Assembly: GCA_015179125.1 (NCBI GenBank)
Contig: WHVA01000004.1
Location: 186,001-250,000 of the forward strand
Reading direction: 5' to 3'
DNA from: Gautieria morchelliformis
Taxonomy: Eukaryota > Basidiomycota > Agaricomycetes > Gomphales > Gomphaceae
Length of the DNA stretch: 64,000 bases
A program made the translations under genes and the position numbers. Of the stretch, positions 1 through 64,000 are shown in pieces; the stretch's first letter is position 1; each line of letters begins with the position of its first letter. Below the pieces are notes generated by a model. It ran no database searches. It saw only the letters and a list, made by a program, of their open reading frames with translations, and was not told the origin of the DNA.

Positions 1-2296
1 TCTTTCTCTCTCCGTCTGGTAAGTCCCATCAGTCCGAATTTGTCTACCGCGAACTGGCAGTGGTGATTCCTGGCCCAGCTGTACGCCCCCCCCGGCCTGA
101 CCATTATGTCTCTCAGCTTATTGAACGCTTCTTCCAAATCTTTCCCTTCTGCTATCATGGTAGTGTCGTCAACGAATCCCACGCATCCCTCTCCTCTCGT
201 CTCTTGAGCGGTTTCGATCAGGTCCCCGTTGTAGAATTGGTAGGCGATTGCGGACAGGGGGCATCCCTGGTCCATTCCTCGTCCTATGGGTCTGGTTGCT
301 GATCTGTAGTCGTCTAGGCTGACGGAGGTGAGCCTGTTTCGGACTTTTCTATCTATCCAGTCCGTGTACTCGCGTGGTATCCCTCTCCTGCGCATGTTGT
401 GGGTCAATCTTTCTAGTACAATGCTGGGGAAGGCCCCCTTGATGTCCAGATATAGCACTCCCAGCACTCTCCCTCTCCTCCACGCGTCCTTCGCTCGTCC
501 TATCACGTAGTGTATGGCGTCCGTGGTCGTTCGTCCTGGTCTACAGCCGAAGTGGTTGTCGGGTAGCAGTCGCTGTTTCTCTGACATCATGACCAGATCC
601 TCTGCCACGCATGCCGATAGTATTTTGCCTATCGTATCGAGCAAGGCTATGGGCCGGTACGCCCCTGGGATCGTATAGTCAGCCTTCCCTGGTTTCCGTA
701 GCACCTTCGTGATGGAATCCCTCCACTCTGCCGGGTACACTTGTAAGTCGAAGGTGGCGCGGAAAAGGGGTCCTATATAGGGTAGGAGGATGTCAATGCA
801 CTGTTTTATCATCTCGTTTGGAATACCGTTTTCTCCTGGAGCTTTAAACCGATTGAGCCTGTTCACTGCTTTCCGTATTTGCTCGTCGGTTATCGGCTGG
901 TACTCAAACGCTGGGGGGGGGGGTATTCGTAGTCTGTCGGTATTCGTTCCGCTTCGGCCATTGGTCTGGGGAAGAATGTTTCAAATAGCATGTCAACTTT
1001 CTGTTCATTTGTTTCCGCTGCCTCTTTCGTGCCGTTCTCTTTTTGTATTTCTAGCGTTGGTGCCCTTGCTAGTCCCCCATCAGATGCGCCGGCCGAAGCG
1101 TATCTGTGTGCCGTCCAAACTGTCTTTTGGTCTATGTTCCCAAGGAATTCCCCCCAGTGCTCTCTCTTCGACTCTTCTATCGCCTCCGCATATCTATTTC
1201 TAGCGCTTCTGTATTCCTCGTGCGACGGGTGTGTTGGGTCCCTTCTTTTCACGTACGATCTTCTCCCCAGTCATCTCATCTCCGTTCTTTTTTGGGTGAG
1301 CTGTAGCGACCACCAACGCTTCACGTATGGTGATGGTTTGCTCTTGGGTACTACCTCCTCTGTAGTGTCCAATATCGCTGTTGTCATCGCTTCTAGGTGT
1401 AGGTAGAACTGTTGCTGGTTGCTCGGCATTGGGTCTCTAATGCTATCCTACAGCTTTGTTCCGAGCACCTTGTTGTACTCTTTCCAGTCCACCTGTCTAT
1501 AGTTGTGCTTGGGGCCCTGCTCACTACTTCCTACGGTGGCGTTTATTGTTGTGTCTATGGGGAAGTGATCGCTTTTCGGTGGTCGCTCTTCTGGTACTGT
1601 TGTGCATCTGATCAGTCTCTCTACCAGCGAAGGTGTTGCAAACACATTATCTGTTCGTGTATAATTTCCCGTGGCCATCGCCTTGAGCGTGGGGATTCCC
1701 TTTGGCAGCGTCATGTGTAGATCGTGCTCTGCTACGGCGTCCAGTAACACTTGCGCTTCGTCGAGATTAGCTCTGGTAAACAGATGCGAGTTACGTAGCT
1801 CGTCCCATATCGGGTGGTGCCTGTTGAAGTCCCCTACCCAGATCATCCCTTCCGCCTCGCGTTCTCTCGTGTTTCCTTCCACTGCTTGCTCTTGTATGCA
1901 TTTCCGTACCGCCCTTATGCTGTCAGATTGTGCACAGTCCACATATATGTTAAAGATCATGACGTCACCCGTGTTTGTTTTGATTTTCACTGCCGTGACG
2001 TCCGGCGATCCCACATCTACTGCCCCCCATGCGTTCGTCGCTATTTTCTTGCTTATCAGAACCATCAATCTTGTTCGCGCGCCCCTGTCGTCATAGTGGG
2101 TTTTCGGGTATACTGTGTACCAGTTGTGCGTGGCTCTGGAGTTCCCGAGAAAGTCAATATATGGTTCCTGAATTGCGATGATGTCGTATCGATCCGGTGT
2201 GCACTTAGCTAGTAAATCCGCCGTCGCCGTGAGTGATTTGTTTAGGTTTTGTTGTCTGATTCTCAATGTTTGGATGCGTTGGTTGTTTCTGTTCAT
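1..2296 (-). pseudogene. LINE ORF2: APE endonuclease and reverse transcriptase, broken, cut by window edge
   Basis: The N-terminal 283 residues (1448-2296) are an APE-type endonuclease with QQNLNKS, IQEPYIDFL, GDFNRHHPIWDE and SDHFPI motifs, which would nick target DNA. After an in-frame TAG (1448-1450) and a further TGA upstream of 1252, the linker and reverse transcriptase follow: FKAPGENGIPNEM, YLDIKGAFPSI (about 421-464), RGMDQGCPLSA and the catalytic GFVDDTTMI (about 151-180). A run of 11 G at about 903-913 shifts the frame by one inside a Pro run; a run of 12 would restore it, so a sequencing or slippage error is possible. The ATG overlaps the ORF1 stop (ATGA). The thumb, cysteine-rich and RNase H regions lie beyond the left edge. 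Confidence 0.9.
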
Positions 2297-4068
2297 CTTT
2301 GGGGCGGGTCGTTGTCGTTATCATCTCTCTGTGTTGTCTGTTCTTTCTCGCGGTTGGTTCTGATGCCGTAGTCGTCCAGCCGGCTCTGTCTGCCCTCTCC
2401 CTGCCCCTGTTCTCTCTCCTGCCAGCCCTGATCCATGTGGCCGACTCGCGGATTTGCCCCTCGGCCTCTTCCCCTTGCGCTCCCTCTACTCTCCATTCTT
2501 CCCCTCTGTCTCTGGTTGTACGTTTCCGTCTGCCCTAATTCGTTTGCTCTGTCCTCTGTGAGTCTCGCCAAACGTGCTTCCGCCTCTACCGCCCTCCATC
2601 GCCTATCTTCTTGTTCTCTGATCTTCTTGAGCAGATCTCCCGCATCTACTGTGTCTTCCTCTTCCCCTTGTTGTTCCCATGTCCAGGGGTTTTCGTCCGG
2701 GAAAACCCTGTAGGTGTGTTCCGGGTCACTTTTTTCTGTCGCCGCGCACGCTGCTCTGAATACCGGGCAGGTCCTGTCCCACAATGCGTGGCCACTCGTG
2801 TCACAGTTCGCACAGTTGAACTTAGTTGGGTCGTGTTCCTCGCATTCTGCTGTCCTGTGTTCCCCGCCGCATGTCCCGCACCTGTCCCGGCTGTCGCATT
2901 CGGCCGCCATATGCCGAGCGTTATATTTCTGACATTTTAGGCATCTTCGTGGTTCCCTTTTCATTCTCCTGGCCCACGTCCTCTTTCCTGCTATGATAAG
3001 CCCGTCCCTTATGCTCTGGTTCGCTGACTCTGTGGTGGAGAATTTGGCGATGATATGGGCTGACTTTTGTCCCGTCGTTCTCCTGTGCGCCGGTTTTATC
3101 CAGCGAGTGGCTATCAGGGTGCCTGCGGGCAGCTTCGAGTCTCGTTCTATTTTCCGCATCTCTGCCATCGCATCTGGTGAGTGGCTCAGCGGGACGTATT
3201 CAACTATCACCGACAGCGCTCGGTCTTTTATGGTGGCTGATCCGCTAAACTTGCTTAGGAAGGTTCTTTTGTTGTTCTGGACCCATTTCGCTTCGTTCTC
3301 TGTCTCTAGGTCGAATACTATCCCGCCATTCGCTAGTTTTTTGGCCCCGATGAAGGTGATGTCTGTTCGTTCGTGGTCCTCCTCGAGATTGTTCATTGCC
3401 TTGTTCGCCTTTGCTACTAGCTCCTTCTCTGTCAGCTTATGTAGGGTGTCTTGTTCTCCTTGTGGGTCTGCATCTATCAGTATCTGTCTAGCTTTTGCTT
3501 TTGCTTTTGCTAGGTTATTCAGATGCGACAACGGTACGTTACCTCTGAGCGCGGCTGCGTATGTGTTTCATCTGGTCCCGTTTTCTCCCCCCTGTGTTCC
3601 TAATTGCCTCATGCTGTTTAGGTGTTCGATAACGTTGCCGGCCCCCTCCGTCGCCGTTTTGGCGTTCTCTGCTGCGTCTCTCGCGTCATCCGCCGCCCTT
3701 TCTACCCTGGTGAGGGTTTGCTCCAGGCTCCTCTCGACATGTCTCATGACCGCTGCCCCCACCGTTTTTGCCGCCTCCTCCATCATCAGCACTGCTACCG
3801 CTCTGACTCCTTCTTGTAGTGTCTTGCCGTTAACGTTGTGCGCTAGGGAGAGTAGGGCGTAGCTGAGCTGTTCCATTGATAGGGGGTCCTCTTTCGCGTA
3901 GTATCCATGTTTGTCGAGGTACTGCCGCGCTTGTTCCCTCGTCCGTACTGACGTATTTGGCTCTAGTAACAGCTCGGCCCTAGTTTTGTTGTTCGCCTGC
4001 TGCGTGGTGCTAGCTCTCGTGCGACCTTGTGACGTGGCAGGCGTTTGGGGTTCGACGCTCGGAGGCAT
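2293..4068 (-). pseudogene. LINE ORF1 (gag-like, three zinc knuckles), one in-frame stop
   Basis: ORF1 proteins of this clade bind element RNA in the ribonucleoprotein particle. The N-terminal part (3568-4068, starting MPPSVEPQTP) is Ala/Glu-rich and probably helical. A single in-frame TGA at 3568-3570 separates it from the remainder, which continues in the same frame to 2293. The second part has three zinc-knuckle-like clusters around residues CLKCQKYNARHMAAEC, CGTCGGEHRTAEC and CANCDTSGHALWDRTC, then an Arg/Gln/Gly-rich basic tail. Copy 2 is open at the position of the stop, so it is a nonsense mutation and not an intron. The last codon overlaps the ORF2 start by four bases, suggesting termination-reinitiation. 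Confidence 0.88.
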
Positions 4069-4212
4069 CGTTTTGGTCGCTTCTTCTTTTGAGGAAGCTG
4101 GATGCTATCGCCGACTTTGGTCAGCGATAGGCTGGGAGGTGTTTGGGTGGCCGTGTGGCTATGAAGTGGGTTTTTTGGTTATTGGATGTGGTGGTAGGCG
4201 TGAGAAAGCTCC

Positions 4213-4790
4213 ATCCCCTGCTCTGCTATGGCGTCCAGCAGTATTTGCCCCTCGTCGAGATTGGCTCTGGTGAATAGGTGCGAATTGCGTAGTTCGTCCC
4301 ATAGTGGGTGGTGCCTATTGAAATCACCTAGCCATAGCATTTCTTCCGTCTCCCTTCCCTGTGTGGCTTCTTCTGCTGCTTTGTCCTGTATGTGTTTTCA
4401 CACGGCCCTTATGCTGTCTGACTGTGCAACGTCTGCGTATATGTTATAGATTGCTATTTTACCCACGCTTGTCTTGATGCTTATTGCCGTGACGTCCGGA
4501 GATCCTACCTCCATCGCCCCCCATGCACTCGTCGCGATCTTTTTGTTTATCAGTATCATCGACCTCGTCCTTGCCCCTCCGTTCTGGAAGTGCGTCCTCG
4601 GATATACTGTGTACCAGCTATGCGTGGCTCTGGAGTTTCCCAAAAAGTCAATATATGGTTCTTGAATCGCAAGGATATCGTAGTGATCAGCCGTGCACTT
4701 AGCTAGCATTTCCGCTGTGGCGGTGAGTGACTTGTTCACGTTTTGTTGTCTGATTCTCAAATTTTGGATCTGTTGTTCAGCTCTATTCAT
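4213..4790 (-). pseudogene. LINE copy 2 ORF2 N-terminal fragment (endonuclease only)
   Basis: Starts MNRAEQQIQNLRIRQQNVNK at 4790, overlapping the ORF1 stop. It keeps the endonuclease motifs IQEPYIDFLGNSRATH and, after an in-frame TGA at 4398-4400, GDFNRHHPLWDEL. The corresponding codon in copy 1 is an Arg codon, so this is a nonsense change. The frame ends where copy 1 begins. No reverse transcriptase domain remains, so it cannot be functional. Protein similarity to the copy 1 endonuclease is obvious by eye along its whole length. Confidence 0.85.
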
Positions 4791-6555
4791 TGTGGGATCA
4801 GTGCATTGTTGTTGTCCTGCTGCTGTCCTGTTTGCATCTGTTTGCGGTGCGTTCCAATCCCGTAGTCGTCTAGCCTGCTCTGCCGTCCTTCCCCTTGCCC
4901 TCTCTCCTGCCATCCTTGGTCCATGTGCCCTATTCTTGGGTTCGTCCCTCGCCCTTTACCCCTTCCGTGCCCTTGGCTTTCCATTCGTCCTCTGTGTGTC
5001 TGGTAGTTTGGTTCCGTTTGTTGTTCTTCGCCTCCTCTGTCCATTATCTGTCTTCCTGTGCGAGCCTCCGCTTCAGCTGCGCGCCATCTCCTCTCCTCCT
5101 GTTCCCTGACCTGTTTTAGCAGGTCCCCTGCATCCACTGCTCTCTCCGCCTCCCCTTGTTGCTCCCAGGTCCAAGGATTTTCGTCCGGGAAAAATCGGTA
5201 CGTGTGCTCCAGATCGCTTTTCTCCGCCGCTTTGCACGCCGCTCTGAAGACCGGGCATGTTCTGTCCCATGATGCGTGACCTGTCGTGTTGCAGTTTATG
5301 CATCTGAACTTGCTTGGGTCATTCTCCTCACATTCTGCTGTTCTGTGTTCTGCTCCGCATGTGCCGCATTTGTCTCGGCTCTTGCACTCTGCCGCCAGGT
5401 GCCGCGCGTTGTATTTCTGACATTTTAAACACCTTCGTGGTTCCCTTTTCATTCTCCTAGCCCATGTTCTTTTCCCTGCTATTATTAACCCGTCCCTTAT
5501 GCACTGGTTCGCCGACTCTGTGGTAGTCATCCTTGCGATGATGTGGGCGGTCTGCTGTCCTGCTGTCCTTCTGTGTGGGGGTTTTATCCAGCGGGTGGAC
5601 ATTAGGGTGCCGGTGGGTAACTTCGAGTCTCGTTCTATCTTCCTCATCTCCGCCATCGCATCTGGCGAATGGCTCAGAGGTACGTATTCTACTATCACCG
5701 ATAGTGCTCGATCTTTTATGGTGGCCGATCCACTGAACTTGCTCAGAAAGGTTCGTCTGTTGTCTTGGACCCATTTCGCTGCGTTCTCCGTTTCTATATT
5801 GAAGGCTATTCCTCCGTTAGCCAATTTCTTGGCTCCTATGAAAGCGATGTCGGTGTGTTCGTGGTCTTCTTCTAGGTTGTTGATCGCCTCGTTTGCTTTG
5901 GCCACTAGTTCCTGTTCTGTCAATCTGGTGAGCATGTCTTGCTCCCCTTGTGGGTCTGCGTCTATCAATATTTGTCTGGCCTTTGCTTTCGCCCTCGCCA
6001 AATTATTTAGGTGTGATAGCGGTACATTACCTCTGAGTGCGGCCGCGTACGTTGTGCCTCTCATTCCGGTCTCTCCCTCTAGTTCTCTCTGCTGGCTCAT
6101 GCTATTGATATGCTCGATGACGTTTCCGGCCCCTTCCGTTGCCGCTTTTGCATTCTCTGTGGCTTCCTTTGCGTCGTCTGCTGCCCTTTCGAACCTGTAT
6201 AGGTCTGCTCTAGGTTCTTCTCAACATGCCTCATCACCGCCGCTCCCACCGTTCTCGCTGCCTCTTCCATCATTAGAACTGCCACTGCCCTTACTCCTTC
6301 TTGTAGAGTCTTGCCACTGACGTTGTGCGCTAGGGACAGTAGCGCGTAGCTGAGGTGTTCCGTTGACAACGGGTCTTCCTTTGCATAGTACCCGTGTTTG
6401 TCTAGGTATTGTCTCGCTTGTTCTTTTGTGCGCACTGACATGTTGGGTTCTAGCAGTAGCTCAGCTCAGGTCTTGTTGGTGACTTGCTGTGTGGTGCTCG
6501 CTCTCGTTCGGCCTTGTGACGTGGCCGGCGCTTGGGGTTCGATGCTTTGGGGCAT
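4787..6555 (-). pseudogene. LINE copy 2 ORF1 (gag-like), stop plus frameshift
   Basis: Homologue of the copy 1 ORF1. The N-terminus is read from an ATG at 6555; an in-frame TGA lies at 6466-6468, where copy 1 encodes Arg (NKTRAELLLEPN). A frameshift near 6195-6200 separates the helical N-terminal region (6097-6441) from the long downstream frame (4787-6100). That frame holds SHLNNLARAKAKARQ, the three zinc knuckles (CLKCQKYNARHLAAEC, CGTCGAEHRTAEC, CINCNTTGHASWDRTC) and the basic Gln/Arg-rich tail. The ORF1/ORF2 ATGA overlap is conserved. Confidence 0.87.
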
Positions 6556-6699
6556 CGTTTTTGTCGCTTCTTCTTTTCAAGGAAGCTGGATGATGTCGCT
6601 GGCTGTCGTCAGCGACGATCTGAGGGTGTTTGTGTGAGTGTGTAGCTCGGGAGAGGGTATTTTGGATTTTGGATGTGATGGTAAGCGTGAGAAAGCTCC

Positions 6700-8410
6700 C
6701 CTACTGCTGATTGGCATACTCGACCGCACCACCATGTCCACAGCATTCCGGAATGAAGACCTGAGGCATCAGGCGAGTGCAACGTTGCCAGAAGCACTTT
6801 CTGGGGCCAGAGGAAGGAAAACCATTGTCGAAACGTGCACCATATGCAAGAAGCGAGGCCACACATCAGACCTATGCTGGGCCGCTCATCCAGAGCTCAA
6901 GCCCATGCGGAAGGGTGAGGAGAGCAAAAGGGAAAGGGGAGCGAACCAAGTAACCGAGAACGCATCGGGTGATATCATACAAGAGTTTGCCAGAAACACA
7001 AGTCTGTGATCATCGTTCCCATTGTCCCCCAGCAGCAATGCAGACTTATGCTGGAACACAGACATGGGGGCCACCAGCCACATGACCCCGCATCTCCACT
7101 GGCTGCACAACTATGAACATTACTGGGTACCCATCCGTCTAGCAACGAACAATATTGTGTATTCAGCTGGAAGGGGGCAAGTCTTTTTTACCCCAAAGAT
7201 TGATAGGCAAGCATCACGGAATGTCATGTTCTCGAGATTTCTGCACGTACCAGATCTCCAAAATAACCTACTTGCTGTACTTCACCTCACCACCCATCAC
7301 AACTGCTCAGTCAATATTGTGAAGGATCGTACCTCATTCACCCGGGATGGGAGACTACTTTTCTGTGCAGCCATATGAAATGGAACAGGATTTCTAATCA
7401 GAGACACCATTCCGAATCCAGAATCTGCGTTTACCACTTCCTCACCTATTGTGGACCGGCCACTCCTACACAAGCGACTAGCACATATCGGTCATAAACA
7501 CCTTGAACAGCTCCTGAAGCATGGAACGGTCAACAGTATATGGGTAAGCTCTAGTGCAACCATCCCCACAATATGTGAACCATGCATCGCTGCGAAACAA
7601 CACCATAGTCCTTTTCCAAAAAGAGTGAAAACCGTGGACTGAACCCACTCGACCTCGTCGTCTCAGATGTACACCGCCCTCTCCCAGTCTGTACACTGTC
7701 TGGATACCGATACTGGATCACATTCACAGATGACTGCACAAGGTACAGATGCGTTTACCTCCTAAAAACGAAGGACAAAGCATTTGAAGCCTACTGAGCC
7801 TACGAGGCACTGGTAGAGAACCAGACAAAGTTAAGAGTGAAACGATTCAGAGACAAGAAAGGGGGGAGTACATTGGCCACAAGTGGGACCAGCACTTCCA
7901 GCGTCGAGGCATAGTACATGAGCACACTATGAAAGGCTCACCTCAACAAAATGGCATCTCGGAGCGGACAAACCGGACCCTCATTGAAGGAATGGTTGCA
8001 ATGCTGCAGCAAGCCCACCTACCAGCATCAATGTGGGGCGAAGCACTGAAGCTACTAGTTTGAATCATCAATGCCACTCCGACTTCTGCACTCACAGACA
8101 AAACACCATACGAGGCCTGGTTTGGCCACAAACCAAATCTCAGCATGCTACGCACATTCAGTTCCACTGCCCACATTCACATTCAAAAGGATGAAAGAAA
8201 GGGACTACAGCCCAGATCCCGCAAATGCATATACATTGGTTTTGAAGATGGGTATAAAGGCTGGCGCTGCATGGACCCTGCCACCAGATGCATTATCATA
8301 TCAAGAGACATCATTTTCAGCGGACATGAAATACCAGGTCTTTCTACCACAGACAACACTGCCGAACCACCCATACCTACATTGGTCCCAAACCCCAACC
8401 AAATCACAGC
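6700..8410 (+). pseudogene. Copia (Ty1) Gag-Pol remnant: zinc knuckle, protease, integrase
   Basis: Conceptual order on the plus strand: CCHC knuckle CTICKKRGHTSDLC (about 6837-6878); aspartic protease with a degenerate active site NTDMGATSHMT (about 7050-7086, canonical D-S/T-G changed); GAG-pre-integrase LHKRLAHIGHKHL (about 7465-7503); then integrase core pieces YRYWITFTDDCTRY, GSPQQNGISERTNRTLIEGM and INATPTSALTDKTPYEAW, followed by the typical CIYIGFEDGYKGWR and IISRDIIFS stretch (to about 8330). In-frame TGAs lie near 7007 and 7376, with frameshifts near 7640, 7790 and 7860. No reverse transcriptase or LTR is found here: at 8411 the sequence switches to the segmental unit. A Copia RT piece lies at 18470-18770 on the other strand. 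Confidence 0.9.
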
Positions 8411-8530
8411 TGCCTGAGACACGATATAAGAAAGAAAGACTGGAATGCACGTTTCATGACGAGGGAAAAACCGATACTGCTGATCGTTCAATCAGATGAC
8501 ACGTGCATTGCCGGGCCATGGGTAATGTGA
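8411..8530. other. Rearranged junction: short inverted piece of the DUF6533 5' region
   Basis: 8411-8440 matches the start-codon region of the DUF6533 gene in reverse orientation (compare 14512-14550), while from about 8531 the same gene region continues in forward orientation. The normal ATG and signal-like first residues of copy A are therefore lost or rearranged at the join with the Copia remnant. Confidence 0.6.
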
Positions 8531-10305
8531 CCCCTCGGCTGGAATCCAGGTGCTATCAGATACGTACGTACTTACCACATTGAGTGAGATGCAGAAGAAC
8601 TTACCTGAACTAGCTTTGTGGTCAACTATACCATGGTCGCAGCGCTGGTATGCATATGTATCCCCTATCTAAGTCCACAATTTCCATACCTTTTATACAG
8701 CACTGCTCATCTGCGACACTCTTCTCACACTGCCTTCTGAGATCAAGCACATTTGGTGCAAAACCGTCAAAATCGGCACCATTCTCTATTTATCCGCTCG
8801 TTACCTGCCCATGGTTTTCCTTCTTATTGAGATATATGTCAATTTATCTACCATACCTCTTCAGGTATATTATGAAAATGCACTTGTGACGTCCTTACTG
8901 ATTGGAACGAGTGTCTAGTATGACTTGAATTCTTTATGAAGAAGCAACCTAGAGACTCATATATTCAAAGGAAATGTAATACTCTAACCCACTTAGTTGA
9001 TGTTGTAGGACTTCATTGTCTGATTGGTATACAGGGTGGGTGATTATACCCATATATTTCTCAGGTAGAAGGATCAACACATTTTATTATCTAGGCCTTC
9101 TGCTAGCTCGCACCTATGCTATTTCCCTTCAGAATCAAAGAGTTTTGGGTGTCCTCGGGCTGCTTATGCTTGGTGCTATGATCAGTCAAGTGGTATGTCC
9201 CTGTGCAGACTTTGTATTAATAGCATAAATTTTCACTGCATATAGTATGTGTCTGTTTTGGACAACTGCAATCCCACTAGTTCACAATTGAATACAATAA
9301 CCTTGTCAGTCCTGACTAGGACTTTCTGCCCAGATTAACACTAACAAATTCATCAGGTGTAATATTTAGGGACCTGTATTTGTCCAATTTGTCTCTGGTT
9401 ACCTTCGACAGTGAACACCATGAACAATGTTGCTGTAATCCTTTTTGACACTGGAGTTGTGATAGTAACCATTCTGAGCTCAATTCAAACCCTGAGGCTT
9501 TGGCGGAAAGGTGAGATTTGGGCTAAGAGATCTCTCATTAGTCTAGTGATTTACCAAGGTGAGCATGCAACATATTGCTTATATATATGAACATATCACT
9601 AATCTACAGATAAGGCTTTGTCAGATATGGGTATAGAACATTATTCCTATGATATTGCATATGTTGATTCATATTTAGATTTGTGCTTACAATTACTTTG
9701 GCTAATGCTGTCACAACTGAGGTATTGTTACTTATCAAGACATTGAGCTTTGAGGGCTTACTCAGTCTTCTTTTACATTTCAGGTATTCAGGGTATGTGA
9801 GACATTGATCATGATAAAAGAATGGCTAACTTCAGCTGCTTCATGGCATAAAGCCAAGCCTTCAACCCATCTTAGGCTACCTTCAGAACAGGTACTTCGC
9901 ACCAATTTAAGAAGAAAGACCTGATTGTACTAACAGTGCACATACAGCTTGTCAACAATTATCATCTGCCGCTTTCACCTAACTCTCAAAGAGAGACACA
10001 GTCAACTTAACAGCCCCTCATTACCCTCTCTTTCATTCTCCAGCTTCCAAGCAGCCAGACAAAGTGTTCATAATGCTATAGTGGCTGAATTTGGGAACCC
10101 TCACTTGAGTCGGGAGGATTTTAATGCTGAGAATTTAGAGGACAATGTGGCCGATCAGGAAGACCAGCAGTCACCTGAAGAGGCTGGGTCAGCTGGGATA
10201 GAGTTGGATGAGTTGCCTTGCACAACTGGAGGTCCTGGAGATGTAGAAATGGCTGGGAAGATTGCCTCGGGTGAGCAGTTACTGACTCTTTCAGGCACTG
10301 GTTAA
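8531..10305 (+). pseudogene. DUF6533-type membrane protein gene, copy A (U1)
   Basis: Multi-exon copy of the family described under copy C. Recognisable pieces are the core IKHIWCKTVKIGTILYL (about 8742-8800), RRINTFYYLGLLLARTYAISLQNQRVLGVLGLL (about 9063-9170), VAVILFDTGVVIVTILSSIQ (about 9430-9490) and the hydrophilic C-terminal exon (AEFGNPHLSREDFNAENLEDN, 10083-10305). The exon-1 start is rearranged, the acceptor before the core exon reads tac instead of tag (about 8690), and an extra base near 9412 shifts the frame. I therefore call it a pseudogene. It is nearly identical to copy B in inverted orientation, forming a large inverted pair around 11500. Confidence 0.75.
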
Positions 10306-10822
10306 TGGTTCAGTAGGATCTGGAAGAATGGCAGAGGCTTAATGACAGCATCCAAGTTAATGCATCATGGCCACAATTCCAATACAAACCTACTAGTAGA
10401 GTAACATGCAGCAACTTATGTGGCTATCTGCTCACTCTGGCCAACCCATACCATCAAAAACATGTAGATACATATATTTTCTGTGACATTTTAAATTTAA
10501 CTTTCTTCAAAATTTATTTGAATTGTGGTGGCCGTTGGGGCCTTGCGTGTTTGTGAGTGGTTTAGGGAGAATGGCGGGCATCTGGTGAGGCACCTGCCTG
10601 CAAAACAGAGTGTGCATAGACAGTCCATGGAATGACAACTATGCTAAGTGGAAGTCCAGCAAATACATGTACTCTAGAGAAAATCCAGGGCAAGATCAGG
10701 GGGCCGGCAGCTCATGGCAATAAAAAACCCAGTGGGAACACTATGATCCCATGATCCCCTCGAACACCCTGTCAGACCCAAGTACGCAAGACCCTATTGT
10801 GATGCTCACGACTATCAGCAAT
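10306..10822. repeat. 3' flank of the segmental unit (U1)
   Basis: Noncoding sequence shared, inverted, with 35340-35800 and 57680-58130. It includes the ATTGCCATGAGCT and CAAGACCC segments near its end. No gene is seen. It stops at the target site of the solo LTR. Confidence 0.7.
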
Positions 10823-10827
10823 GTGTG

Positions 10828-11567
10828 TGTTGTTTAGTGTTGGGAATATTATTTAAGACAATGTGATTTAATCTCTCAATTATGAGATAAATCGAGTAAG
10901 ACTTGAGATCGACAGGAATATCTGCACACACAGCGAGTATGTGTGTCTTATGAATTGTGTTGATTGAAAGTTCTACTACTTGTGTGAGGAGCGAAACGAA
11001 GTGTGATTTCACTGCTAGTTAATTGTACATGGCACTAGGTATTTATTAGTTACTGATGGTACTTGGCAATCAAGGGATTGGTGGTGTGATACTAAGGGAA
11101 TGATGGAATGGGGTGAGCGGTGCATATACAACGATAGGAGTGTCGACGCGCGCTGTATAGGTTGGGCTTGGAGATGGAGTGTAAAGTAGGATGAGGAAAC
11201 GGAAGTTTGGTGATGGATAGGGGACATAGTCTGGGTATAGGCAGGGTCGGCTAGACGCGTCGCGTCCCTTGATTGGATCACGTGACTGATGGAAGGCGCG
11301 TGATTTGGGATGGGCTCGGTGGTCTTGGATAGGGTTCTTGGGTGTTATAGGTCGTGGTAACACGTGTTATCTGTCCCCGTGACATCGGAGGAGTCGGGGA
11401 CTGGGATCGGGTCAGGTCGAGTGGGCATATGATGGTCCGGCGGTCTCGGGTGCTAGTGTCGTGATGTATATGCTCCGAGAGGGGTATTCTCGATGTATCG
11501 GTTGTGATATGGGTTCGTGTTTGTTGTAATTAATATGTTAATATTGTGTTCTTCAATACTTTCAACA
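10828..11567. mobile_element. Solo LTR, 740 bp, TSD GTGTG
   Basis: Begins TGTTG and ends CAACA, flanked by the direct repeat GTGTG at 10823-10827 and 11568-11572. The uninterrupted paralogous site is visible near 24245-24275, where the flanking sequences are continuous. The length, TG..CA ends and 5-bp duplication are those of an LTR left after recombination between two LTRs. No internal coding sequence remains, so Copia versus Gypsy cannot be told. Confidence 0.85.
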
Positions 11568-11572
11568 GTGTG

Positions 11573-12320
11573 GCCTGGATGGAGCCCAACATCGCATTAA
11601 AATGAGTTAAACTGAGAGTGCAGCGTACCTGATCATGACGCACACTCATATTCCTGTCGCACGTGTAGCATACCGTATATTTATACTCCATGCGAGCGCC
11701 GTACAGTCTATGCGCACGAGTATACGCAGATGTGCCAGCAAAAGCTCTAGGCTCAGCACCATGCTTCACTCTAAATTTTGATCGAGTGGCTGACAAGTAT
11801 CCTTTTACGCTCGTATTATTAGTTGCTTGGAATGAGCCGAATTGGGATGTGGATAAATTCAATCACCGGTAACACTGAACACTGATGTGTTCGAATATGG
11901 AAAATGGATTAATTGTGATGGAATAAAATAGAGGGCGGGACATTTCTACTTCTGAATACGCTGCAACAGCTTTGACACAGACTGACCTAGAATATTGGCT
12001 CTTGTGAGATGTTCTACAGATGTCACGAACAAGATAGATTACCTGAGCCTCCAAGAAGTCGCCACTCATATGACTTATTCCGTCGCCGTCGCGTCACCCG
12101 TTCGCGGCCGCGAGATAGGACTGTGTATTGACAACAAATGGCATCAACTACGATTTGCATCACCACATATTCCCCACTCACGTCTCTCTCTGTCAGAAAT
12201 TCGAGGTATGCCAGGGCAACTGGAAACACACTCCTCCATGTCATTGAAATGCACACTAGCTGGGATTTTGACATGTTCAATAAATCCTTCTTCTTCAGAG
12301 CAACATAGAGCAACTTACAT
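11573..12320 (-). repeat. Flanking ORF-fragment segment of the unit (U1)
   Basis: Minus-strand copy of 56950-57661. Two fragments are shared: one beginning MNLSTSQFGSF (11530-11862 frame) and one with ALAYLEFLTERDVSGEY (12023-12313 frame). Neither is recognised. The U7 copy is the longer and better version; see 56758-57661. Confidence 0.6.
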
Positions 12321-12722
12321 CAACCTACCTTTCTAATTTATTGCAGCACTTGGAAATTGGTTGCCATAGGAGATGTGGCTATATGCTCAATCTGGTCAAC
12401 CCATACTATGAAAAAAACACTAGATACATATATATTCTGTGCCATTTTGAATTTGACTTTGTCCATATTTTATTATTACTTGTGTGCAGATTCAAGAATT
12501 GCATCCTGAGGAGTATGCAGGGATGGCCTCAGGAGACGAACTGCATGCAGTGCATGCAGGTATGCATGCCTGGGATCCTGATCTGGTGTGAAATACACAC
12601 TTAGTTATGTTAATTTGTAAACACTATGAAACAGCATACCACTTTGTATTGGAATCATGGCTATGATGCATTAGCTTGGATGCTGTCATTAAGCCTCTGC
12701 CATTCTCCCAGATCCTACTGAA
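12321..12722. repeat. Segment shared with 23518-23830, then 3' flank of U2
   Basis: 12290-12610 matches 23518-23830 in the same orientation, including the GCAGATTCAAGAATTGCATC segment and a small TGCATGCA-rich palindromic patch near 12540-12570. From about 12640 the sequence is the inverted 3' flank of DUF6533 copy B. No gene is recognised. Confidence 0.6.
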
Positions 12723-14520
12723 CCATTAACCAGTGCCTGAAAGAGACACTAACTGCTCACCAGAGGCAATCTGCCCAGCCATTTCTACATCTCCAGGACA
12801 TCCAGTTGTGCAAGGAAACTCATCCAACTCTATCCCAGCTGACCCAGCCTCTTCAGGTGACTGCTGGCCTTCCTTATCAGCCACATTGTCCTCCAAATTA
12901 TCAGCATTAAAATCCTCCCGGCTCAAGTGAGGGTTCCCAAATTCAGCCACTATAGCATTGTGAACACTTTGTCGGGCTGCATGGAAGCTGGAGAATGAAA
13001 GAGAGGGTAATGAGGGGCTGTTAAGTCGGCTGTGTCTATCTTTGAGAGTTAGATGGAACCGGCAGATGATAATTACTGATAAGCTGGTTATGCTCTGTTA
13101 GTACAATCATGTCTTTCTTCTTAAATTGGTGGAAAGTACCTGTTCTGAAGGTAGTCTAAGATGGGTTGAAGGCTTGGCTTTATGCCATAGAGCAGCTGAG
13201 GTTAGCCATTCTTTTATCATGATCAATGTACTACATACCCTCAATACCTGAAATGTAAAAGAAGCCTGAGTAAGCCCTCAAAGCTCAATGGCTTTATAAG
13301 GAACAATACCTCAGTTATGACAGCATTAGGCAAAGTAATTGTAAGCACAAATCTAAATATGAATCAATGTATGCAATATCATAGGAATAATGTTCCATAC
13401 CCATATCTGACAAAGCCTTACCTGTAGATTAGTGATATGTTCATATATATAGGCAATATGTTGTATGCTCACCTTGGGAAACCACTAGACTAATGAGAGA
13501 TTTCTTATCCCAAATCTCACATTTCCACCAAGGCCCCAGGGTTTGAATTGAGCTCAGAATGGTTACTATCACAACTCCAGTGTCAAAAAGGATTACAGCA
13601 ACATTGTTCATGGTGTTCACTGTCGAAGGTAACCAGAGACAAATTGGACAAATACAGGTCCCTAAATATTACACCTGATGAATTTGTTAGTGTTAATCTG
13701 GGCAGAAAGTCCTAGTCAGGACTGACAAGGTTATTGTATTCAATTGTGAACTAGTGGGATTGCAGTTGTCCAAAACAGACACATACTATATGCAGTGAAA
13801 ATTTATGCTATTAATACAAAGTCTGCACAGGGACATACCACTTGACTGATCATAGCACCAAGCATAAGCAGCCCGAGGACACCCAAAACTCTTTGATTCT
13901 GAAGGGAAATAGCATAGGTGCGAGCTAGCAGAAGGCCTAGATAATAAAATGTGTTGATCCTTCTACCTGAGAAATATATGGGTATAATCACTCACCCTGT
14001 ATATCAATCAGACAATGAAGTCCTACAACATCAACTAAGTGGGTTAGAGTATTACATTTCCTTTGAATACATGAGCCTCTAGGTTGCTTCATCATAAAGA
14101 ATGCAAGTCATACTAGATACTCATTTCAGTCAGTAAGGGTGTTACACATGAGAGCATTGTCATAATATACCTCAGCGGACACATTAGATAAATCAACATA
14201 TATGGCAACAGGAAAAACAGCCAAGGTCAGGTAACGAGTGAGTAAATAGAGAACGGTGCCGATTTTGACGGTCTTGCACCAAATATGCTTGATCTCAGAT
14301 GGCAGCATGAGAAAAGTGTCGTAGATGAGCCGTGCTGTATAACAAGCTATGGATATCGTGGAATTAGATAGGGGATACGTATGCATACCAAGGGCTGCGA
14401 CGATGGTAGAGTTGACCGCAAAGCTAGTTCAGGTAAGTTCTTCTGCATCTCACTCAGTGTGGTAAGGACGTACATGTCAGATAGTACCTGGATTTCAGCC
14501 AAGGGGTTCGCCTGAGACAT
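12723..14520 (-). CDS. DUF6533-type membrane protein, copy B (U2)
   Basis: Best-preserved splice sites for the central exons. ATG at 14520 (MSQANPLAEIQVLSD), then FAVNSTIVAALACYTARLIYDTF and IKHIWCKTVKIGTVLYLLTRY (14126-14420), which is the DUF6533 core; RRINTFYYLGLLLARTYAISLQNQR (about 13860-13975); the DTGVVIVTILSSIQ segment (about 13545-13600); and the acidic tail (12726-12950). The phases of the exons from ATG to the second membrane block join correctly. The next exon carries an extra base relative to copies E and G, so the C-terminal half may be out of frame. A TATATATA box lies 87 bp upstream at 14607-14614. The gene is divergent from the GC-rich gene at 15456-17090. Function unknown; the family is typically multi-pass. 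Confidence 0.6.
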
Positions 14521-15455
14521 GATATAAGAAAGAAAATATGGGATGCAGATGAGGGAATAAGTTATGCGTAGCGATGTGGGGATGGAGTTGCAGATCGCGC
14601 AAGGTGTATATATACGATTCTCGCCATGGTTGCTGCCAGGCCAACAGACATTCACAGCATTCTATCTCAGTGCCGAAGCACGGCTCAATTTGCCTGGGCG
14701 GAATGGTCTCCCAAGACCCATTCAAACTTGTCATGTAAGCACACTTCGAACTCGTTGACGACTCATAGTGCAGTGTCAGCGTAAAACCACACGACAACCA
14801 ACTGCGACACAGCTCACTGATGTGAATTAAAATGATACATCTCTAGTGTGTTACTTATGAAGATGGGAACACGAGGAAGCGAGATGATATGAGAGATCTA
14901 GGCTGTCCAGCTCATTGCCCAGAGTTTGCACGTGGCTATATTTCTATAGCGATGCTGGATGATCTCGGAAGGGGTGTCAGTTCATGTCAATGTTGCTGGA
15001 TATATCGACACGAGAAATTGCTCATTTGGGGGCATGTTCTTCACGACTAGGTGAGCAGTCGTATGAAGAGACCTCGAATTTCGTCATGGTGCACAACGAC
15101 ATGGTAACCGCCATATTGCGCATTCGGTGTATCGGGTGTGACGGTGATGTAGAGCTGTGCTCGGTGGCCAGGAAAGCCCAGGAAGCTATGCGACGTGTCT
15201 GCTGTTTTATTTAATATGCTATTATTAGAATGACAACAGTGCGACCTAGCAAGAATAACGGTATTGGACGTCCGACAGTTTTTGCAGTCATTCGATAATC
15301 AGATCAGAACAAATGGTACCTGTTGTGATCAAATCATGTCAGCTGGCGTGGAAGACCGGTAACTGGTTGGCTCCAGAGTTAAATATAAGCAACATCCACA
15401 CCTACAGCACATCCCCATCGAATTTCATAAAACTTGTTGACCGGAAGGAAGAAGA
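14521..15455. promoter_or_regulatory. Shared upstream region between divergent genes (U2), with TATA box
   Basis: About 900 bp between the DUF6533 start and the GC-rich gene. TATATATA at 14607-14614 is 87 bp upstream of the DUF6533 ATG. The same layout recurs in U3, U5, U6 and U7 with 80-87 bp spacing. Another conserved block, around CGACATGG and GACGGTGATGTAGAGC (about 15080-15160), is kept in all units and has no convincing frame, so it may be regulatory or an untranslated exon. Confidence 0.5.
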
Positions 15456-17090
15456 GTGCGGTCATCAAGAATACACCAAACAAAGACAAACATGCACACC
15501 AGTTACAATGAGCGCAATGACACAGACACAGACACGGACACAACCAACAAGCCCTCAAGTCGTTATCGCCGTTGCATGGCCTGCACATGTCGTCCTTCTA
15601 CTGCCTCGTCTTTCTCGGCATTAACACGCATTTTACCAGTCCACTCCAAACGCCAGTTCACCTCCCCTCCCATAACACTAACAGCCTCCCCTCCCAGGCT
15701 TCTTATTACCTACCCTCCTCTGCAGCGCACGGAAAAGAACTCCTCATTATGTTTCCGGCGTGTCTGCCAGTGGTGGGGTGTGTGTGTATGTGCCAGGTGT
15801 AGAAAAGGCCAGCAAGAGGAACGAGCGGAGTGTATGGTATTTCCCTTTGCATACAAACTGCCCGACCACCCTGGATGACGCGTTTACTGCCTTCTGCGCC
15901 ACGTCTTGCCATCCATCCATTCGCCAGCATGACCCAGACCCAGACACAAACACGGACCCTGGAGACGCGGATGGTACGTCCTGTTGCCTAGTCCCTCATG
16001 TCGCTTACCGAGGGCCACTCGCTGCTCCCTAGACTCCACCCTGCCGCCCCTCACGTCATGTACCGCGCTCCCACTCCGCGGCAAGCCCTTCCTGCACGAC
16101 CCGCACGCCCACCGCGACACAGGGGGCTTCCCCGTGGAGGACGCGCGCTACCCGTGCGAGGCGTATGCGCGGGGCGAGCTCGAGAAGAATCGGCACCTGG
16201 GACGTGAGCGCGGCCGCGGCGCGCGGTTCGGCGTACGTTTTTCAGCGACTGGGGCGGAGAAGAGGGCTCGCGCCCACTCAAAAGCGGGCGCCACGTGTGA
16301 TGACAGCGACCACCCCCAGACGGCGGGAGTACTTCAAGGCGGCTCCCGCGCGGGAGTTCAGACCCACAGCCGAACTCCAGTTTCATGTCAGCAGGGAGCG
16401 CGTGCGCGCGATTGGCGCGGCGAGGTCTGGGGACGAGCCTCTGCGAAGCGACGCAAGGGGCTGGGGCTGTGGCTGGAGAGCCCGGCCGACGTCGATGTCT
16501 CTTGGCGACGCTGTGTATCTCGCATGGGGGCCGCGTACGCGACGCACGTGAGCACGTGCGCGTGTCATCCCCCACATCCACGCACCCCCGCACACACAAG
16601 CCGCCGCCGCCCGCAACGACTACAGCCGCACCCGCAGCGCCACACACCCCCCGCAACCCCGTTACCACCACTGCTGCCGCCACCGCACCCTTACCCGCCC
16701 CCTTACCCACACCGGCCCCCTTCCTAGAGCCCCCCAAACCCCGCCGCCGCCACACCGGTAAATCCACGAGCCGCGTCTTCGTGCACCCGCCCACCACCCC
16801 ACTCGGGAATGGGCACGGGAAAGCGGACCCGCGCCCAACGCGTACCCCGCGCACCTGCTCCCGCCCGCACGCGCACGCCTACGTGGGCTCGCTGCACTCC
16901 CCGCGCCCGCATGCACACCGTGACCCGCCGCAGCACTTGATCCCTAACGCTAATGCAAACACCATACATCGCTCGCCTGCCCCGCGGGCTGTTACGGTGA
17001 TGGGTCCTGGCGTGTGTCCTGGTGTGGGTCTTGGGGCTGGTGCGGGGGTGCCGAGGCCGATTTTGGTTCCTGTGTGGTGGCATTAGCCAC
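15456..17090 (+). CDS. GC-rich Pro/His-rich hypothetical gene, copy B (U2)
   Basis: Not recognised. Six homologous copies allow the likely coding frame to be guessed: blocks like PHDPHAHRDTGGFPVEDAR and EACARGELEKNRHLERERGR (here about 16090-16215), a second block RREYFKAAPAREFRP followed by ERVRAIGAA (about 16318-16420), then a long Pro/His-rich region with VFVHPPTTPLGNG (about 16775-16815) and HAHAYVGSLHSPRPHAHRDPP (about 16870-16935). In this copy the blocks lie in different frames, so introns or frameshifts must be assumed and exact exon ends are unknown. Both strands are open over long stretches because of the high GC, which makes shadow frames common. It is transcribed away from the DUF6533 gene. 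Confidence 0.4.
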
Positions 17091-17560
17091 TGAGGAGGCG
17101 TGGTATGTGTGGGCCTATGCGTATGAGGTGTGAGGTGTGAGGCGCAGCAACTTGAAAGCATCGGAAGCGCATGTGATGTTGGATACGTGCACCGGCCCGG
17201 GGGTCGTCGGTATTCGTTTCAGGTGGGGAGGGGAGGTACGTGCCGCCGTCGCGGCTCGACTAGACCACCGGTATAGACTGGAGTGGGGGTGGTGCCGGGG
17301 TGTCGGGGGAGTGTATCGAGTATCGTGTACTGCTAAATACGCTAGGTGCGAGACATCTGTTAATATCTGCTAACATTAGGTGCGAGACCGAGACAACAGT
17401 TCTGCGTTAGCGAAGCCCGCTGAGACGTTATCGAAAGACAAAGGATGGTAACAAGTAATGTTATTGTTGACCGTTACGATCCTTTGCCTTTCGCTTTTGC
17501 TCTTGAATTCAAGTTGTCCTACTAATTCAGATGAATAAGTGTAGTAGTTCCGAGGCAGAG
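17091..17560 (-). mobile_element. LINE 3' end fragment in antisense (U2)
   Basis: Homologous to 40250-40680, where it directly follows the stop of a LINE RNase H domain. Only the last few codons (around 17530-17560) and the 3' UTR are kept. It carries the conserved hairpin listed separately. It is part of the duplicated unit, since equivalent pieces lie at the same place in U5, U6 and U7. Confidence 0.65.
17433..17492. other. Conserved 14-bp stem hairpin in LINE 3' UTR (U2)
   Basis: Arms GAAAGACAAAGGAT (17433-17446) and ATCCTTTGCCTTTC (17479-17492), one mismatch, plus an inner GTAAC/GTTAC pair (17448-17452 and 17473-17477). The same structure occurs at 40568-40625 and 55150-55206. Confidence 0.75.
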
Positions 17561-18469
17561 TCTGTAGGTCAGTTTATCTTGTCGGATCCCACCGCCACCG
17601 CCACATCTCGATTCGGAATGATCTCCCAGCGCGAGTCCCTGACCCTGGCCGACGCGATTCGAGCTCCTGACTCGGATCAGGCACCAGACTCAGCGACGGA
17701 GCCTGATTTATTTATGGACTAGGACGACACAGCGGGCCGTAATTGGAACCGTCGTGCAATCATGCGCAGTGCGCACTGGCAGTGATGATGCACTGACATC
17801 CGTGATGCGTCTGGATATTAGGCGCTTGCCAAGGCCAACATCATAGACGCCGAGTTAATTGAACTGTGGGGATGAAAATTACATAAGATGACTCTGCGAG
17901 CGCACGTGGCGCCATAGAGTAAGTACCTGTACCCCGTGGAAATTTACGGCTGCGGCGGTAAATCCGGTAAATCTCGTCGGACCCACCTTTTTGGTGGGGT
18001 GCTTCGATGAAGAAAAATCTTCCCCTGCCCTGCGCTTGTACCAGCACAGACCGCGCACCGACCAGGCGGCTAATAATAAACTCCGCTTACGCGTACCCTC
18101 GGATCAAAGTGCCGCTGCCCGCCGGCTGCCATAGCAATGACTTCTTTACTAGCCATTCTGGGCATTCTTGTGGCCTGATTTGGACGCTCGATTCAATTCC
18201 CTTTGGAAGTATATCTCTGTCAATTTACATAAAGATACGAGCTACTTCGACAGAACCATCCTTCAGTATGTATATCGTCGACTCGGACTGTGGGGCAATG
18301 TCGCTTAATTCTGGTACTCTACTCAGCCTCAGCCTCAGGTCGTGCTTGCAGCGTAGGGTAGGGTATAGGCCTCTCCCCTAGAGATGCCACCGTGAAAATA
18401 ACGGATATTTTACGGAGCCTGCAGGAACGTGTGGACCGCCCCCCCATGGCACGCGTCACATTCTCACTT
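17561..18469. other. AT-rich unit tail and unassigned sequence
   Basis: 17580-17900 is the tail of the unit, shared with 55340-55700 and partly with 62800-63010. It contains short GATTC/GACTCGGATCAGG motifs and no gene. 17930-18469 shows no recognised gene; short frames on both strands lack any family motif. Confidence 0.5.
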
Positions 18470-18770
18470 CCCGTTGAGGTACGCTCCCTTCACGTCGATC
18501 TGTCGAAGTTCTAAGTCATACTTGCAGGCGAGTGCAAGGATGAGTTGGATTGAGGTTAGTCTGATTGTTGGTGAGTAGGTTTCTTGGTAATCGACTCCTG
18601 GAACTTGTGATTACCCCTGTGCGACGAACCGGGACTTGAATCTGTCGACTTCTCCTGTGTTGTCCCTTCTTACTCGAAATGTCCACCTGCTCCCCACCAC
18701 GTTCTCCCCCTCTGGCTTCTCCACTAGGTTCCACGTGCAGTATCGTGACACACGATACACGACTCGTACA
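18470..18770 (-). pseudogene. Copia reverse transcriptase fragment
   Basis: Conceptual minus-strand translation gives the start of a Ty1/Copia RT domain: TWNLVEKPEGENVVGSRW, TFRVRRDNTGEVDRFKSRFV, a stop after AQG, SQVPGVDYQETYSPTIRLTS and LELRQIDVKGAYLNG. It has lost the first catalytic block beyond KGAYLNG and breaks off at about 18470. At the other end it abuts the truncated LINE tail of U3. It could come from the same Copia family as 6700-8410, which lacks RT. Confidence 0.88.
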
Positions 18771-18960
18771 CGGTCCACACTCCCACCACCCATACCCCCC
18801 TCCCTACAGTCTATGGTCTAGCCAAGCCGCCGCGGCGCAGGTCGGAACCACGCCTGCTCCCCTCCTGAATCCAATACGGAGGACCCCCGCGCCCGGGGCA
18901 TGTACCCCGTATCACATCATGATAACGCTCCCGTTGCTCTTGCTTTGCACATACCTCAAC
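18771..18960 (+). mobile_element. Truncated LINE 3' end fragment (U3)
   Basis: Inverted copy of part of the LINE 3' UTR (compare 40270-40460), with the ACACGATACACGA-type repeats and a GCCGCGGCG stretch. The hairpin part and RNase H tail are missing, replaced by Copia sequence. Confidence 0.5.
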
Positions 18961-20559
18961 CTCATACCCACACACCCACGCATCCCACGCACCCAAGCCT
19001 TAATAAATGCGCCTAATGCCACCGCACTAGTACCAGACTCGTCACCCCCACACCAGTACCCACCCCAGGACCGGTGACCATGACAGGCCTTGGTGCAGGC
19101 GTCGCGATGGAGGGGAGCTTGTTTGAGCTGTGGTTCGGGTTCGTGTGTGTGAGGGTGGGGAGGAGGCGACCCCGCGAGCGGGTAGGCGTGGGCGTGAGCG
19201 TGGGCTAGCGCGGGAGGAGCATGAGCGAGTGGGGTGGGGTACGCGTTGGGCACCGGCGCGGGTCCGTTCCCGTTCCCGTTCCTAGGAGGCGTGCGGGGCG
19301 GGATCACGAAGACGCGTTTCGTGTATTTGCACGCGGGTCGGCGGGGGGGTTGGGGGGGGGGGGGGGGGGCTCTGGGAGGGAGGGGGCGGACAGGTAGGGT
19401 GCAAGGGTGCGGCGGCGGTAAGGGGGTTTGCGGGGCCTGTGTGGCGCTGCGGGTGCGCCTGTAGTTGCTGAGGGCGGGGGCGGGATGTGTGTGCGGGGGT
19501 GCGGGGATGTGCCATGCGCCAGCATGGCCCTGGTCCACCGCGGCGACCAGGGGAGCGACGCGAACATGTGTTCACATGCGTCGCGCACGCGGACCCTAGG
19601 TGAGAGGCGCAGCGACGCATCGACGTCGGCCGCGCTCTCCAGCTCAAGCCCCAGCCCCAGCCACAGCCCACTGCCCCGCTTCGCGGGGGGCTCTTCCCGG
19701 GCCCTGCCACGCCAATGGCGCGCACGGGCTCCCCGCCGACATGAAATTCGCTCTCGGCCGCGCCGCTGAACTCCCACGCTGGCGCCGTCATGAAGTACTC
19801 CCGCCGTCTGGGGGCGTCGGTGTCGTGGCGCGGCCGCCCGCATTTGAGCACGTGCGGCGCGCCCGTCCCCGCCGTCGAAAAAGGCACGCTACTGCACACC
19901 AAACCATGCATAGCGGCCGCGCTCGAGCGCGATCCGCCTATTCTTCTCAAGTTCTCCCAGGGCCCCGTCCTCCACGGCGAAGCCCCTCGCGTCCCGGTGG
20001 GCGTGCGGGTCGTGCGGGAAGGAGCCGCCGCAGGGGAACAAGTTGGGAAGAGCTTCAAGAGCTCGTGCCCTGTGGGCGAGGGCTGGCAGTGTCCGCCGCG
20101 GGGTGGGAGATCGGTGCGGGACGTGAGGGGCGGGAGGGTGGAGTCTAGGGAGCAGCGAGTGGCGTTCGGTAAGAGGGACTAGGCAACGGGACGTACCATC
20201 TGCGTCTCCAGGGTCGCTGTTCGTGTCTGCTGGTGGATGGATGGATGGCGAGACGTGGTGGAGAAGGCAGTAAACGCGTCATTCAGGATCGACGGCCTGT
20301 TTATATACAAAGGGAAATACCGTGCACTCCGCTCGTTCCTCTTGCTGGCCTTTTCTATACCCGGCACATACACACACCCCACCACTGGCAGACACGCTGG
20401 AAACCCAATGAGAAGTTCATGTCCGTGCGCTGGAGAGGACGGTGGGTGATAAGAAGCCTGGGAGGGGAGGTGAACTGGGGTTTGGAGTGGACGGGTAAAA
20501 CGCGTGGTGATGCTGTGAAAGATGAGGGAGTAGAGGGATGACATGTGCGTACCATGCAA
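18961..20559 (-). CDS. GC-rich Pro/His-rich hypothetical gene, copy C (U3)
   Basis: Inverted homologue of 15456-17090. In the 19282-20058 frame several blocks are joined: SRTTRTPTGTRGASPWRTG, an insertion around GGSRSSAAAMHGLV, RREYFMTAPAWEFSGAAESE, FHVGGEPVRAIGVAGPG, then a long Pro/His/Arg-rich C-terminus. In the 18912-19538 frame the end VFVIPPRTPPRNGNGNGPAP and HAHAHAYPLAGSPPPHP is seen. An N-terminal piece lies at 20179-20559 (MHGTHMSSLYSLIFHSITTR). The gene is not recognised; the frame choice rests on comparison between copies. A run of about 18 G near 19350-19370 is a likely frameshift site. Confidence 0.4.
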
Positions 20560-21636
20560 CGGCGATGACGACGTCAGGGCTTGCTGTGTCCGGGTCCGTG
20601 GCTCGTAACTGCCGAGTCGGTCTGCATGTTTGCCTTTGTTTGGTGGGTTCCTGATCCGCGCACGCTTCGCTCGGGATTATCAGATTTAACTCTGGAGCCA
20701 ACCAGTTACCAAGGGAACTGACATGCTTCACGACAGCTACACATTTTTCTGGTCTGAATTAAAAACTGCGAGACGTCCAATACCGTTTGTTCTCGCTAGG
20801 TGGCACTGTCGTCATTCTAATAATAGCATGCTGGATAAAACAACAAACACGTTGCAGATCACCTGGGCTTTCCCGGGCCACCCGGGCACACCTCTACATC
20901 ACCGTCACAGCGGGTACACTGAGTGCACGAGATCGTGGTTACCATGTCGTTGTGCCTCATGTCGAAATTCGAGGTCTCTTGATATGACCTCTTCCCACGT
21001 CAGGAAATGCCGCCAAAATGAGAAATTTCCCGTCTCGCTATATCCAGCAACATTGACACAAGCCAGCACGCCTGCAGAGATCATCCAACGTCGCTTTAGA
21101 ATCACAGACACATGCAAACTCTGGCGGTTGAGGTGGGATCTCCCGATCATCTGCCTTCCTCGTGTTCCCTTCTTTTCAAGTAATACCCCGGACCTGCTTC
21201 ATCTTAATAGCCATCAGTGAGCTTAGTCGCAGTTGATTTTCATGTGTCGTTATGCTGACACCGCACTTGCAGTCGTCAGAGTGCCAGGTGCGCTTACATG
21301 ATGTCAAGATTTATATGCATTTTCTAGACCATTCGGCGTATATAATAATTAGTTCCTGGAAAGAAGCCAAGGCTCAATTACTCGTCTGAGCGGATCACTG
21401 TATCTGATGCTTCGACCTTGTATTAATTCTTTTTACATGACGTTCTTCTATCAGACCCACCCACCTTGCAAATTGCGCCATGCTTCGCACTGATGGGGTG
21501 TTGTGAATATCGGTTGACCTGGCAGCACCCCCGGCCAGAAGCTTATATATGCACCTTGCGCGAGCTGCTACTCCAACCCCACATCGCTACGCAAAGCTTA
21601 GTCCATCGTCTATATTTCAGCTTTTCTTCATATATC
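20560..21636. promoter_or_regulatory. Shared upstream region (U3) with TATA box
   Basis: Inverted equivalent of 14521-15455. TATATAT at 21544-21550 is 87 bp upstream of the DUF6533 ATG at 21637. No gene seen. Confidence 0.5.
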
Positions 21637-23463
21637 ATGTCTCAGGCGGACCCCTCGGCTGAAATCCAGGTGCTATCAGACACGTACGTACTTACCACAT
21701 TGAGTGGAATGCAGAAAAACCTACCTGAAGTAGCTTTGCGGTCAACTCTACCATTGTCGCAGCGCTTGGTAGCGTACATATCCCCTATCCAAGTCCACAA
21801 TTTCCATAGCTTGTTATACAGCACTGCTCTTCTACGACACTCTTCTCACACTGCCTTCTGAGATCAAGCACATTTGGTGCAAGACCGTCAAAATCGGCAC
21901 CATTCTCTATTTATCCGCTCGTTACCTGCCCATGGTTTTCATTGTTATTGAGACATATAGCAATTTATCTACTCTGTCCCTTGAGGTATATTATGGCAAT
22001 GCTCTCATGTATAACACCCTCACTGATTGGATTGAGTATCTAGTATGACTTGCATTCTTCATGAAGAAGCAACCTAGAGACTCATATATTCAAAGGAAAT
22101 GTAATACTCTAACTCACCTAGTTGATGCTTTAGCAGTTCTTGGTCTGATTGGTGTACAGGGTGAGTGATTATACCCATATATTTCTCAGCCAGAAGGATC
22201 AACACATTTTATTATCTAGGCCTTCTGCTAGCTTGCACCTATGCTATTTCCCTTCAGAATCAAAGAGTTTTGGGTGTTCTTGGGTTGCTTATTCTTGGTG
22301 CTATTATCAGTCAAGTGGTATGTCCTGTGCAGACTTTGTATGGATAGCATAACCTTATTTACTGCATATAGTATGAGGCTGTTTTGGACAACTGCAATCC
22401 ACTAGTTCACAATTGAATACAATAATCTTGTCAGTACTGACTAGGACTTTCTGGCTAGATTAACACTAACAAATTCATCAGGTGTAATATCTATGGACTT
22501 GTATTTGTCCAATTTGTCTCTGAATACCTTTGAAAGTGCTTACCATCACCAATGTTGCTGTAATCCTTTTTGACACTGGAGTTGTGATAATAACCATTCT
22601 GAGCTCAATTCAAACCCTGAGGCTTTGGTGGAAAGGTGACACTTGGGATAGAAATCTCTCATTAGTCTAGTGGTTTACCAAGGTGAGCGTCCAACATATT
22701 CTTATATATATGAACATATCACTAATCTAAAGTAAGGCTTTGTCAGATATGGGTGTGGAATATTATTCCTATGATATTGCATCTGTTAATTCATATTTAG
22801 ATTTGTGCTTACAATTAGTTTGGCCAATGCTGTCACAACTGAGGTAGTGTTACTTATAAAGACATTGAGCTTTGAGGACTTACTCAGTCTTCTTTTACAT
22901 TTCAGGTATTGAGGGTATGTAATACATTGATCATGATATAAAATGGCTAACTTCAGCTGCTTTATGGCATAAAGCCAAGCCTTCAAGCCATCTTAGGTGA
23001 CCTTCAGAACAGGTATCTTCTTACCAATTTAACAAGAAACACATGACTGTACTAACAGGGCATAACCAGCTTATCAGTAATTATCATCTGCCGGTTCCAT
23101 CTAACTCTGAAAGAGAGACACAGTCAACTTAACAGCCCCTCATTACCCTCTCTTTCATTCTCCAGCTTCCATGCAGCCGGACAAAGTGTTCACAATGCTA
23201 TAGTGGCTGAATTTGGGAACCCTCACTTGAGCCGAGATGATTTTAATGCTGAGAATTTGGAGGACAATGTGGCTGATCAGGAAGGCCAGCAGTCATCTGA
23301 ACAGGCTGGGTCAGCTGGGATAGAGTTGGATGAGTTTCCTAGCACAGCTGGATGTCCTGGAGATGTAGAACTGGCTGGGCAGATTGCCTCTGGTGAGCAG
23401 TTAGTGTCTCTTCAGGCACTGGTTAATGGTTCAGTAGGATCTGGAAGAATGGCAGAGGCTTAA
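21637..23463 (+). CDS. DUF6533-type membrane protein, copy C (U3)
   Basis: Exons inferred from GT-AG sites: 21637-21683 (MSQADPSAEIQVLSD), 21734-21768 (FAVNSTIVAAL), 21810-21985 (ACYTALLFYDTLLTLPSEIK, HIWCKTVKIGTILYLSARYL and on to SNLSTLSLE), 22070-22160 (QPRDSYIQRKCNTLTHLVDA and LAVLGLIGVQ) and 22190-22317 (RRINTFYYLGLLLACTYAIS and the next membrane stretch). These join in frame and match the DUF6533 layout, in which an IW-x-K core is followed by a membrane helix ending in an RxYA-like motif. Later exons carry TGVVIITILSSIQTLRLWWKG (about 22575-22640, with small indels) and the acidic cytosolic tail at 23203-23463. The function of the family is unknown. The C-terminal half may be damaged. 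Confidence 0.6.
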
Positions 23464-24540
23464 TGACAGCATCCAAGCTAATGCATCATAGCCATGATTC
23501 CAGTACAAACCCACTGGCAGAGCAACATGGAGCAACTTACATCAACCTACCTTTCTAATTTATTGCAGCACTTGGAATTTGGTCGCCGTAGGAGATGTGG
23601 CTATATGCTCAATCTGGCCAACCCATACCATCAAAAAACCACTAGATACATATATATTCTGTGCTGTTTTGAATTTGACTTTGTCCATATTTTATTATTA
23701 CTTGTGTGCAGATTCAAGAATTGCATCCTGAGGAATATGCAGGGATGGCCTCGGGAGACAAACTGCATGCAGTGCGTGCAGGTATGCATGCCTGGGATAC
23801 TGATCCTGTGTAAAGTACACACTTAGTTATGTTAATTTGTAAACACTATGAAACAGCATACATCCTTACACATCAAGCCAACTTACATCAGGGCTCAGCA
23901 TGCATTAGTGTCAACTAGTGCCCACCCTGCAAGAGCAAATATAGCATTGATAATAATGCTCTACATACCGTTTGTCACAGGGGCTAGTCTGTCTGAGATG
24001 CTATTCTGTTCGGCAGAAGCATACTCCCAGACCCAGTTTCCCTGATTGCACCATCAATGGGAAACATATTCTGTTCCTCTGGTCTAGTGTTGTCACAGCT
24101 TGAATAGAGAAGGATGACGAGGAACTTCCTGTGCTGTACTCAGCTGTGCACTGCTTCGGCCCATGGATGGGTCACATGCCTGAAGCCATGAGCGCCTCGA
24201 CCACACTGTCAGGCCCAAGTACGCAAGCTCCTAGTGTAATGCGCACGAGTATCAGCAGCGTTTGGCCAGGGTGGAGCCTGACTCGCGTTAAAATGAGTTA
24301 AAATGAGGAGACCGCGACGTACATGAGCATGACGGACACTGATATCCCAATCCCACGAATAGAGTACCGTATATATATACTCCACGCGAGTGCCGTACAG
24401 TCTGGATGCGCACAAGTATACGCGGATGTGCCTAAACCTCCTAGGCTCGCCACTTGTCCGGCTATCTGTCTTCAAGATACCCACACGCCGACTTGGAGCA
24501 TCATACAGTCTCGACGCTCATAATTATCCGCAAATGTCGT
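23464..24540. repeat. 3' flank of U3, including a degraded flanking ORF
   Basis: 23518-23830 is shared with 12290-12610. 24190-24520 matches, inverted, the MNLSTS flanking fragment of 57356-57661 in degraded form. No intact gene. Confidence 0.55.
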
Positions 24541-26478
24541 GCCAAAGTACAGTCCGTATGACCGCGGCATGTCGATCCGAGGCCACCGTCACGGTATCTT
24601 CAATCTTCGAGTTGTGATACTGCCGCACTTGCCACCATCGTCACGCGATGGGTGGCCTGTCGCTGTATCCTGTACTTACAGCCCCTCACTTGACTCATGG
24701 AATGTTTTTCGCGTTGTTGCAGCCGCCCTTGCCCCCGCCCGTCAGGATCCGGGATCTAGACACTACGAACGCTAGTTCCCAAGAATCATCACTGGCTGTG
24801 GGCATGATTACATGCCCAATTACATGCATCGAGTGTCTTCCTTTCATAAATCAGCATCCGTTTCAGAGTCTGGTCGGGGACCGGCGTGGCTGTGACAAAA
24901 ATGGTTTGCTCTGCAATGCACATTCTAAAGCGCATGTCCAGGCACCATGTTGCTCCTGCTTGGTCCCGCCACCACCATCATATACCTGGTGCATACTCCG
25001 AAGACACACGCAATCGATATCGACCGTAGCGCTTGCCAGGCTCGAAACGTTCTCTACACCCCGCCTAATACCGCAGGTAGTCCCTTCTCCCAGATACTAC
25101 ACAGACACACACCGCTACACCAAAGTGTGTCCCACGGCGCACTGGCATTTACTGTAATGATGCGGGAGCTACGGGTATCATCTGCTCACCATCCGAGCCC
25201 CCTCCTTGGACTGGGATGCAGGGGGGAGTCCGATTAGTTTGCGGGTGTGGAGAGGGCGCGACGCCATATTGGGGCCCGGGGAAAGGGTTAGAGAAGGATT
25301 CAACACTGAGGGAGGATTGGGGCCTCCACAGTAACCTCGAATCGATGTATTTGTGGGTGGTAGGGAAGAGTTTATTTCTCCCTCCGGCCAAGGGTGCGCC
25401 ACATAGCTCACCAATAGCACAGCGTGCGTACGGCGCACGGACAGGGTATCCCACCACGAATTCCGCCTCCTCCTCCAACTCCCTCCCCTCTCGGGTAACC
25501 CATCCCATGGACATACGCTCCCTCCCCCTCCGCCTCTTCCACACACACCCTTCTCAGCTACCGAACATCACCCATACCCGGACTCGCATACACCCCAGTC
25601 CGTCACAGCGCCCTCGCTGTCGTCGCCGGCTACACAAATCCAGGGTGGGGGTATGTCCTATTGTGCAGGATCTGCTAAGTGTCATTAGGAGTTCTGGGCA
25701 TGGGTAGAATAAGCGCGGGCTTACGCGCGAACTATATGGTGATGACGGTGACGCACGTTCAACTGTAATAGCGTCAAGCGCGGTGGGAGCTCGCTCCCGT
25801 GGAGAGGGACATCCAGACCAAGATGACCCACCGATATCAGGACCCTGGCCAGGGAAGCTGGATCAAAGCCCTAACTACATTTTAATGTCAATGTGTTCGG
25901 CTGCACGATCGTGTCGTATGTGACCTCGTGGCCTATCGTGCCATGCTCGCTGGTTTGCCGTCGTAAGTGTTCTATCGTCCCTCTCTGTCTGTCTTTCTGT
26001 CCTGCCATATATCTCCCCATCGCCCACTAACCCATACTTAAATCACGATCCAGCATTACCGACCGTACGTGCCTCCGCCCCCGCGTCGCGCGTGACGCGT
26101 GTATCATGCGGTGTGGGCGTGGGTGCGGTGCACGCGTGTGGGCCTACGTTGCGCTCCCCACGAAAGAACACTCGCCGTCCCCATCCCCATATATCACCAC
26201 ATTTCTCCTCAAATAAAAACGTCCCAGAAACTCCTGGACAGGTTTCGAGGCTGGGACTTCGGTTCGCGCTTCCTACTGCGCCTTGCCAAGTTGCTGGCGA
26301 GTCGGCGTGCTGCGGCTGCGAGCCATGATGGCGAGAGCAACAGTGTACTGCGCATCCTTGTCCCCAAACTGCTGCTCCTGTGCCGAACCAGGCCAGCGTT
26401 TCACGCCACACTCCTTCTGATTATGAGGCCCTCTTAATCTCGCTCACGTCAATGTGCTTGTGCAAGCTGTTGCCAGCC
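24541..26478. other. Unassigned sequence, no supported gene
   Basis: Frames up to 169 codons exist on both strands (for example 24648-25157 + and 25149-25544 -), but none shows a recognisable domain, and opposite-strand frames overlap each other. The stretch is not a copy of the segmental unit. I cannot support any gene here. Confidence 0.4.
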
Positions 26479-26499
26479 TCATCTAAACCCGGCACATGC

Positions 26500-27329
26500 A
26501 CATGGACACACCCGAGCCATGGCTGCCGTGGTTCGGAGTCGTTTAATCGCAAAATGAACAAGGGCGAGCCGAACCAACATCGCAGTCAATACAATGGTAC
26601 CCCACCAAGGGAGCCCAGTTCTCACCTGAATAAATTCGAGGGCCGCCTGGACGGCTCCTACGGGTGTTATATTAGAAAACCCAAGTTCCCTGAGATCACC
26701 TAGTTGCAAAGGCGGGGGCGGGAGAGATATCGAGGTGACGTCCATTATTGGCCATAAAGAGGGTTTCATCAGCGTGGAATGCAGAGGTGGACTCCTCTGA
26801 TGAGGCTGTGCTGGAGCTTTCGGGGATTTGAGAAGTCTCCGATTGATATTTGGGCAGCGCATCCTGGCCCGCTTGTGCGACTGGAGTGGCTGTAAGACAC
26901 TGGTGCTGACGATTTGGAGGGCACCAATAATTTTTGGTAGAGGACACAAAACAATTTGGCGAACCTGTAATACATTGTACACGATGGTTCTGAGATGAAT
27001 GGATATAGGTAGAAGACGAAAGGACAAGTACAGCAGTTGTACTTGCCAAGGGCAAGGGAAAGGTCGCAAGCCTCCGTGTCCGGGGTTGCTGTGCTTGTCC
27101 AAGGACTGAAGAAGTAATAAGGAGCCAGAGCACTCGTTCGGCTACAATATCGACACACCGAATGGCACCCAGTTGCAGCTGAACTGCCTTTTGAAGGCCT
27201 CTGCACAACGACATGCAGCGGGGTCAGCTCCTCGAGCGCCTTTCTGAGCACGAGGGCTTGGGGCACGCGACGTAAGCCCGTCAGGACGCCTGTAGGCCAA
27301 TGGTGGAGGTAGCACACCCATCCCATCGA
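26500..27329 (-). pseudogene. OXA1: OXA1/YidC-family mitochondrial insertase fragment
   Basis: The minus-strand stretch LGDLRELGFSNITPVG, GAVQAALEFIQVRTGLPWWG, TIVLTAMLVRLALVHFAIKR (about 26510-26705) fits the start of the OXA1 core: GLPWWGTIV with an RLALFP-like helix. Upstream, in another frame (26696-27214), is a Ser/Gln-rich leader-like region ending NNGRHLDISPAPA. A one-base shift near 26710, or an unseen intron, separates the two. OXA1 normally inserts proteins into the inner mitochondrial membrane and needs five membrane segments. Here the protein ends after the first (LRTTAAMA), so it is a truncated copy. Beyond about 27330 the sequence is the GC-rich gene of U4. Confidence 0.7.
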
Positions 27330-27952
27330 AGGTGTGTCCGACGGGGGTGGTGCGGCGCTGCGGGTGCGGAGGTGGGGGCGGCTGTTGGGGGCGGCGGCGT
27401 GTGTGGGCGGGGGTCCGGGTGCGGGGATGTGCAGTGCGCCAGCGCGGCCGTGCCCCGCCGCGGCGACCCGGGGGCAACCCGCGCGCGTGCTTACATGTGT
27501 CGGGCACACGGCACTCAGGCGAGAGGCGCAGCGTCGACGTCGGCCGCGCTCTCCGGCCCCAGCCTCACCCCCCTGCGCCGCTTTGTGGGGGGCCCCGCCA
27601 CGCCAATCGCACGCACGCGCTCCCCGCCGACACGAAACTCGCGCTCGGCCGCGCGGCTGAACTCCCGCGGCGCCGTATTGAAGTACTCCCGCCATCTGGG
27701 GCCGTCGGCATCGTCGCGCGCCCGGCCCCGTCCGCGCCCCGGAAAAACGCGCGCTCCTGCACGCCGAACTACCCCAACGTCCCGCGCCACGCGCGGCGGC
27801 CACGCTCCCGCTCCAGCTGCTTATTCTTCTCGAGCTCGCCCCGGGCACACGCCTCGTACGGGAAGCGCGCGTCCTCCACGGGGAAGCCCCCCCGTGACGG
27901 CGACACGGGGGCCCCGTGTCGCGGTGGGCGTGCGGGTCGTGCGGGAAGGGGC

Positions 27953-28441
27953 TGTTGGGTGCATTTATGCTCCTGCACCAAAATCAAGCATAATATGTTC
28001 AATTTATTGTGTGGTGTTTCCAATTGTTTCTCACACTGTTCTTGTACCATGCATCCATTTCTCTGCTTATTTTCGAAAATTTCCAGTCACTCCCTATCTC
28101 TCCATTTCATTCTGTTATTTCTATTTTCATAGGCGGCTGCACCCAGCGGAGTTTGAAATGACTTCGACGCGCGAGCCCTTGAGCGCTAAAGGGCCGGGTG
28201 CAAGTATATGCCTTCTGAGACAGGATTACACACCTCTCTCAGTGACAATAAATTCACTGAGAGAGGCGAGTAGTATTCTTCATATTTACATAGCATGTTG
28301 ACTGAAAATCATGTAGTATATTTGATTCTAGGTATTGTATTAATACATCAGTGACAATAAATTCACTGAGAGAGTATATTTGATTCTAGCTTTCTAAGAA
28401 CTCTACCGAACCTTCCCTGCCATAGCCCCTAGTTGCTAACA
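27953..28441. mobile_element. Solo LTR, 489 bp, TSD GGGGC
   Basis: AT-rich block inside GC-rich sequence. It begins TGTTGGGTGC and ends TTGCTAACA, flanked by GGGGC at 27948-27952 and 28442-28446. The empty site is visible in U3 around 20010-20040. It contains two hairpins with AATAAA in the loop (28233-28266 and about 28349-28373). It is a different family from the 740-bp solo LTR. Confidence 0.85.
28233..28266. terminator. Hairpin presenting AATAAA, inside solo LTR
   Basis: Arms CCTCTCTCAGTGA (28233-28245) and TCACTGAGAGAGG (28254-28266) enclose CAATAAAT. A second, slightly shorter copy follows at about 28349-28373 within a roughly 58-bp duplicated block marked by TATATTTGATTCTAG. It is a plausible polyadenylation signal of the LTR in the plus direction. 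Confidence 0.55.
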
Positions 28442-28745
28442 GGGGCGCCGCTTGGGGGACGGGATGGGAAGAGCTTTATGGCCTTGTGCCCGGCGGATGA
28501 GGGCGAGAAGGGCCCGCCGTGGGGTGAGAGGGCGGTGTGAGACGTGAGGGGTGGGAGGGTGGAGTCTAGGGCGCAGCGAGTGGCGTTCGTTACGAGACAC
28601 AAGGGACTGGGAACTTGAAACGGGACATACCATCGGCTGGGTGGGGTGTGTCTCCGGGGTCTGTGCTTGTGTCCGTGTCTGTGTCATTGTAACTGCCGAG
28701 TCAGGCGTCGGCGTGCCTGTTTGTCTTTATTTGGTAGGTTCCTGA

Positions 28746-29300
28746 TGTACTCATCTATGAGATTCGATGGGGATGTGTTGTGCATCTGGACGGGGCCGTT
28801 TATATTTAACTCTGGATCCAACCAGTTACTGGTATTCCAACGGACTCACGACAGCTACATATCCCCATTCTAATAATATCATACTAAACAATACTGCATA
28901 TACATCGCAGATCAACACAGTAGCTTCCTAGCCATTCCCAGGCCACAACAAGATCTACATCCCCGTCACACCCGATACACTGAATGCACAATATCGCGGT
29001 TACCACGTCGTTGTTCCCCATGTCGAAATTCGGTGGTCTCTTCATACGACATCTTCCCGCGTCGTACAGGACATGCCGCCAACTGAGAAATTTCTCGTGT
29101 CACTATATCCAGCAATGTTGACACGAGCTTGTATGTATGCAGAGATCATCCAACGTCGCTATAGAATTATAGACATGTGAATACTCTGGCGATTGAGCTA
29201 CATCTCCCATACCGTCTCGCTTCCTCATGTTCCCATCCTAGGCAACCCGCTGGAGATCCGTGATCTTAATGGCTGGCAGTTCAAGCGATTCAGAAAAGCA
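28746..29300. repeat. Upstream region of U4 without a DUF6533 gene
   Basis: Matches 20560-21200 of U3 (for example the blocks around GACGTCGTT and CATCCAACGTCGCTATAG) and ends near 29270. The DUF6533 gene that should follow is absent. No gene seen. Confidence 0.6.
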
Positions 29301-29800
29301 CCTAAAGTATGACTAATTAGAGCAATTTTGAAGCCAGTATATAAGTATGTGCGCAGCAGAGTTCAGCGGAACTAGCGACGGAGAGTGAAAGGGTGAAGCG
29401 CACCGTGACGGAGCATACAAAAGAGAGGATAAAAAACGGTGAGCTCGAAAGAAGAGGAAGGGACCCCAAAACATGTGCGGACCGACGGTGCGACGAGCAA
29501 GCCAGGAGCTCAGGAAGGAATTTGTTGTATGGACATACTAACTTAAACACTGATTACTGTAACAGATGTCTTGCACCGAAAGTAGTTACTGTAACACCAT
29601 TACACCCGTTTACAGTACCTAAGGCGCGTGTCGGATTTGCTTCCGTTTTAGCGCGCAAACTTCGAACAACGATATCTTGCTTGATATCGCTCCGATTCGC
29701 TTGAAATTTCATATCTGAAGCTATGTGGACCATAGCTAGGGCATAGAACTAAAAAATCCGAATAAAACAAGCATTTTTTATTTTGCATTTTGGGTGCTGA
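29301..29800. other. Unassigned sequence before hAT MITE
   Basis: A plus-strand frame at 29393-29704 (rich in Lys/Arg, RTVTEHTKERIKNGELERRG) has no recognised domain. A TATATAAG motif lies at about 29337. I cannot support a gene. Confidence 0.3.
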
Positions 29801-30363
29801 CAGTGTTGGCTCCTAAGGCCTTAATTAAGGGCACTGGTGCGTGTTAAGGGGTAGGTTAAGGCTTAAGGCTTAATTAAGGGTGTTGAGTTAAGGGCATTAA
29901 CATGAATATGTAATATAACTTGAATATTTAATATTGGTTGTAATTCTCAGAAATATATTCACCTAGTAGTACTTAGAGTATTCATTGGTACTCTTCATCT
30001 GATCCAATCTCAATGGCGCCATCATCTGGCAGCTCATCTTCTGCTGCTTCAGCCATAGCCTGAGCCAGGGCTTCCTCCTCCTCCTCTTCAATGATTCTCG
30101 AAGGGCGTGCAGGCTTGTGCTTGGTGCCACCGAACAGATTTTCAAGTGTAATAGATTTTCACTTGGTGGTGCAGCGCCAGTTGCTAGACTGAAGTTCTGC
30201 ATCCCTCTCCTCCAACCGCTGGGCTGGAAAATCATGAAAAATAGAATATATGAGTTAAGGGTTAATTAAGGGTTACCATCTCCTGCCCGCCAGTTAAGCC
30301 GTAACGTTATGGCCTTAATTAAGGGTAGGACCATTTAAGGCTTACCCTTAGGGGCCAACACTG
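29801..30363. mobile_element. hAT-type non-autonomous element (MITE), 563 bp
   Basis: Terminal inverted repeats CAGTGTTGGCTCCTAAGG (29801-29818) and CCTTAGGGGCCAACACTG (30346-30363) match at 17 of 18 positions. They are flanked by the 8-bp direct repeat GGTGCTGA at 29793-29800 and 30364-30371. An 8-bp duplication and CAGTG ends are hallmarks of hAT. Subterminal regions hold many TTAATTAAGG repeats on both strands. The only coding trace is a minus-strand acidic tail (EEEEEEALAQAMAEAAEDEL and EIGSDEEYQ, about 29974-30075) that may be the end of a former transposase exon. Confidence 0.9.
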
Positions 30364-30669
30364 GGTGCTGAGGGGGGAACAATGTCAAGCTTAGCTTACT
30401 GTATGTAGTTCAATGCAGGTTTTAATTTTGTTTGCTACTTTGTACTAATGGTGAGAACCCACTACAGGAGAATCTCCAGAAGAGGGTGTCAGGATTGGAG
30501 AGGAAGGGCTTAGCTTCTTCTGACATTGGATCAGTGAGATCTGACGGTAGGCGTTCATTCTCGATGTCGGATTTCCTCCTGTGTAGCATAAGCCCCAAAA
30601 TCTTTGATCCCTTCCGCACCGAGTGCCAATGCACCATAAGGCAACTTCGCCGATCCTGACACATTATTG
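30364..30669. other. Unassigned sequence between MITE and minisatellite
   Basis: After the target-site copy at 30364-30371 no gene is recognised. The minus-strand open frames entering from the minisatellite extend here (for example ELNNVSGSAKLPYGALALG in 30555-31439), but without a known domain. Confidence 0.35.
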
Positions 30670-31340
30670 AGCTCGGAAACCGCGGGGGCGCACGCGTATG
30701 CGGTGGGGTGAGGGGCACGGAGGTGCTGGGGTGGGCGAGCTGGTATAGGAGCACGGGGTGGTGGGGGAGCAGGCGGCGGCGGGTGTGGGTGCAGGTGCAG
30801 GTGCAGGTGCGGGTGCGGGTGTGGGTGCAGGTGCGGGTGTGGGTGTAGGTGCGGGTGCAGGGGTGTGGGTGCAGGTGCAGGTGCGGGTGCGGGTGCAGGT
30901 ACAGGTGCGGGTGCAAGTACGGGTGCAGATGCGGGTGCAGGTGCGGGTGCAGGGACGGGTTGGGCGGCAACGCGAAGGACGCGGGGGCGGAGGTGGGCGA
31001 GCTGGTGTAGGAGGACGGGGTGGTGGGGAAGCGGGCGGCGGCGGGCGCGGGTGCAGGTGCAGGGACGGGTTGGGTGGCGACGCGAAGGACGCGGGGGCGG
31101 AGGTGGGCGAGCTGGTGTAGGAGGACGGGCTGGTGGGGAAGCGGGCGGCGGCGGGTGCGGGTGCGGGCGCAGGTACGGGCGCAGGTGCGGGGACGGGTTG
31201 GGCGACGACACGAAGGACGCGGGGGGCGCACGCGTACGCGGCGGGGTGAGGGGCGTGGAGGTGCTGGTGCTGGGGTGGGCGAGCTGGTGCAGGAGGACGG
31301 GGTGGTGGGGGAACGGGCGGCGGCGGGTGCGGGTGCAGGT
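30670..31340. repeat. GC-rich minisatellite: GGTGCGG/GGTGCAG array plus about 120-bp tandem repeat
   Basis: 30785-30960 is an array of 6-bp GGTGCG/GGTGCA units. Three larger repeats of about 110-140 bp follow from about 30955, 31060 and 31190; each contains GGGACGGGTTGG, CGAAGGACGCGGGGG, GGGCGAGCTGGTG and GGAGGACGG. The minus strand is open in two frames and would encode Pro/His/Ala-rich repeats (APAPAP, PHLHPHLHP). As the strand and frame cannot be fixed, I do not call a gene. Confidence 0.8.
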
Positions 31341-31704
31341 ACGCGTGCCCTGGGACATGAATGTGCCTGGGCCGTGGCGCTCTGCGGGAGTCGAGTGGTC
31401 AGACACCCTGGTATGAGGAATACGGGCCGGGATACTCATGGAAGTTGGCCACTGGGGTTATGGGGGAGTTGACAGGGAGCTGCTGGTACTTGACGGTGAG
31501 CCTGTGGAGCTAAGCGAAAAGGCGCGATTGAAGAACAGGGTCAGCGGATGCTTCGAAGCCTGGGGCAAGTTCATATGGAAGACGAGTGCTGCACCAAGAG
31601 AGGCTGAAGTGTCTGTGGTGCGTGGTGTTGTCGATGGTGCAGCGCGGCAAGCCGCCTATTATGAATCGGCATAACCCGACCAAGTTCGACTTGCCTTACC
31701 AACA
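31341..31704. other. Unassigned sequence upstream of the hypothetical gene
   Basis: No recognised gene. Plus-strand frames such as 31438-31674 have no domain. It may hold the promoter of the gene starting at 31705, but no clear TATA box was found. Confidence 0.3.
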
Positions 31705-33390
31705 ATGGGAAATAACAAAAATAAAAGACAGCCCCCCACCAAGTCAACACGAGCAACGAAAAAGGTCAAAGAACCTCCAGAGGAACTGTTACCTGACATA
31801 GCGGGAATTCAGGGCAAAGGTCGGTTTATATATAATGATGCTATTTCAAGCTCACCAGTTATTTAGAATCTGTTCAAACTACTAGCACTTTTCGACCGCA
31901 ACGTCAGGCGGCAAAAAAAGTAACTTTTGAAGACTTAGAATCTGAGTCAGGGTCTTCATATGAGGAAGAGACCCAGCCGGCTCAAAGTGCATCCGAGTCC
32001 GAAGCCGAGCCCAACGACCCTAATCCAGACACAGAGTCTGAAGAGTTAGTAGAGGTGGCAGTTCCCAAACAGGTAAAGGATATTGATGAACCTGGTATGC
32101 CATCATATTTTTTATTTATAATTTGATGCTCATTTCGCGGCCTAGTAATTATCTTGCGTGTTCCGGATGGCACTGAAGCCGAAGGGTTTGTTGAGCGTGT
32201 GAAGCTTCCTGCCAATGTCAGTTACAAGAAGGTCGAGGAACGTATCTTCAAAGCGATAGGGTGCTATCAAACAGTGAAAAAGATGCCGCACCTAGCTTAC
32301 CGGCTCAAAGGTGTGCGAGATAAACACCTTTTGAAACTGGCAAAAGAAGAGGACTGGGACAACCTCAAGGATGATGTGAAGGGCGCTCAGGCAAGGAAGA
32401 AAAAGGGCGATGCCAGTGGCATGGAAGTAGACATTGTTCTGGATGAAAGTGTACGTGTGCGTGTGACTTTGCATGGCAGCCGCATCTGATATTATAAGAA
32501 TTATAGTACATCGCATCGCTTCACCATACACTTTCCAGGAAAAGGGACAAAACTGTGACAAATGCAGCTGGCAGGAGCAAAAAGAAGAAAGCTCGTATTC
32601 AGGACTTGAACGCCGATTCTGACACTGAAGGATCTGAGATCGAAGAGCATGGCCTACCGACAAAACGGGAAAGGGATTTCATGGAGGCGTTGAAGGCAGA
32701 GTATTCAAACTGTGGCAAACCGGCATGTGCTTCAAAAGTCTGCAAACTGAATAAGAACGGAGAGCACACGCATTTATCATGGTGCCAACTCCAGTCCTGG
32801 GTAACAGCCTTGGTGAGTACAACCTTTGCATTTATATGTATTACTCGCTGCTAATAATGCGAATTTAGGTTTCTAACATTCACGGGGTCACTCTGAAAGT
32901 TCCTCCAAACAATGCTCACTTCGAAGATTTCCATTATCGCAAAGACTCCATTCAAAAAGAGAAGACCGATGAAGGGTCAACGGCGAACCTGCCCGGCGCT
33001 GCATTGGGTCTTCAAGGATCATTTCCTATGATGATGTTCCCACCAATTGACTACCGAATGTTTGCTCAGAACATGGTCCTGAACGGCCCTGTTGCTCCAG
33101 TCAATCCTGACAAGAGACCGGAACAGTTGACCCCTGCGACTCCCGGTGACATTGCTTACCCAAGCATCGAAGAGTTTCTTGACGATGTCCGTAATTGGCC
33201 TGAGGCTAGGGGGTGTAACATTGACGAATTCAAAGGTAAATTTGAAGCAAACAACATTTACTTCCTAAACAAACTGAAGGAGGTGACGGCTGATGTGCTC
33301 ATGGCCAACATCGGGATGTCATGGGGTGACGCGAATTTCATCAAAGGAGCGGCTAGAAAGGCTATAAGGAAGCTTGCTAAGAAGGTGTGA
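31705..33390 (+). CDS. Hypothetical multi-exon protein with acidic and Lys-rich regions and SAM-like C-terminus
   Basis: Exons read as 31705-31819, 31867-32095, 32147 to about 32450, about 32540-32812 and 32869-33390. Most joins keep the frame; the third intron (32450-32540) does not join cleanly and may hide a one-base error. The order is: a basic start (MGNNKNKRQPPTKSTRATKK), an acidic Ser/Glu region, a domain with VERVKLPANVSYKKVEERIF, a Lys-rich stretch, a small CGKPACASKVCKLNKNGEH cluster with possible metal ligands, and a C-terminal helical module EEFLDDVRNWPEARG to ARKAIRKLAKKV that looks SAM-like. Similar proteins are, as I recall, frequent in Agaricomycetes and of unknown role. It is the least damaged gene of the window. 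Confidence 0.7.
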
Positions 33391-33690
33391 GAGGGAGGCA
33401 AGCAGAATTATGCCAGTAGGACACAATAATTAGATTTACTATATACATCAAAAAGAACAATTTAGAGAATTATGGATATTTGAGATCGGCGGCCTTAGTA
33501 CCGTCTGAGGCAGCGCACAGCACATTATTGGTATTTAACCTTGAGGCCGCTACCACCAACACACTGCAAGAATGATGGTTCACTTGTCACGTGACTTGTC
33601 CGCATGTTGACAACAGCTCTGCCTCTCAGACTCGCACAACATAGTTCTTTACTTGTTGTCTGCCTCTAATTCTCGATATTTGTTATTCCA
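33391..33690. other. Intergenic, no feature seen
   Basis: AT-rich sequence between the hypothetical gene and the FunK1-like pseudogene. No gene or repeat recognised. Confidence 0.5.
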
Positions 33691-34998
33691 GATGCCATCA
33701 ACACCGCCCCAATCTCTCAAGCTTCTGTTGATGACGAGCACACCATATAGCGCCAGTTCCAGTAAATCTCATGAATCACACATTCGGACCCAGGATGATT
33801 TGAAAAAGCTGATGAAGGGCGAGTTCTCCGGTGCGATATTCGAGACTAATTCTCTGCTTGAAGAGCGCTGTCGGACAGATCAAAAAATTGTCGACGCTGT
33901 CCTATCCAAACTGAAACCTGGCATGTTCTGGGACAGTCCAACCGACACTTTCAAGGAATGGCCCAGCCGCACTGGTCCAGAAAGCGCTCATTATGCGCCG
34001 TTGGAGTGGTTACTCAACAAGATTCTGTCCATCTCCTCCCAAAAGCTGCCGAATGGCAATATCCACTGAGGTCTTCAGTTTTACGTGAACGGTCGGGAAA
34101 TGGCTGAAGGACTTGACACAGACTCCCCCCTAAAACCAGACCTTGTTGGTTGTCAGTCTGTTGGTGAGAGCCGAGGCTCGAAGCCGAAGCTCTCATGGAA
34201 CAAGGCTGAAATTTGGGTAGAGGTGAAGAAGAACTGGCCTGGTTTGATCCTGCAGTCATGCACGTACGCGCGCTGTATGTTCACACACCGATTGGATAGA
34301 CTCTTCGTCACTGTTATCCATTTCAACAACACAACAATGGGGGTGCGCTTCGGATTTTATTCTTGCATGGGTCTGGTTGTTACGCCGGAACTTGACCTCT
34401 CAAAGGAGGGAGGCTTTAAAGGATTTGTCCGCGGAGTGGTTGGGATTAATTCTTGGACCGACACAAACCACGCTGGAATCGATACTACTCGTACCATCAC
34501 AGACATTGCGATTCCCGAGAGGGGTATATTCAAGATTTCGAAAACACTTTGTGACTGACGTTGCGTTTGCGGACGAGCAACGGGTGTGTATCTTTTGGTC
34601 AAGAAGGGTGCGTTTTGACGTTTAGAGATCTGGGCCAGTAGTTAACAATTGGGTTGGAAGATGCAACCGCCACTGATGGTTCTCCCGCTCAACCTTTGTC
34701 CACTCACCGGTATAACTTACGAAGTCACCAACCCCTGTGTTCTCAGCCTGGAAAAGAGACTGACGGTCGAGAACCCTTGAGGTTGAAGGGAGGCATATCT
34801 TTTCTCTTGCCGGACACTGTCATTCTGAAAGATTCATGGCCATTGAAAACCCATAACGAAGAAGGCACAATGTTTGGAGTGTTATCGGGCGGATTTGGAC
34901 TGCCAGACATCCTTGTCTCATACCCTGTCGAGGACGGAATGGATAAGCTCATACCTGATGACGCAATGTATTGGCCCATGTGTGCGCCAGAGCCATAA
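33691..34998 (+). pseudogene. FunK1-like (fungal-type protein kinase) N-terminal remnant
   Basis: Starts MPSTPPQSLKLLL. GMFWDSPTDTFKEWPSRTG is followed by an in-frame TGA at about 34066-34068, and the same frame continues with DSPLKPDLVGCQS, EIWVEVKKNWPGLILQSCTY, ARCMFTHRLDRLFVTVIHFN, GGFKGFVRGVVGINSW and HAGIDTTRT. These resemble the region that precedes the catalytic domain in fungal-specific FunK1 kinases. After a second TGA at 34556-34558 and further stops, ILKDSWPLKTHNEEGTMF resembles the KDSWP part at the start of the kinase lobe. The catalytic loop (HRDIS-like) and activation segment are absent. It stops where the poly(A)-tailed insertion begins. Confidence 0.7.
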
Positions 34999-35330
34999 GC
35001 CGGGGTTACGGTGCTCTTTCTCGCTGTGCTAGTTCGCTTCGGCGACCGAGCACTTATTAAGCCAGACCCACCACCACCGCGAACATTCACGCGGAGAGAG
35101 AGAGTACTTACCTCGTTAGGAGGGGAGCGGTAAACGGTTCAAGGAGCCGGGCCGGCGGGGGGCGAGGGGCCCGTCGCCGGTGCATCCTCTCACTCGAGGA
35201 CGCAGGGGTGTGGGAGTTCCAGGGAGTGAGGGGAAAGGCCCACCCTTTTAGGTACAGACAGTGTAGTGACCATCATGGGCTGAGCCTGTGGTCGAATAAA
35301 ATGAATAAAAAAAAAAAAAAAAAAAAAAAA
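34999..35330 (+). mobile_element. Poly(A)-tailed retroposed insertion
   Basis: A GC-rich segment ends in AATAAAATGAAT followed by 24 A (35307-35330), after which the 3' flank of U5 begins abruptly with GGGTCTTGCG. The paralogous site without the insertion is at about 57680. A GGTTCAAGGAGCC stretch (about 35134-35146) resembles a polymerase III B box, so a SINE is possible. No coding capacity and no clear target duplication were found; the 5' end is uncertain. Confidence 0.5.
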
Positions 35331-35816
35331 GGGTCTTGCGTACTTGCATCTGACAGGTTGTTTGAGGGGGTCATGGGTTCATGGCATTCCCACTGGGTTT
35401 TTTATTGCCATGAGCTACCAGCCCCCTGATCCAGCCCCAGATTGTCTCTAGAGTACATGTATTCGTTGGACTTCCACTTAGTATACTTGCCATTCCAAGG
35501 ACTGTCTACACTCCCTTTGTGCAGGGGGGCGCCTGGCCAGATGCCCAGGGTTCTCCCTAAGCCACTCACAAACACGCAAGGCCCCGAAGGCCACCAGAAT
35601 TCAAATAAATTGTGAAGAAAGTCAAATTTAAAATGACACAGAATATATATGTATCTACACAGTTTGGATGGCATGGGTTGGCCACAGTGAGCAGATAGCC
35701 ACATAAGTTGTTGCATGTTACTCTGCTAGTGGATCTGTATTGGAATCATGGCTATGATGCATTAGCTTGGATGCAGTCATTAAACCTCTGCCATTGTTCC
35801 AGATCGTACTGAACCA
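35331..35816. repeat. 3' flank of U5
   Basis: Same sequence as 57680-58160 and, inverted, 10306-10800. No gene seen. Confidence 0.65.
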
Positions 35817-37575
35817 TTAACCCATGCCTGAAAGAGACACTAACTGCTCACCAGAGGCAATCTGCCCAGCCAGTTCTACATCTCCAGGACATGCAGTTGT
35901 GTGAGGAAACTCATCCAACTCTATCCCAGCTGACCCACCCTCATTGTCACCTAAATTCTCAGCATTAAAATCCTCCCGGTTCAAGTGAGGGTTCCCAAAT
36001 TCGGCCACTATAGCATTGTGAACACTTTGCCTGGCTGCTTGGAAGCTGGAAAATGAAAGAGAGGGTAATGAGGGGCTGTTAAGTTGACTATGTCTCTCTT
36101 TGAGAGTTAGGTGAAAGCGGCAGATGATAATTGTTGACATGCTGTATGTGCACTGTTAGCACAATCACATGTTCTTCTTAACTTGCTGAGATACCTGTTC
36201 TGCAAAGCGCCTAAGACGGTACTAAGGCTTGGCTTTATACCATGGACCAGCCGAGATTAGCTATTTTTATGTTATGATCAATGTCTTACATACCCTCAAT
36301 ACCTGAAATGTAAGAGAAGACCAGGTAAGCTCTCAAAGCTCAACAGGTTTATAAGTAAGCATACCTTTCCTGTGACAGCACTAGCCAAAGTAATTGTAAG
36401 CACGAATCTGAATATGTATCAGATATATGAAATATGATAGGGATATTATTCCTACCCATATCTGACAAAGCCTTATTTGTATATTAGTGATACCACCACA
36501 CATATAAGCAATATAATGTGTGCTCACCTTGGTAAATCATTAGACTAATGAGAAATTTCTTATCCCAAATCTCACCTTTCCACCAAAGCCTCAGTGCTTG
36601 AATTGAGCTCAGGATGGTTACTATCACAACTCCAGTCTCGAAAAGGATTATAGTAGCATTGTGAATGGTAAGCACTGTCAAGGTATTCAGAGACAATTTG
36701 GGCCAATACAGACCCCTAGATCTTACATCTGAAGAAATTGTTAGTATACCTCTAGGCAGAAATCCTTAGTCATTACTTACAAATTGAATGTATTAAGTTG
36801 TGAAATAGTGAGACTGCAGTTGTCGAAAACAGCCCCATACTATATCCAGTGAAGTGAATTTATGTTATTTATACAATGTCTGCACAGGGACATACCACTT
36901 CAAAGATAATAGAACTAAGACCAAGCAGCCCAAGAACATACAAAACTCTTTGATCCTGAAGGGAAATAGCATAGGAGCGAGCTAACAGAAGGCCTAGAGA
37001 ATAAAATGTGTTGACCTTTCTACTTGAACAATATAGGGGTATAATCACTCACCCTGTACTCCAATCTGATCGGGAACATGTAAAACAGAAGCTAGGTGAA
37101 TTAATGTATTACATGTCCTTTGAACATATGAGCCTCTAGGTTGCTTCTTCATAAAGAATGCAAGTCATACTAGATACTCGTTCTAATCAGTAACGGTGTT
37201 ACGCACGAGAACGATAAACATAAAATACCTCAAGGGATATGTTAGAGAAATTGCCATATATGACAACAAGATAAAAAACCATGGCCATGTAACGAGTGAA
37301 TAAATAGAAAATGGTGCCAATTTTGACGGTCTTGCACCAAATGTGCTTGATCTCAGAGGGCAGTGTGAGAAAAGTGTCGTAGATGAGCAGTGCTGTATAA
37401 CAAGCTATGGATATCGTGGAATTAGAGAGGGGCAATGTACCCATACCAAACGCTGCGACGGCGGCAGAGCTGACCACAAAGCTAGTTCAGGTAAGTTCTG
37501 CGTCTCACTCATTGTGGTAAGTACGTACTTGTCTGATAGCGCCTGGATTTCAGCCGAGGGGTCCGCCTGAGACAT
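35817..37575 (-). CDS. DUF6533-type membrane protein, copy E (U5)
   Basis: ATG at 37575. The core exon (37199-37420) reads ACYTALLIYDTFLTLPSEIK and HIWCKTVKIGTIFYLFTRYM. A later membrane exon reads NTLTVLTIHNATIILFETGV and VIVTILSSIQALRLWWKGE (36530-36696). The acidic tail (35817-36000) is shortened relative to the other copies. The acceptor before the RRINTFYYL-type exon is AA in place of AG (about 37025), so splicing would shift by one base and the copy may be damaged. A TATATATAA box at 37662-37670 lies 87 bp upstream. It is very close to copy G. Confidence 0.55.
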
Positions 37576-38760
37576 GATATAAGCAAGAAAATCTGGGATG
37601 CAGACGAGGGAGTAAGTTGTGCGTAGCGATGTGGGGTTGGAGTAGCAGATCGCGCAAGGTGTATATATAAGATTCTCGCCATGGGTGCTGCCATGTCAAC
37701 AGATATTCACAACATCCCATTAGTGCCGATGCATGGGACAATTTGCAAGGTGGGCGGGTCTGATAGAAGAACATTATGTGAAAAAAATTAATACAAGGTC
37801 GAAGCATGAGATACAGTGATCAGCTCGACGAGTAATTGAGCCTTGGGTTCTTGCCAGGAACTGGTTATTATATCCGCGGAATGGTCTCGAAATGCATATA
37901 AAACTTGTAAGCGCACTTGGCTCCCGTTGACTCCTCCAAGTGCGGTGTCAGCTTAACGACACATGAAAACCAACTGCAATAAGGCTCACTGATGGCTATT
38001 AAGATGAAGCAGATCCGGCGTGTTACTTATAAAGAAGGGGACACGAGCAAGCGAGATGATATGAGAGATCTCCGCTGTCCAGCTCAATGCCCAGAGTTTG
38101 CATATGTCTGTGATTCTAAAGCGACGTCGGATGATCTCTGCAGGCATACTAGCTCGTGTCAATGTCGCTGGATATAGCGACAGGGAAATTTCTCATTTTG
38201 GCGGCATGTCCTGACGTGGGAAGAGGTCATATGAAGAGACCATCGAATTTCGACATGAGGCACAACGACATGGTAGCCGCGATATTGTGCATTCAGTGTA
38301 CCCGCCGTGGCGGTGATGTAGAGCTGTGCCCGGTGGCCCAGAAATCCCAGGGCGATCTGCGACGTGTTTGTTGTTTTATACAGTGATATTATTAGAACGA
38401 CAACAGTGCCACCTAGCGAGAATAAACGCTATTGGTCGTCTGGCAGTTTTTGCAGTCATTCGCTAAGTCCGATCAGAAAAAATTGTAGCTCAATCATGTT
38501 AGCTCCCCTGAAACATCGGTAACTGGTTGGGTCCAGACTCAAATATAAACAAAATTATCCACATACACAGAACAACCCCCTCGAATTTCGTAGACACCGG
38601 ATACTGGTAATCCCGAGCGAGGTTTCGTAGTGCGTGAATCAGGAACCCAAACAAACAAAGACAAACATGCTCACCGACTCGGCAGTTACAACGAGCCATG
38701 ACACAGATCGCCACGGACCCGGACACAGCCAGCACGCCCTGACGTCGTCATCACCGTTGC
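37576..38760. promoter_or_regulatory. Shared upstream region (U5)
   Basis: Divergent intergenic region, homologous to 14521-15455 and 59975-61150, with the TATA box at 37662-37670 and the conserved GACATGGTAGCC block (about 38268-38280). No gene supported. Confidence 0.5.
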
Positions 38761-40100
38761 ATGGTACGCACATGTCGTCCCTCTACTCCCTCGTCTTTCA
38801 CGGGATCACCACGCGTTTTACCCGTCCACTCCAAACCCCAGTTCACCTCCCCTCACATGACACTAACAGCCTCCCCTCCCAGGCTTCTTATCAGCCATCG
38901 TCCTCTCCAGTGCACGGACCTGAACTTCTCATGTTGTTTCCGGTGTGTCTGCCAGCGGAGGGAACGGCGTAGTGTGTGTGTATGTGCCGGGTGTAGAAAA
39001 GGCCGAAGAGGAACGAGTGGAGTGTATGGTATTTCCCTTTGCGTATAAGCGCGCCGTCAATCCTGCATGTACGCATTTGGTGCCCTCTCCACCACGTCTG
39101 GCCATCCATCCATCCGCCAGCATGACCCAGACCCAGACACGAACAGCGACCCTGGAGACGCGGGTGGTACGTCCCGTTGCCCAGTCCCTAATGTCGCTTA
39201 CCGAGCGCCACTCGCTGCTCCCTAGACTCCGCCCTCCCACCCCTCATGTGCTGTACCGCGATCCCAACCCGCGGCGAGCCCTTCCCGCACGACCCGCACG
39301 CCCACCATGACACGGGGGATTTCCCCGCGGAGGACGCGCGCTTCCCGTGCGAGGCGTGTGCGCGGGGAGAGCTCGAGAAGAATCGGCACCTGGGGCGGGG
39401 GGGGGAGGAAGGGGCTCGCGCGCACTCAAAGGCGGGCGCACGTGCGATGACAGCGACCCCCCCAGACGGCGGGAGTACTTCAAGGCGGTGCCCGCGCGGG
39501 AGTTCAGACCCGCGGCCTTATGCCAGTTTCATGTATGCGGGGAGCCCGTGCGAGCGATTGTCGCGGCGGGGCCCGAGCCTCCGCGAAGCGGCGCAGGGGA
39601 TGGGGCTGGGGCTGGAGAGCGCGACCGACGTCGATGTGTCTTGGCGACGTTGTGTGTCTCGCCTGGGGGCCGCGTACGCGACGCACGTGAGCACGTGCGC
39701 GTGTCGTCCCGCACATCTCCGCACCCCCGCACACACACGCCGCCGCGCTCACAACGACTATAGCGGCAGCCGCAGCGCCACACATGCCCCGGAAGCCCCA
39801 TTACCCGCGCCCACCGCCGTCGCCCCAACCGCACCTTTACCCGCACCCTTACCCATACCGGCCTCCCCCCCAAACCCCGCCGCCGCCGCGCGGGCAAATA
39901 CACGAAGCGCGTCTCCGTGCACCCGCTCACCACTCCACTCGGGAACGGGAACGGGAAAGGACCCGCGCCCAACGCGTACCCCACGCACATGCTCCCCGCC
40001 CCCGCCCCCGCCGCATGCGCACGCCTACCTGGGCTTACCGCACTCCCCGCGCCCGCCTGCACACTGTGACCCGCCTCAGCACTGAGCGCAAACACAAACG
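38761..40100 (+). CDS. GC-rich Pro/His-rich hypothetical gene, copy E (U5)
   Basis: Same gene as 15456-17090. Blocks seen: MSSLYSLVFHGITTRFTRPL near the start (about 38776), HDPHAHHDTGDFPAEDARFP with CEACARGELEKNRHLG (39280-39395), REYFKAVPAREFRPAALC (about 39472-39525), and C-terminal GNGNGKDPRP-like and HAYLGLPHSPRPP text (39945-40065). The blocks fall in different frames, so exon ends cannot be set. Poly-G and GC-rich runs make indels likely. Function unknown. Confidence 0.4.
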
Positions 40101-40249
40101 CAAACTCATGCCATACCACAGTCGCCTGCGCCGGAGGCTGTTACGGTCCCGGGGTGGGTGGGGCTGGCGCGGAGGTGCCGAGTTTGGTGCCTGTGCGGTG
40201 GCATTAGGCGCATTTACGAAGTCTTCGGAGGCGTGGGATGCGTGGGTGT

Positions 40250-40669
40250 ATGCGTATGAGGTATGAGGTATGAGGCGCAGAGCAACTTGAAAGCATCGGG
40301 ACTGTTATGTGATGCCGGGTATGTGCACCGGCCCGGGGTTCGTCGGTATTCGTTTCAGGTGGGGAGGGGAGGGAAGTGCCGCCGTCGCGGCTCGACTAGA
40401 CTACGTATAGACTGGAGTGGGGGTGGGGCCGGGGTGTCGGGGGAGTGTATCGTGTATCGTGTACTACTAAATACCCTCGGTGCTAGACATCTGTTAATAT
40501 CTGCTAAATTTAGGTGCGAGACCGAGACAACAGTGCTGTGTTAGCGAAGCCCGCTGAGACGTTACCAAAAGACAAAGGATGGTAACAAGTAATGTTATTG
40601 TTGACCGTTACGATCCTTTGTCTTTCGCTTTTGCTCTTGAAGTCAAGTTGTAACTTGTGTCCTACTAAT
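40250..40669 (-). mobile_element. LINE 3' UTR (U5) with conserved hairpin
   Basis: Follows the ORF2 stop at 40670-40672 on the minus strand. The far end carries tandem TATGAGG units (about 40254-40272, plus-strand reading), which may mark the LINE 3' terminus. The hairpin has arms at 40568-40580 and 40613-40625 (AAAGACAAAGGAT and ATCCTTTGTCTTT). Confidence 0.65.
40568..40625. other. Conserved hairpin in LINE 3' UTR (U5)
   Basis: Perfect 13-bp arms around a 32-nt centre. Same structure as 17433-17492 and 55150-55206. Confidence 0.75.
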
Positions 40670-41640
40670 TCAGATGAATAAGTGTAGTTGTAGTTCCGAG
40701 TCGGAGTTTACTGGTCGTGTGCCACACGCCGCGCAAAGTACTGAGTCTAATTGCCATTGCATAGTTTTCCTCTGTCGGTCATACGCTGGGCATCTAAATA
40801 GAAAATGGTATACTGTCTCCTCTGCTCGTTTGCACGCTGGGAATATAGGTGTCTCGGCCTTGCCTATCTTGTGTAAGTGTCTGTTAAGGGCCGCGTGGCC
40901 CGTGCGGAGCTGCACTAGCAGGCTGGAGTGTCTGCGTGGGAGTCCTTTGCAGAGTCTGGCGTAAGCTGTTGACAGCATGGAGGGGTCGATCTTGAGTGCG
41001 ATTCTAGCTCTAGGCGACCTGGCGAACTTCTCCATTGCTTCCCCTTTGATATGTTTCTGGAACCTCTGTAGTTCCGCCGCTTTGCTCCTGGGAAGATTAC
41101 CCCTGCACTCGATGGGTATAAATCTCTCCTCGCTATTCTCTCCTTTCGCCGCCCTCTTTTCTTCCTCGTCAGCCCTCTCGTTTCCTCTTATGCCCTCATG
41201 TCCTGGGACCCATCTTACGACCACCTTTGACGCGGGCTGCCGCTGGTGGACGGCTTGTAGTTGTCTGTGGAGTGCTTCCACTAGGTACTGCGTGGGCATG
41301 GACTTTTCTTTCCTAGTTGTCCGTATGGCCGCTTGGTTGTTCACCGCTATCACGTACCTGACCCCTCTCTCTGTTCTCAGCAATTTAGCGCCTATTGCCG
41401 CCCCTGCTAATTCAGCCTCGAACACTGTGTGGTCCTGGTCGGTGCCCATGTGTAGCCTGACCACCTGCTGTTTGACACCATTCCTGTACAGCACCGCCGC
41501 CGCCCCGACTCCCCCTTTGATGCTAGAGCCGTCTGTGTATATCACTACCTCCGCATCTTCCCCTTCTATCTCTTCGATAGCGCTCTGCTTGTCCTGAGGT
41601 ATCCTGATCTCATGGGAGGGGGATCATTTTGGTCCCAGGA
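40670..41640 (-). pseudogene. LINE ORF2 C-terminus: RNase H domain, 5' truncated
   Basis: Contains a complete-looking RNase HI fold: IYTDGSSIKGGVGAAAVLYR (first catalytic Asp), VFEAELAGAAIGAKLL (Glu), VIAVNNQAAIRT (the expected second Asp is Asn here) and RWVPGHEGIRGNERADEEEK (final Asp). The C-terminal tail has PTCKRAEET-like HFLFRCPAYDRQR, a His/Cys cluster typical of Tad1/I-clade ORF2. It ends ELQLHLFI. Upstream, PQDKQSAIEEIEGEDAEVV is still readable to about 41630, then the sequence changes to acidic repeats and Gypsy gag. The reverse transcriptase is missing, so this is a 5'-truncated insertion or a recombinant piece. Confidence 0.9.
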
Positions 41641-41675
41641 TAACTGGCTGTATCTTTTCCATTTCCTCGGGCTGT

Positions 41676-41890
41676 ATGTCAGGGGACACCCTGTTTTCCA
41701 TTTCCAATTCTGACACCACACCCAGTTCCGACTCCATTTCCGACTCCGCTTCCAGTTCCGATCCCATCTCCGCTTCCACTTTCGGAAATGACTCCGCTTC
41801 TGGGAGAACTTCCACCAGTTCTGTTTGCCTTGCCAGTTCCACTCCAATTTCCGACTTCCGCTCTCGGAACAGTGTCGGAAATCAAGCGAC
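41676..41890. repeat. Imperfect TTCCGACTCC-type tandem repeat
   Basis: Short 6-12 bp repeats of TTCCGA/TCCGCT type. One strand would encode a Glu-rich run (EAEMGSELEAESEMESELG), the other a Ser/Asp-rich run. It lies between the RNase H fragment and the Gypsy gag fragment and may be the N-terminal part of the gag. Confidence 0.6.
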
Positions 41891-42073
41891 TCGCGTAATA
41901 GGTGGCATCAAGGGTCGATCAAGGGTCAGGGAGGTCAGGAGGATGCAGGGTTGATGGCGGGTGCCAAGTGTTGTCCCTGGCTGCGCAGCGTAGTATAATA
42001 CAGGCTCGCTGACATTGGGGGTCCTTAGACTTTTCTCTTTGGATTTCCCCTTGTCAGGTGAGAATCCCCTCTC

Positions 42074-42726
42074 TTGTATACTCTGTTCATTCCCTTCACG
42101 GGACGACCTCTCCCACAGCATCCTCCGGCACAGATTCCTGCCCCACCTGGTGGGCCTGTACCTCCTCCTCCACCACCTCTCGGGCCACCATTTCCCCATT
42201 TCGGAGTGCCTCTGATCGGACCTCCTGGGCCACCCCGGCCCCCTGGACCTCCTGACCCACCTCCACCCCCTGGTGGAGGGCCTTGGCCGCAACCAGGGTT
42301 CCCATGGAACCCCTACTATCCCTTTCCTTTCGCCTACCCTCAGCCCGCCCCTGATGGTGATTCCGATGCTGTGAAGCCTGACAAATTCACAGGGAAAGAA
42401 CCTCGCCTTCTCCGAACATTCATCACTAGTTGTATTATGGTCTTCAACAACAAGCCCCGAAAGTTCCAGCAGGAATGACAGCGAGTCTCCTATGCAGCAT
42501 CCTACCTCAGTGACATTGCCTTGATCTGGTGGCAACCTTTTCTCATTCAGGTCCCACAGCCTCCCACTGGGAACAACTGGCTTATCTTTGTCGACAAACT
42601 TAATCGTCTTTTCGGTCAGGCCGACATCATCCAGGTCTCCAAGCGAGCTATTCGCAGGCTCAAGATGCTCGACACCCATCGTGTTAATTGCCACATGACC
42701 ACATTTGCTGAGTTGTCCATAAGATG
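42074..42726 (+). pseudogene. Ty3/Gypsy gag fragment with one stop
   Basis: A Pro-rich N-terminal region is followed by the retrotransposon gag domain: VKPDKFTGKEPRLLRTFITS, CIMVFNNKPRKFQQE, an in-frame TGA at 42476-42478 where related gags have Arg, then QRVSYAASYLSDIALIWWQP, FVDKLNRLFGQADIIQVSKR and HRVNCHMTTFAELSI. It ends at about 42726 at the boundary with the unit tail. No zinc knuckle, protease or polymerase is present. Confidence 0.88.
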
Positions 42727-43080
42727 AATCTGCGAGCACGCGTGTCAGCGTCTCACAGTAGCGCCAAGGAGTTACCTTTTGTGGTCCGGCGACAGGAAAC
42801 GATAGCTGCTAGGCCCTGGAGCAACGTTTTGGTGGGGTGGCGACCACCCAAGTCGAATCCATAACGTCAAGAACAGGATGGAAGGTGTCACAACGCTGTT
42901 GTCACATTTTTCTGGATGTGACACGCGTAATTAGTTGGTCTATGACCATTCGCAGTGGAAAACCAACATAACCAACTCCATTGCTGGCCTCACTCCACAG
43001 GATGCCAGCTGCACCGTTAGCAAAAGCTCACCTGGCACAGCACACCATTAAGACTCAGCACAAAAACTGCGGAGCTATGA
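42727..43080. repeat. Tail of U5
   Basis: Homologous to 55675-56090 (for example ACCTTTTGTGGTCC and CCATTCGCAGTGGAAAACC). In U5 the tail is separated from the LINE 3' end by the RNase H and gag pieces. A small TGTCACA..TGTGACA inverted repeat lies at about 42888-42925. Confidence 0.65.
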
Positions 43081-44498
43081 CCTTCACTGACCATGCTGCT
43101 AACAGATAATGACCATCGGTAACAGGGCTAAAAGAGGTGCAATGTGCACCAATCATCAGGTACCAACCAGAGGGGGAATGTCATTGTGACACAAGTGCTG
43201 CCATCATGGAACAATCATTCCATGACAGCCTGCACCACACAAAGCTGGCTGCTTCATACCAGACTGTTTACACATTATAATATAAGGTATATGTCAAGCA
43301 TGCTAGGTTCCAAATATGCATTCATATAATTGTATAAAATCCACAATTATACACTCCACATTGTACTTATTGACATCGGAGTACTTATAGACCCTCTCCT
43401 CAACATCATTTATGCACACGCCTCCAGCCATCCCCTCCAGTCACCACCCTCACCATTTCCCCCTCCTGCATGGCCCCACTTCCACATCCTAGACACCCTG
43501 CCAATGCTCTAACTCTCGCTCGTCCTCTGCCTCCTTCCCGCACCCATACACCTCCATGCCCTGGCCCCACTCACCGTCATCTCCTCCCACCACCCCAAGT
43601 CTGACATGGAGGAGTGCCGCATCTACCTTGTATCCCTCTCCTTCTCCTTCTCCTTCCCCTTCCACCTCCCCGGTGCCCTCCACAAGACCTGCTTTGTCGC
43701 CGCCGATAGGTCAGTACAGTAGTACCCATACTGCAGAACACGCAACTTTAAGAACTCACATGTCTACACCGGCAACAGCTACTGTGTACCTAGTCAGGTC
43801 ACTACTATCTAGGATGAATTGCAATCAAGTGGAGCCTTAGATCTGCCATGAGTGATGGCAGTCAGGCTTCCACAAGAGCAAGTCGTCAATCTATGCCATT
43901 CTAAGTCTGGAACTTGTCAAGTTCTGACAAGCTCAGACAAAGAGATGCGAAATGTGACGCATGTCGGAAAAAGGTCAAAAAGGAAACAGAGAGCTAGAAC
44001 AAGCACAAAGATGACAAGAAGCAGATAGTTGGATATCAACGAAGGAGGTTGTGGTGGTGCGAAGTGTTGTTTGTTTGGTTCCATACATCAGAGGGTCACA
44101 TGCATGCCTTCGAGGTTTCGAACATCGGAGTTTGAAGGAAAATATACGCAGACGCATAAATAATACATGAAATCATATCTCGGGGGATGAAGCAGAGTTG
44201 GAAGACAATGAAACCATCGTGATGATTGCTATAAGTCAGTCTTATTAGTCGTACAAGCAAGGATAGGATAAACATACCAGTGTGTAGCCGGGCTGCCATG
44301 TGGATGCCAACATATTACCACGGGCAGGACATCGGACACCAGCATGCACTGCCATGATTATGCAGCAGCAGCCATGCCTGCTCTGTGATGGCCAGCTCAT
44401 GGTACCAGATGCCAGAGATGCCTGTCCGGCGACATGACAGGCCAGGATGGATGCATGTGCCATACGTGACATGGTGATGCCATCACAGCGCCCTTTTA
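43081..44498. other. Intergenic, possible polypurine tract and LTR start
   Basis: AGAGGGGGAA at about 43169-43178 is followed by TGTCATTG at 43179, like a polypurine tract next to an LTR. I found no matching second LTR. 43410-43690 is C/T-rich low complexity. No gene is supported. Confidence 0.35.
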
Positions 44499-47400
44499 GT
44501 GATGTCGATGTCGTCTCCTTCTACTCAAGTGCCCGGTAAGTTGGCCGTCCACCCCAAGCGAACAAACCGAGGAAAAAAAATGGCAGCGTTTATTGAAGAA
44601 GGGCTGGATGAAGATGGCCGTCCTATGAAACGCCGGACTCTGCACCATCAGCAGAAGCGCAAATGCAAGCAAGTTGAGAGGATCATGCAAGAAGAGGACA
44701 AGGATGAGGATGATGATGAAGATGGAGACTTTTCGGACTCGAGCTCTGGTGACGAACCAAGCTCGGAATCCAAGTCAGATGTCTCTGACAATATGATTCC
44801 AAATCACGAAGTGTGTTTCTCACTACATCTACCAATTATATTCCCTATTCACCTGCTTTTTCCACATAGATTGCTGACATGCTCCTATCGAAAACAGCAC
44901 ATTTCATCAGCTGTTGGCAGCTCAGCACGGTCCTTGAGTACTAAATAGGGTGGATACATCATGGGGAAGTGCTTCAGGTGACCGATAAGCCCTAATGATA
45001 GTAATGAAGGTTAGTAAAAAGGTTTTTTTTTTTCATTGAAGTGAAAATAGGCAAACCGTTAAGATTACTTTTCATTGCCTTCGTCACTGTTAGAATTTTG
45101 TGATTGCCATGACAGCAGCGATAGTGCTTGTCACCAGGATTACCTCGCTGACCATTGGCAATCTGGGGAACAACTTCGTAGAATAGGTATATACAACTGC
45201 TACGTTTCACTCCACCTGGCTCCTGGGTGTGTGTTGTGAGTGGAGTGGGATGAGGTATCAACGTTCATACCTTTTTTCTCTGTTCCATATTGCTCATCAT
45301 TATTTCAGTGGGAGAGGCAGGATCTGGAGATGTGGCATGATTGTGCGCCGATACATTTCGTGGGCTACCTTCATACTCGACCTCTTCAACCATTGCCTTG
45401 TACAATTTCTTTTTTGCATGTGCCGTGGATTTAGCCTTAGAGGAAGCTGAAGCGGACTTGATCTGCTGTGTATGAGTTGTTGCTTTGTTTTGTTTGGTAC
45501 TGGGGTTTGCACCTGGTAAAAAGGTGCTAGACACAAAGGGTGATTCCATGTATCTTAAACAACTTGCGGCTGCCACAGAGAACATTCAGAAGGCTTTCGC
45601 TACACAGCAGGCAAACATGGCAGTATGTTTGCTTGTTCTCTTTCTTCCTGGCACGATAACTAATTTGGTAAATCAGGGTCCATGGGATCAAGCGAAATTT
45701 GAGTGTCTTCTCACTGAATGGATTGTGGCCTGTGACCAACCATTCAATGAGGTCGAAAAAGAGGAGTTCATCAAGCTCATGACCTATGCACGTCACCCAG
45801 CACCTTCTGTGACACTTCCTAGTAGGGAAGGGATCGGACGTCACATGATGAAGATGGGTGAGGATACCATTGACAGGATCCATGAAATGTTTGAGGCAGG
45901 TGTGATATATTAGCGTATGGTGTCCTCTGTGCTTACTACTACATAGAATCTCGAAGGAAAAGTTGCTTTATCCCTCGAAACATGGACTTCAAGCAATCAA
46001 TATGCCTTTTTGGCCATAGTCGCCCACTATGTGACTAATGAAGGACAACTCGGTGCGTTAACTGGCTATGGGCACTGTTCTCTCTTAATAACATTTGTGT
46101 GATATTCTAGAGGAACTTCTTGTTGATTTTCGAGAACTTTCTGGGGAACATTCTGGAGAGAATATGGCGGAGGCTGTGTGGGATACGTTGAAGCAATATG
46201 GCCTTATTGGACAGGTAAGTTAGTTTGTTCAATTTGCTATGAGGCATTGTCATATCATTACATCCCTGCTCTAAGGTTATCGCTCTCATGATGGACAATG
46301 CCACCAACAATGACATGCTCGCTTTAGGAATTCAGCAGCGCTCCTTGGAAGCAGGGGTTTACTTCTCAGCTATGGACTCTTGGATGCGCTGCATGCCGCA
46401 CACCATTCATCTTTCTGCAATCAAGGTACGTGTTCACACATTAGCTATGTATGTGTCCAAATTAAAGGTTTTTCAGCTTCTCACAGGTATAGGTGCTATC
46501 TCAAACACTGATAGCAAGAAGGTAGTGTCTCGCAGCGGCAATTACCAAGACAGTGCCATTGCCCTGGTGGATTGCCAGTTTGATAATGAGGCTGTACAAC
46601 AAGAGGATGAGGATGAGGACGAGGGTGGGGCAGCAAGGCCCAATGGGGTTATATCTGCTATCACTAAAGTAGAGTCTTGTTTCTTTTTCTTTCCTTGAGG
46701 CTTTGAAGTCTACTTGATTTCAGTTACGAAAATTGTTTGGAGTGTTTGTTCTAGCCCACAGCACCGCCAAAACTGGTTCAAAGAGATCTATGTAACGATG
46801 AACCAAGGCATTGATGCCGAGAGCCCAGCTCTCATGCTCATCTTAGATGTGAGAACACATTGGTCATCAATGCACCAAATGCTCCGTGAGTGATTCTAAT
46901 TTTTATACTATTGAATGTCAGTCTGATATGAGCAGGTCGCGCACTTGATTATCCCAATGCTATTGATTTGTTTGTAACTCGGAACCGAGATCTTCATGCA
47001 TACGAGCTATGCAAGGATGAATGGACATCAATTACCCTGGTGTCCTCTTGGCTCAAGTCCTTCCGCAGTGCCATGACACAGATGTCCGCCACAAAGGTCC
47101 CAATGTTATCTACGACACATACTATCTTTAGAGGACTACAACAAGATATCAAGGAGATCTTACGAAGTCTTCCTGCCAGTGTTTCTCCCAGTATCAAGTG
47201 CGGTCTCATTGATGCGCACACAAAACTTAGCGATTATTATCATAAGTATGACGAATCACCCTTCTATACTTGGGCAGCATGTGCATCGCTGATTGATCAT
47301 GATCCGTGGATCTACTGAAAATGTTCTAGTACTTGATCCTCACATCTCTTATGAAGGGATGAAGCTTGATTATGCAGACGATGAGTCACTTTCTGTGTAT

Positions 47401-47800
47401 CTTGAATCATCAAAAACAAATATGTATGAATACTATGGGACCCATTATGCTGGTAAACACTCTGCACCTTCACAAGTGAACGATCCTGTGCCCGGTCCAT
47501 CTGCTGATGCTTCAGCCCCTCCTCACTCCCCTTAAAAGAATTTTACATTGTGCTTTCAGCAGAAGGCACAGGCGGCAATCGATGAACTTGATGAATTCTT
47601 CAAGATTCCCCAAGAGGATTTTGAGACTTGCAATCCAATCCAATGGTGGATGCCTTGTTCAATTCCCCAACTTATTTTGGCTTGCTCGGGACATTCTCTG
47701 TATCCCTGGTTACATACTGTTTTGTCATTTGAAGTTTTTGGGACTGACATTGTTGTTACCCTAGGATCTGCCACCTGTAGTGCCCGGTTAGTCATACCAT
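44499..47800 (+). pseudogene. hAT-superfamily transposase gene, broken, multi-exon
   Basis: N-terminal exon 44499-44820 (MMSMSSPSTQVPGKLAVHPK, then an acidic run). Further exons: 45485-45913 (PFNEVEKEEFIKLMTYARHP and SREGIGRHMMKMGEDTIDRI), about 45945-46215 (VALSLETWTSSNQYAFLAIV), 46279-46435 (IALMMDNATNNDMLALGIQQ and RCMPHTIHLSAIK, the hAT DNATNN motif and CxxH region), 46720-47290 (LMLILDVRTHWSSMHQMLR) and a C-terminal dimerisation region (VLDPHISYEGMKLDYADDES; IDELDEFFKIPQEDFETCNP; IQWW). An in-frame TAA near 47533 and frameshifts near 47320 and 47650 break it. A hAT transposase would excise and insert elements with 8-bp duplications. No terminal repeats were identified. Confidence 0.85.
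45265..45585 (-). other. Antisense open frame inside the hAT gene
   Basis: A 106-codon minus-strand frame rich in Ser/Lys/Ala (ASASSKAKSTAHAKKKLYKA) within a long intron-like part of the transposase gene. It resembles the basic N-termini of some transposases but has no diagnostic motif. It could be a reversed fragment or chance. Confidence 0.25.
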
Positions 47801-47951
47801 CTTAGCTAGGGTAACCGGCCGGGTTGCAGAGGCTAAGTAGGTATGTTTTGCAGAGAGGACCAGTACTACAAATAATACTACACATAATTCTTACTTAGCT
47901 GCAAAATATGACTGTGGATGAGCTATGGACACCTGTCCTACCTCCAGCGTC
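47801..47951. other. Short spacer after the hAT pseudogene
   Basis: Contains GTAACCGGCCGGGTTGC and AT-rich sequence. No gene seen. Confidence 0.4.
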
Positions 47952-48068
47952 GCCGCAGCTCAACTGTTCACGTGACCGTCTCCAGCAACGCCGCGTCGCA
48001 TCAACCACTGTCGCCGTCGTCGCACGCAGTGAGCTCAACCGGTGAATTTACATAGCTCCAAAACCTCC
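47952..48068. repeat. 117-bp direct repeat, left copy
   Basis: Pairs with 49327-49443; both start GCC..GGCTCAA/GCAGCTCAA and end CATAGCTCCAAAA..TCC. The two enclose the kinase fragment. Confidence 0.75.
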
Positions 48069-48247
48069 CGCTTTGTGTAATATGCCTCCTGCTTGAACCT
48101 CTCATATCAAAAGTCAACTTGTCCATTCATTGCACAGTAAGTAAACATGGGGGTCTTTCCATGAGTACACATAAGATCGGGACGCTACAACGTGCTCAGC
48201 AACAAGATGCTGCCATGGAACGACGTACAATATCTCAAAAGTATGTA

Positions 48248-49209
48248 TTTACATATCGTAGTACATGGGATGTGTATGCATTCGGAACTTTGATTGTGGA
48301 GGTGGGATACGTCTTGTCCTCGGTTAAGATCACTAACAATGTGCAGACTCTAAGGGATCGTTATGCCACGTTCAGCGATAGCCTAGACGACGATGATCTT
48401 CTGCATCCGCCAGGTCTGAGTGATGGTCTTTGGGATATCGTGTTATGTTGTGAAAAAGAACCGGAGGAAAGGCTCGATATGATAGAAGTGGCGCGACGAA
48501 TGGTCAAACTTGCAGGGGATTCGGTGCCCACTTCAAACATCGACATGTTATCCCTCAGAAGCTTGTTACTTTACTCAGCAGATCGCCAGACATTGTCACG
48601 CACCCTCACTGACATCACTCGCAAGGTCCGCAGACTGGGGGAGCATCCCATAGCTGGCGGGGGATATGGTGACCTATACCTGGGTGAAAGACTAGGCTCG
48701 GAGAAGGTTGCATGAAGCTGATACGGTTTTACGGGGCGTCTAAACAAGATAAAGATGCCGTGCGACGCGTGAGTCTACATATGAAAGTTCTACCATCCAG
48801 CTCCCATCTAACCGTAACCTGCAGCGTTTCCTCAGTGAGGCCTGGCTATGGGCCGAATTTGACCATCCACGAATTTTGAAATTCTATGGTGTTTGTGAAT
48901 ATGGAACCCTGGCATATTTTATGGTTTGCTCCTTGATATTTTCATCGTTTTACAATATTAAGGCGTTTTGTGTTGCAGGTCTCCCCTTTCCTTGAAAACG
49001 GGAACATTGTAGATTACCTTGCACATATGAAGCCAAATGCTGATCGGCATCGGCTCGTTAGTTACCAGTGGGATATTGCGGTGACTCGTTGTTGATTTAC
49101 TATTCCAGCTACATGAAGCAGCAGAAGGTTTACTTTACCTTCACACGAGAGCTGAACCTGTGGTGCATTCTTTACATCACCGTGCACCTTTACATATCGT
49201 AGTACATGG
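48248..49209 (+). pseudogene. Permuted TKL-type protein kinase fragment
   Basis: The first part (to about 48520) is the end of a kinase C-lobe: TWDVYAFGTLIVEV, then LSDGLWDIVLCCEKEPEERL and DMIEVARRMVKLAGD. The second part is the start of another kinase: LGEHPIAGGGYGDLYLGERL GSEKVA (glycine-rich loop), then, after a one-base deletion near 48712-48714, MKLIRFYGASKQDKDAVRR, FLSEAWLWAEFDHPRILKFY and, across introns, SPFLENGNIVDYLAHMKPNA, LHEAAEGLLYLHTRAEPVVH. The catalytic HxD loop is missing. In a tandem kinase gene a C-lobe followed by an N-lobe is normal; here both ends stop at a 21-bp direct repeat (48248-48268 and 49189-49209). Confidence 0.85.
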
Positions 49210-49326
49210 TTGACATCTAACAATTTCTCATGCCTTACTCACGGGGAACGACAGCTTCTCCAGGACGTCAAGCCCCATACTCAGGAGCAGAGGTGCATAT
49301 GCTTTATATCTCATCCATCGTCTTGA

Positions 49327-49443
49327 GCCACGGCTCAATCGTTCATGTGACCGTCCCCAACAGCGCCGCGTCACATCAACCACATTCGTCGTCATTACTT
49401 GCAGTGAGCTTAACTGGAGAATTTTCATAGCTCCAAAATCTCC
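49327..49443. repeat. 117-bp direct repeat, right copy
   Basis: See 47952-48068. The similarity is high but not perfect. Confidence 0.75.
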
Positions 49444-50281
49444 AGTATTTTTGTTGACTTGATGCCCTTTGAATTGGTACGAACCGCTGCTGAGGGGTCA
49501 CCGAAATAGACCTGGAATTTCCTCCATTGTTGGCAAGGTTCAGCTCAATGGAACGAAACGAAACATGCTCCACTGCCCGTCAAATGTAGCATGGGGTTTA
49601 AACAAGGAGGCTTGCTGCAAGCCAGTCCAGGAACACACTGTGGATATGCTGGCGCGGTGTGATCCTCGTGGCAGTCGTGGGTCAGCAAAAAATTTAAAAA
49701 ATATAGGATCATTGTAATTACTCTAAATCTACACCGCTCAATTCTCATGCCCGCTCTCACTACTGTCAACTATATGCTCTTAAAACAAGACCCCGCTTTC
49801 CGCAGTCTCTTAGCTGGCTCATTCTCCTTGCCATTGTTATCCTGGATTTTCTGCTTCAGAACTTCCACCGCCAAATCATTACTGACATTGGCATGATGTT
49901 TGTAAGGTCCTAACCCTTTATCAGCATGCACCTTGTGAGCTTGTGTGTAGTATATTCTTCATCTGAAAGTCTGCAGAACTGGCGTGTTCTTTGCTGCCCT
50001 CAAGGTTGTCGGTCAGCCTCTCCGAGTCGGCTCCGCATGCACCCCCAGCATCGTCTTCTGAGTCTATCAGCTCACGTTTGCTGCTATCACGCGAGTTTTT
50101 GTTCAAAAGTGGTGGAAATGTTCAGCTTTAGTGTATGTATGGTCTGGTAATGTTTGCAGAAATCCAACACTGTTCTGTCGCACCTCATGTCGTTGTTGGC
50201 GAGGTCACACAAACAAAAGGAGTCCAGCATGCCAGTAATACTTTTACCAGCTGTCCCCAAGCTAGTCAGTCCTCCTTCCAC
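49444..50281. other. Unassigned sequence between kinase fragment and U6
   Basis: A minus-strand frame at 50087-50281 (GGLTSLGTAGKSITGMLDSF and CKHYQTIHTLKLNISTTFEQ) reads like a real protein segment, but I do not recognise the family. It ends exactly where U6 begins, so it may be an exon cut by the unit. Confidence 0.3.
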
Positions 50282-50384
50282 CGCAAAGCTAGTTCAGGTA
50301 AGTTCTTCTGCATCTTACTAGTGTGGTAAGTACGTACGTGTCTGATAGCGCCTGGATTTCAGCCGAGGGGTCCACCTGAGACAT
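50282..50384 (-). pseudogene. DUF6533 gene 5' end only, copy F (U6)
   Basis: Only exon 1 (ATG at 50384; MSQVDPSAEIQALSD-like) and the first bases of exon 2 (CTTTGCGGT) are kept, with the intron between them. The rest of the gene is absent, so this copy is a remnant. The TATATATAA box (50464-50472) is still present 80 bp upstream. Confidence 0.75.
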
Positions 50385-50790
50385 GATATAAGAAAAACTA
50401 GAATGCAGACGAGGGACTAAGTTTTGCGTAGGGATACGGGGTTGGGGTAGCAGGCCGCAGGCGTATATATAAGATTCTGGCTATGGGTGCTGCCAGGTCA
50501 ACAGATATTCACAGCCGCCTATATCAGTACCGAAGCATGGCACAATCTGCCACGGCGGATGGGAATGATAGAAGAACATCACATGTAAAAGGATTAATAC
50601 AACGTAGAAGCAGCGGATAAGTATAGTTAGCTGCTCCGGATAGTAATTGAGGCCTGCCAGCAATTCGTTATTACATCCGATTTTCCTGGGCAGGATGATC
50701 TCCAAAATCCATTTAACACACGTCGTGTGAGCACAATTAGCACTCATTGACGACTCATAGTGAAGTGTCAGCATAACGGCATATGAAAAC
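50385..50790. promoter_or_regulatory. Shared upstream region (U6), left part
   Basis: Homologous to 37576-37960. It is interrupted at 50790 by the TRIM-like element and resumes at 51702. Confidence 0.6.
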
Positions 50791-50916
50791 TGTTGGAATA
50801 CGAGCGACGTCAACATGACGTCATGTTGACGTCATACGGTTTATAGTTTTGTTCGCGTTGTACACTAGCTCTTCACGTAGTTGGAACCTGCTATCATCTC
50901 ACTTGATTCTCTAACA
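50791..50916. repeat. Left LTR of the TRIM-like element
   Basis: 126 bp. It contains a perfect 28-bp palindrome at 50806-50833 centred on ATGACGTCAT, with more GACGTCA motifs on each side. Confidence 0.9.
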
Positions 50917-50966
50917 CAACTGCGTACACCCCTTGCCTGTCGAGGCCGAAGTCGACACTCGAAAAT

Positions 50967-51410
50967 CGCGCCTACCGAAAGCGCGTCGCGCCTAACGAAA
51001 GCTCACTCATCGAAAGACACACCTATCGAAAGCGTGCACTGTTGTTGAGCCTACCGAAAGCTCAATTGTCGAAAGTCACGCCTACCGAAAGCGTGTACCA
51101 TTCTTGAGCCTACCGAAAGCTCAAGTTTCGTCGAAGGACACGCCTATTGAAAGCGTGTTAAACCGACCCGGAAGTCGCACCTACCGAAAGTGCGCCACGC
51201 CTACCGAAAGCGTGTACCATTCTCAAGCCTACCAAAAGCTCAAGTTTCGTCGAAAGCCACGCCTATTGAAAGCGTGCTAACCCTCGGAAGTCGCACCTAC
51301 CGAAAGTGCGCCACGCCTAACGAAAGCGTGCCGGACCATTGATTGTAATTGTGCCTACCAAAAGCACATCGATTGCCGACCTAACGAAAGCCACACCTAA
51401 CGAAAGTGTG
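50967..51410. repeat. Array of about 16 hairpins with constant loop and varying stems
   Basis: Repeated motif stem-CTACCGAAA-stem. Perfect stems: 50967-50985 (CGCGC/GCGCG), 51045-51065 (TTGAGC/GCTCAA), 51077-51095 (CACGC/GCGTG), 51103-51125 (CTTGAGC/GCTCAAG), 51138-51158 (ACACGC/GCGTGT), 51176-51194 (CGCAC/GTGCG), 51196-51214, 51258-51276, 51292-51310, 51312-51330, 51350-51368 (TGTGC/GCACA) and 51392-51410 (CACAC/GTGTG). Imperfect ones lie near 50987, 51018, 51222 and 51378. Loop variants are CTATTGAAA, CTAACGAAA and CTACCAAAA. A longer repeat of about 117 bp covers 51107-51340. A run of C follows at about 51410-51422. Confidence 0.9.
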
Positions 51411-51570
51411 CCCCCCCCCCCCTTCTGTTCATTCGCCTTTACTCTCTTGTCGTTGTCTCTTTGCCCGAAGCGTGGCAGGGCCACTTTGCAGAGGCTATAG
51501 AAGGAGATGATGAAGATTTTGCACTCTGATTTTCAGGAGGTGCTTGGATTGGACGCCGCTCGAGGAGGTG

Positions 51571-51696
51571 TGTTGGAATACGAGCGACGTCAACATGACG
51601 TCATGTTGACGTCATACGGTTTATAGTTTTGTTCGCGTTGTACACTAGCTCTTCACGTAGTTGGAACCTGCTATCATCTCACTTGATTCTCTAACA
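51571..51696. repeat. Right LTR of the TRIM-like element
   Basis: Identical to 50791-50916, including the palindrome at 51586-51613. Confidence 0.9.
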
Positions 51697-51731
51697 AAAA
51701 CACTGCGATAAAGGTCATTGATGTGAATTAA

Positions 51732-52475
51732 AAGCCCGTTCGGCTGCAGAATCGCATGAGATATTCTGAGATTGCTCTGCCAAAATGAAGTTTGTGTAAT
51801 TGACCAAATTGCGTGAGATCTTGTGACTGTTCAGCTGACACAATCGCAGAGAAACCCAATCTCTCAAAACGCGATACTCACGCCTTTTTTGAAATACTGC
51901 CTCAGACCACAACTGCTCGCAATCGCAAAAACTAGATTGCCCTTGGCCCTCAGGCATCCTCACTGCACCCACAACTGCCATTGTCTCTGGCGTAATGGCC
52001 GAGCCCGATCTGGACGTCTCAGTAACCGCTGACTGAGTATGAAGCAGGTGTCTTTTCTTTCTATGTACTTTGCATAGTATAACCCTGTTGCAATGAGTGT
52101 CCATGAGTGTAAATAGAGAGAGGCCCTTTGTGTCAGTACCACTCAACACTCTAGAGCTGTTCAGACACTGTTTTGTTTTGTATGGACATGTCAGAGACTC
52201 TAATATCTGTACACCAAGCTAGCAAGAAACTATCCGCAACGCTATACTAGGATATGGGGAGCGAAGGAGTGATTACCAATCAACCCTTCTGTCTTAGCTA
52301 GCCAGGTTTGAACTTGTCACGCGTACATTTAATGAGGCATGCTGCTCACGTGATGGCACTGGACTCTGAGATCTGAAACATTGCGTTCGGCTGCTACAGC
52401 CAGATCACAAAAAATTGCCCGCCTGTTCGGCTGAACTGAAAACTAGAAAATGCAATGCTGCCGCCGAACGGGCTC
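51732..52475. mobile_element. PIF/Harbinger-like MITE, 744 bp, TSD TAA
   Basis: Termini AAGCCCGTTCGGCTGCAG (51732-51749) and, inverted, GAGCCCGTTCGGCGGCAG (52458-52475) match at 16 of 18 positions. TAA flanks both sides (51729-51731 and 52476-52478). The empty site is seen in U2 at about 14825-14840. A TAA duplication with GAGCCCGTTCGGC-like ends is typical of Tourist-like elements. No transposase is present; a 144-codon minus-strand frame (51715-52149) has no known domain. Internal TTCGGCTG repeats lie near both ends. Confidence 0.8.
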
Positions 52476-52478
52476 TAA

Positions 52479-53290
52479 GATGTCCCATCTCCAGTGTGTT
52501 ACTTATGAAGATGAGAACCCGAGAAGCGAGATGATATAAGAGATCTAGGCTGTCCAGCTCAATGCACAGAGTTTGCACGTGGCTGTAATTCTATAGCGAT
52601 GCTGGATAATCTCAGTAGAGATATCAGCTTGTGTCAATGTTGCTGAATATGGGGAAACGAGATGATTCTCATTTTGGAAGCATGTCCTGTACGAGGTGAG
52701 AAGAGGTCGTTTGTAGAGACCATCGAATTTCGACATGGGGCAGAACGACATGGTAACCGCGGTATTGTGCATTCGGTGTATCAGATGTGACGGTGATGCA
52801 GAACTGTGCTCGGTGGCCCAGGAAAGCCCAGGAAGCTACTGAGATGATCTGCGACGTTGTTGCAGTTTTGTTTAGTATGATATTATTAGAATGGCGACAG
52901 TGCAACCTAGCCAGAATAAACGGTATTGGACATCTGCTTGTTTTTGCAGTCATTAAAATAAGTATTGGACGTCTGGCATGTTTTCACAGCCATTCGATTA
53001 TTGAGATTGGAAAAAATTGTACCTGTCGTGATCGAATCATGTCAGCTCCCTTGGTAACTGGCTGGATCCAGAGTTAAATATAAACAACATTATCCACATA
53101 CCCAGACAATCTCCATTGAACTTCGTAAACACTTATCGACCGGATACTGATTATCCTGAGTGAAGTGTGGCCTCGTCGTGCCACGGCAACATCAGGAACC
53201 CACCAAACAAAGACAAACATGCACACCGACCCGTCAGTTACAACGCGCAGCATGACAGACACGGACACGAACAAACCCTGACGTCGCCGT
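52479..53290. promoter_or_regulatory. Shared upstream region (U6), right part
   Basis: Continues the U6 intergenic region after the MITE; homologous to 14840-15560. No gene supported. Confidence 0.5.
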
Positions 53291-54740
53291 TGCATGGTAT
53301 GCACATGTCCTCCCTCCACTCCCTCGTCTTTCACGGCCTTACCACACATATTACCCATCTACTCCAAACCCCAGTTCACCTCCCTCACATAACACTATAA
53401 CACTAACAGCCTTCCCTCCCAGGCTTCTTATCTCCCACCGCCCTCTCCAGCGCAGGGACTTGGACTTATCATGATGTTTCCGGTTTGTCTGCCAGTGGTG
53501 GGGTGTGTGTGTATGTGCCAGGTGTAGAAAAGGCCAGAAAGAGGAACGAGCGGAGTACACAGCATTTCCCTTTGCATTTGAACAGGCCGTCCATCCTGAA
53601 TGACGCGTTTACTGCCTTCTCCACCACGTATCGCCATCCATCCATCCGCCAGCATGACCCAGAACCAGACACGAACCCAGACCCTGGAGACGTGGATGGT
53701 ATGTCCCGTTGCCCAGTCCCTCGTGTCGCTTACCGAGCACCACTCGCTGCTCCCTAGACTCCACCTTCCCACCCTCACATCCTCCACCGCCCTCCCACCC
53801 CGAGACAAGCCCTTCCCGCACGACCTGCATGCCCACCGCGACACGGGATGCTTCCCCCCGGCGGACGCGCGCTGCCCGCGCGAAGCGTGTGAGCCGGGTG
53901 AGCTCGAAGAGAAGCGGCACCTGGAGCGTGAGCGTGGCCGCGGGACCTCCGACTCGTTTGGCGTGTGTTTTTTGGTGACGGGGCCGGGGGTGGAGAAGGG
54001 GGCTCGCATGCACTCAAAGGCGGGCGCACGTGCTGACACCGACCCCCCAGACGGCGGGAGTTCTTCAAGGCGGCGCCCGCGCTGGAGTTCAAACCCGTGG
54101 CCGAGCGCCGGTTTCATGTTGCCAGGGAGCCCGTGCGTGCGATTAGTGCGGCGGGGGTGGCGCAGGAGGATGGGGCTGGGGCTGTAGAGCGCGACCACCC
54201 TTGATGTGTCTTGGCGATGCTGTATGTCTCGCCTGGTGGCCGCGTACGCGACGCACGTGAGTGTGCGCGTGTCGTCCCGCACATCCCCACAACCCCGCAC
54301 TCACATGCTGCCGCAGCCCACAACAACTACAGCCGCACCCGCAGTGCCACACATGCCCCGCAAGCCCCATTACCCATGCCCACCACCGCCACCGCCACCG
54401 CACCCTTACCCGCACCCTTGCCCACACCCTTACCCATACCGGCCCCCCTGCCAGAGCCCCCCAATCCCCGCCACCGCCACGCCGGCAAATGCACGAGCCG
54501 CGTTTTCGTGCACCCGCCCACCGCGCCACTCGGGAACGGGAACGGCCCCCGCCCAATGTGTACCCCGCGCACATGCTCCCCCAGCCCCCGCCCCAGCTGC
54601 TCGCGCATGCCTACCTGGGGTCGCCGCACTCCCCACGCCGTCATGCACACTGTGACACGCTGCAGCACATGAGCGCGAACCCAAACCCAAACACAAGCCA
54701 CACCATGCTCGCTGCGCCGGGGGCTGTTACCATGGTGTAG
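53291..54740 (+). CDS. GC-rich Pro/His-rich hypothetical gene, copy F (U6)
   Basis: Blocks seen: MHMSSLHSLVFHGLTTHITH-like start (about 53300), VEKARKRNERSTQHFPLH and LNDAFTAFSTTYRHPSIR (53525-53660), HDLHAHRDTGCFPPADARCP and GELEEKRHLERERGRGT (53820-53950), a GGGSSSRRRPRWS variant, and the C-terminal PLPEPPNPRHRHAGKCTSRV, FVHPPTAPLGNGNGP stretch (54440-54555). The last piece is an open frame of more than 150 codons (54211-54672). Introns or indels separate the blocks. Not recognised. Confidence 0.4.
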
Positions 54741-54859
54741 GTGTGGGTCTCGGGGTGGGTCCTAGGGCTAGTGCGGGGTGCCGAGTTTGGAGCCTGAGCC
54801 GTGGCATCAGGCGCATTTACTAAGGCCTCGGAGGCGTGTGATGCGTGGGTGTATGCATA

Positions 54860-55340
54860 TGAGGTAGGCACAGAGCAACTTGAAAGCATCGGGAGCGTTA
54901 TGTGATGCCGGGTACGTGCACCGGCCCGGGGGTCGTCGGTACTCGTCTCAGGAGGGAAGTGCCGCCGTCGCGGCTCGACTAGACTACGTATAGACTGGAG
55001 TGGGGGTGGGGCCAGGGTGTCGGGAGAGTGTATCATGTATCGTGTACTACTAAATCTGCTAGGTGTGAGATATCTGTTAATATCTGCCAACGTTGGGTAC
55101 AAGACCAAGACAACAGTTCTGTGTTAGCGAAGCCCGCTGAGACATTATCGAAAGACAAAGGGTGACAAGTAATGTTATTGTTGACCCTTACGATCCTTTG
55201 TCTTTCGCTTTTGCTCTTGAAGTCAAGTTGTCCTACTAATTCAGATGAATAAGTGTAGTTGTAGTTCCGAGTCTGAGTCTGTAGGTCACTTTACCGCACT
55301 CGTCGTTTGCCACACGTCACACAAAGTACTGAGTTTGTTC
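54860..55340 (-). mobile_element. LINE 3' end fragment in antisense (U6)
   Basis: Homologous to 40250-40740, with the last RNase H codons (55245-55330 region) reduced by deletions. The hairpin is at 55150-55206 (arms GAAAGACAAAGG and CCTTTGTCTTTC). Confidence 0.65.
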
Positions 55341-56200
55341 TTGTCGGATCGCACCGCCACCGCCACATCTCGATTCGGAACGATCTCCCAGCGCTAGTTC
55401 CCGACCCTGGCCATTCGAGTTCCTGACTCGGATCAGGCACCAGACTCAGCAATGGAGCCTGATTTATTTATGTACTAGGATGACACGGCGCGCTGTAATT
55501 GGAACCGTTGTGCAATCATGCGGATTGCGCACTGGCAGGGATGATGCACTGACATCTGTGATGCATCTGGATATTAGGGGCTTGCCAAGGCCAACATCAT
55601 AGACGCTGAGTTACAGTAATTGAACTTTGGATAGACGCCAGAGCCTTGGAACGAAAATTACATAGTGACTAAGATGACTCTGCGAACGCACGTGTCAGGC
55701 TCCCAGTAGCGCCATAGAGTAAGTAACCTTTTGTGGTCCAGCGACAGGAAACGCTCCTCAAGTTGCAGCATATGCATATATTAGCCCGAGTATCCTTAAT
55801 ATTTGAAGGGAAGTGTCAGGCAAGTTGACTTATTAGTACTAGGCCCTGGAGCAATGTGGGGGTGTCGACCACCCAAGTCGAAATTTCGAATCCTAGCGTC
55901 AAGGAACGGAATGGGTGTCACAACGTTGTTGTCACATTTTGCTGGATGTGACAGGCGTAATTAGTTGGCTATGACCATTCGCAGTGGAAAACCAACGTAA
56001 CCAACTCCCTTGCTGGCCTCACTCCACAGGATGCCAGCTGCGCTGTTAGCCGAAGCTCACCACGCACAGTCCACCTTTAAGACGTAAGCAGTCTAACCGT
56101 TGATCCATTACCTCGGATGGTCTCGCTGAAGTGCGAATGAATGTCCTCAAGGAGGGAACAGATAATGTGGTTTAAGGTATGTACATGTGCCACGTATTCT
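55341..56200. repeat. AT-rich tail of U6
   Basis: Shared with 17580-17930 and 42727-43080. About 80 bp at 55755-55840 are extra relative to U5. No gene seen. Confidence 0.6.
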
Positions 56201-57661
56201 ATTCTTGTATCATGCTGATATGTCGTTTTTGTTTGGGAAAGGGTCATGACGGAGGACGAGATTGTTGAGAGCGTGGTGGTAGGTTATACGTTGTGGTAGT
56301 GTTCTCACGCTCATGGCCTCCCTGCAACAAGCTCCCTGAGGTGGTCTATCCACCGTCCTAAACGTGGCTGGTATCTCCAAGTCCGATCCCCATCCTTTCC
56401 ACCAGGCACTTTCATTCCTCCCATTCCACCAGCCCCAAAGCCAGCCCCAGCTTCTGTGACTGTGGGAACTATACCGACCATTCGGGCGCCTGACTCGACG
56501 GAACACTCGCGTTTTCAGTACGCACTTCTCGGCCTACACCGGAGAAAGCGTCACCAGGCGAAGTGCACATCAATATTAAGACGCACTCCTACCCGCCTAC
56601 ACTACCTGTTGCACCATGACCGTCTTCCTCTCAGCCCCTCTCTTTACCGTCCCCTCATGAAATCAAAGCAAAAACACATGCAATCACGCCCCAGAATCCC
56701 ACCACTGTCACACATTTCGTCTTCTACCCTTCCTTACCCCTTCCTACATCCACTACCTTGTCTCCAGCCCCATTCGCTTGCTTTTCTCGCGCGTTAGCTT
56801 ATGTCACACCGTCCCTTCCTATTCGGTCGACGGCGTCATTTACGCTCGCGCCCTCCTCGCCCCAGGTGGGAAATATGGCTGTGCCACTCTTAACAACGGA
56901 CCACACGCCAACTTTCTCCGTGCTTACTACGGGCTTGCTTGAGATCAACAAGGGGATTGAGCGCCAGCTGGGTGTTGCTCCCGGGTTTTGGGTGGCAGTT
57001 GCGCTGGCGTACCTTGAATTTCTGACAGAGAGAGATGTGAGTGAGACATATGTGGTGGTGCAAATCATATTTGATGTCATTTCCTGTCAATACACAGTCT
57101 TATCTCGCGGCCGCGAACGGGTGACGTGATGGTGACGGAATAAGTCATATGGGCGGCAAGTTCTTGGAGGTTCAGGTAATCTATCTTGTTCGCGATATCT
57201 GTAGAACATCTCACAAGAGCCAATAATCTAGCTGACTCTGTCTCAAAGCTGTTGCAGCGTATTCAGAAGTAGAAATGTCCCGCCCTCTATTTTATTCCAT
57301 CCCAATTAATCTATTTTCCATACTCGAACTCATCTGTGTTCAGTGTTACCGGTGATTGAATTTATCCACATCCCGGTTCGGCTCATTCCCAGCAACTAAT
57401 AATACGAGCGTAAAAGGATACTTATATGCCACTCGATCAAAATATAAAGTGAAGCACGGTGCTGAGCCTAGGAGCTTTTGTTTGCACATCTGCGTATACT
57501 CGTGCGCATCCCAACTGTACGGCCCTCCCATGGAGTATAAATATATGGTATGCTACACGTGCGACGGGAATATCAGTGTACATCATGATCGGGTATGTCG
57601 CGCTCTCAGTTTAACTCATTTTAATGCGATGTCGGGCTCCATCCAGGCCAAACATTTCTGA
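56201..57661 (+). other. Flanking ORF fragments of U7, unrecognised
   Basis: 56758-57129 reads MAVPLLTTDHTPTFSVLTTG, LLEINKGIERQLGVAPGFWV, AVALAYLEFLTERDVSETYV and on to VLSRGRERVT. 57356-57661 reads MNLSTSRFGSFPATNNTSVK and ends near 57661. Both pieces have homologues at 11530-12313, the first also in U1. The conserved amino-acid text suggests former exons of one gene, but I do not know the family. Upstream, 56210-56600 is C-rich with Pro-rich frames. Confidence 0.35.
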
Positions 57662-57679
57662 TACTCATGAGCATCACAA

Positions 57680-58160
57680 TAGGGTCTTGCGTACTTGCGT
57701 CTGACAGGTTGCTCGAGGGGGTCATGGGTTCATGGTGTTCCCACTGGGTTTTTTTATTGCCATGAGCTGCCAGCCCCCTGATCCTGCCCTGGATTTTCTC
57801 TACAGTACATGTATTCCTTTGACTTCCACTTAGCATACTTGTCATTCCACAGACTGTCTATGCACTCTCTTTTTGCAGGTGGGAACCTCACCAGACACCC
57901 ACCAATCTCCCCAAACCACTCACAAACATGCAAGGCCCCCGAAGGCCAACACAATTCAAATAATTTATGAAGAAAGTCAAATTTGAAAGGTCACAGAGTA
58001 TATATGTATCTACATGTTTTTGATGGTATGGGTTGGCCAGAGTGAGCAGATAGCCACATAAGTTGCCACATGTTACTTGGCTAGTGGGTCTGCATTGGAA
58101 TCATGGCTATGATGCATTAGCTTGGATGCTGTCATTAAGCCTCTGCCATTCTTCCAGATC
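57680..58160. repeat. 3' flank of U7
   Basis: Same as 35331-35816. No gene seen. Confidence 0.65.
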
Positions 58161-59974
58161 CTACTGAACCATTACATAACCAGTGCCTGAATGAGATGCT
58201 AACTGCTCACTGGAAGCGATCTGCCCAGCCATTTCTACATCTCCAGGACATCCGGTCTTGTGAGGAAACTCATCCAAATCTATCCCGGCTAACCCAGCCT
58301 CTTCAGGTGGCTTCTGGCCTTCCTGATCAGCCACATTGTCCTCCAAATTCTCAGCATTAAAATCCTCCTGGCTCAAGTGAGGGTTCCCAAGTTCAGCCAC
58401 TATAGCATTGTGAACACTTTGCCTGGCTGCTTGGAAGCTAGAAAATGAAAGAGAGGGTAATGAGGGGCTGTTAAGTCGACTGTGTCTCTCTTTGAGAGTT
58501 AGGTGAAAGCGGCAGATGATAATTGTTGACATGCTGTATGTGCACTGTTAGTACAATCACATGTTCTTCTTAAATTGCTGAGATGATACCTGTTCTGAAA
58601 AGTGCCTATGACAGGACTAAGGCTTGGCTTTGTACCACGAACCAGCTGAGATTAGCTATTTTTATGTTATGATCAATGTCTTACATACCCTCAATACCTG
58701 AAATGTAAAAGAAGACCAAGTAAGCTCTCAATGCTCAACAGGTTTATAAGTAAGCATACCTTTCCTGTGACAGCACTAGTCAAAGTAATTGTAAGTACAA
58801 ATCTGAATATGTATCAGATATATGAAATATGATAGGTATATTATCCCTACCCATATCTGACAAAGCCTTATCTGTATATTAGTGATATGTCCATACATAT
58901 AAGCAATATAATGTATGCTCACCTTGGTAAATCATTAGACTAATGAGAGATTTCTTATCCCAAATCTCACCTTTCCACCAAAGTCTCAGTGCTTGAATTG
59001 AGCTCAGGATGGTTACTATCACAACTCCAGTCTCAAAAAGGATTATAGTAGCATTGTGAATGGTAAGCACTGTCAAGGTATTCAGACACAATTTGGGCCA
59101 ATACAGACCCCTAGATCTTACATCTGAAGAAATTGTTAGTATACCTCTAGGCAGAAATCCTTAGTCATTACTTACAAATTGAATGTATTAAGTTGTGAAA
59201 TAGTGAGATTGCAGTTGTCAAAAAACAGACCCGTAATATATCCAGTGAAGTGAATTTATGCTATTTATACAATGTTTGAACAGGGACATACCACTTCAAA
59301 GATAATAGAACTAAGACCAAGCAGCCCAAGAAAATTCAAAACTCTTTGATTCTGAAGGGAAATAGCATAGGTGCGCGTTAACAGAAGGCCTAGGGAATAA
59401 AATGTGTTGACCCTTGTACTTGACAAATATAGGGGTATAATCACTCACCCTGTACTCCAATCTGAGTAGGAACATGTAAAACAGAAGCTAGGTGGGTTAG
59501 AGTATTACATGTCCTTTGAACATATGAGTCTCTGGGTTGCTTCTTCATAAAGAATGCAAGTCATACTAGATACTCGTTCTAATCAGTAACGGTGTTACGC
59601 ACGAGAACGATAAACATAAAATACCTCAAGGGATATGTTAGAGAAATTGCCATATATGACAACAAGGTAAAAAACCATGGCCATGTAACGAGTGAATAAA
59701 TAGAGAATGGTGCCAATTTTGACGGTCTTGCACCAAATGTGCTTGATCTCAGAGGGCAGTGTGAGAAAAGTGTCGTAGATGAGCAGTGCTGTATAACAAG
59801 CTATGGAAATCGTGGAATTAGAGAGGGGCAATGTACGCATACCAAACATTGCGACGGCGGCAGAGCTGACCGCAAAGCTAGTTCAGGTAAGTTCTTCCAC
59901 GTCCCACTCAATGCGGTAAGTACGTACTGATCTGATAGCGCCTGGATTTCAGCCGAGGGGTCCGCCTGAGACAT
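58161..59974 (-). CDS. DUF6533-type membrane protein, copy G (U7)
   Basis: Exons inferred: 59928-59974 (MSQADPSAEIQALSDH), 59843-59877 (FAVSSAAVAMF), 59625-59800 (ACYTALLIYDTFLTLPSEIK, HIWCKTVKIGTILYLFTRYM, AMVFYLVVIYGNFSNISLE), then QPRDSYVQRTCNTLTHLASV (about 59455-59545), a TFYSLGLLLTRTYAISLQNQ exon (about 59290-59410), and NTLTVLTIHNATIILFETGV VIVTILSSIQALRLW (58920-59091). The hydrophilic tail with AELGNPHLSQEDFNAENLED is at 58161-58400. The acceptor before the TFYSLG exon is AA instead of AG, as in copy E. A TATATATAT box lies at 60057-60065, 83 bp upstream. Confidence 0.6.
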
Positions 59975-61165
59975 GATATAAGCAAGAAAATCTGGGATGC
60001 AGACGAGGGACTAAGTTGTAGCGATGTGGGGTTGGTGTAGCATATCGCGCAAGGTGTATATATATGATTCTCGCCATGGGTGCTGCCATGTCAACCGATA
60101 TTCACAACATCCCATTAGTGCCAATGCATGGGACAATGTGCAAGGTGGGCGGGTCTGATAGAAGAACGTCATGTGAAAATAATTAACACAAGGTCGAAGC
60201 ATCAGATAGAGTGATCATCTCGGACGAGTAATTGAGCCTTGGGTTCCTGCCAGGAACTGGTTATTATGTCCGCGGAATGGTCTCGAAAATGCATATAAAA
60301 CTTCCAAGCGCACTTGGAGCCAGTTGACTCCTCCAAGTGCGGTGTCAGCATAACGACACACGAAAACCAACTGCAATAAGGCTCACTGATGGCTATTAAG
60401 ATGAAGCAGATCCGGTGTGTTACTTATAAAGAAGGGAGGAAGCGCCAGATGATATGAGAGATCGGCTCCAGCGAAATGCCAAGAGTTTACATGTGTCTGT
60501 GATTCTAAAGCGACGTCGGATGATCTCTGCAGGCATACTAACTCGTGTCAATGTTACTGGATATAGCCACAGGGGAAATTTCTCATTTTGGCGGCATGGC
60601 CTGACGTGGGAAGAGGTCATATGAAGAGACCATCCAATTTCGACATGAGGCACAACGACATGGTAGCCGCGATATTGCGCATTCAGTGTACCCGCTGTGA
60701 CGGTGATGTAGAGCTGTGCCCGGTGCCCAGGAAATCCCAGGGCGATCTGCGACGTGTGTGTTGTTTTATATAGGGATATTATTAGAACGACGACAGTGCC
60801 ACCTAGCGAGAATAAACGGTATTGGTCGTCTGGCAGTTTTTGCAGTCATTCGCTAAGTCCGATCAGAAAAAATTGCAGCTCAATCATGTTAGCTCCCCTG
60901 GAACATCAGTAACTGGTTGGGTCCAGACTCAAATATAAACAACATTATCCACATACACAGCACACTCCCCTCGAATTTCGTAGACACCGGATACTGATAA
61001 CCCCGAGCGAGGTTTCGTGTGTGGATCAGGAACCCACCAAACAAAGACAAACATGCACACTCACTCGGCAGCACACTCACTCGGCAGTTACGAGCAACAT
61101 GACACGGACCCGGACACAGCCAACAAGCCCTGACGTCGTCATCACCGTTGCATGGTACGCACATG
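59975..61165. promoter_or_regulatory. Shared upstream region (U7) with TATA box
   Basis: Divergent intergenic region, closely similar to 37576-38760. TATATATAT at 60057-60065. An ACTCACTCGGCAG duplication lies at about 61058-61088. No gene supported. Confidence 0.5.
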
Positions 61166-62660
61166 TCATCCCTCTACTCCCTCATCTTTCACCGCATCAC
61201 GCGTTTTACCCGTCCACTCCAAACCCCAGTTCACCTCCCCTCACACGACACTACCGGCCTCCCCTCCCAGGCTTATCAACCACCGTCCTCTCCAGCGCAC
61301 GGACCTGAACTTCTGATGTTTCCAGCGTGTCTGCCAGTGGTGGTGTGGGTGTGTATGTGCCGGGAGAAAAGGCCGCAAGAGGAACGAGCGGAGTGTATGG
61401 TATTTCCCTTTGCATATAAACAGCCCGTCCATCCTGCATGATGCGTTGACGGCCTTCTGCCCCACGTCTCGCCATCATCCATCTGCCAGCATGACCCAGA
61501 CCCAGACACAAACACGGACCCTGGAGAGTCGGATGGTAGGTCCCGTTGCCCAGTCCCTCATGTCGCTTACCGAGCACCACTCGCTGCTCCCTAGACTCCA
61601 CCCTCCTCCCCCTCACGTCCTGCACGGCCCTCCCACCCCACAGCGGGCCCGACCCGCACGACCCACAAGCCCACCGCGACCCGGGGGCTTCTCCACGGAG
61701 GAAGCGCGCGCGCTGCCCATGCGAGGCATGTATGTGCGCGGGGTGAGCTCGAGAATAATCAGCACCTGGAGCGTGGGCGCGGCCGCGGCGCGTGGCGCGG
61801 GACGTCCGCGTGGTTTGGCTTACGTTTTTCGGCGGCGGCGGAGAAGGGGGCTCACGCGCACTCAAAGACGGGCGCACGTGCGATGACACCGATCCCCCCA
61901 GACGGCGGGAGTACTTCAAGGCGACCCCTGCGCGGGAGTTCAGACCCGACGCTGACCCCCAGTGTCATGTCGGCGGGGAGCGCGTGCGCGCGATTGGCGC
62001 GGCGGGGTCCGGGGACGAGCCTCCGCGAAGCGGCGCAGGGGGCTGGGGCTGGGTATGGAGAGCGCGACCGACGTCGATGTGTCTCGCCTGGTGGCCGCGT
62101 ACGCGACGCCCGTGAGCACGTGCGCGTGTCATCCCGCACATACCCGCACCCCCGCACACACACACCGCCGCCGCCGCCTACAACACCCACAGCTGCACCC
62201 GCAGCGCGCCCGCACACCCCCTTGGCCGTGCCCACCACCGCCGCCGCACCGCACCCTTGCCCTTATCCGCCCCCCTCCCAGATCCCCCCAAACCCCCCCA
62301 CCGCCACGCGAGCAAATGCACGAGCCGCGTCTTCGTGCACCCGCCCACCACGCCACTCGGGAACGGGAACGGGGAAGGACCCCCGCCCCATGTGGAACCC
62401 TCGCACATGCTCCCCCCGCCCCCGCCGCACGCGCTCGCCTACCTGGGCTCGCCGCACTCCCCGCGCCCGCATGCACACCGTGACCCGCCGCAGTACTTGA
62501 GCGCTAACGCAAACACAAACACAAGCACCACGCTCGCCTGCGCCCCGGGCTGTTACGGTCACGGGTCCTGGGCTGTGGCGTGCGGTGGGGCCTGGTGTGG
62601 GGATGACGAGTCTGGTGCCCGTGCGGTGGCATTAGGCGCATTTACCAAGGCTTGGGTGGG
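61166..62660 (+). CDS. GC-rich Pro/His-rich hypothetical gene, copy G (U7)
   Basis: Blocks: MSSLYSLIFHRITRFTRPLQ (from about 61164), PRRREYFKATPAREFRPDAD and HVGGERVRAIGAAGSGDEP (61890-62030), then a Pro-rich region and the best C-terminus of all copies, CTSRVFVHPPTTPLGNGNGE, HALAYLGSPHSPRPHAHRDP, PQYLSANANTNTSTTLACAP GCYGHGSWAV (62257-62580, one frame of 215 codons with neighbours). Unknown family. The upstream blocks need at least one intron or frameshift to be joined. Confidence 0.45.
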
Positions 62661-63010
62661 ATGTGTGCGTGTATGCGCATGGGGTATGAGGTATGCGCAC
62701 AGATGTAGTTCTGAGTCAGAATCAGTAGATCACTTTACCGCACTCGTTGTTTACCACACGCCGAAGTACTGGGTTTGTTCTTGTCCGATCACACGCAGGC
62801 CGCCACCGCCACATCTCGATAAGGAACGATCAGTACGCTTAGATTCTGACCCTGGCTACGCAATTCGAGCTCCTGACTCGGATCAGGGCTGCAGCGGAGC
62901 CTGATTTATGTACTAGCAAGACACAGCGCTGCCTGTTTTTGTTATGGCAGACGTACTGTAATTGGAACTTCGTGCAATGATGACTGCCAGTGATGATGCG
63001 GGGGAACTGG
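62661..63010. repeat. Internally deleted LINE tail and unit tail (U7)
   Basis: Jumps from the GC-rich gene end directly to the last RNase H codons (about 62700-62790) and the tail (62800-63010). The hairpin-bearing 3' UTR is deleted, unlike U2, U5 and U6. Confidence 0.6.
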
Positions 63011-64000
63011 CACGTGATGCGTCTGGATCCCGGATCCCGGGCTGCAACGACGCGCGTCACGCGACAAACAACCCCAAGGCAAATGGTGGAACGGGAGCGG
63101 CGCCACGACCCACGGTGCACATCAGGAACGGCCGGCGCCACTAGTAGGTCACGCCAACTACAGCTGACTCTAGGTTCAACGTAGCTCCACAGATGGTTCT
63201 GTGGCGAGTTGCCCGCACTGGGTAGACCTACTGCTTCCTACTATGCCTCTAGTAAGCCTCCACCTTCCCCAACCTTGACAAACTCGAGACGCCTCCTCGC
63301 TCACCCACTTCCCCTCGCCGTCGACCCTCCCAGAAAGGCCTGCATGAGTCCATTCGTGCGCTCTCCTCGCCCCGCCCTTCACAAACTATTTTTTCCGCCA
63401 GTGATACTCTTGAAGTGATGGGAACCCGGGATACTAGACAGGCAGCCCCTCACTCGACTCATGACTCGGAGTCGCGATGCATGATGCACGATGCAACCCG
63501 CGGTCCCGGACCTGGTCTGACGGCAGAGCACGCGCTGGCGTGCGTCTAACGGGGGACTTGTGTATTAGTCGACAATGTCTAATAAAGTGAGAAATACATG
63601 TGTACGGGCGTGTGGGTGGAGGAGGGGCTGAGAGTAGTGGCAAAGGTTATCTGCGAGTTTCCGTTTGATGTCAATTCCTGAGGGGCCTGAGATGTGAAGA
63701 ATACTATAGCGCGATGCCAGGAGTTTGAAGTGGAACAGAACATGTGTTGACACCGGTGTCGCCTGTGATAGTTGTGGTTTGCTCTGTGCCTTGTAGTGTA
63801 CTGTCCAAACCAAAGATGTCACCAAATGTCTCACTGCAGAAAGCGCCGGCACCTAAAAATCAGATGAAACGGAACTTGAGTTTCAGTACAAAACCAGCTA
63901 AAAATCAGTGCTTGAGCACTGATTTTTAGCCCCCGAAGCGTTCCCAGCCCCTTAGACCACAAACTGATTTCTAGTAGTGAAAATGTCCCACTTTGTACTG
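63011..64000. other. Unassigned sequence at right edge
   Basis: No recognised gene; short frames of 60-95 codons lack domains. It contains the perfect inverted repeat at 63897-63930. Confidence 0.4.
63897..63930. repeat. 34-bp inverted repeat
   Basis: Arms GCTAAAAATCAGTGCT (63897-63912) and AGCACTGATTTTTAGC (63915-63930) around TG. A partial copy CTAAAAATCAG is at 63853-63863. It could be a fold-back element end or a bidirectional terminator. Confidence 0.8.

Follow-up and report, generated by a model that had tools for sequence, protein, structure and literature searches.

The stretch of Gautieria morchelliformis DNA analysed here, referred to as the window (64,000 nt, positions 186,001 to 250,000 of contig WHVA01000004.1), contains a complete short LTR element of 906 bp (50791–51696). 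Within its interior lies an array of 16 loops of the form CTANN[GA]AAA, 12 of them, by count, closed by a full 5 bp stem (50967–51410, + strand). In relatives that carry gag, the array occupies the leader between the putative primer binding site (PBS) and the gag ATG. The chances are judged about even that the array is a multivalent packaging signal in the leader RNA, which would be read by Gag through the loop and would have been amplified in gag-less parasites.

Structure of the element in the window

The element is a TRIM, as a first-pass annotation made from the sequence had proposed. Its 126 bp LTRs (5′ LTR 50791–50916, TGTTGGAA...CTCTAACA; 3′ LTR 51571–51696; both on the + strand) are direct repeats with TG..CA ends and 0 differences over 126 positions, and AAAAC can be read directly on both sides as the target-site duplication (50786–50790 and 51697–51701, no strand assigned). 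The 9 nt after the 5′ LTR, CAACTGCGT (50917–50925, +), are a putative PBS of the self-priming type with one mismatch to the element's own LTR. The complementary LTR 9-mer, ACGTAGTTG (50875–50883, +; one G-U), pairs with them in the predicted fold and is the probable start of R. A purine-rich tract, GAGGAGGTG (51562–51570, +; read directly), adjoins the 3′ LTR and is present in relatives too.

No ORF of at least 150 aa overlaps 50791–51696, and the interior gave no gag match (tblastn, E 1e-3). At its 3′ side, 51466–51575 (+) resembles the end of gag and what follows it in a gag element of the same genome (C715; 73 % identity over 112 columns). Based on this similarity, the element is read as a TRIM that has lost gag but still carries what is left of a gag element's 3′ end. 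In three relatives (C153, C304, and C715), the LTRs are 100 % identical in their best local alignment, which together with the identical LTRs of the window element indicates recent mobility. Each LTR also includes a perfect 28 bp palindrome, GACGTCAACATGACGTCATGTTGACGTC (50806–50833 and 51586–51613), with TGACGTCA-like sites, possibly a promoter element.

There were no Rfam matches at the gathering cut-off and no tRNA genes in the whole window. For the element and its surroundings, the single Rfam match, to a microRNA, was judged to be due to chance (E 0.81). Identity as a retrozyme was rejected based on the absence of a hammerhead ribozyme by Rfam (window at the gathering cut-off, and element). 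A 5S rRNA-like sequence is the feature of Cassandra TRIMs; no such Rfam match was present in the window or the element, and this identity was likewise rejected. Elsewhere in the window, 1448–6100 on the minus strand contains endonuclease-like and CCHC-bearing ORFs, apparently in two copies, which presumably resemble LINE proteins.

The hairpin array

Counting of the loop word supports the approximately 16 hairpins with a near-fixed CTA-NN-GAAA loop that had been annotated: CTANN[GA]AAA occurs 23 times on the + strand of the window, 16 of these in the array, and seven times on the − strand. All of the 16 are on the + strand. The stems of hairpins 1 (50967–50985, CGCGC/GCGCG), 4 and 6 (51046–51064 and 51105–51123, both TGAGC/GCTCA), 5, 7, 9, 11, and 13 (51077–51095, 51139–51157, 51196–51214, 51258–51276, and 51312–51330, all CACGC/GCGTG), 8 and 12 (51176–51194 and 51292–51310, both CGCAC/GTGCG), 14 (51350–51368, TGTGC/GCACA), and 16 (51392–51410, CACAC/GTGTG) have five Watson–Crick pairs, and the stem classes listed in the first-pass annotation are thus present. 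There is no contiguous 5 bp stem in the remaining four: hairpin 2 (50987–51005, CGCGC/GCTCA) has two contiguous pairs, hairpin 3 (51018–51036, CACAC/GCGTG) has one A-C mismatch beside the closing pair, hairpin 10 (51224–51242, CAAGC/GCTCA) has three contiguous pairs, and in loop 15 (51376–51394) the closing pair alone is contiguous.

The 12 perfect stems that had been reported were confirmed against shuffled sequence. In 50960–51420 there are 12 hairpins with five Watson–Crick pairs and a 9 nt loop, whereas 500 dinucleotide shuffles gave 0.38 on average and three at most. With any other loop length between 5 and 13, the same interval yields zero to three hairpins. A previously noted duplication of roughly 117 bp is real, with internal repeats of 88 nt at an offset of 119 nt and of 46 nt at an offset of 116 nt. 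Successive loop starts are separated by 20, 31, 28, 31, 28, 34, 37, 20, 28, 34, 34, 20, 38, 26, and 16 nt. These spacings are not multiples of three, and a coding explanation of the array was therefore rejected.

Relatives in the genome

Searches of the genome (approximately 122 Mb, 1113 contigs) gave at least 46 matches to the array, at least 44 to the LTR, and at least 55 to the interior, which were merged into 45 stretches. These include four LTR families: A (TGTTGGAA), B (TGTTGATA), C (TGTTGATG), and D (TGTTGGAG). The word CCTACCGAAAG is present 171 times in the genome, compared with 50 for the reversed control word.

For 26 elements, the LTR pair could be placed by hand. In all 26, the first strict loop is within about 115 nt of the end of the 5′ LTR, and where the gag ORF is intact, the array is directly upstream of its ATG. 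A gag match of at least 100 residues is present in 19 of the 26, several with intact ORFs, although in three of these 19 no more than about 100 residues of gag remain. The gag-less elements have 7–13 hairpins each (n=7) and the gag-bearing elements 4–6 (n=19; Mann–Whitney p 9e-5), a contrast that, like the shuffle counts, overstates independence due to the relatedness of the copies. The larger arrays could be a by-product of tandem duplication.

Comparisons also show that the window element is similar to different families over its length. Positions 50817–51124 are 92–93 % like gag-bearing family A (C482 and C14), whereas 51108–51573 are 93 % like gag-less family D (C745), and the two matches overlap within hairpin 6. 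The element appears from these matches to be a mosaic of subfamilies A and D, joined inside a hairpin. Since LTRs are renewed in each round, the simplest origin of this mosaic would be template switching between two RNAs in one particle, which fits a packaging signal common to A and D.

Gag of the relatives

Elements of about 1.2–1.35 kb have an ORF directly behind the array, which in several is intact at about 250 aa. The encoded protein matches PF14223 (E 6e-33) and zf-CCHC, the latter a CCHC knuckle. The family profile aligns with the Drosophila Copia virus-like particle protein (8vvw) over positions 4–246 of 255 (E 1e-33), and a public homologue has a confident all-helical model (mean pLDDT 89). 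Based on these matches, the Gag of the gag-bearing relatives is copia-type; no Gag is encoded by the window element. The CTANN[GA]AAA loop is common to two gag families that are about 60 % identical.

Among the Gag matches listed (150 scored of 2196 and of 1935), the ones that reach 43 % identity occupy frames no longer than 356 aa, those in frames of at least 1000 aa have 28–32 % identity, and none is a full-length relative with a close Gag. The CTANN[GA]AAA word is absent from five copia leaders of long frames (L084–L088) in the stretch read. LTR searches for families A and B gave same-strand pairs about 0.6–2.6 kb apart, and no pairs at the 4–6 kb spacing of a full element, among the best 40 of 59 and of 116 matches. 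Taken at the level of sequence, the hairpin-bearing relatives are probably a lineage of gag-only (TR-GAG-like) elements with no pol.

Public databases include 97 homologous proteins, of which two carry a species name, Hypsizygus marmoreus in one case and Phanerochaete sordida in the other; there were no relatives of this Gag in viral contigs or in bacterial and archaeal genomes. Many of the closest homologues (P0001–P0009) are on contigs of about 1.2–1.4 kb, which is the size of a whole gag-only element or transcript. In the gag-only proteins of the lineage (P0001–P0097; L101, L102, L063, and L013), the C-terminus is commonly acidic and its last residue aromatic (FAF, AAF, VAF, SLF, or GAW); among the 60 public homologues that have a knuckle, the last residue is F or W in 47. 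The tail might serve to dock a helper, or it might be left over from the gag–pol junction.

Other gag families and their leaders

More distant gag families have different leaders. Gag identity is 49–50 % for family E and 43–48 % for family F (to 50 % for E and F together), for F over the first 134 residues only. The E and F leaders that were read show no CTANN[GA]AAA array. In four of the five from family E (L074–L077) there are two copies of GTAACCYGCCACTGGGGCCGAAGCCAG, potentially able to pair as a hairpin; the fifth (L073) is different in its upstream part. Three copies of ACACYGGAA are present in the family F leaders (L078–L081), and six F-related leaders have 6, 6, 4, 2, 6, and 6 copies; by eye, folds of two F-family leaders (L080 and L092) have no consistent pattern of this motif in hairpins. 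Twelve further AACACAAACGGAT sites comprise one CTANN[GA]AAA array (L097), six F-like leaders (L090, L092, L094, L096, L098, and L100), a degraded F gag element (L099), and four with no leader of either the CTANN[GA]AAA or the F kind (L089, L091, L093, and L095). As a parallel to the hairpin array, the ACACYGGAA repeats are suggestive only.

Possible self-priming

Complementarity between the 9 nt that follow the 5′ LTR and a 9-mer within the LTR of the same element was scored for 23 elements, comprising the window element and 22 others whose 5′ LTR end was placed by hand. It is perfect in 11 of the 23 and has at most one mismatch in 21. The PBS-like 9-mer varies between families (CAACTGCGT, CAAACGGAT, and CAACCGCAC, with CAAACGCAT in family E) and its partner in the LTR changes along with it. 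A smaller test began with 13 elements, of which L084 could not be scored because its LTR was not located; of the remaining 12, five are exact and two are half-tRNA-type elements. The sequence GGTTATGGGCCCCGC, which we take to resemble a half-tRNA initiator site, follows the LTR in a gag-only element of family G (L070) and in a full-length copia element (L087). The complementarity suggests Tf1-like self-priming, with the start of R probably at the LTR 9-mer (of the ACGTAGTTG/ATCCGTTTG type). In the window element the whole fold that includes this pairing has a z of −1.30 and is only suggestive.

Covariation of the stems

The first-pass annotation had claimed that the stems covary around a constant loop. 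Across the genome this was investigated at 271 sites, these being CT[AG]NN[GA][AG]AA loops at most 120 nt from a strict loop in the 45 merged stretches and two further loci (L082 and L083). The sites represent 134 distinct 19-mers with ten fully Watson–Crick stem classes. A full 5 bp stem, with G-U allowed, is present at 182 of the 271, whereas re-dealing the 3′ arms 1000 times gave 75 such stems on average and 94 at most. The stem ends sharply, with Watson–Crick pairs at 206 of 271 sites for pair 5 and 49 of 271 for pair 6.

For the 134 distinct hairpins, a set that mixes different hairpins of an array with equivalent ones, 82.5 % of cells are paired (71.0 % shuffled), 123 cells have two-sided changes (58.9 shuffled), and the covariation score is 0.468 (0.269 shuffled), with none of 500 shuffles as high in each case. 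Neither the number of pairs with two-sided change (4 compared with 4.0) nor the number of pair types (13 compared with 11.4; 68 of 500 shuffles) is remarkable. With a slide of +2 columns, 68.9 % of cells still pair over the three remaining pairs, because the stems alternate.

Equivalent hairpins were compared in a leader alignment of 27 hand-picked elements from families B, C, and D; five of the sequences had been shortened so that, of the first hairpin, the second copy alone remains. Four hairpins were used; a fifth between them was omitted, as it is not alignable across all families. Here 94.2 % of cells are paired (92.8 % shuffled) and two-sided changes are present in 20 cells (11.6 shuffled; 0 of 500), while two-sided change in six of 20 pairs (4.4 shuffled; 54 of 500) and 15 pair types (13.4 shuffled; 60 of 500) are unremarkable. 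Two pairs, T-A in some families and C-G in others, account for 16 of the 20 two-sided cells, so the main matched changes represent few independent events. The spacers between the hairpins are also conserved in parts of this alignment. The claim of covariation therefore stands for a near-fixed loop across many elements and, to a lesser extent, at equivalent hairpins.

Two kinds of observation had been named in advance as speaking against selected stems, and these are partly borne out. One was change in a single arm without compensation, which is common: in stem pairs 2–5 of the 271 sites there are 81 A-C mismatches and 58 G-U wobbles, and the full stem is kept at 182 sites. The other was variation no greater than repeat duplication would give. 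Much of the variety within the window is indeed due to duplication and to recombination between A and D, but the covariation across elements exceeds that of shuffled sets, and with the changes at equivalent hairpins this means that plain duplication of one hairpin is not the whole story.

Strand and form of the array

The G-U wobbles are no commoner than the A-C mismatches, and selection on a sense-strand RNA is therefore not visible in the copies. By eye, many of the stem changes resemble CpG decay in dead copies, which would hit both strands alike. The comparison of folds with shuffled sequence that had been proposed in the first-pass annotation gave a divided result. The array does fold beyond shuffles, but as RNA the antisense strand (z −5.90) exceeds the sense strand (z −2.46). 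The likely cause is that on the antisense strand the ends of the loop can form two additional pairs, a U-G and a U-A. For DNA, z is −4.58 for the sense and −3.65 for the antisense strand. The consensus obtained for the leader alignment with RNAalifold is weak (covariation term −0.08 kcal/mol) and retains no more than hairpin 1 and four pairs of the last hairpin. The sense strand is argued here from position, not from covariation.

Proposed mechanism and alternatives

The proposed unit is a 5 bp stem presenting a near-fixed 9 nt loop (C-CTANCGAAA-G), in which the stem would need only to pair, so that its sequence drifts, and the loop would be the recognized part. The likely reader is the Gag encoded directly downstream of the array in the related gag-only elements; the presence of the same leader in these strengthens the idea, raised in the first-pass annotation, that the loop is bound by a Gag. 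Sense RNAs with several units, once transcribed, would be captured into Gag particles and would there self-prime reverse transcription from the start of R, with another element presumably supplying polymerase and integrase. TRIMs like that of the window, having lost gag but kept and multiplied the signal, would compete for the Gag of their relatives. A wider version of this is considered less likely than not, namely a gag-only copia lineage with bar-code-like packaging, in which a Gag-specific loop is repeated, parasites multiply the hairpin, Gag families differ in leader motif, and the polymerase is borrowed.

Gag need not be the reader. A fixed loop on free stems would suit any loop-reading protein, and the array fills the 5′ untranslated region of the gag mRNA, between the PBS and the ATG, so it may instead be a site for a host RNA-binding protein or a control on translation or nuclear export, inherited by the gag-less copies. 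This is considered improbable, as the gag-less elements have no gag to control and yet have more hairpins, and as the different leader motifs of the distant gag families fit a Gag-specific reader better than a general host factor. Nor need the functional form be a sense RNA. The stronger antisense RNA fold, the DNA folds of both strands, and the excess of sense A-C mismatches, which are G-U on the antisense strand, would suit a role as DNA, either single-stranded or cruciform, or as the antisense strand; the hairpins might for instance form in the minus-strand cDNA while reverse transcription proceeds, or in antisense transcripts. Without pair 5, however, the two kinds of mismatch are near balance (55 and 48), as neutral decay of dead copies gives; in most family B copies the first loop base of hairpin 2 is G, breaking the extra antisense pair; and placement upstream of gag is the leader position of a sense RNA. 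A DNA or antisense form is accordingly given a low probability.

A similarly low probability is given to the array having no present function, as a leader repeat shaped by tandem duplication, recombination, and decay, with the pairing left from an old hairpin and the stem classes being old paralogues. The duplications in the array are clear, single-arm changes are common, two-sided change at equivalent hairpins is limited to six of 20 pairs and largely to two of them, and the spacers are partly conserved as well. Set against these are the single loop type common to ten fully Watson–Crick stem classes, the sharp confinement of the stem to five pairs, the matched TA/CG changes at equivalent hairpins of different families, and the 12 of 16 stems kept intact in a recently inserted element.

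Comparison with known systems

To our knowledge, how non-autonomous LTR elements get their RNA into the particles of others is poorly understood. If the array is a packaging signal, it is a small and countable one, separable into a near-fixed loop and a free stem. Within one genome there are elements with gag that could act as donors, copies that lack gag and have more units, and distant gag families whose leaders have different motifs, which makes the proposal directly testable. TRIMs, TR-GAG elements, and viral packaging stem-loops with a shared loop are known kinds; no such hairpin array in a TRIM or gag-only element is described in the literature covered, which was partial and is weak evidence of absence.

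The window element is like other TRIMs in its short LTRs, 5 bp target duplication, PBS-like and purine-rich sites, length below 1 kb, and lack of detected coding capacity. As in Tf1, a Ty3/gypsy element, the putative PBS could pair with the part of the LTR at which the RNA would begin; the differences are that the relatives' Gag is copia-type and that the complementary stretch is 9 nt. TR-GAG elements consist of LTRs enclosing a single gag ORF, with no pol. The gag-bearing relatives share this arrangement of LTRs and a single gag ORF with the class named in plants (PMC6696364), but are in a fungal host and have a copia-type Gag and a leader hairpin array, and the window element itself is without gag. 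In some bivalve TRIMs a single inverted repeat could fold into a hairpin, and the available portion of the report on them mentions no fixed-loop array (PMC6934838), whereas the TRIM described here has one.

The fungal copia elements of the GalEa group likewise have a hairpin just after the 5′ LTR. They have no ordinary tRNA PBS but a Conserved Hairpin Site (CHS) directly after the 5′ LTR, which is one hairpin formed from two conserved 9 bp sequences; in 85 % of families the palindromic CHSeq1 that follows the LTR reads CTGATCAGT or CTAATTAGT (PMC5445492). Identity with the CHS was rejected, since the window element has CAACTGCGTACACC after its LTR and not CHSeq1. There are many hairpins with a near-fixed loop and variable stems here, compared with the one CHS hairpin, and complementarity between the putative PBS and the LTR is present here, whereas the GalEa authors state that a Tf1-like LTR sequence complementary to the CHS was never detected (PMC5445492).

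A further likeness is with small RNA viruses such as satellite tobacco necrosis virus, for which dispersed stem-loop packaging signals are backed by binding or assembly data. Multiple short stem-loops with a shared loop motif are common to both, with reading by a shell protein inferred here. In the virus these belong to a viral genome, whereas here they are clustered in the leader of a retroelement and Gag would be the putative binder. If the proposal is true, the many-signals idea of virus assembly would extend to retrotransposons, and a satellite-virus-like, many-signal packaging scheme would be present inside a genome.
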